A DNA stretch of 64,000 nucleotides from Methyloversatilis discipulorum. GTDB lineage: Bacteria; Pseudomonadota; Gammaproteobacteria; Burkholderiales; Rhodocyclaceae. Positions 1 to 64,000 of the stretch are shown one piece after another. The DNA is taken from positions 1,798,001 to 1,862,000 of the forward strand of contig NZ_ARVV01000001.1 in the NCBI RefSeq assembly GCF_000385375.1, read 5' to 3'. The notes beneath the pieces were generated by a model, which saw only the letters and a program-made list of their open reading frames with translations, was not told the origin of the DNA and did not search any database. Position 1 is the first letter of the stretch. Each line of letters opens with the position of its first letter. The position numbers and the translations under genes were made by a program.

Positions 1-133
1 TTCATCCGGACTCCTGTTCCAGAATGGTGGGCGGTCCTGCAATCACCAGTCTCGCAGAACTTCTTCGCCCGGACATGGCGCTCCGCCATCGCGCGCGGAT
101 AATCGTGCCGCACGACAACAGACCGGAGGACGC

Positions 134-835
134 ATGAAGGACGTGAAGGCGGTGGTGTTCGACGTGTTCGGCACGCTGGTGGACTGGCGCACTTCGATCG
201 CGCGCGAACTGCAGGCGGTGTTCGGCGACCGCGCCGATGCCTGGGCGCTTGCCGATGCCTGGCGGGCCGAGTACCAGCCGGCGATGGAGGAGGTGCGCGC
301 CGGGCGTATTCCGTTCTGCAAGCTCGACCGCTTGCATCGGCGCAACCTCGACATCGTGCTCGCCCGCGCCGGTCTGGACGACTGCGACGAGGCGACGCGC
401 GTCGCGCTCAACCTCGCCTGGCACCGCCTCGATGCCTGGCCGGACGTGGCGGCCGGTCTGCAGATGCTGCGTCGTGATTACCGGATCGCGCCATGTTCGA
501 ACGGACATATCGCGCTGATGGTGAATCTGGCGCGGCGCAACGGCTTCGTCTGGGACGCGGTGCTGGGCGCCGAAGTGGCACGCGACTACAAGCCGCGACC
601 GGTGGTGTATCTGGCGGCGGCCGACGCTTTCGATCTGGCACCGGCGCAGACGCTGATGGTTGCCGCGCATTCGTCCGATCTGGCTGCGGCGGCGGCAGCC
701 GGTCTGCGTACAGCCTTTCTTGCGCGGCCGGACGAGTTCGGCGCGGGGCGGGGCGAATCAGCGGCGGCGGTTCCGGTCGACCTTGCTGTCGCCAGCGTGC
801 CCGAACTGGCGCAGGCGCTGGCCGCACTGCGCTGA
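134..835 (+). CDS. Haloacid dehalogenase type II, HAD superfamily
   Basis: A 233-residue HAD-superfamily hydrolase resembling L-2-haloacid dehalogenases, which remove halide from short 2-haloacids through an aspartyl-ester intermediate. The nucleophile Asp10 lies in FDVFGTLVD; Ser122-Asn123 (CSNG), Lys153 and the Ser180/Asp182 region (AAHSSDL) fit the later HAD motifs. The family's usual Asn near the last motif is not obvious, so the substrate could be another small phosphorylated or halogenated acid. The ATG follows a GGAGGA ribosome binding site. The first 133 bases of the window hold no gene I can support. The fold is secure and the substrate is inferred. Confidence 0.85.
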   Translation: MKDVKAVVFDVFGTLVDWRTSIARELQAVFGDRADAWALADAWRAEYQPAMEEVRAGRIPFCKLDRLHRRNLDIVLARAGLDDCDEATRVALNLAWHRLDAWPDVAAGLQMLRRDYRIAPCSNGHIALMVNLARRNGFVWDAVLGAEVARDYKPRPVVYLAAADAFDLAPAQTLMVAAHSSDLAAAAAAGLRTAFLARPDEFGAGRGESAAAVPVDLAVASVPELAQALAALR

Positions 836-839
836 GTGA

Positions 840-2381
840 TCAGCGCGCGTCGGCTCCGGCGGCGGTTTTCGCCGGTGCGCGCAGGATGCGTGCGACGAGC
901 AGACTGGCGCCCGCCACCAGCACCGCGCCGCAGGCGGCGGTGAACTGCAGCGCGTCGGTGAACGCGACGTGTGCGGCCGAGAGCAGCGCGGCGCCGGCTG
1001 GCGCGGGCAACTGTGCGGCGGCAGCGACCGCACCGCCTATCGTTGACAGGGCTCCGGTCGACAACGCCGCCGGCAAGTCAGCTGGCATGCTTCCGGTCAG
1101 CAGGTGACGGTAGATCAGCGTGCCCAGGCTGCCGAACAGCGCGATGCCCAGCGCGCCGCTGAACTCGGCGCTGGTTTCCGACAGCGCAGCGGCCGCGCCA
1201 GCGCGTTCCGGCGGCGCCGAACTGACGATGATGTCATTGCCTATCGTGAATACCGGCGCCATGCCCAGACTCATCACGACAGTGGCGGCGACCAGCACGG
1301 CGAGGCCGTGCGGGCCATCGATCAGCGTCAGCAGTGCGAAGCCGACGGCGGTGATCGCCATGCCCCACACCAGTATCGACACCGCCGACACGTGCCGCGC
1401 CAGTCGCGGCGACAGCAGCGAACCGAACACGAAGCCGAGTGACCACGGCAGGATGGCGACGCCCGCTTCCAGCGGCGACAGGCCGAGCACCAGTTGCAGG
1501 TGCTGGGCGATGAAGATGTAGACGCCGAACATCGCCAGGCAGGACAGCGCGTAGGCGGCCACCGTGGCGCTGAAGGCAGGGCGGCGGAACAGTGCGACGT
1601 CGAGCAGCGGGTAGGCGATGCTCCGCTGACGCCGCACGAACAGCACGCCCAGGCTCACGCCCGCCAGCAAGGCGACCAGCGCCGGCGCATCGGGCCCGAG
1701 CGTCGCCGCGTGCTTCAGACCGTAGATCGTGCTCAGCACAGCGGACAGCGACAGTGCCACGCTGGGCAGGTCGATGCGGCCCGCGTGCTCGTCGCGATAC
1801 TCCGGCAGCAGCGAGGGGCCGAGCAGCAGGAGCAGTGCCATCACCGGCACCGCCAGCAGGAAGGTCGAGCCCCACCAGAAGTACTGCAGCATGACGCCGC
1901 CGATCAGCGGACCGAGTGCACTGCCGACCGAGAAGGCGGTGATCCAGATGCCGATCGCGAACTGCCGCTCGTGCTCGTCATGGAACATGTTGCGGATCAG
2001 CGAAAGCGTGGACGGCGCCAGCGTCGCTCCGGCCACGCCGAGCAGGGCGCGTGCCGCGATCAGCGTGCCGGGGCTGCTGGCGAAGGCGGCCAGCACAGAG
2101 GTCAGCGCAAAGGCGGCCGCACCGGCCAGCAGCAGGCGCCGGCGGCCGATGCGGTCGCCCAGCGTGCCCATCGTGATCAGCAGGCCGGCCACCATGAAGC
2201 CGTAGATGTCGATGATCCACAGCATCTGCGCCGCACTGGGTGCGAGGTCGGTGCTGATCGCCGGCAGCGCGAGATTGAGCACCGTCAGGTCCATCGCATA
2301 GACCAGACAGGGCAGGGCGATCACGGCCAGGCCTGTCCATTCTCGGCGGCCGGCTTTCGGGGCGGGTTGAACTGGAGTCAT
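840..2381 (-). CDS. MFS transporter, DHA2 (14-TM drug exporter) type
   Basis: A 513-residue inner-membrane transporter of the major facilitator superfamily. The opening segment (LVYAMDLTVLNLALPAIS) and the GTLGDRIGRRRLL loop between TM2 and TM3 are typical of the DHA2, EmrB/QacA/SmvA-like group, as is the long run of about 14 hydrophobic segments. Members export cationic or lipophilic compounds by proton antiport. The ATG at 2381 is chosen because the protein then begins just before TM1; an in-frame extension to 2453 adds a basic, low-complexity stretch. It converges on the dehalogenase gene with a 4-bp gap. The substrate is unknown. Confidence 0.88.
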   Translation of the reverse strand: MTPVQPAPKAGRREWTGLAVIALPCLVYAMDLTVLNLALPAISTDLAPSAAQMLWIIDIYGFMVAGLLITMGTLGDRIGRRRLLLAGAAAFALTSVLAAFASSPGTLIAARALLGVAGATLAPSTLSLIRNMFHDEHERQFAIGIWITAFSVGSALGPLIGGVMLQYFWWGSTFLLAVPVMALLLLLGPSLLPEYRDEHAGRIDLPSVALSLSAVLSTIYGLKHAATLGPDAPALVALLAGVSLGVLFVRRQRSIAYPLLDVALFRRPAFSATVAAYALSCLAMFGVYIFIAQHLQLVLGLSPLEAGVAILPWSLGFVFGSLLSPRLARHVSAVSILVWGMAITAVGFALLTLIDGPHGLAVLVAATVVMSLGMAPVFTIGNDIIVSSAPPERAGAAAALSETSAEFSGALGIALFGSLGTLIYRHLLTGSMPADLPAALSTGALSTIGGAVAAAAQLPAPAGAALLSAAHVAFTDALQFTAACGAVLVAGASLLVARILRAPAKTAAGADAR

Positions 2382-2451
2382 CGTGGATAAGGTCGTCTGC
2401 GCCGGTCGACGACGCGGCAGGTATCGCGATATCGACAGTGGCGGACGCTGC

Positions 2452-2486
2452 AAAAGAAAACGCCCCCGGCCTTGCGGCCGGAGGCG
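2452..2486 (-). terminator. Rho-independent terminator of fae
   Basis: Read on the minus strand, an 11-bp GC-rich stem (CGCCTCCGGCC pairing across a 4-base loop, one mismatch) is followed by a T-rich run. It lies just downstream of the fae stop codon, so fae is probably a short, highly expressed transcript. Confidence 0.85.
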
Positions 2487-2510
2487 TTCGTGCTAACCGA
2501 GCGGTGAAGC

Positions 2511-3020
2511 TTAGTTGGCGGCGAACGGGTGAGCAGCGGAACCCTTCTTGGCAACCACTTCAGCAGCGGTCGGGGTGCCGGCAACTGCACGGGCGATCGA
2601 TTCCTTGACAGCGCGGTAGTTGAAGTCCTGGATCTTCGCGTCGTCGTCGGCCAGCCAGTGGATGAACACGCCAACGCAGATGAACAGGTTGTCGGCTTCG
2701 TCAGCCGGGATCGTGCCGTCAGCAACGCTGTCAGCCACGGCCATTGCAACGCCGCGCTGTGCCGGGCCAAACATCTGGACGGCTTGCTTGGCGCCCTTGA
2801 TGGTGACCTTGTTGAACATGACGGTGGCCGGCTTGCAGACCAGGTTCGGAGCGACAACGGCCAGCAGGGACGTGAAGCCGTCCTTGTTGTTGACCAGTGC
2901 GTTTGCGAACGCGGCTTCGGCGGCGCTGCCACGCGGGCCCATGATCAGATCGATGTGAGCAACTTCGTTGCCGTCACCAACCAGGGATTCGCCAACACAC
3001 AGACCGTTAATCTTCGCCAT
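2511..3020 (-). CDS. fae: Formaldehyde-activating enzyme
   Basis: A 169-residue Fae, which condenses formaldehyde with tetrahydromethanopterin to methylene-H4MPT in the cytoplasm, the entry step of the H4MPT-linked oxidation pathway. The N-terminus ([20 protein letters not shown]) and the GPRGSAAE and FNKVTIKG segments are diagnostic, and His22 matches the catalytic histidine region. Length is normal for stand-alone Fae. The start at 3020 follows a GAGGAG ribosome binding site; an in-frame start 15 bases upstream is less likely. It has its own terminator and lies at the outer end of the minus arm of the H4MPT cluster. Highly expressed in known methylotrophs. Confidence 0.98.
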
Positions 3021-3106
3021 ATTGAATCTCCTCATTTACAAGGCAGTTATAGGGGGTAGATCCCCCCCGGGGTGGTAACCCATGTTCCGGGGTGCGAAAC
3101 ACAGGA

Positions 3107-3997
3107 TCAAAACTTCTTCTTCTGCTGCTCTTCGCGCCGCCCTTCGATCCAGTCGAGCACGTCGGCCAGGAAGGCCGTCACGACGGTCAGGTCGGCGCTT
3201 GTACCGGGGTTGATTCCGACTGATTTGAGCTCTGCGTCCCATGCCATCAGCGCGTCTTGCATCATAACCGGATCACGACATTGTTCAAGCCGAACGTACA
3301 TCTGGACGCCCTTTTCGCGTATCGAGCGCGCCGTTTCCGCACCATGTTTGCGCGCGATGTGGGTGTCGGGAATCAATGCGAGACAGAACATGAACACTGT
3401 GGTCGCTGCCCATGCTTCACTGCACCATCGACGACGCGCTGCAACATACTTTGGCAGCAGGTGATCGAACACAAGAGCATGACCGCTTGCGTAAAGCGAG
3501 GCGATGCTGTCCCGGTGCGCCGCCAGCTGCATCGCTTCGAGCAGCGTGATCACCGGAGCTTCGGCAACGTCGTGCTCGGCGCGTTCCCCGATGCCTGCCG
3601 GATGCGCCAGGCGGATTGCCGCATACGCGTGTGACGCGTCGATGACCGTCAGCCCGGCCAGTGTGCGCTGCAGCGATGCGCGCAGCGTTTCGTCGCTGTT
3701 TCGATGCAGTGCGGCATGGGCGATCGGCGCACAACCGAGCACGATGCCCAGATTGGTGTTGCAGCCGACCGCCTGCCAGGTGGCGCGCATCGCGTCCTCG
3801 ATGCGCTCGCCGACTGTGGCGTCGGGGCGACACAGTGGTGCGGCCGCGGCCTGCGCGCTGGCGATGAAATCATCGACCTGCATGCGGTGACCGTCGCCGT
3901 GCAGGCCGACGTTGCCCGGCTTGAGCGCTTCGACGTCGAGCCGGCAGGCGCGCTCGAACAGGGTGGCGAGCTGCGCGGCCGCCGGTGTGCTCAGCAT
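3107..3997 (-). CDS. CitG-like (triphosphoribosyl-dephospho-CoA synthase family) protein of the H4MPT cluster
   Basis: A 296-residue protein with the look of the ATP:dephospho-CoA triphosphoribosyltransferase (CitG/MdcB) family: an N-terminal LEALKPGNVG-like segment (DVEALKPGNVGLHGDGHRM), a conserved NTNLGIVLGCAPI stretch near residue 90, and C-terminal GINPGTSADLTVVTAFL. CitG relatives recur in methylotroph H4MPT clusters, where a role in cofactor assembly is usually assumed; no citrate or malonate decarboxylase gene is nearby, so prosthetic-group synthesis for those enzymes is unlikely. The ATG overlaps the stop of the preceding ATP-grasp gene (ATGCTGA), implying translational coupling. The exact reaction is unknown. 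Confidence 0.8.
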   Translation of the reverse strand: MLSTPAAAQLATLFERACRLDVEALKPGNVGLHGDGHRMQVDDFIASAQAAAAPLCRPDATVGERIEDAMRATWQAVGCNTNLGIVLGCAPIAHAALHRNSDETLRASLQRTLAGLTVIDASHAYAAIRLAHPAGIGERAEHDVAEAPVITLLEAMQLAAHRDSIASLYASGHALVFDHLLPKYVAARRRWCSEAWAATTVFMFCLALIPDTHIARKHGAETARSIREKGVQMYVRLEQCRDPVMMQDALMAWDAELKSVGINPGTSADLTVVTAFLADVLDWIEGRREEQQKKKF

Positions 3998-4923
3998 GCG
4001 ATCACGCCAGCGCCCGGAATGCGGCGCAGCAGGTCGTCGGCCAGCAGTTGCGCGATGTTCAGCGGAGTCACGCCCTGCAGGCCCTTCCAGGCCGGAATGC
4101 TGTTGACCTCGAGCACGGTGAGCTCGCCGTGGTCGTCGCGCAGGATGTCGATGCCGGCGTAGTCCATGCTGCAGGCGCAGGTGGCGTCGACGGCCAGGCG
4201 CATCAGCGCGTCGTCCGGCGACACCGGTATCGCCTCGCAGACGCCGCCCTGGGCGACGTTGTTGAGCCAGCTCTTTCCGCGGCGCAGCATGGCGGCGACC
4301 GGCCTGCCGTCGATCACCATGACGCGCCAGTCCGACCACTCGCCGACGCTGTCGCGCGAGCGCGCGCTGTAGCGCTGCATGTACCAGACATTGCCCAGCG
4401 TTTCCGCCGCCGGCAGCAGGTCGCCGGCCTTCAGCCGAACGATGCCTTCACCCTGCGAGCCGAACAGCGGCTTCACCAGCACGTCGTGCCCGGCGGCGAA
4501 TTCGCGCATCAGCACCGCGCGCGCCTCGGCTTCCTGTTCGGTCACCCAGGTCGGCGGCGTCGGGATGCCGGCGCGGTGCAGCAGCACGCTGGTCATCGCC
4601 TTGTCCACGCTCTTCTCGATCGCGCGCGCGTGGTTGTAGACCGGGATGCCCAGCTCGCCCAGGTAGTGCAGGAAATCCATGCGCAGCACGACCTGCTGCA
4701 GCGAACCGCCGGCCACGCCGCGCACGAACACCGCCTGCGGCAGCTTCTGTTCGAAGCCCGGCATGACGACGCCGGAAATGCCGCGCTGAAGGTCGATGTG
4801 GCATTCACCGAGGCTGACGTAGCGCGCGAGCAGGCCGCGTGCGCGGAAGGCCTCGCGCAGCCGGGCGCCATGCCAGCCCGGCTCGTCGGTGACGATGGCG
4901 ATGTCCGCCTGCTGCACGTTCAT
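3991..4923 (-). CDS. ATP-grasp ligase, RimK/MptN-like
   Basis: A 310-residue ATP-grasp protein with a RimK-like layout: a central VLVKPLFGSQGEGI nucleotide-binding segment and a C-terminal AGIDILRDDHGELTVLEVNSIPAWKGLQ, where the Glu-x-Asn of LEVNS supplies metal ligands. Archaeal MptN adds glutamate to tetrahydromethanopterin, so tailoring of the H4MPT analogue is the natural guess, supported by placement between mch and the CitG-like gene. The start at 4923 lies 5 bp after the mch stop; a longer in-frame reading overlaps mch and is rejected. The fold is sure and the substrate is inferred. Confidence 0.85.
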   Translation of the reverse strand: MNVQQADIAIVTDEPGWHGARLREAFRARGLLARYVSLGECHIDLQRGISGVVMPGFEQKLPQAVFVRGVAGGSLQQVVLRMDFLHYLGELGIPVYNHARAIEKSVDKAMTSVLLHRAGIPTPPTWVTEQEAEARAVLMREFAAGHDVLVKPLFGSQGEGIVRLKAGDLLPAAETLGNVWYMQRYSARSRDSVGEWSDWRVMVIDGRPVAAMLRRGKSWLNNVAQGGVCEAIPVSPDDALMRLAVDATCACSMDYAGIDILRDDHGELTVLEVNSIPAWKGLQGVTPLNIAQLLADDLLRRIPGAGVIAC

Positions 4924-4928
4924 GCCGA

Positions 4929-5927
4929 TTACTTGCCCTCGCCGAAGGACTTGGCCAGCAGTTCGGTATTGATCTGGCCGGCGCGGAAGCTCTTGCCGGT
5001 GCGCAGATTGCTCACCACCACGCGGGCCGGTGCGAACAGCATCGGGTCGATCTTGTAGAAGTCGTACTTCACTTCCTTGAACACTTCGGCGAACGGACGG
5101 CCGTAGTCGCGCGAGGCCGACGACGGCAGCTTCTGCGCCAGATCGGCCGCCGCGTCGTCTTCGCAATCGACGTAGAGCTGGGCGACGCCGCCGAACAGGA
5201 TGGCGTCGTTGGTGCGGCCCATCGCGTTCAGGAAGTCGGGCGCCGGCGGTGCGATCGGTGCGCTGGCCGAGCCGTCGACGATGTGCTGCAGCGGGAAGCC
5301 GAGCGCGTGCACCTTGTGCAGCGCCACTTCGAGCACGCGGCCGACCACCTGCACCGTGCCGGCGAGACTGCGTGTCGGTGTCAGGATGAGCGTCACGCCA
5401 TCGTCCGGCACATTGCAGTCACGGCGGATCTTGGCCAGTACCTCGGCCGGCGGCTGGCGGTCGACTTCGAGCACCAGCACGGCGTGCTTCGCGTCGTCCT
5501 TGTAGCCCAGTTCCTTGTACAGCGGTTCCTTCACCGCCAGCGCACGGCCCGGACCGGAACCCAGTGCGTGGAAGGCCTCCTTGCCTTCGCCGTGCGACAG
5601 GCTCCAGCCGGCGTACTGGCTGGCCAGACAGGCGACGACCGGGTGCGTGGAGTGCACGTTGATGATGAGCGGCCAGTGCGCTTCGCGCGTGTTGAAGGTG
5701 GCGGTGCCGAGACCACCCATGCAGATTTCGGTGATGCGGCGGCCGGCTTCGATGCCGCCCGGCACGTTGATGCCGGCGTCGATGACGCGGCCGCCACCGG
5801 GCAGCGGCTCGACCTTGATGCGCAGCGCGTCGGCGTCGCGCACCAGACCCTCGACCAGGGCCATCACATGCTTGCCCACGCTGGGCTGTGCGCCGGTCAG
5901 CACCGGGCCGTGTTCAGGGTTGCTCAT
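4929..5927 (-). CDS. mch: Methenyltetrahydromethanopterin cyclohydrolase
   Basis: A 332-residue cyclohydrolase that interconverts methenyl-H4MPT and N5-formyl-H4MPT in the cytoplasm, between MtdB and the Fhc complex. Recognised from [23 protein letters not shown] near residue 55, [19 protein letters not shown] near 90 and the C-terminal [20 protein letters not shown]. Length matches the family. The ATG is preceded by an AGGAG ribosome binding site that overlaps the stop of the upstream ATP-grasp gene, so the genes are co-transcribed. Confidence 0.98.
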
Positions 5928-5939
5928 CTTCAGTTCTCC

Positions 5940-7067
5940 TCAGGAAAGGGCTGTTGTCGTCATCTGTCCGGCGAAAAGGCCGGGCGTGTCCAGAAGTTGT
6001 CGTTCGCGCTGCCGCAGCAGCCGGCTCACGTCGGCGCCGTCGCGACCGGTGGCAAGCACCGTGCAGAGCGGCATCGCGCGCGCCGTCGTGTTGCCGGCCG
6101 GCGGCCGGTCGGCACTCCATGCCGGCCAGGCAGCATCGTCGCCGATCCGCAGCGTGTCTGGCGCATACACCACGCGCAGTCCGTGCACCTCGTCGCCGGC
6201 CAGCAGTCCGACCTCGTCGAGCCGGCCTTCGCAGGCCGCTACGTGGGCGGCGAACAGGCCGCCAGCCACGCGTTGTTCGTACAGCATCATCGTTGCGGTA
6301 GGCCGTGGATTGATCTCTATCAGCACCGCGTGCTCGCCTTCGAATACCAGATCTGCGCCATTCAGACCGCGCAGACCGAACTGCTGCGTTAGCGCAGCGA
6401 CATCGCGCGCCAGCCGCGCCTGCTGCGCGGCACTCAGCGGCAGGTCGCTGACTGCTTCGCACCAGGCGTAGGGACCGGCCACGCTGCCCGGATACTGGCG
6501 TGTGACGCCGACGATGCGTGCGTCGTGACCATCGGCGAGAAACAGCACCGAGGCTGGCACGCCGTCGATGCGGCGCTGTGCGAACCAGCCCTCGGCGATC
6601 GCCTCGCCGGCCCGCGCGGCACGCACGCCGATTCCGCCACAGCCGCCTATCGGCTTCATCAGCCAGTCGTCGCCGGCCACCGGGCCCGAGATGTCGACCT
6701 CTGCGCAGCGAACACCGGCCCGGTGCGCCGTCTCCGCGAGATTCATCGGCGCCTTGCAGCGGGCGACCGTGGTGGCGTCGTTGCCGAATACCGGTGCGAT
6801 CGAATCCAGCTCGTCGAGCATTGACGGGACGGCTTCGAAACCCGAACCGGCGACGATGCCGCACCAGCCGCCGGCCATCGAGCGGACCAGTGGCGGCAGC
6901 CGCTGATCGAAGTGATCGCCTGACAGCGCGCCGCGTTCCAGCCGATGCGCCAAGCGGGCGGTGTCGCAGTCGGCGAATGGATCGATCACGTCGCAGCGCC
7001 AGCCGGCGTCAACGCAGGATCGTGCGAGCGCACGCGCGCTGCCAGCGACGATGAGCCAGTGCGACAC
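5940..7067 (-). CDS. ATP-grasp protein of the H4MPT cluster
   Basis: A 375-residue ATP-grasp protein of a second type. The centre carries DDWLMKPIGGCGGIGV (about residue 134), an ATP-binding lysine and glycine loop, and FEGEHAVLIEINPRPTATMM (about residue 242) supplies the acidic and Asn metal ligands. It differs clearly from the RimK-like protein encoded downstream. Its place between mtdB and mch, with the stop inside the mch ribosome binding site, suggests a role in H4MPT or methanofuran-type cofactor synthesis, as proposed for related genes in other methylotrophs. The reaction is not established. Confidence 0.82.
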   Translation of the reverse strand: MSHWLIVAGSARALARSCVDAGWRCDVIDPFADCDTARLAHRLERGALSGDHFDQRLPPLVRSMAGGWCGIVAGSGFEAVPSMLDELDSIAPVFGNDATTVARCKAPMNLAETAHRAGVRCAEVDISGPVAGDDWLMKPIGGCGGIGVRAARAGEAIAEGWFAQRRIDGVPASVLFLADGHDARIVGVTRQYPGSVAGPYAWCEAVSDLPLSAAQQARLARDVAALTQQFGLRGLNGADLVFEGEHAVLIEINPRPTATMMLYEQRVAGGLFAAHVAACEGRLDEVGLLAGDEVHGLRVVYAPDTLRIGDDAAWPAWSADRPPAGNTTARAMPLCTVLATGRDGADVSRLLRQRERQLLDTPGLFAGQMTTTALS

Positions 7068-7095
7068 CGGCCCGCGCTCCGTCGGCGATTCCGCC

Positions 7096-7998
7096 TCAGG
7101 CGACCAGGTCGCGCGCGGTGGCGAAGGCGTCGCGGAAGTCGAGATAGACCGGCTTGTCGGTGTTGATCATGCGCTGGAACAGACCGCGCTGGCACAGGTA
7201 CTTCACGTTGCCGATGGCCAGCGCGCCGATGCCGACGGCCTTGCCCGATCCGGCGCCCAGCGGCTTGCCGTCGTCCATCACGCCCAGCCCTTCGATGCCG
7301 GCCGGCGGAACGGCGTTCACGTCGGCGGCGACCAGCAGCGAGCGCGCGTTCTGGAGCTGGGCCTTGCTCAGCACCTGGATGCCGGCCTTGGCCGTGCACA
7401 GGATGACGTTGGCCTGGGGCATCAGGCTTTCCTTCTGTTCGTTCGAACCCGCTTCGACCGGCTCGACCGACGAACCGTAGCGGGTATTCACGACTTCCGA
7501 GGCGACGCGGGCGCGCATCGCGCTCGAATGGCTGCCGACCAGCACCTTGGCGCCGGCGCTGGAAGCCAGCACCGCGGCAGCGGTGCCGACCGGGCCGGTA
7601 CCACCGAGCACCAGCACCGTCTTGCCTTCGAGTTCGGTGTTGTGCGCCTTGCGCAGCTGGCGCTCGACGCAGGCGACGAGGGCGGCGGCGGTGGTGAAGG
7701 CGCCGGACGGGTCGGCGAACACCGACACTTCGAACGGCGGCACCATGGCGCCGCGGCAGGCGTCGAGCATGTCGGCCGCCAGACCGATGTCACGGCCGCC
7801 GATGAAGATGCCGGTGCGCTTCACGCCATTGGGGCCGCGCGAGAAGATGGCGTCCTGGGTGAGGCCGTAGATCTGGTCCAGCCCGACGCCGGAGTAGGGC
7901 ATCAGCACCTGGAAGCCGGCGTCGCACGCCATGTTCACATCGAAGGGGCTGATGTTGTTGGTGGGGCTGAACATGTGCAGGATGTACGGGTTTTCCAT
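7096..7998 (-). CDS. mtdB: NAD(P)-dependent methylene-H4MPT dehydrogenase
   Basis: A 300-residue dehydrogenase oxidising methylene-H4MPT to methenyl-H4MPT with NAD(P)+. The N-terminus (MENPYILHMFSPTNN) matches MtdB rather than MtdA, and a Rossmann nucleotide-binding loop is visible at VLVLGGTGPVGTAAA near residue 129. Length is normal. It sits in the minus arm between the RFAP synthase gene and the second ATP-grasp gene, separated by about 100 bp from the former. MtdB specificity is assigned by sequence pattern and cluster context. Confidence 0.96.
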   Translation of the reverse strand: MENPYILHMFSPTNNISPFDVNMACDAGFQVLMPYSGVGLDQIYGLTQDAIFSRGPNGVKRTGIFIGGRDIGLAADMLDACRGAMVPPFEVSVFADPSGAFTTAAALVACVERQLRKAHNTELEGKTVLVLGGTGPVGTAAAVLASSAGAKVLVGSHSSAMRARVASEVVNTRYGSSVEPVEAGSNEQKESLMPQANVILCTAKAGIQVLSKAQLQNARSLLVAADVNAVPPAGIEGLGVMDDGKPLGAGSGKAVGIGALAIGNVKYLCQRGLFQRMINTDKPVYLDFRDAFATARDLVA

Positions 7999-8100
7999 GA
8001 TCTCTCTCGCTCTTTCCGCCCGAAGGCTGGCTGCTCTCTTACGTCGTTATGGGGTGCGGTGACGCACCTCTCCTCTAATTCCCGGTCTGCACCTGCGGCA

Positions 8101-9075
8101 TCAGCCCGGCAGTTCCGTCCACTGCGCGCCTTCGTTGCGCGCAGCGCACACCATCAATTCCAGTCCTTCCGCCTGCGCGAACCGTGTGCGCGCGGCAGCC
8201 ACCATGGCGTTCGCGTCGGCCTCCGACGCTGCCAGTGCAAAGCCGGTCGGCCCCCAGGAGCTCTGGCCGATGCAGGCTGCGCCGAGCCCGGCCAGGTGTT
8301 CCGCGACGCTGCTCACCAGTGCGCTGGTGTAGCGCCCACCCTGTGCCGGCGCGAAATAGTCGCCGACACATTGCTGCAGTTCGTTGATCGCGGCACCGAA
8401 CATGTCGATGTCGCGTTCGGCCAGCGCCGGCAGTGCGCGCATCAGCACCAGCCGGCTCAAGCGGTCCGCCAGCCCCGCCTTGTAGGGCGGAAGCACACGG
8501 AATGCCTCCTTCTCGGCCGCCCCGTGCAGGCCGCGACAGGCGTGATCGAAGATCAGCACCATGCGCCACTCCGCCGGGAACGGCATTTGCACGACGATGG
8601 GCGGCGGGGTGTCCAGTGCACCGCGACCGCCATCGACGATGAATCCGCCGCCATCGAAACTGCCGATGCCAATGCCCGAACGCGCACCACGATCGAGCAG
8701 ACCGGCGACGTCGCGCGAACTGAGCTTCAGCCCGTGCAGACGCGCGAGCGCCATGCCGACCGCGAGAGCAAGTTGTGTGCCGGAGCCCAGCCCGGAATGC
8801 GACGGAATGGCGCCGGTGATGTCGATGCGGGCAGGGGGGAGATTGAAGCGTTCGCAGATCGCCGCCGCGTAGCGGCGTGCACGCTCGGCGTCGTGGCCGC
8901 TGACTTCGAGCTTCGCGGCCGGTCGGATCTGCAAGGTGGTGTTCAGACCTTCCAGCGTGAGGCCCACGCTGCCGAAGCGTCGCCCGAGGCTGCCATCAAG
9001 GTCGACGAACCCCATATGCAGGCGAGCGGGAGCCCGGACTTGCAGGGCGGCGGCGGTCGCGTGCGGAGCGTTCAT
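8101..9075 (-). CDS. mptG: Beta-ribofuranosylaminobenzene 5'-phosphate synthase
   Basis: A 324-residue GHMP-kinase-fold enzyme that condenses 4-aminobenzoate (or 4-hydroxybenzoate) with PRPP, the first committed step of methanopterin synthesis. The family's glycine/serine-rich motif is PSHSGLGSGT at residues 91-100, and RSGIGIGSFDGGGFIVDGG near 132 is typical of RFAP synthases. Known methylotroph H4MPT clusters carry this gene (orf7 in Methylobacterium). It is the first gene of the minus arm, facing fhcB across a 273-bp gap. The start is the only ATG that gives a normal N-terminus (VRAPARLHMGFVDL). Confidence 0.93.
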   Translation of the reverse strand: MNAPHATAAALQVRAPARLHMGFVDLDGSLGRRFGSVGLTLEGLNTTLQIRPAAKLEVSGHDAERARRYAAAICERFNLPPARIDITGAIPSHSGLGSGTQLALAVGMALARLHGLKLSSRDVAGLLDRGARSGIGIGSFDGGGFIVDGGRGALDTPPPIVVQMPFPAEWRMVLIFDHACRGLHGAAEKEAFRVLPPYKAGLADRLSRLVLMRALPALAERDIDMFGAAINELQQCVGDYFAPAQGGRYTSALVSSVAEHLAGLGAACIGQSSWGPTGFALAASEADANAMVAAARTRFAQAEGLELMVCAARNEGAQWTELPG

Positions 9076-9348
9076 CCGATGGGTCTGTCGTTGCGAAGGC
9101 GCGGATTATCCCAAATTCGGCGGCCTCACTGGCAAAGGCTTTTGCGACGGTGTCGGAAGCCGTTCAAGACAGTCGGGTGACGGTCGTTTACGGATCGCGC
9201 TGTTACGCATGTGAAACAGGTTGACCGCAGTGCGGTCCGTCCTGCCGGATGCTGCAGTGCGGCGCGCGAAGGCGCGCCCGTCGTCGGTTTGCGCTTGTTG
9301 TATCGTTGCGGGCTGCGGGTTCTATCAACCTGATGAAACGGATGACTC
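9076..9348. promoter_or_regulatory. Divergent intergenic region between the two H4MPT arms
   Basis: The only gap between the minus arm (mptG onward) and the plus arm (fhcB onward), so promoters for both are expected here. A weak plus-strand candidate lies at about 9296-9325 (TTGTTG with TTCTAT 18 bases on), not close to consensus. No gene is visible in it. Confidence 0.45.
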
Positions 9349-10647
9349 ATGACGAATGAAGCGACTTCGACCGTCGTCACCGAAGTGGCCTGTCCGCTGT
9401 GCGGGCACGCCTGTGACGACCTGAGCGTCGATACCGCGGGCAACGGCCTGACGGTCGTGGCCAACGGCTGCGACAGGGCGCGCGACGGTTTTGCTCGACT
9501 CGGAGGTGTTCCGACGAACGCTTCCGCCCGCATCGACGGCAAGCCGGCGTCGTTGGACGAGGCCTGTGCGGAAGCTGCGCGCATCCTCGCGGGCGCGCAG
9601 CAGCCGGTGTTCGGCGGCATGGCGCTGGACCTGAACGGTGCGCGCGGCGCGATGGAACTGGTCGATCTGGCGGGCGGCATCGTCGAACACATCAACAACG
9701 AATTCGGCTGGCGCGCGAGCCGCGCCGTGCAGGACGGCGGCGGCATCAACACGACGCTGGCCGAGGTGAAGAACCGCGCCGACCTGATCGTGCTGTTCGG
9801 TACCGACGCGGTGTCGCGTCAGCCGCGTTTCTTCGAGCGCACGGTGTGGGTGAAGGAGTCGATGTTCGACTTCGATACCACCCGCCGCCACATCGTCTAT
9901 CTAGGCGCCGGCCTGAACACCGCGCCGGGCGTGTCGCCGGACGGCCGCCAGCCCGACGTGTTCGAATTCGACAAGAAACGCATGCCCGAGGCGCTGTCGG
10001 TGCTCAATGCGCTGCTGGCAAAGCAGCCGGTTGCCGGTGAGGCGCCGCTGGGCATCACGCTTGCTCGCTGGCAGGCGCTGGCGGACGCATTGCTGGCGGC
10101 GAAATACAGCGTGCTGGTGTGGACGGCATCCGCATTCGACACGCCGCAGGTCGACATGAACGTCGGCGCCATCGCGGCGATCGCGCGCAAGCTCAATGTG
10201 ACGACGCGCTGCAACGCGCTGCCGCTTGCCGGCAACGACGGCGATTCGACGATGGGTGCGGTGCATCTGTGGCAGACCGGCTTCCCGATGCGCACCAGCT
10301 ACGCCAGCGGTACGCCGAAGTTCGACCCGCTGCACAACGGCCTGTCGCGCCTGGTCGCCAATGGCGAAACCGACGCGCTGGTGTGGTTGTCCAGTCTGAA
10401 CGATACGGTTGCACCGCCGTCGACCGGCCTGCCCACGGTGGTGATCGCGCCGCCGACGCAGAAGCTCGATGCGGAGCCGCATGTGTTCATTCCGGTGGCC
10501 ACGCCCGGCATGCACCTGACCGGGCATTTCGTGCGCACCGACAAGGTGGTGTCACTGCCGTTGCGGGCGCTGAAGAAGTCGTCGCTGCCCGCGGCGGAGC
10601 AGGTGACGGCCGCCATCGTGGCCAAGATGAAGGAGGTGGGAGCGTGA
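9349..10647 (+). CDS. fhcB: Formyltransferase/hydrolase complex subunit B
   Basis: A 432-residue subunit of the Fhc complex that releases formate from the C1 carrier after formyl transfer. It is related to the FwdB/FmdB catalytic subunit of formylmethanofuran dehydrogenase. The N-terminal cysteines Cys15, Cys18, Cys22 and Cys41 (CPLCGHAC then NGC) resemble the 4Fe-4S motif of the archaeal enzyme. I see no cysteine at the place where the archaeal protein binds Mo or W, in line with a complex that does not do the redox step. First gene of the plus arm; its stop overlaps the fhcA start (GTGA). Confidence 0.95.
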   Translation: MTNEATSTVVTEVACPLCGHACDDLSVDTAGNGLTVVANGCDRARDGFARLGGVPTNASARIDGKPASLDEACAEAARILAGAQQPVFGGMALDLNGARGAMELVDLAGGIVEHINNEFGWRASRAVQDGGGINTTLAEVKNRADLIVLFGTDAVSRQPRFFERTVWVKESMFDFDTTRRHIVYLGAGLNTAPGVSPDGRQPDVFEFDKKRMPEALSVLNALLAKQPVAGEAPLGITLARWQALADALLAAKYSVLVWTASAFDTPQVDMNVGAIAAIARKLNVTTRCNALPLAGNDGDSTMGAVHLWQTGFPMRTSYASGTPKFDPLHNGLSRLVANGETDALVWLSSLNDTVAPPSTGLPTVVIAPPTQKLDAEPHVFIPVATPGMHLTGHFVRTDKVVSLPLRALKKSSLPAAEQVTAAIVAKMKEVGA

Positions 10648-12314
10648 GTCTGATCAAACTGACCGGTGGCCGCGTGATCGATCCGGCCAACGGCGTGAAC
10701 GACCAGGTGCGCGACATCTACGTGCGCGACGGTCGCATCGTCGCCGGACCGAACGAGCACGAGAAGATCACCGCCGAGTACAACATCGCCGGCCGCATCG
10801 TCATGTCGGGTGCGATCGACATGCACAGCCATATCGGTGGCGGCAAGGTGAATATCGCGCGCGAAATGCTGCCGGAAGATCATCGCGGCGATCCGCTGGA
10901 GCGCACCGAACTGACCCGTTCGAGCTGCGGTCACGCTGCACCCGGCACGCTGGCGGCCGGTTATCGCTACGCCGAAATGGGCTACACGGCCGCCTTCGAG
11001 CCGGCCATCCTGCCGATCAACGCGCGCCAGGCACACATGGAAATGGGCGATACGCCCATTCTCGATACCGGCGGCTACGCCATGCTGGGCAGCGACGATT
11101 TCTTCCTGCGCATGATGGCGGCCAAGGAAGACCAGAAGGCGATCAACGACTACGTCGCCTGGACGCTGAACGCGACCCAGACGGTGGGCATCAAGATCGT
11201 GAACCCGGGCGGCATCTCCGCCTTCAAGTTCAACCAGCGCAAGCTCGACCTCGACGAACAGAACGCCTACTACGGCATCACGCCGCGGGAGATCGTCAAG
11301 GTGCTGTCGCGTGCGGTGCATGATCTCGGCGTGCCGAAGCCGCTGCACGTGCATGCCAGCAACCTCGGTGTGCCGGGCAACGTCGATACCACGCTGGGCA
11401 CGATGGACGCGGCCGAAGGCCTGCCCATCCACTTGACGCACATCCAGTTCCACAGCTACGGCACCGAGGGCGACCGCAAGTTTTCGAGTGCAGCGGCGCG
11501 CATTGCCGAGGCGATCAACCAGAAGAAGAACGTGACGGCCGACGTCGGCCAGATCCTGTTCGGCCAGACGGTGACCGCCTCCGGCGACAATATGGTGCAG
11601 TACCGCAACGCCGACCACGGCTCGCCGAAGAAGTCCGTCATCATGGACATCGAGTGCGACGCCGGCTGCGGCGTCGTGCCCTTCAAGTACAAGGACCAGA
11701 ACTTCGTCAATGCGCTGCAGTGGGCGATCGGCCTGGAAATCTTCCTGATGGTCGATGATCCGTGGCGTGTGTTCCTGACCACCGATCATCCGAACGGTGC
11801 GCCGTTCACGACCTATCCGCACCTGATCAAGCTGCTGATGGACCGCAGCTTCCGCAACGCGATGCTGGACACCATCAATCCGGACGCACGCGCGATGAGC
11901 AATCTGGCCGGTCTCGACCGCGAGTACTCGCTGTACGAGATCGCCATCATGACGCGCGCCGCGCCGGCGAAGCTGATCGGTCTGGCCGACCGCGGCCATC
12001 TGGCCCCGGGTGCCGCCGCCGACATCGTCGTCTACAAGGAGGACGCCGATCGCGAACGCATGTTCGAAAAGCCGGAACTGGTTTTCAAGGACGGCGAACT
12101 GGTGGTGCGCGACGGCAGGATCGTCAAGGTGGTGCGCGGCAACACGCACGCGGTGAAGCCGGAATTCGATCGCAGCATCGAGAAGAAGATCGAACCCTAC
12201 TTCCAGCGTTACCACTCGGTGCGCATGAACAATTTCAAGATCAGCGACGACGAACTGTGCGAGTGCGGCGGTGGCAGCAAGCTGATTGCCCATGCATGCA
12301 AGAAGCGGGGTTGA
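10644..12314 (+). CDS. fhcA: Formyltransferase/hydrolase complex subunit A
   Basis: A 556-residue amidohydrolase-fold subunit that hydrolyses the formyl group to formate. The metal-site motif DMHSHIGGGKVN lies near residue 61, and further histidine segments include LHVHASNLGVPGN and LTTDHPNGAPF. Length matches FhcA/FwdA. The GTG start overlaps the fhcB stop and follows a strong AGGAGGTGGGAG ribosome binding site, which decides the start against a much longer in-frame reading that would run through fhcB. fhcD follows after 4 bp. Confidence 0.97.
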   Translation: MSLIKLTGGRVIDPANGVNDQVRDIYVRDGRIVAGPNEHEKITAEYNIAGRIVMSGAIDMHSHIGGGKVNIAREMLPEDHRGDPLERTELTRSSCGHAAPGTLAAGYRYAEMGYTAAFEPAILPINARQAHMEMGDTPILDTGGYAMLGSDDFFLRMMAAKEDQKAINDYVAWTLNATQTVGIKIVNPGGISAFKFNQRKLDLDEQNAYYGITPREIVKVLSRAVHDLGVPKPLHVHASNLGVPGNVDTTLGTMDAAEGLPIHLTHIQFHSYGTEGDRKFSSAAARIAEAINQKKNVTADVGQILFGQTVTASGDNMVQYRNADHGSPKKSVIMDIECDAGCGVVPFKYKDQNFVNALQWAIGLEIFLMVDDPWRVFLTTDHPNGAPFTTYPHLIKLLMDRSFRNAMLDTINPDARAMSNLAGLDREYSLYEIAIMTRAAPAKLIGLADRGHLAPGAAADIVVYKEDADRERMFEKPELVFKDGELVVRDGRIVKVVRGNTHAVKPEFDRSIEKKIEPYFQRYHSVRMNNFKISDDELCECGGGSKLIAHACKKRG

Positions 12315-12318
12315 GCAG

Positions 12319-13215
12319 ATGATCATCAACGGTGTAGCGATCGACGACACTTTCGCCGAAGCATTCGGCATGCGGGGCATCCGCCTCATCATCACCGCGT
12401 ACAACGAAACCTGGGCGCTCAACTCGGCCAACGCGATGACCGGTTTCGCGACCTCGGTCATCGCCTGTGGCGCCGAAGCGGGCATCGAGCGCGTGCTGTC
12501 GCCGGAGGAGACGCCTGACGGTCGTCCGGGCGTGTCGGTGCTGGTGTTCGCGGTGTCGAGCAAGGAACTGATCAAGCAGATCGAGCGGCGCGTCGGCCAG
12601 TGCGTGCTGACCAGCCCGACCAGTGCCATCTTCGCCGGTCTGGACGAAGGCGATCCGGTGCCGCTGGGCAAGACGCTGCGCTATTTCGGCGACGGCTTCC
12701 AGACCTCGAAGCAGATCGGCGGCAAGCGCTACTGGCGCGTGCCGGTGATGGACGGCGAATTCCTCGTGCAGGACACCGCGCGCATGGTGAAGGCGGTCGG
12801 CGGCGGCAACTTCCTGGTGCTGGCCGACACCCAGGTGCAGGCGCTCGAAGCCTGCGAGGCGGCCATCCGAGAAATGCGCAAGCTGCCGGAAGTGGTGATG
12901 CCCTTCCCGGGCGGCGTCGTGCGTTCCGGTTCCAAGGTCGGTTCGAAATACAAGGCGCTGTCGGCTTCGACCAACGACGCCTTCTGCCCGACGCTGCGCG
13001 GCGCGACCAAGTCCGAACTGGACGAGCGCATCGGCGCCGTGCTCGAAATCGTCATCGACGGCCTGACCGACGCCTCGGTCAAGAAGGCGATGGAAGTCGG
13101 CATGCGCGAAGTCTGCAAGATCGGCGCGGCCGGCGGCATCCGCCGCCTGTCGGCCGGCAACTACGGCGGCAAGCTTGGCCAGTTCCAGTACCACCTGCGG
13201 GAGATCCTGTCATGA
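12319..13215 (+). CDS. fhcD: Formylmethanofuran:H4MPT formyltransferase
   Basis: A 298-residue formyltransferase (Ftr family) that moves the formyl group from formyl-H4MPT to the methanofuran-like carrier bound by FhcA. Recognised from INGVAIDDTFAEAFGMRGIRLIITA at the N-terminus, EEVMPFPGGVVRSGSKVGSKYK-like sequence near residue 195 and the C-terminal RLSAGNYGGKLGQFQYHL. The ATG at 12319 is 4 bp after fhcA; an upstream in-frame TTG would overlap fhcA. Its last 16 bases are repeated 203 bp downstream at the fhcC start. Confidence 0.97.
   Translation: MIINGVAIDDTFAEAFGMRGIRLIITAYNETWALNSANAMTGFATSVIACGAEAGIERVLSPEETPDGRPGVSVLVFAVSSKELIKQIERRVGQCVLTSPTSAIFAGLDEGDPVPLGKTLRYFGDGFQTSKQIGGKRYWRVPVMDGEFLVQDTARMVKAVGGGNFLVLADTQVQALEACEAAIREMRKLPEVVMPFPGGVVRSGSKVGSKYKALSASTNDAFCPTLRGATKSELDERIGAVLEIVIDGLTDASVKKAMEVGMREVCKIGAAGGIRRLSAGNYGGKLGQFQYHLREILS
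13200..13215 (+). repeat. Left copy of 16-bp direct repeat
   Basis: GGAGATCCTGTCATGA, covering the end of fhcD including its stop. It is identical to 13403-13418, and the two copies bracket a 187-bp insert. Confidence 0.9.
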
Positions 13216-13402
13216 CGAGGCCCCCACGCTCACTTCGTTGGCGGAGGGCCGGCCATGCAAAGCCACCCCGTTCGGCTGGCGCAGCACATGTGCTGCGAAA
13301 CCCCTGCCTCACCCCCGCCGAGGGGGCTGCGCTCGCCCTTGGGGCGGCCCGGCGGGCGGCGCGGCGCTCGTTTCATGCATTGCGAAATGCGCAACCCGTT
13401 CT
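13216..13402. mobile_element. 187-bp GC-rich palindromic insert between fhcD and fhcC
   Basis: A non-coding, hairpin-rich segment between two identical 16-bp direct repeats. It contains a perfect 16-bp palindrome (13281-13296, GCAGCACATGTGCTGC), CCCCCGCCGAGGGGG-type stems and a GCATT-GCGA-AATGC hairpin near 13377-13390. The C/G-block texture (CCCCCACGCTCACTTCGTT ... CTTGGGGCGGCCCGGCGGG) is like the intergenic palindromic elements common in betaproteobacteria, from memory. Removing it with one repeat copy restores a 4-bp ATGA overlap of fhcD and fhcC. Too small to encode a transposase, so it would have been moved by one acting in trans. Confidence 0.7.
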
Positions 13403-13418
13403 GGAGATCCTGTCATGA
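13403..13418 (+). repeat. Right copy of 16-bp direct repeat, containing the fhcC start
   Basis: Identical to 13200-13215. This copy supplies the GGAG ribosome binding site and the ATG of fhcC, so the downstream gene kept its translation signals after the insertion. Confidence 0.9.
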
Positions 13419-14230
13419 GTGCATTGGTACTCACCCTGCGCAACGCACCGGCCCAGCGCGTCGACGCCGGCGCCCTGAACCCGACCGCGCTGGCCGGCCT
13501 CTCGGTCGCCGACATCGCGGCGCTCACGCTGCAGATCGGCAAGCGCACGGTACGCGTCGACGAGGTGTTCTCGCTTGAGGGCGACGATACGGCGGACGTC
13601 GTGTTCCGTGGCGACTGCGGCAAGTTCGAGCGCATCGGTGCCGGCATGAAGTCGGGCCGGGTGACGGTCGAGGGCCATGCCGGTGCCTATGTCGGTCAGG
13701 GCATGCTCGGCGGCACCATCGTCATCGGCGGCAACGCGGGCGCCTTCTGTGCGACCGGCATGAAGGGCGGTCGCATCGAGGTGGCGGGCGACGTCGCTGA
13801 ATTTGCCGGCGGCGCGATTCCAGGTGAAATGAAGGGCATGGCCGGTGGTCTGCTGCTGGTCGGCGGCAACGCCGGCGAGCGCCTCGGCGACCGCATGCGC
13901 CGCGGCCAGATCCTCGTCAGCGGCAACGCGGGCGACTACTGCGGCGCGCGCATGATCGCCGGCACCATCGCGGTGGCCGGCACGGTCGGCGCCTACCCGG
14001 GCTACCTGATGAAGCGCGGCACGCTGATCGTGAACAGCCTGCCGGCGCAGATGCTGCCGGGCATGGTCGATTGCGGTCCGCACCGCCTCGGCTTCCTGAG
14101 CCTGCTGTACGCGAGCTGGAAGGGACTGCCGGGCGCCTTTGGCGCGCTCGATGCCAGCGCCTGCACGGTCCGCCGCTACATGGGCGACATGGGCGTGGTC
14201 GGCCGCGGCGAACTGCTGGTCCGCGCTTGA
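13415..14230 (+). CDS. fhcC: Formyltransferase/hydrolase complex subunit C
   Basis: A 271-residue subunit related to FwdC/FmdC and the glutamate synthase alpha C-terminal beta-helix. It shows the glycine-rich repeats expected of that fold, for example GAYVGQGMLGGTIVIGG, GRIEVAGDVAEFAGG and GDYCGARMIAGTIAVAG between about residues 85 and 195. It completes the Fhc complex. The ATG is within the right copy of the direct repeat; upstream in-frame codons run through the insert and are rejected. Its stop overlaps the next gene's TTG start (TTGA). Confidence 0.95.
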   Translation: MSALVLTLRNAPAQRVDAGALNPTALAGLSVADIAALTLQIGKRTVRVDEVFSLEGDDTADVVFRGDCGKFERIGAGMKSGRVTVEGHAGAYVGQGMLGGTIVIGGNAGAFCATGMKGGRIEVAGDVAEFAGGAIPGEMKGMAGGLLLVGGNAGERLGDRMRRGQILVSGNAGDYCGARMIAGTIAVAGTVGAYPGYLMKRGTLIVNSLPAQMLPGMVDCGPHRLGFLSLLYASWKGLPGAFGALDASACTVRRYMGDMGVVGRGELLVRA

Positions 14231-15255
14231 CGACGCATCGCTGGTGGCCGGAATCGCTGCATCCGCTGGTCGGACGCAACGCGGCCGGCCGCCTGCTGGT
14301 GACCGAGGCGCTGCTGCGCAGCTGGATGACGCGCCCCGAACTGGCGCTGGTCGACGACAGCTGCGTCGCGGAACGCGCGCTGGTGGCGTCGCTGGATGCT
14401 GCGCCTGCGCGCATCGTCGAGCACGGTGAGATCGCCGCCATCAAGGACGAGGACGCGCGCGACAACTGGTTCGCCTACGTCGCCTTCCGCGACCGCGTGC
14501 TGGCGCAGCCGGACATCGAGTCGGCCTGGCTGGAGCTTTTTCTCGACGGCCTGTCCGGCATCGCGCCGCTGTTCGTGCCGCAGCTCACCGAAATCATCCT
14601 GCATGCGCTGCTGGAGGACTGCGACGACCCGCTGATGTGGCGGGCCGCCGAGCTGTTCTTTCGCAGTCAGCGCGCGACGCCTCAGTCCGGACGCGTACTG
14701 ATGGCGGACGCCGAAGTGCTCGGCGACTACGCCGAAACCGGCGGCTTCGGCAATATCGGTCGCCTCATCCTGCAGGCCGGTGCCGCGCCGCGGGCGGCGA
14801 ATCTCGACGTGCTCGATCCGGCCAACGCAGCTGATCTGTACGCGCGGGTCGGGCGCCGTGCCGTGCTGCCGCTGAATGTCGGCCAGCCCGGGCTGGATGC
14901 GCTGTGCCGGGTGATGGAGCGCTGGATCGCGCATTTCTACGGCTGCGCGGTCCGCATCGCACCGCAGAAGGACATCCACGACGATCGCTGGGCCTGGCAC
15001 ATCGGCCTTGATCGCGAAGCGATGGACCTGCTGAACACGCTGTACGAAGGCGGCGAACTGGCGCCCGACCGCATGGCCCGCATCGTTGCGCTGTTCCGCC
15101 TCGATTTCGTCGACCCGCAGGAAATGCGCGCCGAACTGCGCCGTGACGGCGAAGCGCGGCCGGTGTGGATGGCGCTGGCGATGGACGAAGCAGGCCTGGT
15201 GCAGATGAAGCCGCAGAACCTGCTGCTGAACCTGCCGCTCGCCGCGGCGAACTGA
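14227..15255 (+). CDS. Conserved protein of the H4MPT cluster, unknown function
   Basis: A 342-residue soluble protein of unknown function. From memory it matches a family found after fhcC in betaproteobacterial H4MPT clusters (possibly catalogued as DUF6352; name not verified). Visible segments are HPLVGRNAAGRLLVTEALLRSW at the N-terminus, KDEDARDNWFAYVAFRDRVL near residue 78 and the RIAPQKDIHDDRWAWHIGLD stretch near 240. No signal peptide or membrane segment. The TTG start overlaps the fhcC stop by 4 bases and has no strong ribosome binding site, so translation is probably coupled to fhcC. Confidence 0.75.
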   Translation: MTTHRWWPESLHPLVGRNAAGRLLVTEALLRSWMTRPELALVDDSCVAERALVASLDAAPARIVEHGEIAAIKDEDARDNWFAYVAFRDRVLAQPDIESAWLELFLDGLSGIAPLFVPQLTEIILHALLEDCDDPLMWRAAELFFRSQRATPQSGRVLMADAEVLGDYAETGGFGNIGRLILQAGAAPRAANLDVLDPANAADLYARVGRRAVLPLNVGQPGLDALCRVMERWIAHFYGCAVRIAPQKDIHDDRWAWHIGLDREAMDLLNTLYEGGELAPDRMARIVALFRLDFVDPQEMRAELRRDGEARPVWMALAMDEAGLVQMKPQNLLLNLPLAAAN

Positions 15256-15269
15256 ACGGCACAGACGAA

Positions 15270-15285
15270 GGGGGCAGCCGCCCCC
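15270..15285 (+). terminator. Possible weak terminator after the fhc operon
   Basis: A 6-bp GGGGGC/GCCCCC stem with a 4-base loop, followed by only two T residues. It lies between the last H4MPT gene and serC and may attenuate rather than stop transcription. Confidence 0.35.
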
Positions 15286-15351
15286 TTGCTGCGCCGCAAT
15301 GCGGTGGCGGGCTATACTCGCCCGCTTTCCCTGCATCCCCCGTATTGCGCC

Positions 15352-16518
15352 ATGACTGTCGCCAAGCCCGAAATCCGACCCGCCCGCCCGTATTTTTCGT
15401 CCGGCCCCTGCGTCAAGCGTCCGGGCTGGACGCTGGACGTGCTCAAGGACGCCTTCATCAGCCGTTCGCACCGCGCCAAGGACGGCCTGGCCAAGCTGAA
15501 GGAGGTCATCGTCCGCAGCCGCGAAGTGCTGGGCATACCGGACGACTACCGCATCGCCATCGTGCCGGGTTCGGATACCGGTGCGGTGGAAATGGCGCTG
15601 TGGACGCTGCTCGGTGAGCGCGAGGTCGATTGCCTCGCGTGGGAAGCCTTCGGCGCCAACTGGGTTACCGACGTCGGCCCGGTGCTGAAGCTTGCCAACG
15701 CACGCCTCGTGGTGGCGCCTTACGGCAGCCTGCCGGATCTGTCGGCGGTGAGCTGGGAGCGTGACGTCGTGTTCACGTGGAACGGCACCTCGGGCGGCGT
15801 GCGCGTGCCGGATGGCGACTGGATCGCCGACGATCGCGCCGGCCTGTCGATCTGCGACGCCACGTCGGCTGCCTTCGCGATGGAACTGCCGTGGCACAAG
15901 CTGGATGTGACCACCTGGTCCTGGCAGAAGGTGCTGGGCGGTGAAGCGGCGCACGGCATGATCGTGCTGAGCCCGCGCGCGGTCGAGCGGCTGTACCGCC
16001 ACACGCCGGCTTGGCCCATCCCGAAGGTGTTCCGCCTGATGAACAAGGGCAAGCTCACCGAAGACCTGTTCGAGGGCAATACGATCAATACGCCGTCCAT
16101 GCTGTGCGTCGAGGACCAGATCGACGTGCTGCGCTGGGCGCAGGATCTTGGTGGTCTGCCAGCGCTGATCGCGCGCAGCAAGGCCAGTTTCGCGGTGCTC
16201 GAAAGCTGGGTGGCGAAGACCGGCTGGGTGAACTTCCTGGCCGACCGTCCGGACGTGCGTTCGCACACCTCGGTCTGCCTGAAGATCACCGATCCGTGGT
16301 TCGAGGCGCAGTCGCTGGAGGCGCGCTGGGCCATCGTGCAGCGGCTGTGCGCGCTGCTGGAGGCCGAAGACGCGGCCTACGACATTTCCGCTTACCGCGA
16401 CGCACCGCCGGGCCTGCGCATCTGGTGCGGCGCGACCGTGGACACCGCCGATGTGGCCGCGCTGACGCCGTGGCTGGACTGGGGCTACGCTACCGTGAAG
16501 CAGGAGATGAGCCGGTGA
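15352..16518 (+). CDS. serC: Phosphoserine aminotransferase
   Basis: A 388-residue class-V PLP aminotransferase converting 3-phosphohydroxypyruvate and glutamate to phosphoserine, the second step of serine synthesis. It belongs to the less common phosphoserine transaminase branch (YFSSGPCVKRPGW at the N-terminus); Lys193 in TWSWQKVLGGE is the expected Schiff-base lysine. The ATG at 15352 is preferred over an in-frame start 66 bases upstream that overlaps a TATACT -10-like box at 15313-15318. Its stop shares one base with the serB start. Confidence 0.95.
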   Translation: MTVAKPEIRPARPYFSSGPCVKRPGWTLDVLKDAFISRSHRAKDGLAKLKEVIVRSREVLGIPDDYRIAIVPGSDTGAVEMALWTLLGEREVDCLAWEAFGANWVTDVGPVLKLANARLVVAPYGSLPDLSAVSWERDVVFTWNGTSGGVRVPDGDWIADDRAGLSICDATSAAFAMELPWHKLDVTTWSWQKVLGGEAAHGMIVLSPRAVERLYRHTPAWPIPKVFRLMNKGKLTEDLFEGNTINTPSMLCVEDQIDVLRWAQDLGGLPALIARSKASFAVLESWVAKTGWVNFLADRPDVRSHTSVCLKITDPWFEAQSLEARWAIVQRLCALLEAEDAAYDISAYRDAPPGLRIWCGATVDTADVAALTPWLDWGYATVKQEMSR

Positions 16519-17192
16519 TGCGCGCCATCCTGTTCGACTGCGACAGCACGCTGTCGACCATCGAAGGCATCGACGTGCTGGCCGAACAGGCCGGCGTGGT
16601 CGATCAGGTGGTGCCGCTGACCAACGCCGCGATGGAAGGGCGACTGAAGCTGGAAGAGGCCTATGCCGCGCGGCTGGACCTGATCAAGCCCGACGCGTCG
16701 ACCATCGACGCGGTCGGGCGTCAGTACATCGAGACGCGTGTCGACGGCGCTGCCGAGGCGATCGCCGCGCTCGGCGCGCTGGGCTGGCAGGTGCACGTGG
16801 TGAGCGGCGGCATCCGCCAGGCGGTGCTGGCGATCGCGCGCTTTCTCGGTGTGCCGGACGAGCGCGTACATGCCGTCGACCTGAGGTTCGACGCGAATGG
16901 TCACTACGCCGGCTTCGACCCGGAATCCCCGCTGGCGCGCAGTGGTGGCAAGGCGGAAATCGTGCGCCGGGTTGGCGCCGGTGCCGAACGCGTGGTGATG
17001 GTCGGTGATGGCATCACCGATCTCGAGGCGGCTGAAGCCGGTGCGCTGGTGATCGGTTTCGGCGGCGTCGTGCGCCGCGAAATCGTCGCCAGCCGCGCGC
17101 CGCATTTCATCGATCAGGCCGATCTGCGCGAGGTCGTGCGCCTGCTGGCGACGCCGGAAGAACTGGCGCGCGTCGAGTCGCTGCTGCGCTGA
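16518..17192 (+). CDS. serB: Phosphoserine phosphatase
   Basis: A 224-residue HAD-family phosphatase that removes phosphate from phosphoserine to give serine. The DxDxT motif is DCDST (Asp7, Asp9, Thr11), and MVGDGITDLEAAEAG near residue 160 is the acidic motif of SerB. Start and stop of serC and serB overlap (TGATG), so the pair is translationally coupled. A GTG one codon upstream is an alternative start. Serine supply next to a C1 cluster fits a serine-cycle methylotroph, though the location could be incidental. Confidence 0.92.
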   Translation: MRAILFDCDSTLSTIEGIDVLAEQAGVVDQVVPLTNAAMEGRLKLEEAYAARLDLIKPDASTIDAVGRQYIETRVDGAAEAIAALGALGWQVHVVSGGIRQAVLAIARFLGVPDERVHAVDLRFDANGHYAGFDPESPLARSGGKAEIVRRVGAGAERVVMVGDGITDLEAAEAGALVIGFGGVVRREIVASRAPHFIDQADLREVVRLLATPEELARVESLLR

Positions 17193-17202
17193 GCGGCGTC
17201 GG

Positions 17203-17598
17203 TCAGCGCGTCGCGACGATGCGCCGGCCGTCGCCGGTGACCATGATCAGCGTGCGCTCGTCCGGTCTGTCCTGGCGCACCACCTTGTCCAGCATTTCGA
17301 ACAGCCGGTTCTCGATGTCCATCGCCGCGCCGGCGCAGGCCATGCGTGTGGCGGCGATACGGCCGAAGCGCAGGTCGTGGCCCTGGCGGGCCCAGCTTCC
17401 GGTGTAGCGGTTGCAGCCGGCGCGCCCAGCGAGCCGGCCCTCGGGCAGGAACTCGATGTGTGCGTCGACGTCGTCCGGCACTGTCGTCGTGCCGACCTCG
17501 CGGATCTGCCAGCGCCCATCGGGCGGTCCGCCGCCGCCGTAGGTGGTGCAGGCCGCAAGCAGCAGAACACCCAGCAGCGATGCGAGGCGCGTACTCAT
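17203..17598 (-). CDS. Small lipoprotein with META/HslJ-like domain
   Basis: A 131-residue exported lipoprotein. The signal peptide ends in a lipobox (LLLAAC, Cys at about residue 17), and the remainder (DGRWQIREV, AGRAGCNRYTGSW, IAATRMACAG) has the pattern of META domains such as HslJ, whose core is Gly-x-x-x-Cys-Asn. Family members are linked to heat-shock and novobiocin phenotypes in E. coli, but the biochemical role is unclear. It lies 11 bp downstream of serB on the opposite strand and 2 bp beyond a tandem paralog gene on its own strand. Confidence 0.82.
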   Translation of the reverse strand: MSTRLASLLGVLLLAACTTYGGGGPPDGRWQIREVGTTTVPDDVDAHIEFLPEGRLAGRAGCNRYTGSWARQGHDLRFGRIAATRMACAGAAMDIENRLFEMLDKVVRQDRPDERTLIMVTGDGRRIVATR

Positions 17599-17599
17599 G

Positions 17600-18061
17600 T
17601 CAGAAGCGGGGCAGAGCCTGCCGGTAGAGCGGGCCGAAGCACTGCGTCACGTCCGGGCGGTAGCACACGAGGTGACTGTCCTCGCCCTGGCGGAAATGCA
17701 CGAATACCCGGTAGGTTTCACCCGAGTCGTCGGCGTTCTGCCCGAGACAGTCCTTGCCGCCGGAGTTGTGCCGGATGGTCACGTTCAGTTCGAAGAAGTC
17801 GTCGGCGACCGGCACGCTGGAAAACACATAGCTCACGTCGGTCTGCTCGTTGCCGCTGCTGACGCGGCCGGTGCCGTCGCTGCGATACTCGTAGCTTTCG
17901 ACGCACTGCGACTCGTCGGTCCAGCTCCACAGCCCGACGATCTGCGGTGCGGCAAGCGGGCCCGCGGTCTCGACGCGCGCTGCCTGCGTGGCCGACGCCG
18001 CGAGCAACGCCGCGCCGACCAGCAGCGAGTTGCAGGCCTGCCTGAATCGATGGATGTTCAT
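17600..18061 (-). CDS. Exported Cys-rich protein, tandem paralog 1
   Basis: A 153-residue protein of unknown function with an N-terminal signal peptide (cleavage near SATQA). The mature part carries GLWSWTDESQCVESYEY, DGTGRVSSGNE and a C-terminal CFGP. The same blocks occur in the same order in the next upstream gene, so the two are tandem duplicates with four shared cysteines that could form two disulfides in the periplasm. The start at 18061 gives a proper signal peptide; an in-frame start 24 bases upstream is less likely. No enzymatic motif is recognised. Confidence 0.8.
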   Translation of the reverse strand: MNIHRFRQACNSLLVGAALLAASATQAARVETAGPLAAPQIVGLWSWTDESQCVESYEYRSDGTGRVSSGNEQTDVSYVFSSVPVADDFFELNVTIRHNSGGKDCLGQNADDSGETYRVFVHFRQGEDSHLVCYRPDVTQCFGPLYRQALPRF

Positions 18062-18107
18062 GACGGCCTCCGCAGAGCACGACATGTTTCGATTGTAGGC
18101 CGCTGTG

Positions 18108-18569
18108 TCAGATTCCGTTCGCTGCCTTGCGGCGCAGCGGACCGAAACAGTGCTTCAGTTCCGGTTCCATGCAGACGATGTGCTGGTCGCCGTCGGGGTG
18201 GAATTTCAGATAGACCGTGTAGCGCTCGTTGGTGTCGTCGCTGGCAGCACCGGCGCAGTCGCGCCCGCCGTTGTCCTTGGTGATGGTCGCCTGCAGCCGG
18301 TAGAAGCCGTCCTTCAATGGGACCGGGTCGAAGATGTAGGCCATTTCGGCGCGTTCGTCGCCGCTGCTGACACGGCCGCTGCCGTCGGCGGCGTACTCGT
18401 AGGTCTCGCTGCACTGCTGCGGATCGGTCCAGCTCCAGCTGCCGGCGAGACGCGGCGACGCCGCACTCACGCCGGGCTGGGCGGAATCGGCCGGCACGGC
18501 GAATGCACTGCCGCAGGCGAGCAGGGTGGTGACGATCAGGCAGGTGGGAAGGCGCGCTGCAATGGACAT
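18108..18569 (-). CDS. Exported Cys-rich protein, tandem paralog 2
   Basis: A 153-residue protein, the same length as its neighbour, with a signal peptide ending near SAFA. It shares SWSWTDPQQCSETYEY, DGSGRVSSGDE, the DCAG cysteine and the C-terminal CFGPLRRK with the downstream copy, separated by 46 bp. Similarity is clear but the sequences have diverged, so the duplication is not recent. The ATG at 18569 is preceded by a GGAGCC ribosome binding site. The function is unknown; envelope stress or extracellular binding are guesses only. Confidence 0.8.
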   Translation of the reverse strand: MSIAARLPTCLIVTTLLACGSAFAVPADSAQPGVSAASPRLAGSWSWTDPQQCSETYEYAADGSGRVSSGDERAEMAYIFDPVPLKDGFYRLQATITKDNGGRDCAGAASDDTNERYTVYLKFHPDGDQHIVCMEPELKHCFGPLRRKAANGI

Positions 18570-18742
18570 GACGGGCTCCGGTCGGACGGCTTGCGGGGAT
18601 GTTGCGGCCGGCGCATTCTGGCACCGGGCCCGCGGTGGGACACGGGCAGCGTGCCCGAGTTCTGCGCAGACCTGTGCGGAAATTTCTGGCGCCTGCGGTG
18701 TCGAAGCCCCGACCACACCGCATCGCGCAAGGGAGCGCCCCC

Positions 18743-19294
18743 ATGGCCGACACCGTCCTGCTGTCCTATCTGTTCAGCGTCGCCGCTGCGCTGTCGGGCT
18801 ACCCCGAACTGCCGCTGTCCGACCTGCCGACGCTGCGCATGATGGCGCCGGCTGCGCTGATCGAGGAAGCGTGCCCGGACGATCCGCGCGAGTGCGACAA
18901 GCTGGTTGCGCTGTACGACCACGACCGTGAGCAGATACTGATACGCGCCGATCTCGACCTGCAGGACCCGACCGACAATTCCTTCCTGGTGCACGAGTTC
19001 GTGCACGTGCTCGAAGCGCGGCAGAAAGGTGCGCTGTACCAGCACGACTGCAATTCGACGCTGCGCTCGGAGCGCGACGCCTACCGCGTGCAGAACCGCT
19101 ATCTGCAGCAGGAAGGGCGCAGCGAGCGCTTCGGCACCCAGCTGGCGACCGTGGTCTGCGCGCGCGACCAGCGCTCGGCCGGCAACGGCACGATGCGCCT
19201 CGAAGTCGCTCCCGGTGTGGCGAACGAGGAGCGCGTACTGGAGAACTTCATGCAGGAACTGCGCGACGGCGCGGCCGCGGCGCAACGCCGCTGA
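18743..19294 (+). CDS. Putative HEXXH-containing protein
   Basis: A 183-residue protein with HEFVH at residues 84-88, fitting the HEXXH zinc-protease signature, followed by LEARQKG and the conserved DCNSTLRSERDAYRVQNRYL segment. Such small HEXXH proteins form a poorly described family; activity is not shown. The first 20 residues are moderately hydrophobic, which might be a weak signal or a buried helix. It is divergent from the tandem paralog genes across 173 bp and ends 18 bp before the convergent oxidoreductase gene. Confidence 0.72.
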   Translation: MADTVLLSYLFSVAAALSGYPELPLSDLPTLRMMAPAALIEEACPDDPRECDKLVALYDHDREQILIRADLDLQDPTDNSFLVHEFVHVLEARQKGALYQHDCNSTLRSERDAYRVQNRYLQQEGRSERFGTQLATVVCARDQRSAGNGTMRLEVAPGVANEERVLENFMQELRDGAAAAQRR

Positions 19295-19312
19295 CCGCGC
19301 CACCGCGACGCT

Positions 19313-22300
19313 TCAGAGCAGCACGCGTTCGATGCCGCCGGCGTTGGCCTGCTCGACGTAGCGGGCGGCCCAGTCCTCGCCGAGCAGGTGGCGCGCCATC
19401 TCGACCACGATGTAGTCGGCCTGGGTGCTGCTGTCGTTGTCGTAGCGCGACAGGCCCTGCAGGCAGGACGGGCAGGAGGTCAGGATCTTCACGTCGCCGG
19501 CAAAACCGTCGGCACGCAGCACGTCCGCCCCCTTGCGCATTTCCTCTTCCTTGCGGAAGCGCACCTGGGTGGAAATGTCGGGCCGGCTTACCGCCAGTGT
19601 GCCGCTCTCGCCGCAGCAGCGATCGTTCAGCGCCACCTTCGTGCCGTCGGCCGTGCCGACCAGCTGATTCACCACCTTCAGCGGCGCGTGCGTCTTCATC
19701 GGCGTGTGGCAGGGATCGTGATACATGTAGCGCACGCCCTGCACGCCTTCGAGCTTGACGCCCTTTTCCATCAGATACTCGTGGATGTCGAGCAGCCTGC
19801 AGCCGGGGAAGATCTTGTCGAATTCGTACTGCTGCAGCTGGTCCATGCAGGTACCGCAGGACACGATCACCGTCTTGATGTCGAGATAGTTCAGCGTGTT
19901 GGCGACACGGTGGAACAGCACGCGGTTCGAGGTACTGATCTGCTGTCCCTTCTCCGCGTTGCCGCCCGCGGTCTGCGGATAGCCACAGCACAAGTAGCCC
20001 GGCGGCAGCACGGTCTGCGCGCCGACGTGGTAGAGCATGGCCTGGGTGGCCAGACCGACCTGCGAAAACAGCCGCTCGGAACCGCAGCCGGGGAAGTAGA
20101 ACACCGCTTCCTGGTCTTCGGACGCGCGCTTCGGGTCGCGGATGACCGGCACGATGGCGGCGTCCTCGATGTCCAGCATGGCGCGCGAGGTGCGCTTCGG
20201 CAGATTGCCCGGCATCGGCTTGTTGATGAAGTGGATCACCTGCGCCTTGACCGGCGGCTTGCCCAGCGTCGGCGGCGGCGCCTTGGTCTGGCGCTCGACC
20301 AGACCGAGCGCCTTGCCGACCCGGTGCGCCATCCGCTGCGCCTTGTAGCCCACGCCCATCATGGCCACGCGCAGCGTCTTGATGGTGGCCGGATCGGTCG
20401 CGTTCAGGAAGGCCATCGACGCGGCCGTGCCCGGGTTGAACTTGCGCTTGCCCTGCTTGCGCAGCGCATTGCGCATGGCAATCGACACGTCGCCGAAGTC
20501 GATGTCCACCGGACAGGGCTTCTCGCAGCGATGGCACACCGTGCAGTGGTCGGCCACGTCGCTGAACTCGTCGAAGTGGCGCAGCGATACGCCGCGTCGC
20601 GTCTGTTCCTCGTACAGGAAGGCTTCGATCAGCAGCGAGGTGGCGAGGATCTTGTTGCGCGGCGAGTAGAGCAGGTTGGCGCGCGGTACATGGGTCGAGC
20701 ACACCGGCTTGCACTTGCCGCAGCGCAGGCAGTCCTTGATCGAGGTCGCGATCTGGCCGATGTCGCTCATTTCCATGATCAGCGACTCGGTGCCGAGCAG
20801 CGAGAAGGACGGCGTGTAGGCGCGCGCCAGATCGCCGCCGGGCAGCAGCTTGCCGGCGTTGAAGTGTCCGTCCGGATCGACCCGCTGCTTGTAGGCGATG
20901 AAAGGCGCCAGCTCTTCCGGCGTCAGGAATTCGAGCTTGGTGATGCCGATGCCGTGCTCGCCGGAAATGACGCCGCCAAGCGAACGCGCCAGCGCCATGA
21001 TGCGGGCCACCGCGGCATTGGCTTCCTGCAGCATGCCGTAGTTGTCGGAGTTCACCGGAATGTTGGTATGCACATTGCCGTCGCCGGCGTGCATGTGCAG
21101 CGCGACGAATACGCGGCCGCGCAGCACTTCCTTGCGGATGATCTCGACACGGTCGAGCACCGGCCGGTACATCGCGCCGTCGAAGATTTCGTCGAGCAGC
21201 GGTTTGAGCTCGCGCTTCCACGACACGCGGACCGAATAGTCCTGCAGCCGATGGAAGAGCGTGGGCCGGTCGGCGCGGTTGAGCAGCGGACCCATTTCCA
21301 CGCCGATCGACATCAGCAGGGGTTCGGCGCGTGCCAACGGCATGTCGAGATTGTCCAGCAGCCACTGCCAGCGACCGCGTACCGCCGCCACCTGCTGCAG
21401 CGCCTGGGTGCGGCGGTCACCGATCAGTTCGTCGGCGTCGACATTGGCGTCACCGGCATGCAGCGGCAGTTCGCCGCGCAGGAACTCGACCAGCGCGTCG
21501 CACAGGCGCAGCTTGCTGGCGATCGACAGTTCGATGTTGATGCGTTCGATGCCGTCGCAGTAGTCGCCCATGCGCGGCAGCGGAATGACCACGTCCTCGT
21601 TGATCTTGAATGCGTTGGTGTGGCGGGCGATGGCGGCGGTGCGGGCGCGGTCCAGCCAGAAGGTCTTGCGCGACTCGGCCGACACGGCGATGAAGCCTTC
21701 GGCGCCGCGCTGATTGCACAGGCGCACGACTTCGGACGCAGCGGCCATCACCGTCGTTTCGTCGTCGCCGACGATGTCGCCGATCAGCACCATCTTCGGC
21801 CGGCCGTGGCGGCGCGCCTTGGTGGCGTAGCCGACCGCGCGCACGTAACGTTCGTCGAGATGTTCGAGACCGGCCAGCAGCACGCGTGCATTGCCCGACT
21901 TCGGCAGACCGTCCAGGTAGTCCTTGATCTCGACGATGGCCGGCACCGCCTCGCGTACCTGGCCGAAGAATTCGAGGCAGACCGTGCGGGTGACCGGCGG
22001 CAGCTTGTGCAGGATCCAGCGCGCGCTGGTGATCAGGCCGTCGCAGCCTTCCTTCTGCACGCCGGGCAGGCCGGCGAGGAATTTGTCGGTGACGTCCTTG
22101 CCCAGACCTTCCTTGCGGAAGCGCGCACCCGCCACTTCGAGGATGTCGGCCTCGCCCCGTGGCGTGCGGCCGTCAGTTTCGAAACGCTGGATGGCAAAGC
22201 GCACGACGGGCGCGTCGTGGATCTTGCCGAGGTTGTGGTCCAGCCGCGTGATTTCCATCGGCCAGCCGTCGGCGTCCACCATGCGCCAGCTCGCCAGATT

Positions 22301-23248
22301 GTCGAGCGCCGTGCCCCACAGCACGGCCTTCTTGCCGCCGGCGTTGGTGGCGATGTTGCCGCCGACACAGGAGGCGTCGGCCGAGGTCGGGTCGCAGGCG
22401 AACACCAGACCGGCGTTCTCGGCGGCATCCATGACGCGGCGGGTGACCACGCCGGCGCCGGTGCGTATGGTCGCGTAGGGCTCGGACAGACCCGGCAGCA
22501 CCATGGGCTCGACGGCGCCCAGATCGATCAGCTTTTCGGTGTTGATGACCGCCGATTTCGCCGACAGCGGCACGGCGGAACCGGTGTAGCCTGTGCCGCC
22601 GCCGCGCGGCACGATGGTCAGGCCGAGCTCGATGCAGCCGCGCACCAGCGGCGCGATCTCGTCCTCGGTGTCCGGGTAGAGCACGACCAGCGGATATTCG
22701 ACGCGCCAGTCGGTAGCGTCGGTCACGTGCGATACACGGGCCAGACCGTCGAAGGCGATATTGGCTTCGCGCGTGTGGCGGCCGAGTACCTTGCGGATAC
22801 GACTGCGCAGCTTGCGGGTTTCACCGAAGCCGGCGGCGAAGGCATCGACCGCGTTGCGCGCGGCAGCCAGCAGTTCGCCCACCTTGCGATCACGCTCCTG
22901 CGATGCGGCGTCACCGCCCGGCTGGCGGCGCTGTTCGATCTCGCGCAGTCGATGGTGCATCGCACCGACCAGCGCGTCCTGGCGCTTCGGGTTGTCGAGC
23001 AGATCGTCTTCGAGATAGGGATTGCGCTGAACGACCCAGATGTCGCCCAGCACTTCGTAGAGCATGCGTGCCGAACGGCCGGTCATGCGCTCGTCGCGCA
23101 GGCTGGACAGCGTGTCCCACATGCGTGCGCCCAGCAACCGGATGACGATTTCGCGGTCGGAGAGCGAGGTGTAGTTGTACGGGATTTCGCGCAGTCGGGT
23201 AGGGTCGCGCGAAGCTTGCAAATCGATGAGCGCGGTAGCGGATTCCAT
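19313..23248 (-). CDS. Large FAD/Fe-S oxidoreductase (D-lactate/glycolate dehydrogenase-like)
   Basis: A 1311-residue multidomain protein. An N-terminal domain of about 170 residues (likely DUF3683) is followed by an FAD-binding domain of the PCMH type ([17 protein letters not shown] near residue 220), an FAD-oxidase C-terminal domain ([12 protein letters not shown]), two 4Fe-4S motifs ([11 protein letters not shown] and [12 protein letters not shown]) and cysteine-rich CCG modules ([10 protein letters not shown] and [10 protein letters not shown]). It probably oxidises a 2-hydroxyacid such as D-lactate and passes electrons to the respiratory chain. The ATG at 23248 is preferred to a TTG two codons upstream. 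The domain order suggests a fusion of GlcD-like and GlcF-like parts. Confidence 0.9.
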
Positions 23249-23379
23249 CAACAAGCCATGAAGCGAATCGGAGCGGCATTATACGCCTGCTTCTTGTGCA
23301 CTGCGCCACAATCGGCGCGAAGTGCGCCGGGGTGTTGTCCTTGCGACGCATCCGAGCTGTACCTGAACGGAAAAATCGA

Positions 23380-24447
23380 TTGGATACCCTGACTCACGCA
23401 CTGTCCGGCGCGCTGCTCGGCCGCTTCATGGCACGCGCGCCCAGCGACGAACGCCAGCCCAAGGTCTGGCAGATGGTGCTCGCGGGCGGTCTGGCCGCCA
23501 CCTTTCCGGACCTCGACTTCGTGCTCGGCTACGTGTCCGAGCTCACCTATCTGCGTGGCCACCGCGGTGTCACGCATTCCTTCATCCTGCTGCCTGTGTG
23601 GGCGTTTCTGCTGGCGTGGCTGATGCCGCGTCTGCTGCGCGCGCGCAGCGTTGGCTGGCGGCGTTTCTACGCGGTGGCGTGCGCCGGTATTGCGATCCAC
23701 ATCCTGGGTGATCTGATCACGCAGTTCGGCACGATGATCCTGGCGCCGTTCTCGGATCGCCGTTTCGGCTGGGGCACGACCTTCATCATCGACCTGCCGC
23801 TGACCGGGCTGCTGATTGCCGGCCTCGCGGCGAGCGCACTGTGGCGGCGCAGCCGGCTGCCGGCGGCGCTCGGCCTGGCCGCGGTATGCGCCTGGATCGG
23901 CGTGGGCGCGGTCGGCAAGTCGGAAGCCATCGAGGCCGCGCGGCGGCATGCGGTGGAGCAGGGCATCGCCTTCGTCTCGATCGACGCGATTCCGCGGCCG
24001 GCTTCGCCCTTCAACTGGACCGCGGTGATCGACGACGGTGAGCGTTACCACATCGCGCACATCAATACGCGACGTACCGGACTGCTGACGGCGGAGCCCG
24101 ACGACAACCTGATCCGCCGCTTCTCGGCGCACTACCGACCGGTCGCGCTGGCGCAGTGGGAAGTACGCGAACGCTTCGGCAACGGCGACCTCGGTGCGGT
24201 GCGGGAACAGGTGCGCGCTGTGTGGTCGGCACCGGATTTCGCCTTCTTCCGCTGGTTCGCGATGTTTCCGGTACTCGACAGTGTTGGCAGCGCGGGTGGC
24301 GGCGGGTGCGTCAGCTTCCGCGACCTGCGTTTCGAAACGCCGGGGCGCGACACGCTGCCGTTCCGCTACGGGCTGTGCGAGAACGGTGGGGGATGGGCGC
24401 TGGTCGAGCGGACGATGGCGGGCTGGCGTGCGCTGAGCGGGCGCTGA
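23380..24447 (+). CDS. Membrane-bound YdjM-like metal-dependent hydrolase
   Basis: A 355-residue protein of the YdjM/YbcI-like family. It begins MDTLTHALSGALLG (TTG start), then has FPDLDFVLGYV and RGHRGVTHSFILLP, whose His and Asp residues form the presumed metal site, and at least four membrane helices up to about residue 210, followed by a soluble tail with GGGGCVSFRDLRFETPG. The E. coli relative is SOS-induced, but no LexA site was found here. The TTG start is chosen because family members begin DTLTHA; upstream in-frame codons give no conserved sequence. The substrate is unknown. Confidence 0.82.
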   Translation: MDTLTHALSGALLGRFMARAPSDERQPKVWQMVLAGGLAATFPDLDFVLGYVSELTYLRGHRGVTHSFILLPVWAFLLAWLMPRLLRARSVGWRRFYAVACAGIAIHILGDLITQFGTMILAPFSDRRFGWGTTFIIDLPLTGLLIAGLAASALWRRSRLPAALGLAAVCAWIGVGAVGKSEAIEAARRHAVEQGIAFVSIDAIPRPASPFNWTAVIDDGERYHIAHINTRRTGLLTAEPDDNLIRRFSAHYRPVALAQWEVRERFGNGDLGAVREQVRAVWSAPDFAFFRWFAMFPVLDSVGSAGGGGCVSFRDLRFETPGRDTLPFRYGLCENGGGWALVERTMAGWRALSGR

Positions 24448-24455
24448 AAGAGAAA

Positions 24456-24491
24456 AGCCGGGCCGGCAGTCCGCGGACCACCGACCCGGCT
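24456..24491. terminator. Shared terminator between convergent genes
   Basis: AGCCGGG and CCCGGCT arms with A-rich sequence on the left and TCTTCTTG on the right form a hairpin that can act on both strands. It separates the YdjM-like gene from the siderophore receptor gene. Confidence 0.7.
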
Positions 24492-24510
24492 CTTCTTGCT
24501 GCGGCGGAGA

Positions 24511-26877
24511 TCAGTACTTCACTGCTACCGTCAGCTGGAAGGCACGCTCGGTGCCGGGAACGGCGAAGCCGCCGTTCTCGTAAAGCGCTTCGTAATAGCG
24601 CTTGTTGAACACGTTCAGCACGTTCAGGCGGACGTCGTAGCGCGGCTGTTCATAGGCCAGCATCAGGTCGGTACGCACGAAGCTGGGGGCACGGCCTTGG
24701 GCGATCGGAGCGCAGGCGTTATAGGTCCAGAGACCGCTGTTGGCGTTCTGCGTTGCGCTGTCACATTGACCGATGCCATAGGCCAGGCGCGAACCCTTGC
24801 CCTCGACACCGACGCCAGCACGCCAGTTGGGCATAAAGCGATAGGTTGTCCACAGATTGAAGGTGAAGTCCGGGGTGTTGCGCGGTGTCGCGCCAACGCT
24901 GTAAGGGTTGTACTTGCCGCGATACACCAGGCGGTTGGCGTTTGCAGCCTGGCCTGCGGCGTATGCTCCCCCGGAGACTTGGGCAAAGGTGCCGAGCAGC
25001 TCGCCATCAAACTGGTCGTCGATCTCTGCGCGCATCAGAGCGATACCGCCGAACACGTCCCACTGCGGAGTGATGCGGCCGGCCGCTTCGATCTCGAAGC
25101 CGTCGGTGTGACGTTCCTTCGACAGCACGGCCGAGTTCGCCTGTTCGAGATCAGTGTTTCGCTCGTTGAACTTGGTCGCGCGATACAGCGCGGTACGCAG
25201 AGACAGCGCGCCGTCGAACAGTTCCCATTTGGTGCCCAGTTCGACCGTACGGCTGCGTTCGGCGTCATAGCGGATATTGTTGTTGAGCTGGTACAGGTCT
25301 GCCGTCGGATTGAAAGAGTCGCTCCAGGCCAGATAGTAGGTCGACAGGTCGGTAGGCTGGTACAGCAGGCCGCTGCGATAGCTCCATTCGTTGTACTTGA
25401 GGTTGAAATCTGTTGCTACGCCGCTGGTCGAGTTCAGGGTTTTGTAGTCGGCGTCCATGCGATCGTGACGAAGGCCGAGCAGCAGCTTCCATTTCGGAAT
25501 GAACTCGATCTGATCCTGCGCGTAGAGACTGTACGAATCGCCTTCATAACCTGCGGGACTGAAGCGGGCACGGTTGCCGTAGGCCGCAGGAACAGCGACG
25601 TCCGGATCGGGGTTGCCGACAGTGGTCGTCGGGGCGGTTACGGCGATCGACGTGTAGCTCCAGCGATCCGCCTTCTCGCGCAGCAGTTCGACGCCAAAAA
25701 GCGCCTCGTGCTTCATGCCGGCCAGTTCGAACTTGGTCGTCAGGTCGCTCTGCAGTGTCACTGTGTGCTCACGGCCACCACGAGCCTGACGGCCGCGGGT
25801 GATTACGGTGGCGTCGGTAACGGTGGAGCTGTTCACGTTGGCCGGCAGTCGCGGCGCGACTGCCCACAGGTCGCGCTTGTAGTCGGCGAAGCGGGCGACC
25901 GTGCGCAGTTCGGTGTCCTGCGAGAAGCGGTGGGTCCAGATTCCGGTGCTTATATTGGTGTCGTTCTGTTCGTAGTCCGAAGAAGTACCGTAGAAGGCGC
26001 TGGCGGATACGTCCAGCGGACGGCGAGTGACCTGGGTGCGTGTGATTGGCGTGGCGAGCGCGCGGCTGATGAAGGGCACACCGTAGTCCGGCACGTTCTT
26101 CGTCGTGTAGTACAGATGACCGATCGAGAACTCGTCGGCCGTTCCGATGCCCCAGCGCAGCGTCGGCGCGATGCCCTCGCGCTCCGATTCAACGCCGCGA
26201 CGCGAACTGCCGGCGTCGGTCTTCATCGCGCTTATGCGCAGTGCCGCGTTCTCGCCGACCACCTTGTTCACGTCGGCGGTGACGCGACCGTAATCATAGC
26301 TGCCCACGGTGGCCGACACTTCGGTGCGGTCGACCAGGCCCGGCTGCTTGCTCACGCGGTTGATCACGCCACCCGCCTGACCGCGCCCGAACAGCATGGC
26401 GGCCGAGCCGCGCAGCACGTCGATCTGTTCGACATGGAAGGTTTCGCGGTTGTACTGAGCCACGTCGCGGATGCCGTCCAGATACAGATCACCGAAGGAA
26501 TAGAAGCCGCGCAGCATGATGTTGTCGCCGATGCGACCGCCTTCACCGGAGTTGAAGGTGAGGCCTGCAACGTGGCGCAGCGCGTTCTTCATCGTGTCCG
26601 AGTTGCTGTCCAGCATGAGCTGCTCGGTCACCGTGGTGATCGCCTGCGGAATGTCCTTGGCCAGCTGCTTGGTCTTGGCCGACGTAACGATGCCGGTCTG
26701 GTAGCCGCGGTTCGGCGAGTTCGGGCGGTCGTACTCGTCGCGCACCTTCACTTCCGGCAGGACCGGAACATTGGAGTCGGTGGCGGGCTTCTGTTCTTCG
26801 GCGCCAGCGGTGGATGACAGGGCCATCAGCATGGCCGCGGCCAGCGTCAGCGGCTGCTGCGGGATCGAGCGTTTCAT
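24511..26877 (-). CDS. TonB-dependent siderophore receptor
   Basis: A 788-residue outer-membrane receptor of the ferric siderophore type. It has a signal peptide ending near SSTAGA, a TonB-box region, a plug domain (KDIPQAITTVTEQLMLDSN, then GDNIMLRGF and QIDVLRGSAAMLFGRGQAGGVIN), and a 22-strand barrel ending in an aromatic residue (AVKY). The closest pattern is the Fiu/catecholate or ferrichrome-type group; the ligand cannot be told from sequence. The start at 26877 is set by the signal peptide. A Fur-box candidate lies 121 bp upstream, so iron-repressed expression is expected. Energised by the TonB-ExbB-ExbD set in the same region. Confidence 0.92.
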   Translation of the reverse strand: MKRSIPQQPLTLAAAMLMALSSTAGAEEQKPATDSNVPVLPEVKVRDEYDRPNSPNRGYQTGIVTSAKTKQLAKDIPQAITTVTEQLMLDSNSDTMKNALRHVAGLTFNSGEGGRIGDNIMLRGFYSFGDLYLDGIRDVAQYNRETFHVEQIDVLRGSAAMLFGRGQAGGVINRVSKQPGLVDRTEVSATVGSYDYGRVTADVNKVVGENAALRISAMKTDAGSSRRGVESEREGIAPTLRWGIGTADEFSIGHLYYTTKNVPDYGVPFISRALATPITRTQVTRRPLDVSASAFYGTSSDYEQNDTNISTGIWTHRFSQDTELRTVARFADYKRDLWAVAPRLPANVNSSTVTDATVITRGRQARGGREHTVTLQSDLTTKFELAGMKHEALFGVELLREKADRWSYTSIAVTAPTTTVGNPDPDVAVPAAYGNRARFSPAGYEGDSYSLYAQDQIEFIPKWKLLLGLRHDRMDADYKTLNSTSGVATDFNLKYNEWSYRSGLLYQPTDLSTYYLAWSDSFNPTADLYQLNNNIRYDAERSRTVELGTKWELFDGALSLRTALYRATKFNERNTDLEQANSAVLSKERHTDGFEIEAAGRITPQWDVFGGIALMRAEIDDQFDGELLGTFAQVSGGAYAAGQAANANRLVYRGKYNPYSVGATPRNTPDFTFNLWTTYRFMPNWRAGVGVEGKGSRLAYGIGQCDSATQNANSGLWTYNACAPIAQGRAPSFVRTDLMLAYEQPRYDVRLNVLNVFNKRYYEALYENGGFAVPGTERAFQLTVAVKY

Positions 26878-26997
26878 CAGTGCAAGTCCAGTAGGTTGAT
26901 ATCGGGGGCTGGACTGGCTTGCTGCGACGCAAAGAGGCTGGCTGGTCCGCTGCCCGGCGCGTGCGAGGAACACGACAATGGGCAAGTGCGGCGCAGT

Positions 26998-27016
26998 GTA
27001 AATGAGAACGGTTATT
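26998..27016. promoter_or_regulatory. Fur-box candidate upstream of the siderophore receptor
   Basis: GTAAATGAGAACGGTTATT matches 12 of 19 positions of the classical Fur consensus by hand alignment, in an AT-rich patch. Its position suits repression of the receptor gene. Confidence 0.6.
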
Positions 27017-27102
27017 GGAAACTTAATGTTGCGGCATCGCAACAATCGATTCGTGTGCAATCAAAATTCCGCGCGGGTAGAGGCATTGCGCGGACTGCCC
27101 CT

Positions 27103-27267
27103 AGGGCCTGTTGCCATTGAATTGCAAACCCGAAGGGCGCGAGTCCCGATGCGCCCAGCTCCGCGTTGGGCCTCCTGGCCTGACGGCCAGTCAGCCGGCG
27201 TCGGCCCGTCTTGATCCGGACGCATCGGGATTCGCGCGCGGCCCGCAATTCAATGGCAACAGGCCCT
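27103..27267. repeat. 165-bp inverted-repeat (MITE-like) element
   Basis: Perfect 23-bp inverted repeats at 27103-27125 and 27245-27267 (beginning AGGGCCTGTTGCCATTG) enclose a second pair of near-perfect 16-bp arms (27138-27153 and 27221-27236, one mismatch) and a central CTGGCC-TGAC-GGCCAG hairpin (27175-27190). The whole can fold into one long hairpin. It has no coding capacity. The AGGGCCTGTT end resembles ends of some insertion sequences, from memory only. No clear target duplication is seen at its borders. Confidence 0.75.
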
Positions 27268-27282
27268 GGGCGCGGTGTCAGG

Positions 27283-27301
27283 TAGAATGAAAACTGTTCT
27301 C
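27283..27301. promoter_or_regulatory. Fur-box candidate upstream of feoA
   Basis: TAGAATGAAAACTGTTCTC matches 12 of 19 Fur consensus positions by hand alignment. It lies 26 bases before the feoA start and immediately beside the inverted-repeat element. Confidence 0.5.
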
Positions 27302-27326
27302 AACATCTGAATCAGCGGATATCGCA

Positions 27327-27629
27327 ATGCCGACGCCTCCCCCCGTGGAATCCCCGACGCCCGTTCCGACCGCCGGTTTCGCTCTCAGCGGCGCCACCGT
27401 TGGCGTCCCGATGACTGTGGTCGAGGTGCGCGCCGATGCGCGGGCGCCGGAATGGGCCAGCCGGCTGCGCGAACTGGGGTTCATCGCCGGCGAGCCGGTA
27501 CGTGTGCTGCGTCGCGGTCAGCCGGGCGGCGAACCGCTGGCGGTGCGGGTCGGTGTGTCGACGTTTGCACTGCGCCGCGCCGAGGCTGACTGCGTACTGG
27601 TGCGAGCGGCCGATGGAGCTGCAGCGTGA
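27327..27629 (+). CDS. feoA: FeoA-family ferrous iron transport protein
   Basis: A 100-residue cytoplasmic FeoA, an SH3-like protein that assists FeoB. After a proline-rich N-terminal stretch of about 20 residues, WASRLRELGFIAGEPVRVLRRG (about residue 48 onward) is the typical FeoA core. The stop overlaps the GTG start of feoB (GTGA), so the two are coupled. A Fur box upstream points to iron repression. Confidence 0.88.
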   Translation: MPTPPPVESPTPVPTAGFALSGATVGVPMTVVEVRADARAPEWASRLRELGFIAGEPVRVLRRGQPGGEPLAVRVGVSTFALRRAEADCVLVRAADGAAA

Positions 27630-29497
27630 CGCAGACTGTGGTCGATAGCAGCCGGCTCGGTCCGGCGCTGCTGGCGCTGGTGGGCAATCCGAATTGTGGC
27701 AAGACTGCGCTGTTCAACCTGCTCACCGGCAGCCGGCAAAAGGTGGCGAACTACGCCGGCGTGACCGTCGAGCGAAAGGAGGGCGTGCTGCGTACGCCGT
27801 CCGGTCGCCGACTGGCGGTACTCGACCTGCCCGGAACCTACAGCCTGACGCCGCATTCGCCGGACGAGCAGGTCACGTGTGATGTGCTGGCCGGGCGTCT
27901 GGCGGGCGAGCGCCGGCCCGATCTGATCCTGGCGGTGGTCGACGCCACGCATCTGCCGCGCCAGCTCAGACTGGTGCTCGGTCTGATGCGCCAGGGGCTG
28001 CCGGTGGTGGTCGCGCTGAACATGACCGATCTGGCACGGGCGCGTGGCATTCACGTCGATGCCGAGGCGCTGTCGAGAGCGCTCGGCGTGCCGGTGGTCA
28101 CCACGGTGGCGGTGAAGTCGGGCGGTGCCGACGCGCTGCTCGAACTGCTCGAGGATGTGCGCCCGGGTACCGCGCTGCCGGCGGCGGAGGCGGGCGACGT
28201 CGCCGACGATCATCGGCGCGTGCGCGACATCCTGGCTTCGCTCGGGCTCGATACGGTGCAGGCGCACGCCTTCAGCGATCGCGCCGACCGCGTGCTGCTG
28301 CATCCGCTGGTCGGTCCGCTGCTGCTGTGCGCGCTGCTGTTCCTGATCTTCCAGGCGGTGTTCGCCTGGGCCGAGGCACCGATGGGCTGGATAGAGGCGG
28401 CGACCGCCGCGCTCGGCGAAGCGGTCGGAGCGGCGCTGCCGGACGGCCTGCTGCGCAGTCTGCTGGTCGACGGCATCGTCGCCGGGCTGGGCGGCGTGCT
28501 GGTCTTCCTGCCGCAGATCGTCATCCTGTTCTTCTTCATCCTGCTGCTCGAGGAATCGGGCTACCTGCCGCGCGCCGCCTTCCTGCTCGACCGGCTGATG
28601 GGCGGTGTCGGGCTGTCCGGCCGTTCCTTCATTCCGCTGCTGTCGAGCTTCGCCTGCGCGATCCCGGGCATCATGGCCACGCGGACGATCCAGAACCCGC
28701 GCGACCGCTGGGTCACCATCATGATCGCGCCGCTGATGACCTGTTCGGCGCGGCTGCCGGTGTACGCGCTGCTGATCGGCGCCTTCATTCCGCCGCGCAC
28801 CGTTGCCGGCGGGCTGGAACTGCAGGGTCTGGTGCTGTTCGCGCTCTACGTGGCGGGCATCGTGTCGGCCATCGCCATCGCCTGGCTGCTCAAGCGCTTC
28901 GGTGCGCGCGACCTGACGCAGGCGCTGATGATGGAGCTGCCCGATTATCACTGGCCGTCGGTGCGCAATATCGCGATCGGCCTGTGGCAGCGGGTGCTCA
29001 TCTTCCTGCGCCGGGTCGGCGGCATCATCCTCGCGCTGACGGTGCTGCTGTGGTTCCTCGCCACCTTCCCGGCACCGCCGCCCGGCGCGACCGGACCGGC
29101 GATCGAGTACAGCTTCGCCGGCACGCTGGGTCGCTTCCTGCTGCCGCTGTTCGAACCGGTGGGCTTCAACTGGCAGATCGCGGTCGCGCTGGTGCCCGGC
29201 ATGGCGGCGCGCGAGGTGGCGGTCAGCGCGCTGGGTACCGTGTATGCGCTGTCGGCCACCGCCGACGACACGGCACAGGCGCTGGCACCCCTGATTTCGG
29301 CCAGCTGGGGGCTGCCGACGGCGTTGTCGCTGCTTGCCTGGTTCGTGTTCGCGCCGCAATGTCTGTCGACGCTGGCGACCGTGCGGCGGGAAACCGGTGG
29401 CTGGCGGGCGCCGCTGCTGATGGCGGGCTATCTGTTCGGACTGGCCTGGCTGGCGGCCTTCCTGACCTACCGCATCGCGTCCGGAGTGAGTGGATGA
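27626..29497 (+). CDS. feoB: Ferrous iron transport protein B
   Basis: A 623-residue inner-membrane Fe(II) transporter with a cytosolic G-domain. The G1 loop GNPNCGKT lies at residues 20-27, G3 is LDLPGT near 66 and G4 is NMTD near 132; the membrane domain has the Gate motifs with SFACAIPGIMATRTI near 340. It is shorter than the 750-plus-residue E. coli form but normal for the compact FeoB group. The GTG start overlaps feoA, and the stop overlaps the next gene. Confidence 0.96.
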   Translation: MTQTVVDSSRLGPALLALVGNPNCGKTALFNLLTGSRQKVANYAGVTVERKEGVLRTPSGRRLAVLDLPGTYSLTPHSPDEQVTCDVLAGRLAGERRPDLILAVVDATHLPRQLRLVLGLMRQGLPVVVALNMTDLARARGIHVDAEALSRALGVPVVTTVAVKSGGADALLELLEDVRPGTALPAAEAGDVADDHRRVRDILASLGLDTVQAHAFSDRADRVLLHPLVGPLLLCALLFLIFQAVFAWAEAPMGWIEAATAALGEAVGAALPDGLLRSLLVDGIVAGLGGVLVFLPQIVILFFFILLLEESGYLPRAAFLLDRLMGGVGLSGRSFIPLLSSFACAIPGIMATRTIQNPRDRWVTIMIAPLMTCSARLPVYALLIGAFIPPRTVAGGLELQGLVLFALYVAGIVSAIAIAWLLKRFGARDLTQALMMELPDYHWPSVRNIAIGLWQRVLIFLRRVGGIILALTVLLWFLATFPAPPPGATGPAIEYSFAGTLGRFLLPLFEPVGFNWQIAVALVPGMAAREVAVSALGTVYALSATADDTAQALAPLISASWGLPTALSLLAWFVFAPQCLSTLATVRRETGGWRAPLLMAGYLFGLAWLAAFLTYRIASGVSG

Positions 29498-29679
29498 TCG
29501 TACTGACCGATTTCGTTGCGCTGTGTGCCGTAGCGCTGGCCGCCCTGGCGGCTGGTCGGGCACTGCGTCAGTGGTGGCGCGCCCTGCGTGCGCCGTCAGC
29601 CGGTTGCGGAGGATGCAACGGCTGCCGCCGGACTTCCGGGCTTCAGACGCGCCCGGACGGCGAGTCGAGCAGGTGCTGA
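29494..29679 (+). CDS. Small Cys-rich membrane protein following FeoB
   Basis: A 61-residue protein with one N-terminal membrane helix (LTDFVALCAVALAALAAG) followed by a basic stretch and the cysteine cluster CGGCNGC. This is the layout of the FeoB-associated Cys-rich membrane protein family, often found where FeoC is missing; a role in assembling or regulating the FeoB complex is presumed. Its start overlaps the feoB stop (ATGA). The 3' end overlaps the convergent PilZ gene by 37 bases. Confidence 0.72.
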   Translation: MIVLTDFVALCAVALAALAAGRALRQWWRALRAPSAGCGGCNGCRRTSGLQTRPDGESSRC

Positions 29680-30314
29680 TAGACGTAGCTGCGCAGCATT
29701 ATCCAGCTCTGATTGTCCAGCTCGGCGAACTCGACGCCGCAGGCGACACCGCCTTCCGGCAGTGAATGGGCGTTGCGCACCGTGCCTTCGCACTGCACTT
29801 CGATGTCGACGAAGTGCAGCTTGAGCGGCAGCGTGAAACTCAGCGTTTCCCCGACTTCGCCCGCGGCGGCGCTGCCGCGCAGTTCGGCGCCGGTCGCGCT
29901 CAGATTGGTGACGCGCACGGCGCGTGCGTCGGCGCCCTTGAGCTGTACCGCGATGTCGGTCCGCACGCGCTCGGCGCGGCGGATGCGACGGCTCGATACG
30001 GCGGACGGAAACTCCAGGTGCAGGTATTCGTAGGGGCTGACCGCGCGCCTGAGCACGCGGGTGTTGAAACTGAAGGCCTTGCGTCCGGAGAAGGTACGTA
30101 TCAGCACGGTGTCGCCTTCGATCAGCGAGCCGCTCCAGTTCTTTTCGTCGGGCATGCTGACCAGCAGCGAACGGTCTTCGGTATAGCCGACCAGCCTGAC
30201 GACGCGCGCGCCGCCGGTGATCTTGGCTGGCGGATCGAGCTGCATGCGGTCGCCGACCTTCAGGCCCATGCCGAGGAAGGTCGAGGTGCTGGATTCGATC
30301 GGATTGCTTGCCAT
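29643..30314 (-). CDS. PilZ-domain flagellar brake protein, YcgR-like
   Basis: A 223-residue protein with an N-terminal YcgR-type domain (about residues 10-100, LKVGDRMQLDPPAKI) and a C-terminal PilZ domain. The c-di-GMP-binding residues are present: an RxxxR motif in RRIRRAERVRTD and the NLSATG (D/NxSxxG) motif downstream. YcgR-like proteins bind c-di-GMP and slow the flagellar motor; no flagellar genes lie in the window. The start at 30314 follows a GGAGG-containing region; longer in-frame readings lack conserved sequence. Confidence 0.85.
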   Translation of the reverse strand: MASNPIESSTSTFLGMGLKVGDRMQLDPPAKITGGARVVRLVGYTEDRSLLVSMPDEKNWSGSLIEGDTVLIRTFSGRKAFSFNTRVLRRAVSPYEYLHLEFPSAVSSRRIRRAERVRTDIAVQLKGADARAVRVTNLSATGAELRGSAAAGEVGETLSFTLPLKLHFVDIEVQCEGTVRNAHSLPEGGVACGVEFAELDNQSWIMLRSYVYQHLLDSPSGRV

Positions 30315-30432
30315 CGGAGGATCTCTGCCGTGTCGGGTGCCGGTGATGCCACGCGCACTCGTGGTGGGCGTGGCACCGAGGTCTACGGCGCGTGCACGGT
30401 CTTCTAAACCCCCGTCCACGCTTTTTTACCGA

Positions 30433-31218
30433 TCATGCGGGCTCGGCGATCAGTACGGCCTGTCCGTCGTGCGCGTCGTGCAGCAGCCGGCAGCGCAGGC
30501 CGAAGGCCTGTGCAAGTTCGGGTGAGGCCAGCACGGCGGCGGGTGCGGCATCGGCGCGGATGCGGCCGTCGGCCAGCAGCACCATGCGGTCCGCGTAGCG
30601 CGCGGCCAGATTCAGGTCATGCACGATGGCCAGCACCGCGCAGCCTCGACGCAGGGCGAATTCGCGTGCGCAGGCCAGTGTGCGGTGTTGCCAGGCGATG
30701 TCGAGTGCTGCCACCGGCTCGTCGAGCAGCAGCGCGTGCGCGCCTTCGGGCGCGGTCCAGATCTGCGCCAGTGCGCGCGCCAGGTGTACGCGCGCCTGTT
30801 CGCCGCCGGACAGCGTGGCGCAGACGCGTGTCGCCATGCCGTCGACGCCGGTCAGCGCCATCGCGGCGCGTGCGATCTGCCGGTCTTCGGCGCCGGGGCG
30901 TCCGTGATGGTGCGGGAAGCGGCCGAGCTCGACCACCTGGGCGGCGGTGTATTCGAGGTCGGTGCGCTGGTGCTGGGCATGCACGGCGCGTATCTGCGCC
31001 AGCGCAAGCGGTGCGATGTCCTGCAGCGCGGCGCCGGCGCACAGCACGCTGCCGTGTGCGACATCGATGTCGCCGGCCAGCGCGCGCAACAGCGTGGTCT
31101 TGCCGGCGCCATTCGGGCCGACCAGCGCCAGCAGCTCGCCTGGCTTGAGCGCCACGGTCAGGTCGTCAAGCAGCACGCGACGGCCGGCGCGAACGGTCAG
31201 GTTGCGGGCGGCGAGCAT
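30433..31218 (-). CDS. hmuV: Heme ABC transporter ATP-binding protein
   Basis: A 261-residue ATPase of the heme/Fe/B12 importer class. Walker A is GPNGAGKTT at residues 34-42, the signature is LSGGEQAR near 135, Walker B is ALLLDEPVAALD near 160 and the H-loop is VHDLNLA. It energises heme uptake through HmuU. It is the last gene of the hmuSTUV operon and begins 1 bp past the hmuU stop. B12 or siderophore import is possible by fold, but the HmuS and heme-receptor neighbours favour heme. Confidence 0.93.
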   Translation of the reverse strand: MLAARNLTVRAGRRVLLDDLTVALKPGELLALVGPNGAGKTTLLRALAGDIDVAHGSVLCAGAALQDIAPLALAQIRAVHAQHQRTDLEYTAAQVVELGRFPHHHGRPGAEDRQIARAAMALTGVDGMATRVCATLSGGEQARVHLARALAQIWTAPEGAHALLLDEPVAALDIAWQHRTLACAREFALRRGCAVLAIVHDLNLAARYADRMVLLADGRIRADAAPAAVLASPELAQAFGLRCRLLHDAHDGQAVLIAEPA

Positions 31219-31219
31219 G

Positions 31220-32269
31220 TCAGGTGCTTTCGTGTGGCGCGCGACGGCGCAACAGGGCGATGAAGAAGGGGGCGCCGAACAGTGCCGTCAGCACGCCTAT
31301 CGGCAGTTCGGCCGGTGCCACCCAGGTCCGGGCTGCACTGTCGGCCAGCACGACCAGCGCAGCGCCGGTCAGCGCGCTGGCCGGCAGCAGCCGGGCGTGC
31401 GCCGGACCGACCAGACGGCGTGCGAGGTGAGGGGCGATCAACCCGATGAAGCCCAGCGTGCCGGTCAGCGCGGTGGTCGCACCGACCGACAGCGCGATCA
31501 GCAGCACGCAGCTGCGGTTCAGGCGCGCGGTGGCAACGCCGAGGTGAGCCGCCTGCGACTCGCCCAGCGCCAGCGCGTCGAGCGGTCCGGCGCGGCGCAG
31601 CAGTGCGCACAGGGCCAGCGCGACCGCCAGCGTCGCTGCCACCACGCCAGGCCAGGTCGCGCCGGCGAGACTGCCCAGCGTCCAGAAGGTGAACTGGCGC
31701 ACCTGCGCATCGCTGCCGATGAACATGAGCAGACCGATGCCGGACATCGCCAGCGCGTTGATGGCGATGCCCGACAGCAGCATCAGCGTGACCGAACTGC
31801 GGCCATTGCGGCGCGAGGCCGCGTACACGATGGCGGTGGTCAGTGCGGCGCCGGCAAAGGCGGCCAGCGGCAGCGCCGAACTGGCCAGCCAGCCGCCTGC
31901 GCTCATCGCCCGTTCGCCGAGCACGACGACGCAGGCGGCAGCCAGTGCCGCGCCGCTGCTGACGCCGACCAGTCCCGGGTCGGCCAGCGGATTGCGCATC
32001 AGGCCCTGCATCGCCGCACCGGCGATACCCAGGCCGGCGCCGGCGATCACGCCGAGCAGCACGCGCGGCAGGCGCAGCGTGCGCACCACCAGTTCGGCTT
32101 CGCTGCCGACGTCGGCTCCGAACAGCGCGCCGAGCACCGCCGTTGGCGACAGGCTGACCGCGCCGCTGCCCAGTGCGAGCACGACCACGCAGAACAGCGC
32201 CAGCGCAAGCGCCGGCAGTGCCAGCGACGCAGGCGCGCCCCCGGAAAGAGTCAGTGCGCGCGTGTTCAC
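31220..32269 (-). CDS. hmuU: Heme ABC transporter permease
   Basis: A 349-residue FecCD-family permease with about ten membrane helices. LRLPRVLLGVIAGAGLGIAGAAMQG near residue 70 and RNPLADPGLVGVSSGAALAA are family signatures, and the EAxxLG-like GESQAAHLG supplies the coupling site for HmuV. The GTG start overlaps the hmuT stop (GTGA); a longer in-frame reading would run back through hmuT. Confidence 0.92.
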   Translation of the reverse strand: MNTRALTLSGGAPASLALPALALALFCVVVLALGSGAVSLSPTAVLGALFGADVGSEAELVVRTLRLPRVLLGVIAGAGLGIAGAAMQGLMRNPLADPGLVGVSSGAALAAACVVVLGERAMSAGGWLASSALPLAAFAGAALTTAIVYAASRRNGRSSVTLMLLSGIAINALAMSGIGLLMFIGSDAQVRQFTFWTLGSLAGATWPGVVAATLAVALALCALLRRAGPLDALALGESQAAHLGVATARLNRSCVLLIALSVGATTALTGTLGFIGLIAPHLARRLVGPAHARLLPASALTGAALVVLADSAARTWVAPAELPIGVLTALFGAPFFIALLRRRAPHEST

Positions 32270-33114
32270 GGCGCGCGCATCCGGCGCGCCAGCTCGCTCA
32301 CCGCCTGTGGCAGGCGCGGACTGAAGCCCAGCATGCGTAGTGCGTCGAGACTGACCAGCCGACCGGCCCGCGCGGCCGGCAGCGCCGACAGGCCGGGGCG
32401 GGCGAGGAAGGCCCTGGTGCCGCCGGCGGCGGCGATGGCCTCGTCGGTCGTCACGATCACGTCGGGCGCCGCGGCCAACGCGGCTTCGAGCGTCAGCGGC
32501 CGGTAACCGCGGAAGCGTCCGGCCATCACGTTGACGGCGCCGGCGTAGCCCAGCATCGCGTCGGCCGCCGTGTCGTCGCCGGCCACCATCGGACTGCTGC
32601 CGCCGTGGTCGAGGATGAACAGCGCGCGCGGCCGGCCGGGCAGGGCGCCGACCTCGCGTTGCGCGATCTTCCAGTCGTGATCGAAGCGCTCGGCCAGCGT
32701 GCGGCCGGCGTCTTCCATCGCCAGCGCGCTGGCCACCATGCGGATCGCGTTGCCGACCTGCGCCGCGCTGTGTTCCGGCGGCAGCTGGATCACCTGCACG
32801 CCGGCGCCGCGCAACTGGGTCAGTGCGACCGGCGGGCCGGCGTCGGCGGTGGCTATCAGGTGGGTGGGCCGCATCGACAGCACGCCCTCGGCCGCGAGCG
32901 CGCGCTGATAACCGACCTTGGGCAGCGCCTGCGCGGACGCCGGCCAGGTGCTGGTGGTGTCGGTGGCGACGATGCGGTCGGCTGCGCCCAGCGCGTGGAC
33001 GATTTCGGTCACCGCACCGCCCACCGTGACCAGCCGCTGCGCCGGTGCGGCGGCTGCCGCACCGACGGCGCACAGCAGCGCCGCCAGCGCGCTGCAGAGC
33101 AGTCGGCGGCTCAT
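32266..33114 (-). CDS. hmuT: Periplasmic heme-binding protein
   Basis: A 282-residue substrate-binding protein with a signal peptide ending near AAAAAPA. The mature part begins RLVTVGGAVTEIVHALGAADRIVATDTTSTWP, typical of HmuT/ShuT, which captures heme in the periplasm and delivers it to HmuUV. The start at 33114 overlaps the hmuS stop (ATGA), supporting operon translation; in-frame upstream codons overlap hmuS and are rejected. Confidence 0.93.
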   Translation of the reverse strand: MSRRLLCSALAALLCAVGAAAAAPAQRLVTVGGAVTEIVHALGAADRIVATDTTSTWPASAQALPKVGYQRALAAEGVLSMRPTHLIATADAGPPVALTQLRGAGVQVIQLPPEHSAAQVGNAIRMVASALAMEDAGRTLAERFDHDWKIAQREVGALPGRPRALFILDHGGSSPMVAGDDTAADAMLGYAGAVNVMAGRFRGYRPLTLEAALAAAPDVIVTTDEAIAAAGGTRAFLARPGLSALPAARAGRLVSLDALRMLGFSPRLPQAVSELARRMRAP

Positions 33115-34172
33115 GCCGCCAGGCTGTCGGCGGTGCCGAGCTGGGCCACCAGTGCACGCCAGTCCTCGCGCTCCGGCTTGCCCGGTTTGCGCTCGCCGAA
33201 GAACAGCGCGATGGTTTCGCCGGCTGCGTCGAGCAGTTCGACCGAGGTGACGACGCCATCGGCGGTCGGCTTGCGCACGATCCAGGTCTGGTCGACCAGG
33301 TCCTGCCGCAGGTGCAGGTTGAAGCCGGGGTCGAGCACGTTGAGCCAGGGGCCCATCACTTCGATCCGGTGCACCGGCCCGGTGTGGATCTGGATCATGC
33401 CCGGGTTGCCGACAAAGCACATGACCGATACCCCGTCGGCGGCCGCGACTTCGAGCAGCGAACGCGTCAGTTCGTTGCCGATCCGGTTGGCGTGGCCCTC
33501 GGGGGCGATCTGCATGGCCTGGCGACGTGACACCTTGTGCCGGCGCAGCAGCGGGAAGAAGTCGTGCGTGTCCTGCATGCCCAGCCAGTCGCGGCGGAAG
33601 GCGACGGCGTCGATGGCGTCGAGCGGCGTTTCGTCGCCGGTGGGCGCGCTGCGCGGGGCGACCTTCTCGCCGGCGCCCTGATCGGTGGCGGCGAACGCTG
33701 CGACCAGCCGGTCCCAGGCCGCCAGATCTGTGCCGGCGCGTGAGAACACCTTGTGCACGGCGTCGCCATGCGCGTCATAGAACTGCAGGCTGCGCGACTC
33801 GCCGTTCGGACCCTGTTCGGTCACTGCATAACCGTATGCCCAGCGACCGTAGAAGATGCGCAGGTCGATGGCGCTGCCCAGCGCCAGACCGACCTTGGCG
33901 TCGCCGGACATCTGCTCGAAGCAGCCGGTCTTTTCATGGACGGCGGCTTCGTTGCGCGTCAGCGCCATCACTTCGCCCAGTTCGGGCATGCGGCGGAACA
34001 GTGCGTCGAAGGGCGCGCTCAGGCGCACGGCGTCGCGGCCGACGCCGCTGGCAATCGCCTCGCCCTCGCTGATGCCGAGGGCCGCGGCGGCGTCGCGATT
34101 GCGCAGGCGGCGCTCGGCCTTCAGCGCGTGGAAGGTGTGATAGAGGCTTTCCGGATCGGTGTGCGGAGTCAT
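33111..34172 (-). CDS. hmuS: Heme-degrading/hemin transport protein HmuS (HemS family)
   Basis: A 353-residue cytoplasmic HemS/HmuS protein, which binds incoming heme and in characterised members releases its iron. It has two repeated halves as expected; LFRRMPELGEVMALTRNE and FVGNPGMIQIHTGPVHRIEVMGPWLNVLDPGFNLHL are diagnostic, and the latter includes conserved His residues. It is the first heme-specific gene after two small genes that follow the Fur box at 35186-35204. Confidence 0.95.
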   Translation of the reverse strand: MTPHTDPESLYHTFHALKAERRLRNRDAAAALGISEGEAIASGVGRDAVRLSAPFDALFRRMPELGEVMALTRNEAAVHEKTGCFEQMSGDAKVGLALGSAIDLRIFYGRWAYGYAVTEQGPNGESRSLQFYDAHGDAVHKVFSRAGTDLAAWDRLVAAFAATDQGAGEKVAPRSAPTGDETPLDAIDAVAFRRDWLGMQDTHDFFPLLRRHKVSRRQAMQIAPEGHANRIGNELTRSLLEVAAADGVSVMCFVGNPGMIQIHTGPVHRIEVMGPWLNVLDPGFNLHLRQDLVDQTWIVRKPTADGVVTSVELLDAAGETIALFFGERKPGKPEREDWRALVAQLGTADSLAA

Positions 34173-34187
34173 CGCGGTCTCCCGGTA

Positions 34188-34835
34188 TCAGGCGCGACGA
34201 CGCGACAGGGCGCCGAGCAGGCCGAGACCGGCAGCGAGCGACATCCAGGTCGCCGGTTCCGGCACCGGCTGGGCGAGTACGGCGAGCTGGTCGAGGCTGA
34301 GGTGCGCTTCCGAGCTGGTGAAGCTGAACTGCAGCGACAGCGGATCGGTGACCACCCAGGTCCAGTAAGCCTCTTCTTCGCTGCCGCCAAAGCCGCCGAG
34401 CGCGGCGCTGTAGCTGACCACCTTGTTCGCGGCGATGCCATTGAGCGTGGCGACAGTGTCGGCCGCCGTGCCCTGGGTCGCGATGCGCAGCCACACATTC
34501 CAGGTGCCGCTCTGCGCGACATCGAGATCGACCAGGAAGGAGGCCGCGCCGGCGGCGCTGTACAGGTTGCCGCTGCCGGTCAGGAAGCTGCCGGCGCCCG
34601 GGTTGAGCTGACTGACGCTGCCACTGCCAGCAATGTCGGGCGTGGCGTCGGTGCTGAAGCTGTCGAACACATTCCACTCGGCATAGACGCTGCCGCTGGC
34701 CCACGGCGTGGCGGCGGAACTGCCGTTGCCGTCATGACCGGCAAGCGGGGTATCCCAGCTGGCGCTGGTGGCGAAGGCGGCGGTGGAGGACAGTGCGCAC
34801 AGGGCGCCAGCGGACAGCAGAAGGCGGAAAGACAT
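34188..34835 (-). CDS. PEP-CTERM sorted protein in the heme-uptake operon
   Basis: A 215-residue exported protein with a signal peptide (ending near STAAFA) and a C-terminal PEP-CTERM signal: VPEPATW, a hydrophobic helix and a terminal RRR cluster. Such signals are cut by exosortase in EPS-producing Gram-negatives; no exosortase gene is in the window. The middle is Gly/Ser/Thr/Ala-rich with no recognised domain. It lies 15 bp upstream of hmuS in the same direction and downstream of a Fur box, so iron-regulated expression with the heme operon is likely. A link to heme capture at the cell surface is a guess. Confidence 0.82.
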   Translation of the reverse strand: MSFRLLLSAGALCALSSTAAFATSASWDTPLAGHDGNGSSAATPWASGSVYAEWNVFDSFSTDATPDIAGSGSVSQLNPGAGSFLTGSGNLYSAAGAASFLVDLDVAQSGTWNVWLRIATQGTAADTVATLNGIAANKVVSYSAALGGFGGSEEEAYWTWVVTDPLSLQFSFTSSEAHLSLDQLAVLAQPVPEPATWMSLAAGLGLLGALSRRRA

Positions 34836-34957
34836 GATGGACCTCGTTCTGAGCCATCCATCCCTTCCCCGCGAAGGCGATCGATCAGGCGGTTTCTGTG
34901 AGTTGAAAACCTGCTCCGCGGCCCCGCGCCGCCGGAGTGTGCTGCGTCGCGCTGGCG

Positions 34958-35149
34958 TCAGCCGGGCGCGAAATCGATGACGTAGCGATACTGCTTGCCG
35001 CAGTCGATGATGACTTCCTTCTGGCCGCGCTTGAGCAGGCGGACCTCGACGCTCAGCGAGCCGAAGCCGTCGTGCCGGATCAGATCATCCAGCAGGGCGG
35101 ACAGGCGCACCTTCAATGCTTCGGTCGGTTCGTTGCCGGAGACGGACAT
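34958..35149 (-). CDS. Small protein at the head of the heme operon, unknown
   Basis: A 63-residue soluble protein with no cysteine motif, signal peptide or membrane helix. It reads ALKVRLSALLDDLIRHDGFG then VEVRLLKRGQKEVIIDCGKQYRY. It is unlike HemP, which is encoded elsewhere in this window. Its start is 37 bp from the strong Fur box, making it the first gene of the putative Fur-regulated operon. The function is not recognised. Confidence 0.6.
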   Translation of the reverse strand: MSVSGNEPTEALKVRLSALLDDLIRHDGFGSLSVEVRLLKRGQKEVIIDCGKQYRYVIDFAPG

Positions 35150-35185
35150 GGATGCTTGCGGTCTGGCCGCGGACGGTCGATTTCT

Positions 35186-35204
35186 TTAAATGATAATGAT
35201 TCGC
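35186..35204. promoter_or_regulatory. Fur box for the heme operon
   Basis: TTAAATGATAATGATTCGC matches 13 of 19 Fur consensus positions, including an unbroken TGATAAT half-site, and is the best of the window's Fur candidates. It stands before the 63-residue gene and the PEP-CTERM-hmuSTUV genes. Confidence 0.8.
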
Positions 35205-35345
35205 AGTATGCTGTCAAGCCTCAGGCATGACGACCGCGCTGCGCGGCGCAGCGGCGTTGTCGAGCAAGGGAGACGAGATGGACGCAACGGCATGGAGGCC
35301 GCCGCCGGTGGAGAGCGGGGCGGCCTTGCGCCGCCCCGTCGCAGA

Positions 35346-35708
35346 TCAGTTGCCGACCTTGCGCAGAACGAAGCGGCTGGCCAGCCCGGTTGCGTCACCG
35401 CGCGCTTCCAGCACGTCGAGCAACAGAGCGCCTGAGCCGAGCTGATCGAGCGCCGACGGTGATATCCAGTACTCGCACCCGGCCACCTCGCCCAGCTTGA
35501 CGTCCTGATCGTCGACCGGCAGCGAGCCGACCGGGCGGCAGCGCGGCTGCAGCACGTCGCCGGTCGCGTCGTGCAGGAACATCAGCGGCCCGTAGCGAGC
35601 CGACAGCCGGATGATGAGCATGACGGCATCGACACTGGCCGCCAGCGCGGGAAGTTCGGACGGGTCGGGCATGAGACCGAGGCAGTAGGGGTCGGATGGG
35701 TGTGGCAT
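35346..35708 (-). CDS. DUF779-like protein with degenerate cysteine motif
   Basis: A 120-residue protein whose RYGPLMF and QDVKLGEVAGCEYWIS segments match DUF779, a family found beside aldehyde dehydrogenases in alcohol-oxidising bacteria. The family's Cys-Cys-Asp-Gly block is replaced here by a GDVLQPRC stretch with only one cysteine, so metal binding may be lost. No aldehyde dehydrogenase gene is nearby. The ATG at 35708 is preferred over an in-frame TTG at 35723; neither has a good ribosome binding site. Confidence 0.65.
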   Translation of the reverse strand: MPHPSDPYCLGLMPDPSELPALAASVDAVMLIIRLSARYGPLMFLHDATGDVLQPRCRPVGSLPVDDQDVKLGEVAGCEYWISPSALDQLGSGALLLDVLEARGDATGLASRFVLRKVGN

Positions 35709-36136
35709 GGTGCGGTCATTCAATGGAGGTGGCGGCCCGTCCGCGGCTGTGCGTCGGCGCGCAGCGCCGCGTTCCGGGCGCGGCGTGCCGGTGCGCAGTC
35801 ATCGACAGCTGTAGAACGGCCATGCTGGCAGACATCGGGCGTGACTCCTGTGCGGAAAGACAGGATGGGCGGGGCGCCCCTCGCCGGGGCGTCGCGGAAA
35901 CAGCCCGTCCCAGCAAGAGCCGAGCCAAGTGCGGTGAACGGCGCTGGAGCATGATTAGGAATGGTTTTTTCCCGCGGGGCTAACATTCAAACGCAGTGAT
36001 GTGTCCAGTTACGGTGCATGGCGGTGTTCATGCGTGCAACGCGTGTTTCATTTGCATGTCATTGATTGGGCGCGGAAATCCAGCACAGAAGCGCATTCTT
36101 GCAGCCTCGCACGGTTCCCGACATATGAAATATTGT
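35709..36136. other. Intergenic region with no gene recognised
   Basis: About 430 bases between the DUF779-like gene and the heme receptor gene. The stretch after about 35940 is less GC-rich than its surroundings. No Fur box, terminator or supported reading frame was found. Confidence 0.6.
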
Positions 36137-38452
36137 TCAGAACCTCATCGTCACCGACAGCTTCGCCGTCCGCCCCGGCGCCTGTATGCCGACCGCACCG
36201 GCGAAGCCATCCTGCAGGCAGTAGGTTTCGTTGGTCAGGTTGTCGAGATTGAAGCGCAGTTGTGTGTCACGCGTCATCTGCCAGCTGGCGAACAGGTCGT
36301 ACAGGCGCACGCCGTATTGCGTGCCTATCGTGCCGACGCCCGGTACGACCAGCGTGCCGGGACGCGAGCACACGGTCTCAACCGTGCTGGCAGCCGCCCG
36401 GCGGTCAGCGATGTCGCGTATCCGCACGCCGGCTTCGACCCGTCCGTCGAAACCGCGCACGCCGGCACTGACGCTCAGCGTGTCGCCGGGCACGCCATAG
36501 AGTGCGTAGTCGGTGCCGGCGACCGCGTTGGTGATGCGGCCGTCGATCTGTGACCAGGACAGCGACGAGAACGCATGCAGTCCGTCGTAACTGATCTCGA
36601 GTTCGGTGCCCTTGCGCCGCTCCTTGCCCGGCTGACCGACTTCGCCACCGATGTTACTCAGGGACGTCAGCAGGTGGCGCGTGTGAATGTCGTAGTAGGT
36701 GACCCGCGCCTGCCAGCGCCCGTCGCGCGGCGAGGAGGGTTGCGGCATCCAGGCCAGCGTCAGCTCGTGGTTCGACGATTCCTGCGGCCGGTACAGCGCG
36801 CCGCAGATCTCGTTGTCGGGGGCGAGGTCGAGTGCAGGATCGTAGGTCTGACCGTAGCCTGAGGGATCGTACAGCGGTTCCGGGTAGAGCACTGGATTGC
36901 CGGGCAAGGCCCAACCAGCGCTTTTCGCACAGCGACTGGCGAAACTGCCGCGGGCGAAGTACTCATCGACCAGCGGCGGGCGGAACGCTTCGTGATAGCG
37001 CACGGTCGCCGACCAGTCGCTGCGCGGGATGCGCCAGGTGAGCGCCGCCGCCGGCGACAGCTTGACGAAGCGGATGTCGGGCGACTGTCCGGCGGCGATC
37101 ATGTTGGTGCGTGTCTGACCCTGGGCGCTGACGTGGTAGCGGTCCAGCCGCGCGCCCGGCGTGAAGGTGAAGGCGCCGAGCGTGAAGGCGTTCTCGACGA
37201 TGATGGCGTCCGACACCTTGTCGCCTGGTGGTTGTGCCTCGTTGAAGCCGTTGGGATACACCTGCTGGTTGGTCAGCGCACGCGAGGTGACGCGCGAAAT
37301 GTCGCGGCTGTTGCGTATGCCCTGGTAGCCAACGCTGAGCACGCCCTGCAGTTCGCCGATGGCGTAACGCGTGTCATTGAACACTTCGGCGGTCCAGATC
37401 GCATAGCGCCAGGCGTCATCGCAGCGGTCGATGCGGAAAGCCGCCGGAAAGGCGGTCGATGGCGATACGCAGATGCGGCTCTGGGTGATGCGATGCACGT
37501 CATCCAGGTCGGTCGTTTCATAGGCGAGGGTGCCGCGCAGCGCGATCCATGAATCGGCCGGCGTGTAGTTCATGCGCAGATTGGTGGTGATGTCCTCGAT
37601 GCTGCGTTCGACCACGCCGAACTGGCCCGCGCTGCCGGCAGTCGCGTCATAGGGTGCGCGCTCGGGGCCGCCGGTGTAGTGGGTCTGACTCAATTCCAGC
37701 GTCAGGTCGTCGCTGGCATAGAAGGTGGCCTTGGCGAAACGGCTTTCCGAGTGGACCGCGGTCAGGTCGAGCCGGCTGCGGTCGGGCAGGCGGATATCGT
37801 CGGAGTCGCGCCGGGCGATCGAGGCGACCAGATCGAGATAGCCGTTCGGCCGACCATATACCGTCACCATGCGCAGCCGCTCGTTGCTGTTCGCGTTGTA
37901 GCCGTACTTGATCTGGCCGCCGAAGCGCTCTCCTGGCCGCAGGTAGTCGGCGGCGGATTTGGTGGTGGCCGAGATGGTGCCGCCGAGCGCACCGGAGCCG
38001 GATTTCAGCGACGGCCCGCGCTCGATCTCGATGGCCTTCAGCAGTTCGGGTTCGATGAATACGCCGCTGCCGAAGCGGTACTTCTCGAAGCCTTTCACCG
38101 CGCCGTCGATCTTGAACAGCACGTCCTCGTTGTCGGAGAAGCCGCGCAGATTGAATTTCATGCCGCTCGCGCGCGGACCGCCGTCAACGGCGACACCCGG
38201 TACGTCCTTCAGCAGGTCGAATATCGTGCCGGCCTGGCGGCGTTCGATCGCTTCCGGGCCTATCGTCGTGACCGGCCGATCGGGGCTCAGTTCGACGGCG
38301 GGCGGACGGATGTCCTCGCGTGAGTCGCGCACCTCGACTTCCGGCAGCGTAACGACGTCCTCCTCGGACAGCGCATCGTCCTGCGCCGTGCACGCGAGCG
38401 GCCACATCAGCGCCAGCAGCAGCTGCGGACGCAGGGGAATTCGGTGTTTCAA
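36137..38452 (-). CDS. TonB-dependent heme/hemoglobin receptor
   Basis: A 771-residue outer-membrane receptor of the hemoglobin/transferrin/lactoferrin class. A signal peptide ends near ACTAQ, a TonB-box-like LPEVEVRD follows, and the plug carries MKFNLRGFSDNEDVLFKIDGAVKGFEKYRF-like sequence near residue 100 and ERGPSLKSGSGALGGTI near 145. The barrel ends in TMRF with the terminal Phe needed for outer-membrane insertion. It is the expected first step for the HmuSTUV route. It lies downstream of the PEP-CTERM, S4 and 81-residue genes and the Fur box at 40489. Confidence 0.9.
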   Translation of the reverse strand: MKHRIPLRPQLLLALMWPLACTAQDDALSEEDVVTLPEVEVRDSREDIRPPAVELSPDRPVTTIGPEAIERRQAGTIFDLLKDVPGVAVDGGPRASGMKFNLRGFSDNEDVLFKIDGAVKGFEKYRFGSGVFIEPELLKAIEIERGPSLKSGSGALGGTISATTKSAADYLRPGERFGGQIKYGYNANSNERLRMVTVYGRPNGYLDLVASIARRDSDDIRLPDRSRLDLTAVHSESRFAKATFYASDDLTLELSQTHYTGGPERAPYDATAGSAGQFGVVERSIEDITTNLRMNYTPADSWIALRGTLAYETTDLDDVHRITQSRICVSPSTAFPAAFRIDRCDDAWRYAIWTAEVFNDTRYAIGELQGVLSVGYQGIRNSRDISRVTSRALTNQQVYPNGFNEAQPPGDKVSDAIIVENAFTLGAFTFTPGARLDRYHVSAQGQTRTNMIAAGQSPDIRFVKLSPAAALTWRIPRSDWSATVRYHEAFRPPLVDEYFARGSFASRCAKSAGWALPGNPVLYPEPLYDPSGYGQTYDPALDLAPDNEICGALYRPQESSNHELTLAWMPQPSSPRDGRWQARVTYYDIHTRHLLTSLSNIGGEVGQPGKERRKGTELEISYDGLHAFSSLSWSQIDGRITNAVAGTDYALYGVPGDTLSVSAGVRGFDGRVEAGVRIRDIADRRAAASTVETVCSRPGTLVVPGVGTIGTQYGVRLYDLFASWQMTRDTQLRFNLDNLTNETYCLQDGFAGAVGIQAPGRTAKLSVTMRF

Positions 38453-38530
38453 GATGTCGAGACAGTCTGGATGGGCGAACGCAAGCGGGCGGCACCCCCG
38501 AGGGCACCGCCCGCATGCGGCGAAACGGAC

Positions 38531-39283
38531 TCAGTGCTGACGCGTACGCCGGCGGGCGACCAGCGTGATCACCGCCATGCCGCCGAGCAGCAATGCGGCG
38601 GTCTGCGGTTCCGGCACCGGTGCGGCCACCAGCTGGTCTACCTGGAAGGCGAGCGACTGCGCGTGGTTGTCGGTGGCGAAGGTGATGCGGAAGCTGTCTA
38701 CCGGCACGGTGACGCCGAGGCTGGCCAGGTTCCAGGTGAAGGTGAGGTGGTTCGGATTGTTCGGGTCGGAGGCGACGAATTCACCGGTGAAGAAGTCGGT
38801 GTAGCCCAGGTTCTCGCTCGCCTGCGAGCTGGAGAGCAGGAACTGCTCGCCGCCGTTGAAGCTGAGGCGCGGCAGGTTGTTCGCCGCCAGCACGCCGTAG
38901 ATGCCGTTGCTGCCAGTGCTCACGTTGATATAGGTCTGGAACACGATGCTGGTCAGGCCGTCGACCGCATCGCCGACCACCATTTCGAAGGTCGAGCCGT
39001 TGCCGGCGAACTGGTACAGGCCGGAGGAGGCCGGATAGGCGCCGCCGGAGGTGCGCCGGAGGATGGCGCCGCCTTCTGTCTCGCTGTTCGACGCGATGCC
39101 GGCGGCCAGCTGCGTGGCGGTGATGCGGGCTGCGGTCAGGTTATTGAAGCCGTCGGTAGCGACCGAATCCTCGATGTCGTCGAAGGCGCTGTGGGTCGTG
39201 CTGGCGTAGGCGGAACCGGCGAGTGCGAAGCAGGCGGCCGCGAGCAGCGGCGTCGCGAACGGACGCAGGCGATGATGGATCAT
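38531..39283 (-). CDS. PEP-CTERM sorted protein next to the heme receptor
   Basis: A 250-residue exported protein: signal peptide ending near GSAYA, a Thr/Ser/Asn-rich middle with no known domain, and a C-terminal VPEPQTAALLLGGMAVITLVARRRT sorting signal of PEP-CTERM type. It is encoded between the heme receptor and the S4 paralog, all in one direction. It is distinct in sequence from the PEP-CTERM protein beside hmuS. A surface or matrix role in heme capture is possible but unproven. Confidence 0.85.
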   Translation of the reverse strand: MIHHRLRPFATPLLAAACFALAGSAYASTTHSAFDDIEDSVATDGFNNLTAARITATQLAAGIASNSETEGGAILRRTSGGAYPASSGLYQFAGNGSTFEMVVGDAVDGLTSIVFQTYINVSTGSNGIYGVLAANNLPRLSFNGGEQFLLSSSQASENLGYTDFFTGEFVASDPNNPNHLTFTWNLASLGVTVPVDSFRITFATDNHAQSLAFQVDQLVAAPVPEPQTAALLLGGMAVITLVARRRTRQH

Positions 39284-39483
39284 GGGTGACCTCTCTCGAT
39301 GAACGGACGATGGGGTGCGCGGCCTGAAAACAGGCCTCGCGTACAGGACGCCACATCGCGAGAGGGGCGCCGGGGGATATGCGGGCAGGTCATGAATGCT
39401 CCGTGCGTTGCATGACTGGCTGGCCGCGACCGCCGGCTGGCTGGCAGTTGTGCCGGCCCGAAGGCCGGCAGGGAATCCGCGCG

Positions 39484-40098
39484 TCAGACGCGCAGGGCGT
39501 AGAACTCGACCACCTTCTGTGCTTCGAACGCGAAAGGCGTGGCGTCACCCGGAGGCAGGTGGGCCAGACGCAGGCTCAGCGCCGATTCGTCGAAGGCGAT
39601 CCATTCGGCACGTTCCAGCGCCGGCGTCTGCAGCGCATCGACCACGCTCTGCACCTTGCGGCCCTTGTCGGTCAGCGTGATGGTGTCGCCGACGCGCACA
39701 CGGATCGACGGGATGTTCACGCGCCGGCCGTTGAGCAGCACGTGACGGTGGCGGACCAGCTGGCGCGCCGCCGGAATGGTTGGCGCCAGACCGCCGCGGA
39801 ACACGATGTTGTCGAGCCGGCGTTCCAGCAGTTCGACCAGCTTCTCGCCGGTCGGTAGCTTGGAGCGCTCGGCCTCCTTGAACACGGCGCGCAACTGGGT
39901 TTCGGTCAGGCCATAGTTGTAGCGCAGCTTCTGCTTTTCCATCAGCTGGGCGCCGAACTCCGACTTGCGGCGGTTCGGGCGATTGCCGTGCTGGCCCGGA
40001 GGCGCAGTGCGGTTTTCGGCCGTCTTGCGGGTGAGGCCGGGGAGGTCGGTGCCGAGTGCGCGCAGCACGCGCAGGCGGGGGCCGGTGTAGCGGGACAT
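39484..40098 (-). CDS. Ribosomal protein S4 paralog, cysteine-free
   Basis: A 204-residue 30S subunit protein S4 homologue. The N-terminal YTGPRLRVLRALGTDLPG, the APPGQHG segment, LLERRLDNIVFRGG and the RNA-binding S4 domain (ARQLVRHRHVLLNGRRVNIPSIRV) are clear. It contains no cysteine, so it lacks the zinc-binding motif of C+ S4 forms. The location is unusual: in a Fur-controlled heme locus, far from the ribosomal operon where the main rpsD normally lies. It may replace normal S4 during iron or metal stress or have a regulatory RNA-binding role; this is inferred. Confidence 0.88.
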   Translation of the reverse strand: MSRYTGPRLRVLRALGTDLPGLTRKTAENRTAPPGQHGNRPNRRKSEFGAQLMEKQKLRYNYGLTETQLRAVFKEAERSKLPTGEKLVELLERRLDNIVFRGGLAPTIPAARQLVRHRHVLLNGRRVNIPSIRVRVGDTITLTDKGRKVQSVVDALQTPALERAEWIAFDESALSLRLAHLPPGDATPFAFEAQKVVEFYALRV

Positions 40099-40119
40099 GG
40101 ATGCTCCGGGGCAGGGGTT

Positions 40120-40365
40120 TCAGTGCGCGGCACGCACGGCCAGGTCACCGACCGTGTGCAGCGTCCAGCGGTTGATCAGGGCGCCGCAGACCTCGCGCAT
40201 CAGCGGGTCGGCACGTTCGTCGTCGGCCACCACTTCGAGATGGCGGATCACCATCTGCGCCACTTCCGGGCAGGGCCGTTCGGCGAAGCGGGTCATCACG
40301 AACAGCGTGGCGGCGGCGAGCGTGCTCGGGCTGGCTTCGCCGGCGTGCTGGTGTTCCGGGGTCAT
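40120..40365 (-). CDS. Small protein upstream of the S4 paralog, unknown
   Basis: An 81-residue soluble protein of unknown function, with ASPSTLAAATLFVMTRFAERPCPEVAQMVIRHLEVV-like helical sequence and one cysteine. The ATG at 40365 is supported by a GGAGGA ribosome binding site 5 bases upstream. It is the first gene after the Fur box at 40489-40507 and is 21 bp from the S4 paralog, so both are probably co-regulated by iron. Confidence 0.65.
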   Translation of the reverse strand: MTPEHQHAGEASPSTLAAATLFVMTRFAERPCPEVAQMVIRHLEVVADDERADPLMREVCGALINRWTLHTVGDLAVRAAH

Positions 40366-40488
40366 GTTGCATCCTCCGTCTGGGCGGCGCCTGGGCTGCT
40401 TGGCGCGGGTGCCGCGGGTGCTGTCGGGGAAGCTGGCGGTGTCTGCGGGGACCTGCTGTGCAGACGGTGGCTGGCGCGCGTTCTCTTT

Positions 40489-40507
40489 TTGGATGAGAAC
40501 GATTCGC
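40489..40507. promoter_or_regulatory. Fur-box candidate before the S4 paralog operon
   Basis: TTGGATGAGAACGATTCGC, followed by ATT, resembles the betaproteobacterial box (ATGAGAATGATTCGCATT type), with 10 of 19 matches to the E. coli consensus. It lies between the exbD terminator and the 81-residue gene and probably controls the latter, S4 and perhaps the heme receptor. Confidence 0.65.
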
Positions 40508-40558
40508 ATTACATCATCGGCGCGGAAGGCTGTCAAGCATCGTCCACGGACAGATGCA

Positions 40559-40593
40559 AAGAAAAACGGCCACCCCGCAGGGTGGCCGTTTCG
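40559..40593 (-). terminator. Rho-independent terminator of tonB-exbB-exbD
   Basis: On the minus strand, ACGGCCACCC and GGGTGGCCGT arms with a 4-base loop are followed by TTTTTCTTT. It ends the exbD transcript just before the next Fur box. Confidence 0.88.
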
Positions 40594-40612
40594 TCGTGCG
40601 GACGCCGCCGAT

Positions 40613-41032
40613 CTACTTTGCCGCCGACGGATCGGTGACGAAACCGATGCGGGTGAGGCCGAGGCGGGCAGCCTCGCTCATCACGTGCGCCACCGAACGG
40701 TAGGGCACGTTCTGGTCGGCGCGCAGCTGGATCTCGGCGTTCTTGTCCTTCGCTGCTGCCTCCTGCAGCTTGGCTTTCAGCGTATCGGTGTCGATCTTCT
40801 CGCCGGCCCAGTACAGCTGTTCGTCGGGGCCGATGGCGATCTGGATGTTTTCCGGCGGCAGCGTGTTGGCGCTGGTCGATTCCTTGGGCAGGTCGACCTT
40901 GACCGCATGCGTCAGCAGCGGGGCCGTCACCATGAAGATGATGAGCAGCACCAGCATGACGTCGATCAGCGGAATCATGTTGATTTCCGCCATCGGCCCG
41001 TCGTCGTCCTGCTCGAAACTTGCAAATGCCAT
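40613..41032 (-). CDS. exbD: Biopolymer transport protein ExbD
   Basis: A 139-residue inner-membrane protein of the TonB energising complex. One membrane helix (IPLIDVMLVLLIIFMVTAP, residues about 20-38) carries the essential Asp in PLIDVM; the rest is periplasmic. With ExbB it uses the proton gradient to drive TonB for the two receptors encoded in this region. It lies 14 bp after exbB and ends at a strong terminator. Confidence 0.95.
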   Translation of the reverse strand: MAFASFEQDDDGPMAEINMIPLIDVMLVLLIIFMVTAPLLTHAVKVDLPKESTSANTLPPENIQIAIGPDEQLYWAGEKIDTDTLKAKLQEAAAKDKNAEIQLRADQNVPYRSVAHVMSEAARLGLTRIGFVTDPSAAK

Positions 41033-41046
41033 GTCCGGGCTCCCGA

Positions 41047-41817
41047 TCAGTGCGCGTTGCGCGCGGCTTCGCGGCCGCGTTCGACCAGCGACAGCACGCG
41101 GTCACCGGTGGCCTTCGGGTCGTTCGAGCCGCTGTCCTTGACGCCGGTCGACAGCATCACGAACACGTCGTGCGCGAAGCTGTTCAGCTCGGCCATCACG
41201 TTGCGCGTCGAACGGGCAAAGAAGTTGAACGCAAGTGCTGCCGGGATGGCGGTTGCCAGACCGATGGCGGTCATGATCAGCGCCTCGCCGACCGGGCCCG
41301 CCACCTTGTCCAGCGTGCCCTGACCCGACATGCCGATGGCCAGCAGTGCGTGGTAGATGCCCCAGACGGTGCCGAGCAGACCGATGAACGGGGCGCTGGA
41401 GGCAACCGAGGCGAGGAAGGTCTGGCCGTATTCCATGCGGCTGCGATCGCGTTCGATCGAGCGCTTCAGCGCGCGGGTCAGGAACTCGTCGGCGCTGCCG
41501 GTGGCGATCAGGCCGCGCGTGCCGGCGTTGCCGCTGCGCAGGGTTTCGACCGCGCTGAAACCTTCGTGCACCAGGTGCGAGAACGGGTCGGTCACGCCAT
41601 GCGAACGCATGTCGCGCGCCACGTCTTCCAGCGACGAGGCGTTCCAGAAGCGGTCGAGGAAGGTGCCGCTGGCGCGGCGCTGGCGGAAGGCCACGATGCC
41701 CTTGAGCACGATGAGGAACCAGGTACCGATGGAGGCCAGCACCATCAGCACGAGGATGGTGGTTGCGACACCGTCTGCATTCGACAGAAAGTGCGCAAAG
41801 CCGAGGGACTCATTCAT
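41047..41817 (-). CDS. exbB: Biopolymer transport protein ExbB
   Basis: A 256-residue MotA/TolQ/ExbB-family protein. Three membrane helices are visible at about residues 15-40, 138-160 (FLASVASSAPFIGLLGTVWGIYHALLAIG) and 175-200 (LIMTAIGLATAIPAALAFNFF), the second and third being the conserved proton-channel helices. It is encoded between tonB and exbD. Assignment to ExbB rather than TolQ rests on the tonB neighbour. Confidence 0.94.
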   Translation of the reverse strand: MNESLGFAHFLSNADGVATTILVLMVLASIGTWFLIVLKGIVAFRQRRASGTFLDRFWNASSLEDVARDMRSHGVTDPFSHLVHEGFSAVETLRSGNAGTRGLIATGSADEFLTRALKRSIERDRSRMEYGQTFLASVASSAPFIGLLGTVWGIYHALLAIGMSGQGTLDKVAGPVGEALIMTAIGLATAIPAALAFNFFARSTRNVMAELNSFAHDVFVMLSTGVKDSGSNDPKATGDRVLSLVERGREAARNAH

Positions 41818-41893
41818 TCAAATTTCTCCTGATGGAAGCCTGATGCAAAAGTTGGCCGCCGCGCAGTGTACGCCTGACGCGGACGGGAACAAA

Positions 41894-42700
41894 TCACGAG
41901 TTGAGACCGAAGTCGATCGGTACAAATGCCTGGCCGCCGCTGATTGCCTCGTCACCACGGCGAGCCGGAACGAATTTCCATTTGCGCACGGCTTCGAGTG
42001 CGGCGTCATCCAGCCGCGAAAACCCACTGGACTTGGAGATTTCGACACTGGTCGGCAGACCATTCGCATCGACCGTCACGCGCAGCATCACACGGCCGGC
42101 TTCACCGAGGCGCTTGGACATCGCCGGATAGGCCGGGCGCGGGTTCTGCAGATAGGCAACGTTGAACTTCGGCGGCGTGACCGGCGGCGGCGCGACCACC
42201 GGAGCCGCGGTGACCGGCGCCGGTGACGGCTCGCTGACCGGCGGCGCGTCGATGGCGACCGGTTCCGGCGGGGCCGGCGGTTGCGGTGCAACGGTGGCGG
42301 TGGTCGGTGCGTCGGCGGCGGCCGCGATCTGCGGCAGCGGCTGTTCCTTGCGCACCGGTTTGACCGGTTTCACTACCGGCTTCGGTTGTTCAGGCTCGAC
42401 CCGCTTCACCTCCTGCGGAGGTTCCGGCGGCGCCATCGGCAGCGGTTCCGGCGCGATCAGCGTGGCCTGCATGATCATCGGCGGCGCCTCCAGCGCCGTC
42501 GGGTTGTGCACGATCCACAGCAGGGCGGCGGCGTGCAGCAGCACCGCGCCGGCGAGCGACATGCCACGCAGCGGAAGACCCGCCGACGGCGTGCCTGAGA
42601 CAGTCTCGCGGCGCAGTACGCGGCTGGCGGGGCGCGCCAGACCGGCACTCTGGGACTGCACGAAGGAAGCTTCGGATGGAACGAATGCGGCGCTGCTCAT
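41894..42700 (-). CDS. tonB: TonB energy-transducing protein
   Basis: A 268-residue TonB with a cytoplasmic N-terminus of about 45 residues, one membrane helix (MSLAGAVLLHAAALLWIVH), a long Pro/Glu/Lys-rich periplasmic spacer and a C-terminal TonB domain (RPAYPAMSKRLGEAGRVMLRVTVDANG, about residue 190 onward). It transmits ExbBD energy to the outer-membrane receptors. The N-terminal cytoplasmic extension is longer than in E. coli TonB. exbB follows 76 bp downstream. Confidence 0.93.
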   Translation of the reverse strand: MSSAAFVPSEASFVQSQSAGLARPASRVLRRETVSGTPSAGLPLRGMSLAGAVLLHAAALLWIVHNPTALEAPPMIMQATLIAPEPLPMAPPEPPQEVKRVEPEQPKPVVKPVKPVRKEQPLPQIAAAADAPTTATVAPQPPAPPEPVAIDAPPVSEPSPAPVTAAPVVAPPPVTPPKFNVAYLQNPRPAYPAMSKRLGEAGRVMLRVTVDANGLPTSVEISKSSGFSRLDDAALEAVRKWKFVPARRGDEAISGGQAFVPIDFGLNS

Positions 42701-42763
42701 CGGGCCGCTCCGACGGAGAGTTGGGGCGTGAAGTCGTACATCGATCGTCGGCGTTCTGTGAGT

Positions 42764-42958
42764 TCAGGAATGCGGTGTGCCCGCCTGCGCGGGCGCAGGC
42801 CGGGCGGATGCTGCGGAGGCGGCCGTGAGCTGGTCGAACAGGCGGGTCGCCGGGAAGGCGGTCAGCAGCCACAGCGCGGCGACACTGAGCAGTGCCGACA
42901 GTGCGCTGCGCAGCAGTGGTGTGCGCGGCGTTGCGGGTTCGGCGTGGCGGCTGTTCAT
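42764..42958 (-). CDS. Possible small single-helix membrane protein
   Basis: A 64-residue reading frame with one hydrophobic helix (LLRSALSALLSVAALWLLTAF) between basic and Ala/Pro-rich ends. It lies between bfr and tonB, in the same direction as both, but has no good ribosome binding site. It could be a real small protein or a chance frame in high-GC DNA. Confidence 0.4.
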   Translation of the reverse strand: MNSRHAEPATPRTPLLRSALSALLSVAALWLLTAFPATRLFDQLTAASAASARPAPAQAGTPHS

Positions 42959-43044
42959 GGCGGTTGTACGGACTGCGCCGGGGCGGAACCGACCCGTCGC
43001 GGACGGGCCGGCATGGCAGTTCCGTCGGGAAACCGCCGCGTGCG

Positions 43045-43524
43045 TCAGCTGCCGAGTTCTCCCATTGCGGACTGCGTGTAGTTCTGCAGCCCCATCTTGT
43101 CTATCAGGTCCAGCTGGGTTTCCAGCCAGTCGATGTGTTCCTCGGTGTCGGCGAGGATCTTGCGGAACAGGTCGCGCGAAACGTAATCGCCCGCGCTCTC
43201 GCTACAGGAGATCGCGTCCTTCAGCGTCGCGTGCGACTGCTGTTCGATCTTCAGATCGGCGCCGAGCATTTCCGGCACGTTCTCGCCGATCAGCAACTTG
43301 TGCAGGTCCTGCAGATTGGGCAGGCCTTCCAGCAGCAGGATGCGTTCGATCAGCATGTCCGCATGCTTCATTTCCTCGATCGACTCGTGATACTCGTGGT
43401 CGCCGAGCTTGGTCAGGCCCCAGTTCCGGTACATGCGCGCATGCAGGAAGTACTGGTTGATCGCGGTCAGTTCATTGACCAGCTGCTTGTTCAGGTACTG
43501 CAGAACCTTCTTGTCGCCTTTCAT
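43045..43524 (-). CDS. bfr: Bacterioferritin
   Basis: A 159-residue iron-storage protein forming a heme-containing 24-mer shell. Ferroxidase ligands Glu18, Glu51 and His54 and the heme ligand Met52 are in the expected places ([22 protein letters not shown]). Length is normal. The start at 43524 gives the usual [13 protein letters not shown]-terminus; an in-frame extension lacks conserved residues. bfd and hemP are encoded just upstream in the same direction. Confidence 0.97.
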
Positions 43525-43619
43525 GAGACTTCTCCTGGTCAGGCGGTGCCACAACGGTGACGCCTGACCGAATTCTAGGCCGTCGCAAGGCGAGTGCGGC
43601 GACCTGTTTATGCGAGGTA

Positions 43620-43835
43620 TCAGGCTGCGGCGGCTTCTGCGTGCGCCCGGTGAAGGCGGATCGGCTGCAGTTCGGCGCGGGCGGCGTCAATCACTTCCTT
43701 GGCGGCACGCACGCAGCGCCCGCAGTCGCGGCAGCAGCCGAGCTGGCCTGCGATGTCGCGCACGGTGCGGCATCCGGTATGCACTGCGGCCTTGATGTCC
43801 CGGTCGGTCACTGGTTCGCACAAGCAGATGTACAT
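43620..43835 (-). CDS. bfd: Bacterioferritin-associated ferredoxin
   Basis: A 71-residue [2Fe-2S] protein that reduces bacterioferritin and releases stored iron. Cys4, Cys6, Cys38 and Cys41 match the known cluster ligands, and [14 protein letters not shown] is the family N-terminus. It lies 4 bp after hemP and about 95 bp before bfr. Fur control from the box at 44040 would fit its known induction under iron starvation. Confidence 0.95.
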
Positions 43836-43839
43836 GGCT

Positions 43840-44025
43840 CTATTTGGTCAGGATGAGTTTTCCGTTGCGCGTCAGCCGCAGCGAGTACAGCTCGCCGCCG
43901 TGGTTGATCGCGACCTGTTTGCGCCCGCCCAGCAACTGGCTCGAATCGAGCGCAGGCGGCGTCGGAGCCGCGGCGCTCTGCGGTGCCGGTTGCGGTGCCT
44001 GCGACGGAGGAGCTGATTGAGTCAT
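43840..44025 (-). CDS. hemP: Hemin uptake protein HemP
   Basis: A 61-residue protein with the HemP C-terminus: LLGGRKQVAINHGGELYSLRLTRNGKLILTK. After a Pro/Ala/Gln-rich N-terminal part it is short and soluble. HemP/HmuP homologues in Burkholderia-type bacteria act as regulators needed for heme receptor expression. The ATG at 44025 is supported by the Fur box just upstream; a longer in-frame reading would run through that box and is rejected. Confidence 0.9.
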   Translation of the reverse strand: MTQSAPPSQAPQPAPQSAAAPTPPALDSSQLLGGRKQVAINHGGELYSLRLTRNGKLILTK

Positions 44026-44039
44026 TCGCCAATGGGCAT

Positions 44040-44058
44040 AGAAATGAGAATGGTTCGT
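44040..44058. promoter_or_regulatory. Fur-box candidate upstream of hemP
   Basis: AGAAATGAGAATGGTTCGT, followed by ATT, has the ATGAGAAT half-site seen in betaproteobacterial Fur boxes (10 of 19 E. coli consensus matches). It stands 14 bases before hemP and could also affect the divergent CDF gene. Confidence 0.65.
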
Positions 44059-44155
44059 ATTAGTACAGAAGCGAGGGGCGGTGTCAAGCACGGCATGCGC
44101 GCTTTCTGCACGTCGAAGTGCAACGATCGGTGACACCCGCACCTACAATCGCGGA

Positions 44156-45157
44156 ATGGACAGAAACGCCCCTGATCACATGCCGGCCGACGCGCCGTTT
44201 TGCCCGGTTCATAGCCACGACTTCATCACGCACCCGGAACTGGCCGAACAGGCGGTCGGCCGCGTGCTGTGGCTCAGTGCGCTGGCCATGGTTGCCGAGA
44301 TCGTCACCGGCTATCTGTCGGGCTCGATGGCCCTGCTGGCCGACGGCTGGCATATGGGAACCCATGTGGCCGCGATGGCGATCAGTGCATTCGCCTACAC
44401 CTATATGCGCGCTCACCGGGGCAGCGCCCTGTACAGCTTCGGCCCGGGCAAGGTGTCCTACCTCGCCGGCTACTCGTCCAGCCTGCTGCTGGCCGGTGCG
44501 GCGCTGTTCATGATCGTCGAGTCGGCTGCGCGACTGCGCGCGCCGCACGCGATCCACTACGACGAAGCGCTGCTGGTGGCGCTGGTCGGTCTCGCGGTCA
44601 ACCTGATCAGCGCCTGGCTGCTGCACGACAAGGGCGGGCATGCGCACCACGGCCATGCCCACGGTCACGACCACCACGACGATCACGCCCATCATCACGG
44701 CGAGCACGACGACCACAATCTGCGCGCCGCCTACCTGCACGTGCTGGCCGATGCGCTCACCTCCATCGCGGCGATCGCCGCGCTGGTGGCCGGCAAGTGG
44801 GCCGGCATGGACTGGCTCGATCCGCTGGTTGCAGCGCTGGGTGGACTGCTCATCCTGCGCTGGGCCTGGCATCTGGCGCGGGACAGCGCCACCGTGCTGC
44901 TGGACCGCCAGGTCGAGGGCAGCGTGTTCGACGCCGTACTCGCTCATGTCGATGACTGGGGCGGCCGGCCGCTCGACGTCCATCTGTGGCTGCTGGCGCC
45001 CGGGCGGCACGCGCTGGCGCTGACCGTGGCCGCCTCGCCGCTGCTCGACGCCGAGGCGCTGCGCGCTCGTCTTGCCGGCGAGAAGACGCTGGCGCACGTG
45101 ACGCTTGACCTCAGGGTGATCGACGACGCTTCTGGTGCGGCGCAACAATCGCTATAA
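44156..45157 (+). CDS. dmeF: Cation diffusion facilitator, DmeF-like
   Basis: A 333-residue CDF metal exporter with six membrane helices. The metal site lies in SMALLADGWHMGTH (near residue 55) and in HVLADALTSIAA, and a His/Asp-rich cytoplasmic loop (GHAHHGHAHGHDHHDDHAHHH) sits between TM4 and TM5. The HMGTH variant of the HxxxD motif and the N-terminal HSHDF are typical of the DmeF group, which exports cobalt and other divalent metals. It is divergent from the hemP operon. The substrate is inferred from the group. Confidence 0.85.
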   Translation: MDRNAPDHMPADAPFCPVHSHDFITHPELAEQAVGRVLWLSALAMVAEIVTGYLSGSMALLADGWHMGTHVAAMAISAFAYTYMRAHRGSALYSFGPGKVSYLAGYSSSLLLAGAALFMIVESAARLRAPHAIHYDEALLVALVGLAVNLISAWLLHDKGGHAHHGHAHGHDHHDDHAHHHGEHDDHNLRAAYLHVLADALTSIAAIAALVAGKWAGMDWLDPLVAALGGLLILRWAWHLARDSATVLLDRQVEGSVFDAVLAHVDDWGGRPLDVHLWLLAPGRHALALTVAASPLLDAEALRARLAGEKTLAHVTLDLRVIDDASGAAQQSL

Positions 45158-45158
45158 T
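45153..45158 (+). promoter_or_regulatory. Possible -10 box for ppa
   Basis: TATAAT, a perfect -10 hexamer, overlapping the end of the CDF gene and 27 bases before the ppa start. A TTCTGG at 17 bases spacing is a weak -35. Confidence 0.4.
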
Positions 45159-45184
45159 CGCGGGCTTTTCACAAGGAGCGAGAC

Positions 45185-45733
45185 ATGGGTCTGGAACGAG
45201 TTCCGTCGGGCAAGGATCTGCCCAACGATTTCAACGTTGTGATCGAAATCCCGATGCATTCGGACCCGGTCAAGTACGAAGTGGACAAGGAGTCGGGCGC
45301 CGTCTTCGTCGATCGCTTCATGTCGACCGCCATGCACTACCCGTGCAACTACGGCTACATCCCGCACACCATCGCCGGCGACGGCGACCCGGTCGATGTG
45401 CTGGTGATGACCCAGTTTGCGCTGCCGCCGGGCGTGGTCGTGCGTTGCCGTCCGATCGGCATGCTGAAGATGGTTGACGAGGCTGGCGAGGATGCGAAGC
45501 TGCTGGCCGTGCCGGTGGACAAGCTGACCCCGATGTACCGCTCGGTGCAGAGCCCGCGCGACCTGCCGCAGATCCTGCTGGACCAGATTTCGCACTTCTT
45601 CGAGCACTACAAGGATCTCGAGCCGGGCAAGTTCGTCAAGGTGCAGGGCTGGGCCGACATCGAGGAAGCCAAGAAGGAAATCATGGCCGGCGTCGATCGC
45701 TATCAGCAGGCCGAAGACAAGCCGAACTACTGA
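45185..45733 (+). CDS. ppa: Inorganic pyrophosphatase, soluble family I
   Basis: A 182-residue cytosolic enzyme hydrolysing PPi to two phosphates. The active-site segment is [12 protein letters not shown] near residue 67, with [19 protein letters not shown] upstream and an [14 protein letters not shown] stretch. Length is typical. The ATG follows a GGAGCG site. Its last bases overlap the end of the convergent GNAT-like gene by 7 bp. A membrane pyrophosphatase is also encoded in the window. Confidence 0.97.
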
Positions 45734-46884
45734 GTGCTGTCCGTCGCCCCGCCGCGTGTGCGGTAGGGCGTGCGTTCCTCCAGTTCGTCTATGTGCAGTG
45801 CGATGCCGGCGCGCTCCCGTTCGAGGTAGCGCGCCACCGCATCGGCAAAGTCCTCGTCGCGCAGCCAGTGCGCCGACCAGGTGCGTACCGGCGTGAAGCC
45901 GCGCGCCATCTTGTGCTCGCCCTGGGCACCCCCCTCGAAAGCCTGCAGGCCGCGTTCGATCGCGTATTCGATGCCCTGGTGGTAACAGGCTTCGAAATGC
46001 AGGCAGGGCACGTATTCCATCTCCCCCCAGTAGCGCCCGTACAGCCGCTTGTCGTCGCGCAGGTTCAGCGCGCAAGCGATGTCCTGTCCGTCACGTGAAG
46101 CGATCACCAGCATCAGTGAGTGCGGCGTGCGTTCGCGCAGCAGTTCGAAGAAGCGGGCGTTCAGATAGGGGCGCTGGCCGCGTACGCGGTAGGTGTTGCG
46201 ATAGCAGGCGACGAACAGGGCCAGTTCCGCGTCGCTGATGTCGGCGCCGTCGATACGCCGCAGCGTGACGCCGGCGTCGCGCACGCGTCGACGCTCCTGA
46301 CGGATCTTCTTGCGCTTGTCGGCACTCAGCGTGGCAAGGAATTCTTCATGGCTGCCATAGCCGGCGTTGTGCCAGTGAAACTGTACCGACTCGCGCAGCA
46401 GCAGCCCCGACGTGTCGATCGCCGCCAGTGACGCGGCGTCCGGAAACAGCAGGTGCGCCGACGACACACCGAGCGCGCGCGCGTGCGCGAGCCAGACGTC
46501 GAGCAGCACCGCGCGTGCCGCGGCGTCGCGCGCCAGCAGTCGCGGACCGGGAACCGGGGTGAAGGGTACGGCGCACAGCAGCTTGGGGTAGTACTCGCGT
46601 CCGCTGCGCTCCAGCGCCTCGGCCCAGGCCCAGTCGAATACGTACTCGCCGTAGCTGTGCGACTTCAGGTAGCCGGGCAGGGCGGCGACCAGGCGCTCAC
46701 CGTCGTACAGCGCGAGATGATCCGGCCGCCAGCCGCTCTCGGGCGACACGCAGCCGGACGTCTCGAAAGCGTCGAGCAGCGCGTGCGAAAGCGTGGCGTG
46801 ACCGCCGGTGAGCGCGTCCCATTGCGCCGCGTCGATGGCTGTCATCGACGCATGCCGTTCGACGCGCAGGCTGTCGCGCTTCAT
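45727..46884 (-). CDS. GNAT/FemAB-like protein (COG3146 type)
   Basis: A 385-residue protein of the peptidogalycan-synthesis (FemAB/GNAT-like) family with unknown substrate. Family marks are [35 protein letters not shown] near residue 55, [12 protein letters not shown] near 195, and [17 protein letters not shown] near 335. No signal peptide. The ATG at 46884 sits 8 bp from the pterin dehydratase stop; a second ATG 13 codons in is an alternative start. Confidence 0.82.
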
Positions 46885-46892
46885 GCCTGCGC

Positions 46893-47282
46893 TCAGTCGT
46901 ACTTGATGTACTTGAAGCGCGGATCGTCCGGGGTGCCGGCCAGCGCGCTGCCTTCTTCCGCGCCCGGTTGCCACATGATCACGTCCTCGATCTTCTTCGC
47001 CAGCTGGAAGTCGCGCTCGGTCACGCCCTTGGCTTCGTGGTTCATCAGCTTGACGATCACGAAGGCGTAGGACACGGCGAGGTCCGGGTGATGGAAGGCC
47101 GCCTCGGCCAGGTGACCGACGGTGTTCACCACCATCAGCGTGCCCTTCCAGCCGCTGGTCTTGTACTTGCGACGGATCCAGCCGTCCTCGTAGTACCACT
47201 TCGGCAGTTCTGCCTTCAGGCGGGCCTCGATTTCCTCCGGCGTGAAGGCTTCATTCGGGCCTGACTTTCTCCACTGCGACAT
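46893..47282 (-). CDS. 4a-hydroxytetrahydrobiopterin dehydratase (PCD/DCoH family)
   Basis: A 129-residue pterin-4a-carbinolamine dehydratase homologue. The conserved FHHPDLAVSY segment (residues 63-72) provides catalytic histidines. No phenylalanine hydroxylase gene is in view, so it may serve another pterin-dependent process. The form is longer at the C-terminus than E. coli-type minimal PCD (QPGAEEGSALAGTPDDPRFKYIKYD). The start at 47282 gives the usual length; upstream in-frame codons have no support. Confidence 0.85.
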   Translation of the reverse strand: MSQWRKSGPNEAFTPEEIEARLKAELPKWYYEDGWIRRKYKTSGWKGTLMVVNTVGHLAEAAFHHPDLAVSYAFVIVKLMNHEAKGVTERDFQLAKKIEDVIMWQPGAEEGSALAGTPDDPRFKYIKYD

Positions 47283-47429
47283 ATCTGTCTCCTTGAGTAA
47301 CGCCACTCCGACCACTGCAAGTTGCATGCGTTGCGCAGACCGGAATGAAAAACGCGCTGCATGCACCAGACGAGCCGGGCCGTGCAGCGCGCGCGGGATT
47401 CGGCCGGACCCGAGAGCCCGGCCGGTCGC

Positions 47430-48017
47430 TCAGGACGCGAAGTTCGCGGCGGCGAAGTCCCAGTTCGCCAGGCTGGCGAGGAAGGTGTCGACGAAGTCCG
47501 GGCGACGGTTGCGGTAGTCGATGTAGTAGGCGTGTTCCCAGACGTCGATGGTCAGAAGCGGCTTGGCGTCGGAGGTCAGCGGGGTGCCGGCGCCGCTGGT
47601 GTTGACGATGTCCAGCGTACCGTCGGTCTTCTTGACCAGCCAGGTCCAGCCGGAACCGAAATTGCCGACGGCCGAGGTCTTGAAGGCCTTCTTGAACTCG
47701 TCGAAGCTGCCCCATTTGGCGTCGATGGCAGCCGCCAGTGCGCCACTCGGTGCGCCGCCGCCGGCGGGCTTCATGCTGTTCCAGAAGAAGGTGTGGTTCC
47801 ACACCTGGGCCGAGTTGTTGAATACGCCGCCGGCCGGGGCCTTCTTGACGATGGCTTCGAGGTCGAGGTTCTCGAACTCGGTGCCCTTGATGAGGTTGTT
47901 CAGGTTGGTGGCGTAGGCCTGATGGTGCTTGCCGTAGTGAAACTCCAGCGTTTCACGCGAAATGTGCGGTGCCAGTGCGTCGAGCGCGTAGGGCAGCGGA
48001 GGCAGGGTGTGTTCCAT
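47430..48017 (-). CDS. sodB: Superoxide dismutase, Fe/Mn type
   Basis: A 195-residue cytosolic superoxide dismutase. Metal ligands His27 (EFHYGKHH), His75 (VWNHTFFW) and the Asp and His of [13 protein letters not shown] near residue 157 are all present. The [13 protein letters not shown] segment and residue pattern favour the iron form (SodB), but Mn cannot be ruled out. The start [10 protein letters not shown] is family-typical; an in-frame extension of 19 codons is rejected. Confidence 0.95.
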
Positions 48018-48092
48018 GTTTTTTCTCCCAGTCGGTCGGTTCAAAGCCAAGTCCATGAGTGTATGGCCGGCCATCGGTCAGCACAAGGCGAG

Positions 48093-49451
48093 TCAGTCGG
48101 CGGCGTCGGAATCCGGGTATGAATGGCTGACTTCGACGTCCGCGTGGCCGCGAGCGAAGTCTATGCGCAGTGGCTGCCTGTGCATCAGCGCGGCGGCGTC
48201 GCGCACGATGCGGCCCTCGGTGTCGCGCACGATGGAAAAACCGCGCGCCAGCACTGCGGTCGGATCGAGCTGAGCCAGTTGCGTCGCGCCGAGGTGCGCG
48301 CGCTGGCGGGCGTGATCCAGGCGGGCGTGCATGGCGTGGCGCAGTTGCTCTGCCAGCCGCGACAGGGTTGCCTGCCGCATCGCCTGCGCCGGACGTGCGA
48401 GCCGCAGGCGCATCGCCAGTGCCTCGGCCCGCCGCTGCGCCTGGGTCAGCTGTGTCGCGTGGGCGCGACGCAATCTGTCGTGGAGGCCACGCAGCCTGTC
48501 GTGTGCAATGTCCATCTGCCTTGCAGGCGGCCGCAGTCGGCCGGCGAGGTCGTCGAGCTTCTGCCCGTGCGCGTCGAGCCGGCTGCGCAGCGCCCGGACA
48601 AGGCGGGCACTCAGCGCGCGCAAACGGACCGCCGCCTCGACGTGGCCGGCGCTGACCAGTTCGGCGGCTGCAGTCGGCGTCGCTGCGCGTACGTCGGCGA
48701 CGAAGTCGGCAATCGAGAAGTCGGTTTCATGGCCGACGCCGCTGACCACCGGTACCGGACAGGCGGCGATGGCGCGCGCCACACGCTCGTCGTTGAAGGC
48801 GGCCAGATCTTCGGCGGAGCCGCCGCCGCGCACCAGCAGCACGACCTCCGCTTCGACCGCGCGTGCCTGTGCGATCGCGGTGGCGATCTGCCGCGGGGCG
48901 TCGACGCCCTGCACCAGACAGGGCAGCAATACGATTTCGAGATGCGGAGCACGCCGTGCCAGCGCCGCCAGCACGTCGCGCAGTGCCGCCGCCCCTGGTG
49001 AGGTGACGATGGCCAGCCGGGCGGGCAGGGCAGGCAGCGGCCGCTTGCGCGCCGCGTCGAACAGGCCTTCGGCCGCGAGCTGCGCCTTCAGCCGGAGGAA
49101 GGCTTCGTACAGATCGCCGACACCGGCGCGACGCATCGCATCGACCGTCAGCTGGAAGTCGCCGCGCGCCTCGTACAGGGAGACCTGGGCGCGCACCTCG
49201 ACCCGCAGTCCAGCCTTAGGTTCGAAGGGCAGCAGCTGGCTGCGGCTGCGGAACATGACGCAACGCACCTGCGCCGCGTCGTCCTTCAGCGAGAAGTAAA
49301 GATGGCCTGACGCGGCCCGTGTCACACCGGACAGCTCGCCGCTGACCCAGAGCACCGGAAACTGGCGTTCCAGCGCGAGACGCGCACGTCGCGCGAGCTC
49401 CGACACGGCGATGGCGGCAGAGCCGTTGCTGTCTTCATTGACTGTATTCAT
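48093..49451 (-). CDS. xseA: Exodeoxyribonuclease VII large subunit
   Basis: A 452-residue large subunit of exonuclease VII, which degrades single-stranded DNA in repair. It has an N-terminal OB-fold ([28 protein letters not shown]), the catalytic region with [19 protein letters not shown] near residue 150, [19 protein letters not shown] and [20 protein letters not shown], and a long alpha-helical coiled-coil C-terminal part. Length is normal. The small subunit gene is not in the window. Confidence 0.96.
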
Positions 49452-49691
49452 GAATCGATTTTCGCGACGGTCGGCGACACCGACGCGGCTGTCATGGAAG
49501 CTTAATTTTTGATCGGCGTAAGGAAAACGCTTACCGCGAGGCGAGTTAGCAAAGCCGCTCAGACAAAACCCACACAGTTATCCACAATTTCTGTGGATAA
49601 CCTCGTCGGCAGCATCGCCAGCGATGTCGCAGGGTTGCCGCCCCACGTCCTGCAAGCTACAGTTCGCCGCTTGTTCACGAAGGGGCTCTAC
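49452..49691. other. Intergenic region between xseA and exbB2
   Basis: A 240-bp gap between divergent genes. It carries the inverted DnaA boxes listed separately; promoters for both flanking genes are expected but no clear -35/-10 pair was found. Confidence 0.6.
49577..49601. promoter_or_regulatory. Two perfect inverted DnaA boxes
   Basis: TTATCCACA at 49578-49586 and its reverse complement TGTGGATAA at 49592-49600 are separated by 5 bases; the inverted repeat extends to 10 bp per arm. Both are exact matches to the high-affinity DnaA 9-mer. No dnaA, dnaN or gidA is nearby, so this is not an obvious origin; it may bind DnaA to control a flanking gene or buffer DnaA. Confidence 0.7.
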
Positions 49692-50303
49692 GTGTTTGAG
49701 ATCATCCGCGCGGCCGGCTGGCCGATCTGGCCGCTGATAGCCGCCTCCGTCATCGCCGTCGCGCTGATCATCGAACGTCTGGCCAGCCTGCGTCGAAGCA
49801 AGGTCGTGCCGCCGGGCCTGCTCGAATCCATCGCCACCGACCTGAAGGGCGGTCAGCCGAACGCCGACATGATACGCCGCGTTGCCGCTCACTCGCCGCT
49901 GGGCCGCGTGCTCGCCGCCGGCCTGCGCAATGTGCGCAGCTCGCGTGAAGTGATGAAGGAGGCGATCGAAGAGGAGGGGCGCGCGGTCACCCATGACCTC
50001 GAACGTTATCTGACGACGCTCGGCACGATCGCTGCGGCGGCGCCGCTGATGGGCCTGTTCGGCACGGTGGTCGGCATGATCGAAATCTTCGGTTCGCAGA
50101 CCGCCACCGGCAGCAATCCTCAGCAGCTCGCCAGCGGCATCTCCATCGCGCTGTACAACACCGGCTTCGGTCTGCTGGTGGCAATTCCGGCGCTGATTTT
50201 CCACCGCTACTTCCGCGGTCGCGTCGACGACTTCATCGTCGATATGGAGCAACAGGCGATCAAGCTGGTCGAGGTGGTGCACGGCGAGCGCGCCGCGAAG
50301 TAA
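49692..50303 (+). CDS. ExbB/TolQ-family proton channel protein (second copy)
   Basis: A 203-residue MotA/TolQ/ExbB protein with a first helix near residues 12-32 (IWPLIAASVIAVALIIERL), then two conserved helices (TLGTIAAAAPLMGLFGTVVGMIEIFG and GISIALYNTGFGLLVAIPALIFH). It differs from the tonB-linked ExbB encoded earlier. The GTG at 49692, with AGGGG seven bases upstream, is preferred because earlier in-frame codons run through the DnaA-box region. Pairing with lpxK is a common betaproteobacterial arrangement; its cargo there is not known. Confidence 0.88.
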   Translation: MFEIIRAAGWPIWPLIAASVIAVALIIERLASLRRSKVVPPGLLESIATDLKGGQPNADMIRRVAAHSPLGRVLAAGLRNVRSSREVMKEAIEEEGRAVTHDLERYLTTLGTIAAAAPLMGLFGTVVGMIEIFGSQTATGSNPQQLASGISIALYNTGFGLLVAIPALIFHRYFRGRVDDFIVDMEQQAIKLVEVVHGERAAK

Positions 50304-50312
50304 GGACGCCTG

Positions 50313-50741
50313 ATGAATTTCCGACGCGGCCGCGGGCGTGAAGAGCTCGAAATCAATCTGATCCCGCTGATCGACGTGCTGCTGGTCATCCTCATCTTCC
50401 TGATGGTGACGACGACCTACTCGAAAACGGCCGGCCTCGAAATCACGCTGCCAAGTGCCGAGGCGCCCGAGGCGGAGCAGAGCGACCGCGAGATCAATGT
50501 GCTCATCACCGCGCGCGGCGACATCCTGATCAACCGCCTGCAGGTCGCGGCCGGCAACGCCGACGCGCTGGCCGAGGCGCTGGCGAAGGCGGCGTCGGGC
50601 AAGCAGGAGCCGGTGGTCATCATCTCGTCGGACAAGGACGCGCGGCTGCAGTCGTCGATCGACGTGATGCAGGCGGCGCAGCGCGCCGGCATCGCCGGCA
50701 TTTCCTTCGCCACCCAGTCCGACGCGTCCGGCGGCCGATGA
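50313..50741 (+). CDS. ExbD/TolR-family protein (second copy)
   Basis: A 142-residue partner of the preceding channel protein. One membrane helix includes LIPLIDVLLVILIFLMVTTTY with the essential Asp; the remainder is periplasmic (PSAEAPEAEQSDREINVLITARGD). It lies 9 bp after its partner, and its stop overlaps the lpxK start (ATGA). Confidence 0.92.
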   Translation: MNFRRGRGREELEINLIPLIDVLLVILIFLMVTTTYSKTAGLEITLPSAEAPEAEQSDREINVLITARGDILINRLQVAAGNADALAEALAKAASGKQEPVVIISSDKDARLQSSIDVMQAAQRAGIAGISFATQSDASGGR

Positions 50742-51725
50742 GCACCGCGCCCGCGCTGTGGCGCAGCCGCGGCGTCGCGGCCTGGCTGCTGTGGCCGCTG
50801 TCGCTGCTGTTCCGTCTCGTGTCGACGCTGCGTCGCGCCGCTTTCCGTGCGGGACTGCTGCGCGCCGACCGTCTGCCGGTGCCGGTGATCGTCGTCGGCA
50901 ACATCATCGCCGGCGGCGCCGGCAAGACACCGCTCACGCTGTATCTGGCGCGAGCGCTGGCCGAGCGCGGCTGGCGCCCGCTCATCGTTACGCGCGGCTA
51001 CGGCGGTCGCGCCGATGCCGTGCATGAGGTCGGCACCCAGGCAGATTTCGCCGAGTCGGGCGACGAGCCTGTGCTGCTGGCGCGATGCAGCGGTCTGCCG
51101 GTGTGGGTCGGTCGCCGTCGTGCCGACGCCGCGCGCGCCGGGCTGACGGCGCACCCGGAGTGCGACCTCGTACTGTGTGACGACGGTATGCAGCACTACG
51201 CGCTGGCGCGAGACATCGAAGTCGCGGTGCTCGACCGGCGCGGTGTCATGAATGGTTTCCACCTGCCGGCCGGGCCCTTGCGCGAACCGATCGCACGACT
51301 GCGCACGGTCGACGCCGTGGTGCTCAACGGCCTGCCGGCGGCGCCGGGCGATGTGCGCGCAACCTTCCGGATGCGCCTGCTCGGTGAACGTTTCCATCAG
51401 CTCGATGCGCCCGAACGGAAGGCGGTGGCGGCCGATCTGCGCGGCCTGCGCCTGCATGCGGTCGCCGGCATCGGTGAGCCGGCGCGCTTCTTCGATCACC
51501 TGCGCGCGCTCGGACTCGAGTTCGTCGCGCATCCTTTTCCCGATCACCACGCCTACACGGCGCAGGACCTTGTTTTCGCAGACTGCGACGCACTGCTGCT
51601 GACGGAGAAGGACGCGGTAAAATGTCACGGATTGTCGGACACCCCGATGTGGGTATTGCCGGTCGAGGCACACCTCGACCCTGATCTGGCGGGTTACATC
51701 GCGACTCGTCTAGCGGAGTTGAAGC

Positions 51726-51745
<20 letters not shown>
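50738..51745 (+). CDS. lpxK: Tetraacyldisaccharide 4'-kinase
   Basis: A 335-residue membrane-associated kinase that phosphorylates the 4' position of the lipid A disaccharide. The P-loop-like [14 protein letters not shown] is at about residues 54-67, preceded by an N-terminal hydrophobic helix; [18 protein letters not shown] near 145 is diagnostic. It overlaps the exbD-like gene by 4 bases and the Trm112 gene by 20 bases, so the block is one operon for outer-membrane lipid synthesis. Confidence 0.97.
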
Positions 51746-53493
<1,748 letters not shown>

Positions 53494-53498
53494 TCTGC

Positions 53499-54755
53499 AT
53501 GGCTGCAAACCTGTTCTACGCGCAGTCCGGTGGCGTCACGGCGGTCATCAACACGACTGCCTGCGGCGTCATCCAGGCGGCGCGTGAGCACGGCGACGTG
53601 ATCGGCAAGGTGTTCGCCGGGCGCAACGGCATCCTCGGTGCGCTGCACGAAGACCTGATCGATACTTCGCTCGAAAGCGACGCGGCCATCGCCGCCCTGC
53701 GTCACACGCCGGGCGGCGCCTTCGGTTCCTGCCGCTACAAGCTGAAAGGCCTCGACGAAAGCCGCGCGCAGTACGAGCGGCTGATCGAGGTGTTCCGCGC
53801 GCACGACATCCGTTACTTCCTCTACAACGGCGGCAACGATTCGATGGACACCGCGTGGAAGGTGTCGCAGATCGCCGAGAAGCTGCACTACCCGCTCACC
53901 TGCGTCGGCATTCCGAAGACGGTGGACAACGATCTGGTCGAGACCGACAACTGCCCGGGCTTCGGTTCGGTGGCGAAGTATGTCGCGGTGTCGATGATGG
54001 AAGCCGGTCTGGACGTCGCCTCGATGGCACGCACGTCCACAAAGATCTTCGTGATGGAAGTGATGGGCCGCCATGCCGGCTGGATCACGGCCGCTGCGGG
54101 TCTGGCCGCGCGCACGCCGGCCGAGGCGCCGCACATCCTGCTGTTCCCCGAGATTCCGTTCGACGAGGCGGCCTTCCTGGCGCGCGTCGACGCCTGCGTG
54201 CGCGAGCACGACTTCTGCGCCATCGCAGTGTCCGAGGGCCTGCGTGGCGCCGACGGCAAGCTGCTGGCCGAGTCCGGCACGCGCGACGCCTTCGGCCACG
54301 CCCAGCTGGGCGGGGTCGGCCAGCAGGTCGCCGAGCTGATCAAGGCGAAGCTCGGCCACAAGTATCACTGGGCGCTGCCGGACTACCTGCAGCGCAGCGG
54401 TCGCCACATCGCCTCCGGCACCGACGCGCAGCAGGCCTACGCGCTCGGCCGTTGCGCGGTCGAACTGGCGATCGAGGGCCGCAATGCGGTCATGCCCGCC
54501 ATCGTGCGCGTGTCCGACGCGCCCTATGCATGGAAGATTGACGTGGCGCAACTGCAGGACGTTGCGAACCGCGAGAAGATGATGCCCAGGCATTTCATTT
54601 CCGACGACGGCTTCGGCATCACCGACGCCTGCCGGAAGTACCTGCAGCCCCTGATCGAAGGCGAGGACTATCCGCCCTACGTGAATGGACTGCCGGCCTA
54701 TGTCAGTCTGAAGAACGAGAGCGTGCCGCGCACGCTGCCGCCGTTCGCCGGCTGA
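53499..54755 (+). CDS. pfp: 6-phosphofructokinase, pyrophosphate-type
   Basis: A 418-residue phosphofructokinase. GGNDS at residues 111-115 and the PKTVDND segment (139-145) place Asp114 and Lys140 at the positions that decide phosphoryl donor, in the pattern of PPi-dependent enzymes (ATP enzymes have Gly at both). The reaction would be reversible: fructose 6-phosphate plus PPi to fructose 1,6-bisphosphate plus Pi. Such enzymes are frequent in methylotrophs. It follows adk and lies upstream of a membrane pyrophosphatase gene, which supports PPi-based metabolism. Donor specificity is inferred from these two residues. Confidence 0.92.
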   Translation: MAANLFYAQSGGVTAVINTTACGVIQAAREHGDVIGKVFAGRNGILGALHEDLIDTSLESDAAIAALRHTPGGAFGSCRYKLKGLDESRAQYERLIEVFRAHDIRYFLYNGGNDSMDTAWKVSQIAEKLHYPLTCVGIPKTVDNDLVETDNCPGFGSVAKYVAVSMMEAGLDVASMARTSTKIFVMEVMGRHAGWITAAAGLAARTPAEAPHILLFPEIPFDEAAFLARVDACVREHDFCAIAVSEGLRGADGKLLAESGTRDAFGHAQLGGVGQQVAELIKAKLGHKYHWALPDYLQRSGRHIASGTDAQQAYALGRCAVELAIEGRNAVMPAIVRVSDAPYAWKIDVAQLQDVANREKMMPRHFISDDGFGITDACRKYLQPLIEGEDYPPYVNGLPAYVSLKNESVPRTLPPFAG

Positions 54756-54778
54756 CCGGGTCGAAGACGCACCGCTTG

Positions 54779-54910
54779 TAGCCGCACGCTCCCCGGCGTG
54801 CGGATGACATACCAGGACATGCGCCGCAGGGGCGCCTGTCCGGCAACCCACAAGGTTGCTCGCTGCTTCCGGGGCGGGGTCACGGCGCCGCCCTTTCGTT
54901 GCACGCAGTC
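54779..54910 (+). ncRNA. Structured leader upstream of hppA (candidate)
   Basis: The 173-bp gap between pfp and hppA folds readily on the plus strand: CCGCACGC/GCGTGCGG near 54783-54804, a GGACA...TGTCC stem with an inner GCGCC/GGCGC stem at 54817-54843, and GCAACC/GGTTGC at 54843-54859. No T-run follows the first hairpin, so it is not an ordinary terminator. It could be a regulatory leader or an RNA processing site. No known riboswitch is assigned. Confidence 0.35.
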
Positions 54911-54928
54911 AAAACAAGAGGAGGGGTG

Positions 54929-57133
54929 ATGTCGTCGTTCGGTCTGTGGTTCGCACTCGTGTGCGCAGTGGTGGCCATCGTTTATGGCGCCGTATCCAGC
55001 AAGTGGATCCTTGCCCAACCTTCCGGCAACCCCCGAATGCGGGAAATTGCCGACGCCGTGCAGGAAGGGGCAAAGGCCTATCTCAACCGTCAGTACCGCA
55101 CGATCGCGATCGTCGGTGTCATCCTGACCATCCTCCTCGCCGTCACGCTCGGCATGTCGACCGCCGCCGGTTTCGTCATCGGTGCGGTGCTGTCCGGTGC
55201 AGCCGGCTATATCGGCATGAACGTGTCGGTCCGCGCCAACGTGCGCACGGCGGAAGCCGCGCGCAAGGGCATTTCGGAAGCGTTCGACGTCGCCTTCCGC
55301 GGCGGTGCCATCACCGGCATGCTGGTGGTCGGTCTGGGCCTGCTGGGGGTGGCAGGCTACTACGCGATCCTGAAAGGCTCGGCGGCGCATGACGCGGCGA
55401 TCGACCAGATCATCCATCCGCTGATCGGTCTCGGTTTCGGCTCCTCGCTCATTTCGATCTTCGCGCGACTGGGTGGCGGCATCTTCACCAAGGGTGCCGA
55501 CGTCGGCGCCGACCTGGTGGGCAAGGTCGAGGCCGGCATTCCGGAAGACGACCCGCGTAATCCGGCGGTGATCGCCGACAACGTCGGTGACAACGTCGGC
55601 GACTGCGCCGGCATGGCAGCCGACCTGTTCGAAACCTACGCGGTGACGACGGTGGCGACCATGCTGCTCGGCGCGCTGATGCTGAAGTCGAATGCCGAGG
55701 CGGCAGTGATCTACCCGCTGGCGCTGGGCGGCTTCTCCATCATCGCGTCCATCATCGGCTGCATGTTCGTCAAGACCAAGCCGGGCCAGAAGATCATGAA
55801 CGGCCTCTACCGCGGCCTCATCGTCGCTGGCGTGCTGGCGCTGATCGCCTTCTACCCGCTGACTACGATGCTGATGCCGGACGACGCGCTGAACGCCTCG
55901 ATGGGCATCTACGACGGCGCACAGATGCGGCTCTATGGCGCGGCGGTGGTCGGTCTCGTGCTGACCGGCCTGATGGTGGTGATCACCGAGTACTACACCG
56001 GCACCGATTTCAAGCCGGTGAAGCACATCGCGGAGGCCTCGACCACCGGTCACGGCACCAACATCATCGCTGGCCTTGGCGTGTCGATGAAGTCCTGCGC
56101 CTGGCCGGTGCTGGCCGTATGCGCGGCGATCTGGGCGGCCTACACGCTGGGCGGCCTGTACGGCATCGCGATTGCGGCCACCTCGATGCTCAGCATGTCC
56201 GGCATCATCGTCGCACTCGACGCCTACGGCCCGATCACCGACAACGCCGGCGGCATCGCCGAAATGGCGGAACTGCCGGATTCGGTGCGCGCGGTGACCG
56301 ACCCGCTGGACGCGGTGGGCAACACCACCAAGGCAGTGACCAAGGGTTACGCCATCGGTTCGGCGGGTCTGGCGGCGCTGGTGCTGTTTGCCGACTACAC
56401 GCACGCACTGGAAGCGGTCGGCCACAGCGTGGCCTTCGATCTGGCCAATCCGGCGGTCATCATCGGCCTGTTCATCGGCGGCCTGATTCCCTACCTGTTC
56501 GGCGCGATGGCGATGGAAGCGGTCGGCCGTTCGGCCGGCGCGGTCGTGGTCGAGGTGCGTCGCCAGTTCAAAGAGATCGCCGGCATCATGGAAGGCACGG
56601 CCAAGCCCGATTACTCGCGCGCGGTCGACATGCTGACCGTCGCGGCGATCAAGGAAATGATGGTGCCTTCGCTGCTGCCGGTGCTGGTGCCGGTCGTCGT
56701 CGCCTTCGGCATTGCCTTCCTGATGGGTCCCGAAGCCGGCGTGCAGGCCTTGGGCGGTGTGCTGATGGGTACCATCGTGACCGGCCTGTTCGTCGCCATT
56801 TCGATGACCACCGGCGGCGGCGCCTGGGACAACGCGAAGAAGTACATCGAGGACGGTCACTTCGGCGGCAAGGGCTCCGAGGCGCACAAGGCGGCAGTCA
56901 CCGGCGACACCGTGGGCGATCCGTACAAGGACACGGCCGGCCCGGCGGTGAACCCGCTGATCAAGATCATCAACATCGTGGCCTTGCTCATCGTGCCGCT
57001 GCTGCCGTCGGCCACCGGCGCGACGCACGCCGCCGCGCCGGTACAACCGACCGCTCAGGCGATACAGGTGGAGCAGGTGGTGCAGCTGTCTCAGTCGCAA
57101 GCTCAGTTGCAACAACTGACGCAGACCAGATAA
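54929..57133 (+). CDS. hppA: Membrane-bound H+-translocating pyrophosphatase
   Basis: A 734-residue integral membrane pump with about 16 helices that hydrolyses PPi and translocates ions. The catalytic block is [20 protein letters not shown] followed by [19 protein letters not shown] near residue 218. The [11 protein letters not shown] segment has Lys and Thr where K+-dependent enzymes have Ala, so it reads as the K+-independent, proton-pumping type. The C-terminal tail is Gln-rich ([17 protein letters not shown]) and unusual. The ATG at 54929 follows GAGGAGGGG. A strong terminator follows. Confidence 0.95.
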
Positions 57134-57150
57134 GCGCCAGTGTCTGGACG

Positions 57151-57183
57151 AAAAAAAGCCGGCCCCGCGGGGCCGGCTTTTTT
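57151..57183. terminator. Bidirectional terminator after hppA
   Basis: AAAAAAAGCCGGCCCC and its complement form a long GC stem flanked by A and T runs, able to end hppA and the convergent protease gene. Confidence 0.93.
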
Positions 57184-57194
57184 GTGCCGATCGT

Positions 57195-57995
57195 TCAGCG
57201 CAGCGGCGGCAGCTGGCTGGCGCGCACCGCGGCCTTGATCGCGGCGCTGTTGTTCGGTTCGGCTTCCACCCATTCCTTCGCCACCGCCTGCAGGCGGCCC
57301 CAGTCACCATCGTTCTCGTGCTGGATGGCGCGCAGGAAGTAGGGCTTGTCCTCGTCCGCGGCGGCCCAGAAGGGCGGCGTGGCGTCACGGATCGGCAGTT
57401 CGGCCACCGTGCTGCCGCTGTGCACCCATTCCACCGGCACCGCGAAGTGACGCTTCATGCCCGGAATGAAGAAGGTGAGCACGCCGACCAGACGACCATC
57501 GGTGTCGAACAGCGCGCCGCCGGATGCGCCCTGCTGGAAGGATGCGTCGGTTTCGATCACCAGCGCGCCATCCATCTCGTGCAGCGCGGTTACCTGGCCG
57601 TCGCTCATCGACAGCGCCTTGCCGCCGGAGAAGCCGACCGCATGCACCGTGTCGCCGACCTTCAGCGTGCGCGAGGTGGCCATGTCCACCGGCCGGCCCA
57701 TTGCGTGCGGCGTGGTCATCACGCACAGGTCGTGGCGCGGGTCGACCGAACTGGCCTGCGCCGGTACGCCGCTGCTGCCGCGGGCCACGATCACGTTGGT
57801 CGCGATGCCGACCACGTGACAGTTGGTGATCACGTGGGTGTCGTCGATCTGCACGCCGGTGCCGGTGTTGATGCGTCCGTCGGCGTTCGCGGCAAGTACC
57901 TTAACCACGTGCATCGACAACTGGATGTATCGCTCGGCACTGGCGTGTGAAGCCTGAGCGACGGTGAGCAAGAGCAGCAATCCAAGGGCACGCAT
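57195..57995 (-). CDS. Exported trypsin-like serine protease (S1C/DegP-like fold)
   Basis: A 266-residue protein with a signal peptide ending near HASA and a trypsin-like domain. The catalytic triad fits His60 (TNCHVV), Asp89 (DPRHDLCV) and Ser158 (QGASGGAL). No PDZ domain follows; the C-terminal 75 residues (FWAAADEDKPYFLRAIQHENDGDW) look helical, like a TPR-type repeat. It probably acts in the periplasm. Convergent with hppA. Targets are unknown. Confidence 0.85.
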   Translation of the reverse strand: MRALGLLLLLTVAQASHASAERYIQLSMHVVKVLAANADGRINTGTGVQIDDTHVITNCHVVGIATNVIVARGSSGVPAQASSVDPRHDLCVMTTPHAMGRPVDMATSRTLKVGDTVHAVGFSGGKALSMSDGQVTALHEMDGALVIETDASFQQGASGGALFDTDGRLVGVLTFFIPGMKRHFAVPVEWVHSGSTVAELPIRDATPPFWAAADEDKPYFLRAIQHENDGDWGRLQAVAKEWVEAEPNNSAAIKAAVRASQLPPLR

Positions 57996-58398
57996 GACGA
58001 TCTCCTTGCCGGCTTACGGGCCTTGGCAGGGCCCGGTGGCGATGAGTGACTAACGGAACATGGCTGTGTATCTGAGTGGTTGTAGGTGTGTCAGCTGACG
58101 AGCGGTACCAGCGAGAAGCGTGCCAGTCACTCGGCGGAACGGCGTTTCATGCGTCGCCAGGCGAGCAGGTGACGGTCATGCTGCGGGCAGGACGGGGCGC
58201 AAACCCGCATCGGGAAAGCTTCCCGATGCTGCGATGCAACAAAAGACTGTGGCCCCTATGCGGGTGATCGTCGCGGGTCGGGCGTACGACGACGCGACGT
58301 CCGTATGGCCGGAATGTGGAAGGTCGTGACCGAAAATGAAGCACCGCTGCGACATGCATCGCACTGGAGTGGTGCGATGCATCTGTTGCAGATCGTGA
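57996..58398. other. Intergenic region between the protease and response regulator genes
   Basis: About 400 bases with no gene I can support. The only clear structure is an 11-bp inverted repeat at 58354-58382, listed separately. Confidence 0.6.
58354..58382. repeat. 11-bp perfect inverted repeat
   Basis: ATGCATCGCAC and GTGCGATGCAT with a 7-base loop, just past the stop of the response regulator gene. It has no T-run on either side, so it may stabilise an mRNA end or bind a protein. Confidence 0.6.
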
Positions 58399-59037
58399 TC
58401 AGGCCTCGATCAGGCCGTTGCGAAGTGCAATCAGCGTCAGTTCGGCCTGGTTGGACGCGCCGAGTTTCTGCTTGACGTTGTAAAGATGGGTACCGACGGT
58501 GGAGGTCGACAGATGCAGCGTTTCGGCAATCTGGTTCACCGACTGCCCGCGCGCGAGGTGGATGAACACCTCGAACTCTCGCTCCGACAGCGCCTCGACC
58601 GGGTTCTGCGTGCCGGTCACGTCCTGCATCGCCAGCTTCTGCGCGATTTCGGCGTCCAGATACATGCGACCGGCGGCCACCGTGCGCACCGCATCGATCA
58701 GCGCTTCCGGTGCGCCGCGCTTCGACAGGTAACCGGTGGCACCCGCCTTCAGCACCCGCTTCGGATGCGCCGTGTCCTCGTGCGCCGACAGTGCCAGGAT
58801 GCGCACGCCCTTGTCGCGCGCGGTCAGTCGCCGCACCGCCTCGATACCGCCCATGCCGGGCATCGACAGGTCCATCACGATCACGTCCGGCTTCAGTTCC
58901 GTGTAGCGCTGGTAAGCCACCTCGCCGCTGTCCGCCTCGCCGATCACCTCGATGTCCTCGCAGGCGGCGAGCAGCAGCTTGAATCCCATGCGGACGACCG
59001 CGTGGTCGTCCACCAGCATGACCTTGATCGGTCCCAT
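58399..59037 (-). CDS. NarL/FixJ-family response regulator
   Basis: A 212-residue two-component regulator. The receiver domain has phospho-acceptor Asp56 (VIVMDLSMPG), acidic DD at 10-11 and Lys in the GYLSKRG loop; the C-terminal LuxR-type helix-turn-helix includes LSEREFEVFIHLARGQSVNQIAETLHLS from about residue 148. It is phosphorylated by the kinase encoded 14 bp upstream. Targets are unknown. The ATG at 59037 is preferred over an in-frame start six codons earlier. Confidence 0.93.
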   Translation of the reverse strand: MGPIKVMLVDDHAVVRMGFKLLLAACEDIEVIGEADSGEVAYQRYTELKPDVIVMDLSMPGMGGIEAVRRLTARDKGVRILALSAHEDTAHPKRVLKAGATGYLSKRGAPEALIDAVRTVAAGRMYLDAEIAQKLAMQDVTGTQNPVEALSEREFEVFIHLARGQSVNQIAETLHLSTSTVGTHLYNVKQKLGASNQAELTLIALRNGLIEA

Positions 59038-59051
59038 TGTTGTTCTCCCCC

Positions 59052-60398
59052 TCAATCCATCGGCAGTCGCGCGAACACCCGGGTACCCCCACCGTCGCGC
59101 GACTGCAGTTCAAGTTCGCCGCCGAGGGCCTGTGCGCGTTCGCGCATGCCGCGTACGCCGTGGTGTCCACGCTTCTGTGCCCAGCCCTGTTCCAGACCAG
59201 CGCCATCGTCCTCGACCGACAGCTCCAGCGACCGTTCCGAGCCATGCAGTGAAATCATGATTTTCCGGGCGTGCGCGTGCTTGAGTGCATTGGTCACCGC
59301 CTCCTGCACGATGCGGTAGGCCGCCAGCTTGAAGGAGTCACCGGGCGCCTCCGGCAGGTCGTGCATCTGCAGTTCGAACTGCATGTCCGGATGGTGGCGC
59401 CGCCACTCCGACACCAGATCTTCGAGCGCATCTTCCAGCCCGAGATTGTCCAGCGCCAGCGGTCGCAGTTTCGGGATGATGCTGTGCATCACGTCGTACA
59501 GGTGATTGGCCGTCTCGACGATCAGGTTGGCGGCCTCGGCACTGCGCGGATCGGACTGCGCGTCACGCCGCGCGATCGACAGGCCCATGCTCTTGATCGC
59601 GGTGACCGCCTGGCCCATTTCGTCGTGCAGCTCGCGCGCGATGTCGCGTCGCTCCTCCTCGATGCGGCTCTGGATGAACTGTGTCAGTTCGCGGTTCTCT
59701 TCCAGGTTGCTGCGCGCCTCCAGCGCTTCCTGCCGGGCGTTCATGTTGTCCTCGATCGCCTGCGCCATCCGGTTGAAGGCCAGGGCCATCGATCGGGCTT
59801 CCTTGCCGGGCAGGGGTGGCAGCCGCGTGTGATAGTCGCCGGCACGCATGTGTTCGAGCCCGCGCACGATGGTGTTGAACGGCCGGGTTTCTCGGCCGAC
59901 CAGCCAGAACACGATGCCGTTGCCGAGCAGCAGCGCGATCGAACCGGCGATCAGCAGTTGCACCGCCTCGTCCCAGCCGTCGAGTATGGCGCGCGAAGCG
60001 TCGGCCTCGACCACCAGCCGCGCGCCGTCGTTCAGCGTGATCTCCTGACGCGGCCGCTTCGGCAGTATCGCGTTCGAATACCACTCGGGCGCGTCGCGGC
60101 CGGCCTTGTAAGGCGAGGGCGGCGAGGTGTAGAGCTTCACGCCGTTGCTGTCGACCAGATGGATTTCGGTGGCGCGCACGCGACCGAGCCGGTACAGGAA
60201 ATCGACCAGCGCCGGCGAACCCATGTTGGCGTAGACCAGCGCCACGCGAGACAGCAGCTGGGTGGCCACCCGGTTCGCCGCCTCGATTTCCTCGCCGACG
60301 GCGCGCCGTGTGCCCATCAGTTCCATCGTCAGCATGGTGCTGGTGAAGGTCAGGATGACGGCGGCGATCAGCAGGTTCAGTTTCAGTCTGAGGCTCAC
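59052..60398 (-). CDS. Membrane sensor histidine kinase, HisKA_3 type
   Basis: A 448-residue kinase with two membrane helices (about residues 8-28 and 145-168) enclosing a periplasmic sensing domain, a HAMP linker (RPFNTIVRGLEHMRAGDY), a HisKA_3 dimerisation domain with phospho-acceptor His in RDIARELHDEMGQAVTAIKS and an HATPase domain (IVQEAVTNALKHAHARKI and VEDDGAGLE). It is the NarL-partner class. The start overlaps the stop of the upstream pip gene (ATGA). The signal is not known. Confidence 0.93.
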   Translation of the reverse strand: MSLRLKLNLLIAAVILTFTSTMLTMELMGTRRAVGEEIEAANRVATQLLSRVALVYANMGSPALVDFLYRLGRVRATEIHLVDSNGVKLYTSPPSPYKAGRDAPEWYSNAILPKRPRQEITLNDGARLVVEADASRAILDGWDEAVQLLIAGSIALLLGNGIVFWLVGRETRPFNTIVRGLEHMRAGDYHTRLPPLPGKEARSMALAFNRMAQAIEDNMNARQEALEARSNLEENRELTQFIQSRIEEERRDIARELHDEMGQAVTAIKSMGLSIARRDAQSDPRSAEAANLIVETANHLYDVMHSIIPKLRPLALDNLGLEDALEDLVSEWRRHHPDMQFELQMHDLPEAPGDSFKLAAYRIVQEAVTNALKHAHARKIMISLHGSERSLELSVEDDGAGLEQGWAQKRGHHGVRGMRERAQALGGELELQSRDGGGTRVFARLPMD

Positions 60399-61366
60399 GA
60401 CGGTTCTCCCGGCCAGGCGTCGAAATGTCCGTCACGCGCGTGCGCGGCCAGCGCCGACCCGAGCAGCTTGAGGCTGGCCGGATGGAAGGGGTCGTGGCCG
60501 GCTCCCTGTGCCCAGGCCAGCCGGCTGCCCGCCAGCGTGCGGTGCGCGCGCCAGGCGTTCTGCGGCCGGCAGATCAGGTCGTTGGTGCCGTGCACGAAGG
60601 CGACCGGCAGCCCGTGCAGGCGGGCGATCGAGTCCATCACCTTTGCTTCGCCGATGAAACAGCGGTGGGCCAGATAGTGCGACTGCACGCGATAGCGGGC
60701 GCGCAGCAGCGGCCATTCGTCGGCCGTCGGATCGGCCGGCACGGTCCGTTCCGGCCACACGCCGAGCGCGTGTTCCCAGGCGCGCCAGGCCAGTACTGCG
60801 CGGTCGATGCGCGCGCTGTCGCCGGACGAGAACACGCGGTCGAGCCAGACGACGACACGGTTGCGCCAACGCGCCGGGATCGCCTGCATGAAGGCCTCGT
60901 GCGCTTCCGGTGCCAGCGCGGCAGCGCCGTGGAAGAACCCGTCGATGTCCGTGCGCCCGCCAAGAAAGAGGCCGCGCAGCAGCACGCCGCTGCACGCGTC
61001 GCGGTAGCGCGCGGCATAGGTCGCGGCCAGTGTCGCACCCCAGGAGCCGCCGAACACCAGCCAGCGCTCGATGCCCAGGTGGCGGCGCAGCGCCTCGATG
61101 TCGGCGATCAGCGCATCGCTGTGGTTGTGCGCGGTATCGCCCAGCGGGGTGCTGCGGCCGCAGCCGCGCTGGTCGAACAGCACGGCGCGCCACACCGCCG
61201 GATCGAAGAAGCGGCGCTGGCGTGGCGAGCAGCCCGAGCCGGGGCCGCCGTGCAGATACAGCGCAGGTTTTCCCCGCGGATTGCCGCACTGTTCGTAATA
61301 GACGCGATGGCCCTGGCCGACGTCGAGCCAGCCGTGATCGAAGGGTTCCATCGGTGCATGCAGCAT
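60395..61366 (-). CDS. pip: Proline iminopeptidase
   Basis: A 323-residue alpha/beta hydrolase removing N-terminal proline from peptides. LHGGPGSGCS (residues 39-47) is the oxyanion-hole region, and GGSWGATLA places the nucleophile Ser at 108; Asp is in HGTNDLICRP and His in AQGAGHDPF near residue 298. The start MLHAPMEPFDHGWLDVG is chosen from in-frame options because longer readings run into the methyltransferase region. It overlaps the histidine kinase gene by 4 bases. Confidence 0.93.
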   Translation of the reverse strand: MLHAPMEPFDHGWLDVGQGHRVYYEQCGNPRGKPALYLHGGPGSGCSPRQRRFFDPAVWRAVLFDQRGCGRSTPLGDTAHNHSDALIADIEALRRHLGIERWLVFGGSWGATLAATYAARYRDACSGVLLRGLFLGGRTDIDGFFHGAAALAPEAHEAFMQAIPARWRNRVVVWLDRVFSSGDSARIDRAVLAWRAWEHALGVWPERTVPADPTADEWPLLRARYRVQSHYLAHRCFIGEAKVMDSIARLHGLPVAFVHGTNDLICRPQNAWRAHRTLAGSRLAWAQGAGHDPFHPASLKLLGSALAAHARDGHFDAWPGEPS

Positions 61367-61465
61367 GGGGTGGGGTAGGGTGTGGGGGCGGGGCGCTGAT
61401 GGTAGCCCATGCGTGGGCGGCAGACATGCTGCGCCGGCACATGGGAGCCATGGGACAATGGCGCC

Positions 61466-62620
61466 ATGAACGAAAGGAACCACCGGGTCGAGATCCTGGG
61501 ACAGGTCTTCACCCGCGACGATGTCGTCGAACGCATGCTGGCGCTGCGCCGCAACCACGGCCGCACGCTTGAACCGTCTGCCGGCGACGGCGCATTCGCG
61601 TCGCGCATTCCGGGCTGCGTGGCCATCGAAATCGACCCGACGGTCGCGCCGGCGGGCGCCCAGGTGATGGATTTCTTCGCCTATCCGGTCGACGAGCAGT
61701 TCGATACCGTGATCGGCAATCCGCCCTATGTGCGGCACCAGGACATCCAGGCGGACACGCGGGCGCAGCTGCGCAGCGATCTGTTCGACCGTCGCAGCAA
61801 TCTCTACCTCTTCTTCATCGAGAAGTGCGTGCGTCATCTGAAACCGGGTGGCGAGCTCATTTTCATCGTGCCGCGCGACTTCATCAAGCTGACCGCCGCG
61901 CGCCGGCTGAACGACTGGCTGTTCGCCCAGGGCAGCATCACCGACTTCATCGAAACCGGCGACAGCCGCGTGTTCGGCCCTTACGTGCCGAACTGCGCGG
62001 TATTCCGTTTCGAGAAGGGGCGCATGGACCGGCGCATGAGCGACGGCCGGCGCTTCCACTGCGAACGCGGCCAGCTCATGTTCCTACGCGGCGACTACGG
62101 CGTGCCGCTCGCGTCGCTGTTCGATGTGCGCGTCGGTGCCGTGTCGGGGGCGGATGACATCTTCGTGCACCCGCAGGGCAATGTGGAGTTCGTCTGTTCC
62201 AGCACGGTCGATACAGGCCGCACGCGGCGCGCCTTCTTCGATGTGCGCAACGACTGGCTGGAACAGCACAAGCCACGCCTGCTGGCGCGCCGGGTGCGCG
62301 AGTTCGGCGAGCACAACTGGTGGCAGTGGGGGCGCCTGCACCACCGCTCGGGCGGCCCGCGCATCTACGTGAATGGCAAGACGCGCAAGCCGCGACCGTT
62401 CTTCCTGCACGACTGCACGCACTACGACGGCTCGGTGCTGGCGCTGTTCGCCCGCCCCGAAGTGGCGGATCTGGCACGCGCCGCCGAGCTGCTCAACGAC
62501 GCGGTCGACTGGCAGGAACTGGGTTTCGTCTGCGACGGCCGCTTCCTGTTCTCGCAGCGCAGCCTGCAGACCTGCATGCTGCCCGACGTATTCGAAACGC
62601 TGCGCTCAAGAAAATCCTGA
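61466..62620 (+). CDS. Orphan N6-adenine DNA methyltransferase, TaqI-like
   Basis: A 384-residue SAM-dependent methyltransferase. Motif I is EPSAGDGAF (residues 36-44), the catalytic motif IV is NPPY (85-88) in TVIGNPPYVRHQD, and a C-terminal target-recognition region follows. These are marks of N6-adenine methylases like M.TaqI. No restriction endonuclease gene is adjacent, so it may be a solitary, possibly regulatory methylase. It is divergent from pip across 99 bp. The recognition site is unknown. Confidence 0.85.
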   Translation: MNERNHRVEILGQVFTRDDVVERMLALRRNHGRTLEPSAGDGAFASRIPGCVAIEIDPTVAPAGAQVMDFFAYPVDEQFDTVIGNPPYVRHQDIQADTRAQLRSDLFDRRSNLYLFFIEKCVRHLKPGGELIFIVPRDFIKLTAARRLNDWLFAQGSITDFIETGDSRVFGPYVPNCAVFRFEKGRMDRRMSDGRRFHCERGQLMFLRGDYGVPLASLFDVRVGAVSGADDIFVHPQGNVEFVCSSTVDTGRTRRAFFDVRNDWLEQHKPRLLARRVREFGEHNWWQWGRLHHRSGGPRIYVNGKTRKPRPFFLHDCTHYDGSVLALFARPEVADLARAAELLNDAVDWQELGFVCDGRFLFSQRSLQTCMLPDVFETLRSRKS

Positions 62621-62727
62621 GTCGTCTTTCCAGAGTGGCACGAGGTGGGCGGTGCCGGACCGGCGCAGTATTCGATCCATGCACTGCACGTCGCAGTGAG
62701 CCAACGAACCACCATCAGGAGACTGCC

Positions 62728-62802
62728 ATGAACTGGGAAACCCCGAAGGCCACCGACCTGCGTTTCGGCTTCGAAATCACCATGTACGTCGCCAACCGCT
62801 GA
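62728..62802 (+). CDS. pqqA: Coenzyme PQQ precursor peptide PqqA
   Basis: A 24-residue PQQ precursor peptide. Glu16 and Tyr20 in GFEITMYVANR are the two residues cross-linked and converted to PQQ, with the usual three-residue spacing. The ATG follows an AGGAG ribosome binding site 8 bases upstream, and a strong terminator lies 22 bp after the stop. No pqqB, C, D or E gene is within the window on this side, so this is a solitary pqqA. PQQ is the cofactor of methanol dehydrogenase, fitting the methylotroph setting. Confidence 0.9.
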   Translation: MNWETPKATDLRFGFEITMYVANR

Positions 62803-62824
62803 TCCTCAGCGCTTGAGCAAACAG

Positions 62825-62849
62825 AAAAGCGGGCATTGCCCGCTTTTTT
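62825..62849 (+). terminator. Rho-independent terminator of pqqA
   Basis: AAAAGCGGGC and GCCCGCTTTT arms with a 3-base loop and a run of six T residues. It makes pqqA a monocistronic transcript; the arms can also act on the minus strand. Confidence 0.93.
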
Positions 62850-62873
62850 GTTTGGTGGCGCCGGAAATCGAAT

Positions 62874-63770
62874 TCATCCGGCTGGGCGTGTCGCCCGCCA
62901 GCACAGCAACGATCCGGCCGTCACCAGCGCCGCGCCCTGCCAGAATGGCGGCGTGAGCGGCGCTCCCAGCCACGCGGCGGCAAATGCGGTCGACAGCAGC
63001 GGCCCGGCGTAGGACGCGGTCGTGAGCAGCGGCATGTCGCCGCCCAGCATGCCGACATTCCACAGCGCGTAACCCGCGCCCAGGGCCGCTCCGGCAGCGG
63101 CCACCTCAAACCAGATCCGCGCCGACGGCACCGCCAGAGGCTCTCCGCCCAGCACCGCCAGCCCCCACAGCGCGGCCGCCGTTGCCGAGAAGAATACGGT
63201 GACGCCGTTGTAGCCATCCGCCAGCCGACGGGTCACATTGCAGTAGAGCGCCCACAGCAGCGCGCCGGCGAAGGCCAGCGCATAGACCGCCGGATTCGAC
63301 GCTACGCCAGTCGACAGCGAGGACAGCGACCACTCGCTCCCCCCGCCCACCACCCGGATGACTCCGCCCAGGCACAGCGCCAGTCCCGGCGCTATCCACG
63401 GGCGCAGGCGCTGCCCGTTCATGACGACCGCGAGCAGGATGGTGAAGCAGGGCCAAAGATAATTGACGATGCCCAACTCCATCGCCTGTGCGTCGTCGAG
63501 AGCGAGGCCGAGCGACAGCGACAGGCACAGTTCGTAGGCGACGAACAGGGCGCCGCCCAGCAGCAGATAGACCGGACGCGCGCCGCGCGGTGAGGCAGGG
63601 CGGAACAGCAGCCAGAGGAAGATCGCACCGGCCGTATAGATCGCTGCTGCGCCGACCACCGGTCCGAGCGCGCTGCTGATGGCGCGCACCATGCCGATCA
63701 TCGTGCTCCACAGCAGGATGGCGGCAAGACCGCAGAGCGTGGCCGCAGGAGAGACGGGACGGACGGACAT
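62874..63770 (-). CDS. EamA-family transporter, YddG-like
   Basis: A 298-residue DMT/EamA exporter with about ten membrane helices. LCGLAAILLWSTMIGMVRAISSALGP at the N-terminus and FVAYELCLSLSLGLALDDAQAMELGIVNYLWP near residue 80 fit YddG, which exports aromatic amino acids and paraquat in enterics. It converges on pqqA. A potential operator-like inverted repeat lies 45 bp upstream. The substrate is inferred from resemblance. Confidence 0.85.
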   Translation of the reverse strand: MSVRPVSPAATLCGLAAILLWSTMIGMVRAISSALGPVVGAAAIYTAGAIFLWLLFRPASPRGARPVYLLLGGALFVAYELCLSLSLGLALDDAQAMELGIVNYLWPCFTILLAVVMNGQRLRPWIAPGLALCLGGVIRVVGGGSEWSLSSLSTGVASNPAVYALAFAGALLWALYCNVTRRLADGYNGVTVFFSATAAALWGLAVLGGEPLAVPSARIWFEVAAAGAALGAGYALWNVGMLGGDMPLLTTASYAGPLLSTAFAAAWLGAPLTPPFWQGAALVTAGSLLCWRATRPAG

Positions 63771-63815
63771 GGAGGCGACGACGGGACGATGCGGCCGAAT
63801 GCTAGCAGAGGAAAC

Positions 63816-63838
63816 AAAGTTTCTTCTTCTGAAACTTT
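63816..63838. repeat. 8-bp inverted repeat upstream of the YddG-like gene
   Basis: AAAGTTTC and GAAACTTT with a 7-base loop in an unusually AT-rich patch between the transporter start and the AraC-type gene stop. It could be an operator or a weak terminator. Confidence 0.5.
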
Positions 63839-63871
63839 AGCGTGCACCTGACCGGCTGCTCTCCTGCGCCG

Positions 63872-64000
63872 TCAGCCGCCCTGAGCGTTACGCCACTGCC
63901 GCGGCGACAGCCCCGTCTGCGCCTTGAACGCGCGCGACAGCGCCGCCTCGCCGCCGTAACCGACGTCGTCGGCGATCAGTTTCAGCGCGCGGCCCTGACG
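63872..64000 (-). CDS. AraC-family regulator, C-terminal part (cut by window edge)
   Basis: The last 42 residues of a protein that continues past the right edge. IADDVGYGGEAALSRAFKAQ followed by TGLSPRQWR is the second helix-turn-helix of AraC/XylS-type regulators. It points toward the YddG-like gene, whose start is about 100 bp away, so it may regulate that exporter. The sensing domain is outside the window. Confidence 0.85.
   Translation of the reverse strand, partial: RQGRALKLIADDVGYGGEAALSRAFKAQTGLSPRQWRNAQGG

What the first reader, a model, noticed from the sequence alone, without database searches (positions are those of the whole stretch)
13200..13418. Small mobile element has split fhcD and fhcC and duplicated the overlapping stop/start
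A 16-bp direct repeat (GGAGATCCTGTCATGA) holding the fhcD end and the fhcC ribosome site and ATG occurs at both borders of a 187-bp non-coding, palindrome-rich insert. Deleting one repeat plus the insert gives an ATGA overlap of the two genes, the likely ancestral state. The element has thus landed inside an essential C1 operon without breaking either reading frame, but has ended the translational coupling. A 16-bp duplication is long for ordinary insertion sequences, so the mechanism is of interest.
Basis: partly seen in the sequence, partly recalled or inferred. Interest (0 to 1): 0.7.

Follow-up and report, generated by a model that had tools for sequence, protein, structure and literature searches.

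The report
Translated bridging repeat inside an operon
A short repeated DNA piece has slipped between two metabolic genes of a methylotrophic bacterium and, instead of simply breaking their linkage, it forms a tiny open reading frame whose start and stop overlap the two neighbours, as most of its sister copies do in related bacteria.

Summary
In detail: an exact 16-bp direct repeat (13200-13215, 13403-13418) brackets a 187-nt insert between fhcD and fhcC. Eleven of 12 congeners (Methyloversatilis) are empty, with one repeat copy and an ATGA overlap; only G001 is also filled. The insert belongs to a dispersed family. One inference is reversed: the coupling layout was not lost. The original fhcC ATG now opens a 68-codon mini-ORF through the whole insert, and its TGA overlaps the new fhcC ATG; G001's shorter insert does the same (45 codons). 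This is the family rule. In 74 co-directional gaps with module A or C every copy is sense; of the 66 with a start codon near the upstream stop, 60 hold an in-phase bridging mini-ORF (12 and 13 in the other phases), against 11 of 56 gaps without the element (10 and 13). Different frames of the element are used, so translation, not a peptide, seems to be kept. Relatives occur across the order, with a covarying hairpin beside the stop/start. It works like mycobacterial MIRUs; no sequence comparison with them was made, and it has dyad symmetry. Target duplications vary (about 9, 16, 54-62 bp); the mobility mechanism is unsolved. Translation is inferred, not measured.

The parts
12286..13215 (+). 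fhcD, formylmethanofuran--H4MPT formyltransferase (longest ORF; true start not determined); stop TGA 13213-13215
   Evidence: TIGR03119 439.8 bits; Pfam FTR and FTR_C
13200..13215 (+). left copy of the target duplication: fhcD end plus the original fhcC ribosome-binding site and ATG
   Evidence: exact match to 13403-13418; single copy in 11 empty relatives
13212..13418 (+). bridging mini-ORF, 68 codons, ATGA overlap with fhcD at its start and with fhcC at its stop
   Evidence: no Pfam match at E<=1, no NCBIfam match at E<=0.01, no protein at E<=0.001 (13 candidates)
13216..13242 (+). module A of the element (CCCCCACGCTCACTTCGTT...) with its short leader
   Evidence: recurs at the left end of copies in own and related genomes
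13243..13313 (+). module B (dyad-symmetric), lacking in the G001 copy; net length difference 69 nt, a multiple of three
13314..13363 (+). module C, with the two arms of the family hairpin (about 13329-13338 and 13354-13363; imperfect in this copy)
13364..13402 (+). right tail; resembles the tail of the flgE-flgF copy (GCGCAACCCG...TGGAGA); no near-identical donor among the matches
13403..13418 (+). right copy of the target duplication with the present fhcC ribosome-binding site and ATG (13415-13417)
13415..14230 (+). fhcC, formylmethanofuran dehydrogenase subunit C
   Evidence: TIGR03122 252.2 bits

Best explanation
The insert is one copy of a dispersed, mobile or once-mobile family of short intercistronic cassettes that live in operons as translated bridges. 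A cassette sits in the sense direction just after the stop codon of the upstream gene. A start codon overlapping or next to that stop opens a mini-ORF that runs through the cassette, and the mini-ORF's stop overlaps or abuts the start of the downstream gene. Ribosomes finishing fhcD would reinitiate on the mini-ORF, cross the GC-rich insert, and reinitiate on fhcC, so coupling is handed on. Shown by sequence: position, orientation, phase, empty sites, duplication, and phase kept despite length change. Inferred: that the mini-ORF is translated, that coupling is what selection keeps, and that the hairpin is opened by the passing ribosome. Insertion seems to happen with variable duplication or reuse of the stop/start region, and insertions that leave both genes and the phase intact survive.
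For: At fhcD-fhcC the mini-ORF runs from ATGA to ATGA in both filled genomes although the inserts differ by 69 nt. mraY-murD: all seven filled genomes have a mini-ORF overlapping murD by 4 nt, with 17 to 77 codons. Genus-wide with one gene finder: 86 deduplicated gaps of 40-700 nt with the element, 77 co-directional, 9 convergent; 74 co-directional gaps with module A or C all sense, none antisense; mini-ORF end within -13..+20 nt of the downstream start in 60 of 66 in phase, 12 and 13 of 66 in the other phases; per orthology group 26.9 of 30 against 5.2 and 3.7. Limited to gaps of at most 450 nt, as in the control: 58 of 64. Control without element: 11, 10 and 13 of 56. An earlier procedure gave 46 of 58 in phase against 10 and 12. 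Element frames used at passing sites: frame 0 in 8 groups, frame 2 in 8, both in 3, frame 1 in one. Tandem spacing is a multiple of three in 24 of 27. Other genera of the family: 13 of 18 against 2 and 4; other families of the order: 8 of 16 against 1 and 2. Genome G112 has three tandem cassettes, each a 28-aa ORF joined to the next by ATGA.
Against: No expression data. Gene starts come from a simple gene finder written here, and its two versions disagree at some loci (L130 and L151 were taken as co-directional and convergent). Sites are related by descent, so per-site counts overstate independence; group counts are given. The rule fails in 6 of 66 sites (L009, L096, L101, L122, L127, L379), and 8 of 74 have no start codon near the stop; three of the six failures miss the limit by 3 nt. 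In one search 8 of 16 loci fail in phase; in some the gap called is not the cassette. Unit lengths that are multiples of three would by themselves keep phase once a site is in phase.
Confidence: 0.85

Rival explanations
1. REP/BIME-type extragenic palindrome, spread by a RAYT (Y1) transposase and kept for an mRNA 3'-end or terminator role; the open frame is a by-product of high GC.
For: Hairpin with compensatory changes; Y1_Tnp matches in 11 of 13 genus genomes; copies follow stop codons.
Against: Of the two genomes without a Y1_Tnp match, G006 holds 3 pattern copies, G010 none. All 74 co-directional gaps with module A or C are sense, while BIMEs alternate orientation (abstract of PMC2817692 in the listing). 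Phase preference is absent from other gaps of the same GC-rich genome. Border duplications exist at some sites.
Confidence: 0.08
2. Classical non-autonomous insertion element (MITE) moved by a resident transposase with a fixed, long stagger.
For: Exact 16-bp duplication and a clean empty site at fhcD-fhcC.
Against: Duplication lengths differ: about 9 bp at the L003 site, 16 bp here, 54-62 bp at mraY-murD, no clear one at flgE-flgF or the G005 L156 site; only fhcD-fhcC and mraY-murD stand out clearly among 64 sites. No exact inverted match of 6 nt or more between the two ends of the insert, searched to 29 nt inwards.
Confidence: 0.08
3. The mini-ORFs encode a functional small protein that is selected as such.
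For: Open frames of 17 to 196 codons at many sites.
Against: Different sites, and even orthologous sites, use different frames of the same DNA; no Pfam, NCBIfam or protein-database relative of this copy.
Confidence: 0.04

Closest known systems
Mycobacterial interspersed repetitive units (MIRUs; Supply et al. 1997, seen only as cited and described in PMC12548453)
   Same: [quoted passage not shown] From recall: same orientation as neighbours, tandem units, ORF ends overlapping both neighbours.
   Different: Found here in betaproteobacteria; a covarying hairpin, whereas MIRUs are recalled as lacking dyad symmetry; modular A/B/C make-up; duplications of about 9 to 62 bp. No sequence comparison with MIRUs was made.
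REP/REPIN/BIME elements and RAYT transposases (PMC2817692, PMC3116915, search listing only)
   Same: Short palindromic extragenic repeats; Y1 transposase genes in 11 of 13 of these genomes.
   Different: Sense orientation in all 74 gaps tested, start/stop overlaps at both ends, phase kept.
Rickettsia palindromic elements, ERIC and YPAL repeats (PMC2229807, passages read)
   Same: Small repeats with open frames that tolerate insertion in translated DNA.
   Different: Those are described as in-frame fusions to genes or as lying between genes; here a separate mini-ORF bridges two genes.
Termination-reinitiation coupling at ATGA/TGATG overlaps (PMC6728339, listing; PMC12548453, passages) and synthetic upstream nonsense ORFs (PMC13255528, abstract)
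   Same: The presumed translation mechanism; a nonsense ORF directly upstream can raise translation.
   Different: Here the bridging ORF is supplied by a natural repeat family.

Membership tests
MIRU | Interspersed short repeat located between co-directional genes | tested here: met
   77 of 86 element gaps co-directional
MIRU | Same orientation as neighbouring genes (recalled) | tested here: met
   74 of 74 co-directional gaps with module A/C sense
MIRU | Internal ORF coupled to the downstream gene, -4 nt spacing | tested here: met
   Layout only: 41 of 66 within -4..+4 in phase, 4 and 3 in other phases; ATGA at both ends at fhcD-fhcC. Coupling itself not measured
MIRU | Insertion at a stop/start overlap or start codon | tested here: inconclusive
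   Empty sites ATGA (fhcD-fhcC), TGATG or TAATG (mraY-murD), TGATG (L156 site), but gaps of 4 nt at the L003 site and 12-13 nt at flgE-flgF
MIRU | No dyad symmetry (recalled) | tested here: not met
   Helix 2: 10 of 10 pairs with compensatory changes in 36 cassettes
MIRU | Sequence homology to mycobacterial MIRUs | not tested
   No MIRU sequence was fetched
REP/BIME with RAYT | Y1 transposase in the genome | tested here: inconclusive
   11 of 13 genomes; G006 has copies and no match
REP/BIME with RAYT | Alternating orientation | tested here: not met
   0 antisense of 74 co-directional A/C gaps
MITE / IS | Terminal inverted repeats | tested here: not met
   no exact match of 6 nt or more near the ends of the 187-nt insert
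MITE / IS | Constant-length target duplication | tested here: not met
   about 9, 16 and 54-62 bp

The most novel reading that the evidence does not exclude
An order-wide family of self-contained mobile translational couplers: each cassette brings a start codon, a stop-free body and, in many copies, a hairpin whose 3' arm holds the Shine-Dalgarno sequence beside the stop/start, so that only a ribosome translating the cassette opens the next gene's site; the family spreads by recombination or template switching at stop/start signals rather than by a fixed-stagger transposase.
Probability: 0.35. Interest if true: 0.85.

Novelty: new variant of a known kind. Interest (0 to 1): 0.72.

Why it matters
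It shows how a repeat can invade the tightest spots of operons, between overlapping genes of central pathways, while keeping the layout needed for coupling. It suggests that the MIRU strategy also exists in betaproteobacteria, perhaps by independent origin, and gives natural, sequence-diverse, length-variable candidates with which to test termination-reinitiation. It also warns that inserts taken for non-coding can be translated bridges.

Tried and rejected
Border-repeat survey: 64 sites against 3868 mismatched flanks; apart from fhcD-fhcC and four rows of mraY-murD only two marginal rows (p 0.006, 0.009; the L003 site has p 0.064), so a general long duplication is not shown. ATGA as part of the mobile unit: tandem copies inside Methyloversatilis sites lack it, but the G112 array includes it and at the L003 site the left ATGA is not in the empty site, so this stays open. 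First-frame controls were unfair, because ATGA puts a stop directly into one control frame; repeated from the element start. A strict module-C pattern found nothing in 299 other genomes of the order; looser searches did. Literature: the listings show no title or abstract reporting this family or MIRU-like elements in this order; the library lacks most subscription papers. Rfam: no match in the window. A near-identical donor of the 39-nt tail was not among the matches. Four of the 39 cassettes matched were left out of the hairpin alignment by hand (L402, L404, L406, L412); by eye three look paired and L406 does not. The core pattern used to find them fixes the innermost bases of the helix.

Full report
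Observation. The repeat, coordinates and ancestral ATGA overlap are as described. It is the only 16-mer repeated within 1000 nt in the window. fhcD and fhcC are identified by TIGR03119 and TIGR03122.

Relatives. The window lies in a 4.25-Mb genome; 12 congeners are held. NCBI puts it in Nitrosomonadales; the genome searches use GTDB, whose order I recall as Burkholderiales. At fhcD-fhcC, G001 is filled and G002 to G012 are empty. The G001 insert lacks most of module B: start-to-start distance is 134 nt against 203, a difference of 69.

Family. A strict 21-nt pattern with up to one mismatch has 103 matches in 12 of 13 genus genomes and none for the reversed control. First copies of a site start a few bases after an upstream stop codon. 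Pieces A, B and C combine differently at orthologous sites.

Mini-ORF. From the left ATGA (13212) one frame is open to the right ATGA (13418): 68 codons; in G001 45 codons, again from ATGA to ATGA. Thus both junctions have the ancestral form, and the mini-ORF keeps the original fhcC ribosome-binding site while fhcC has an identical copy.

Generality. A first procedure took 64 sites; two were dropped because no downstream frame was found and four had no start codon near the upstream stop. In the remaining 58 the in-phase mini-ORF ended within -13..+20 nt of the downstream start in 46, the other two element frames in 10 and 12. A second procedure with one dicodon gene finder over the genus loci held gave 86 deduplicated element gaps of 40-700 nt: 77 co-directional, 9 convergent; of the 77, 74 had module A or C, all sense, and 3 module B only. 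Of the 74, 66 had a start near the stop: 60 in phase, 12 and 13 in the other phases; within -4..+4, 41 against 4 and 3; per orthology group 26.9 of 30 against 5.2 and 3.7. The three B-only gaps passed in 3 of 3 (1 and 2 in other phases). Limited to gaps of at most 450 nt, 58 of 64 pass. The control, 131 gaps of 40-450 nt without the element in 464 kb of the own genome, had 56 with a start: 11 in phase, 10 and 13 in the others. Fisher test of 60/66 against 11/56: 2e-16, not corrected for descent. Phase is thus special to element-filled gaps. Element frames 0 and 2 are both common, even at orthologous sites, so no one peptide is conserved. The consensus unit has no stop in any sense frame and one in an antisense frame. 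Three of the nine convergent gaps hold A/C modules, six only B.

mraY-murD. Seven filled genomes (G000 to G005 and G007) all end the mini-ORF with a 4-nt overlap on murD, with 74, 30, 17, 51, 74, 77 and 51 codons. In five of them (G000, G003, G004, G005, G007) 54-62 nt of the murD start are duplicated left of the element (for four, for G004); G008, G010, G011 and G012 were read as empty, and G006 and G009 appear empty from overlapping match coordinates.

Other empty sites. At the L003 site nine genomes were read: only G000 is filled, with 9 bp (GAACTGACA) repeated; G001 and G004 are empty and match on both sides with a 12-bp overlap; G005 has another gene there. At the L156 site G005 is filled; six loci of five other genomes have a TGATG overlap and no element; the G005 copy brought its own GGAG and stop/start. 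At flgE-flgF, G000 and G004 are filled and G001, G002 and G006 empty, with an imported tail like that at fhcD-fhcC. Duplication length is therefore variable. fhcD-fhcC groups G000 with G001, flgE-flgF groups G000 with G004: the distributions conflict.

Beyond the genus. 89 of 150 genomes sampled in the family, four of them of this genus, and 33 of 300 sampled in the order, five of them of this family, have a match at E<=0.001; some of the weakest may be chance. In other genera of the family 26 loci were examined: 3 matches fell inside called genes, 20 of the other 23 gaps were co-directional, 18 had a start near the stop, and 13 of 18 bridged in phase against 2 and 4. In other families 25 loci gave 18 co-directional gaps, 16 with a start, 8 of 16 in phase against 1 and 2. 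The 13 passing cassettes printed fill gaps of 75-87 nt; two end GGCGGGAGGCCTGACATG and most others in a variant of it. Genome G112 has three cassettes in a row, each a 28-aa ORF linked by ATGA, before a 263-aa ORF.

Hairpin. In 36 cassettes (35 of the 39 loci matched, all from other genera, and this one) a ten-pair helix beside the stop/start has compensatory changes in all ten pairs; over both helices 91.6% of cells pair against 76.2% in shuffles and 49-57% in slid versions. The 3' arm often holds GGGAGG, but not always (L431). RNA-level and DNA-level roles cannot be told apart here. In this window's copy the helix is imperfect.

Comparison. The closest described system is the MIRU of mycobacteria, which PMC12548453 says appear mobile, insert at start codons and couple their ORF at -4 nt (passage read). 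The working principle looks the same. Membership is not claimed: dyad symmetry contradicts the recalled description, and no sequence comparison was made.

Verdict. A real, fairly recent insertion with a real duplication; the main inference of lost coupling is not borne out by the sequence. Translation and coupling are inferred, not measured.

Noticed in passing
L002/L061, G000:C1:1086178-1086327: At mraY-murD the element is flanked by a diverged 54-62-nt duplication of the murD start, so the mini-ORF begins with some 20 MurD-like codons; seen in five genomes.
   Followed up: yes
L420 (G112 C35, about 103660-103905): Three tandem cassettes, each a 28-aa ORF, chained by ATGA overlaps before a 263-aa ORF.
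   Followed up: partly
L003 tail and L014 (G000:C1:564612-564651): A second repeat, CAGTTCCTTCGGAACGGCCGTGC, is shared by the tail of the L003 insertion and another place.
   Followed up: no
L370, L371, L373, L377, L386 and L029: Six of the nine convergent element gaps hold module B only, unlike the co-directional ones (3 of 77 B only).
   Followed up: no
L277:14535-14724: A co-directional gap with ATGA at its left and an in-phase ATGA at its right holds a different palindrome pair (GTGGGAGCGGCGCC...GGCGTCGCTCCCAC); perhaps another bridging repeat.
   Followed up: no
G000, G001, G004: The fhcD-fhcC insertion is shared by G000 and G001, the flgE-flgF insertion by G000 and G004: conflicting distributions.
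   Followed up: partly
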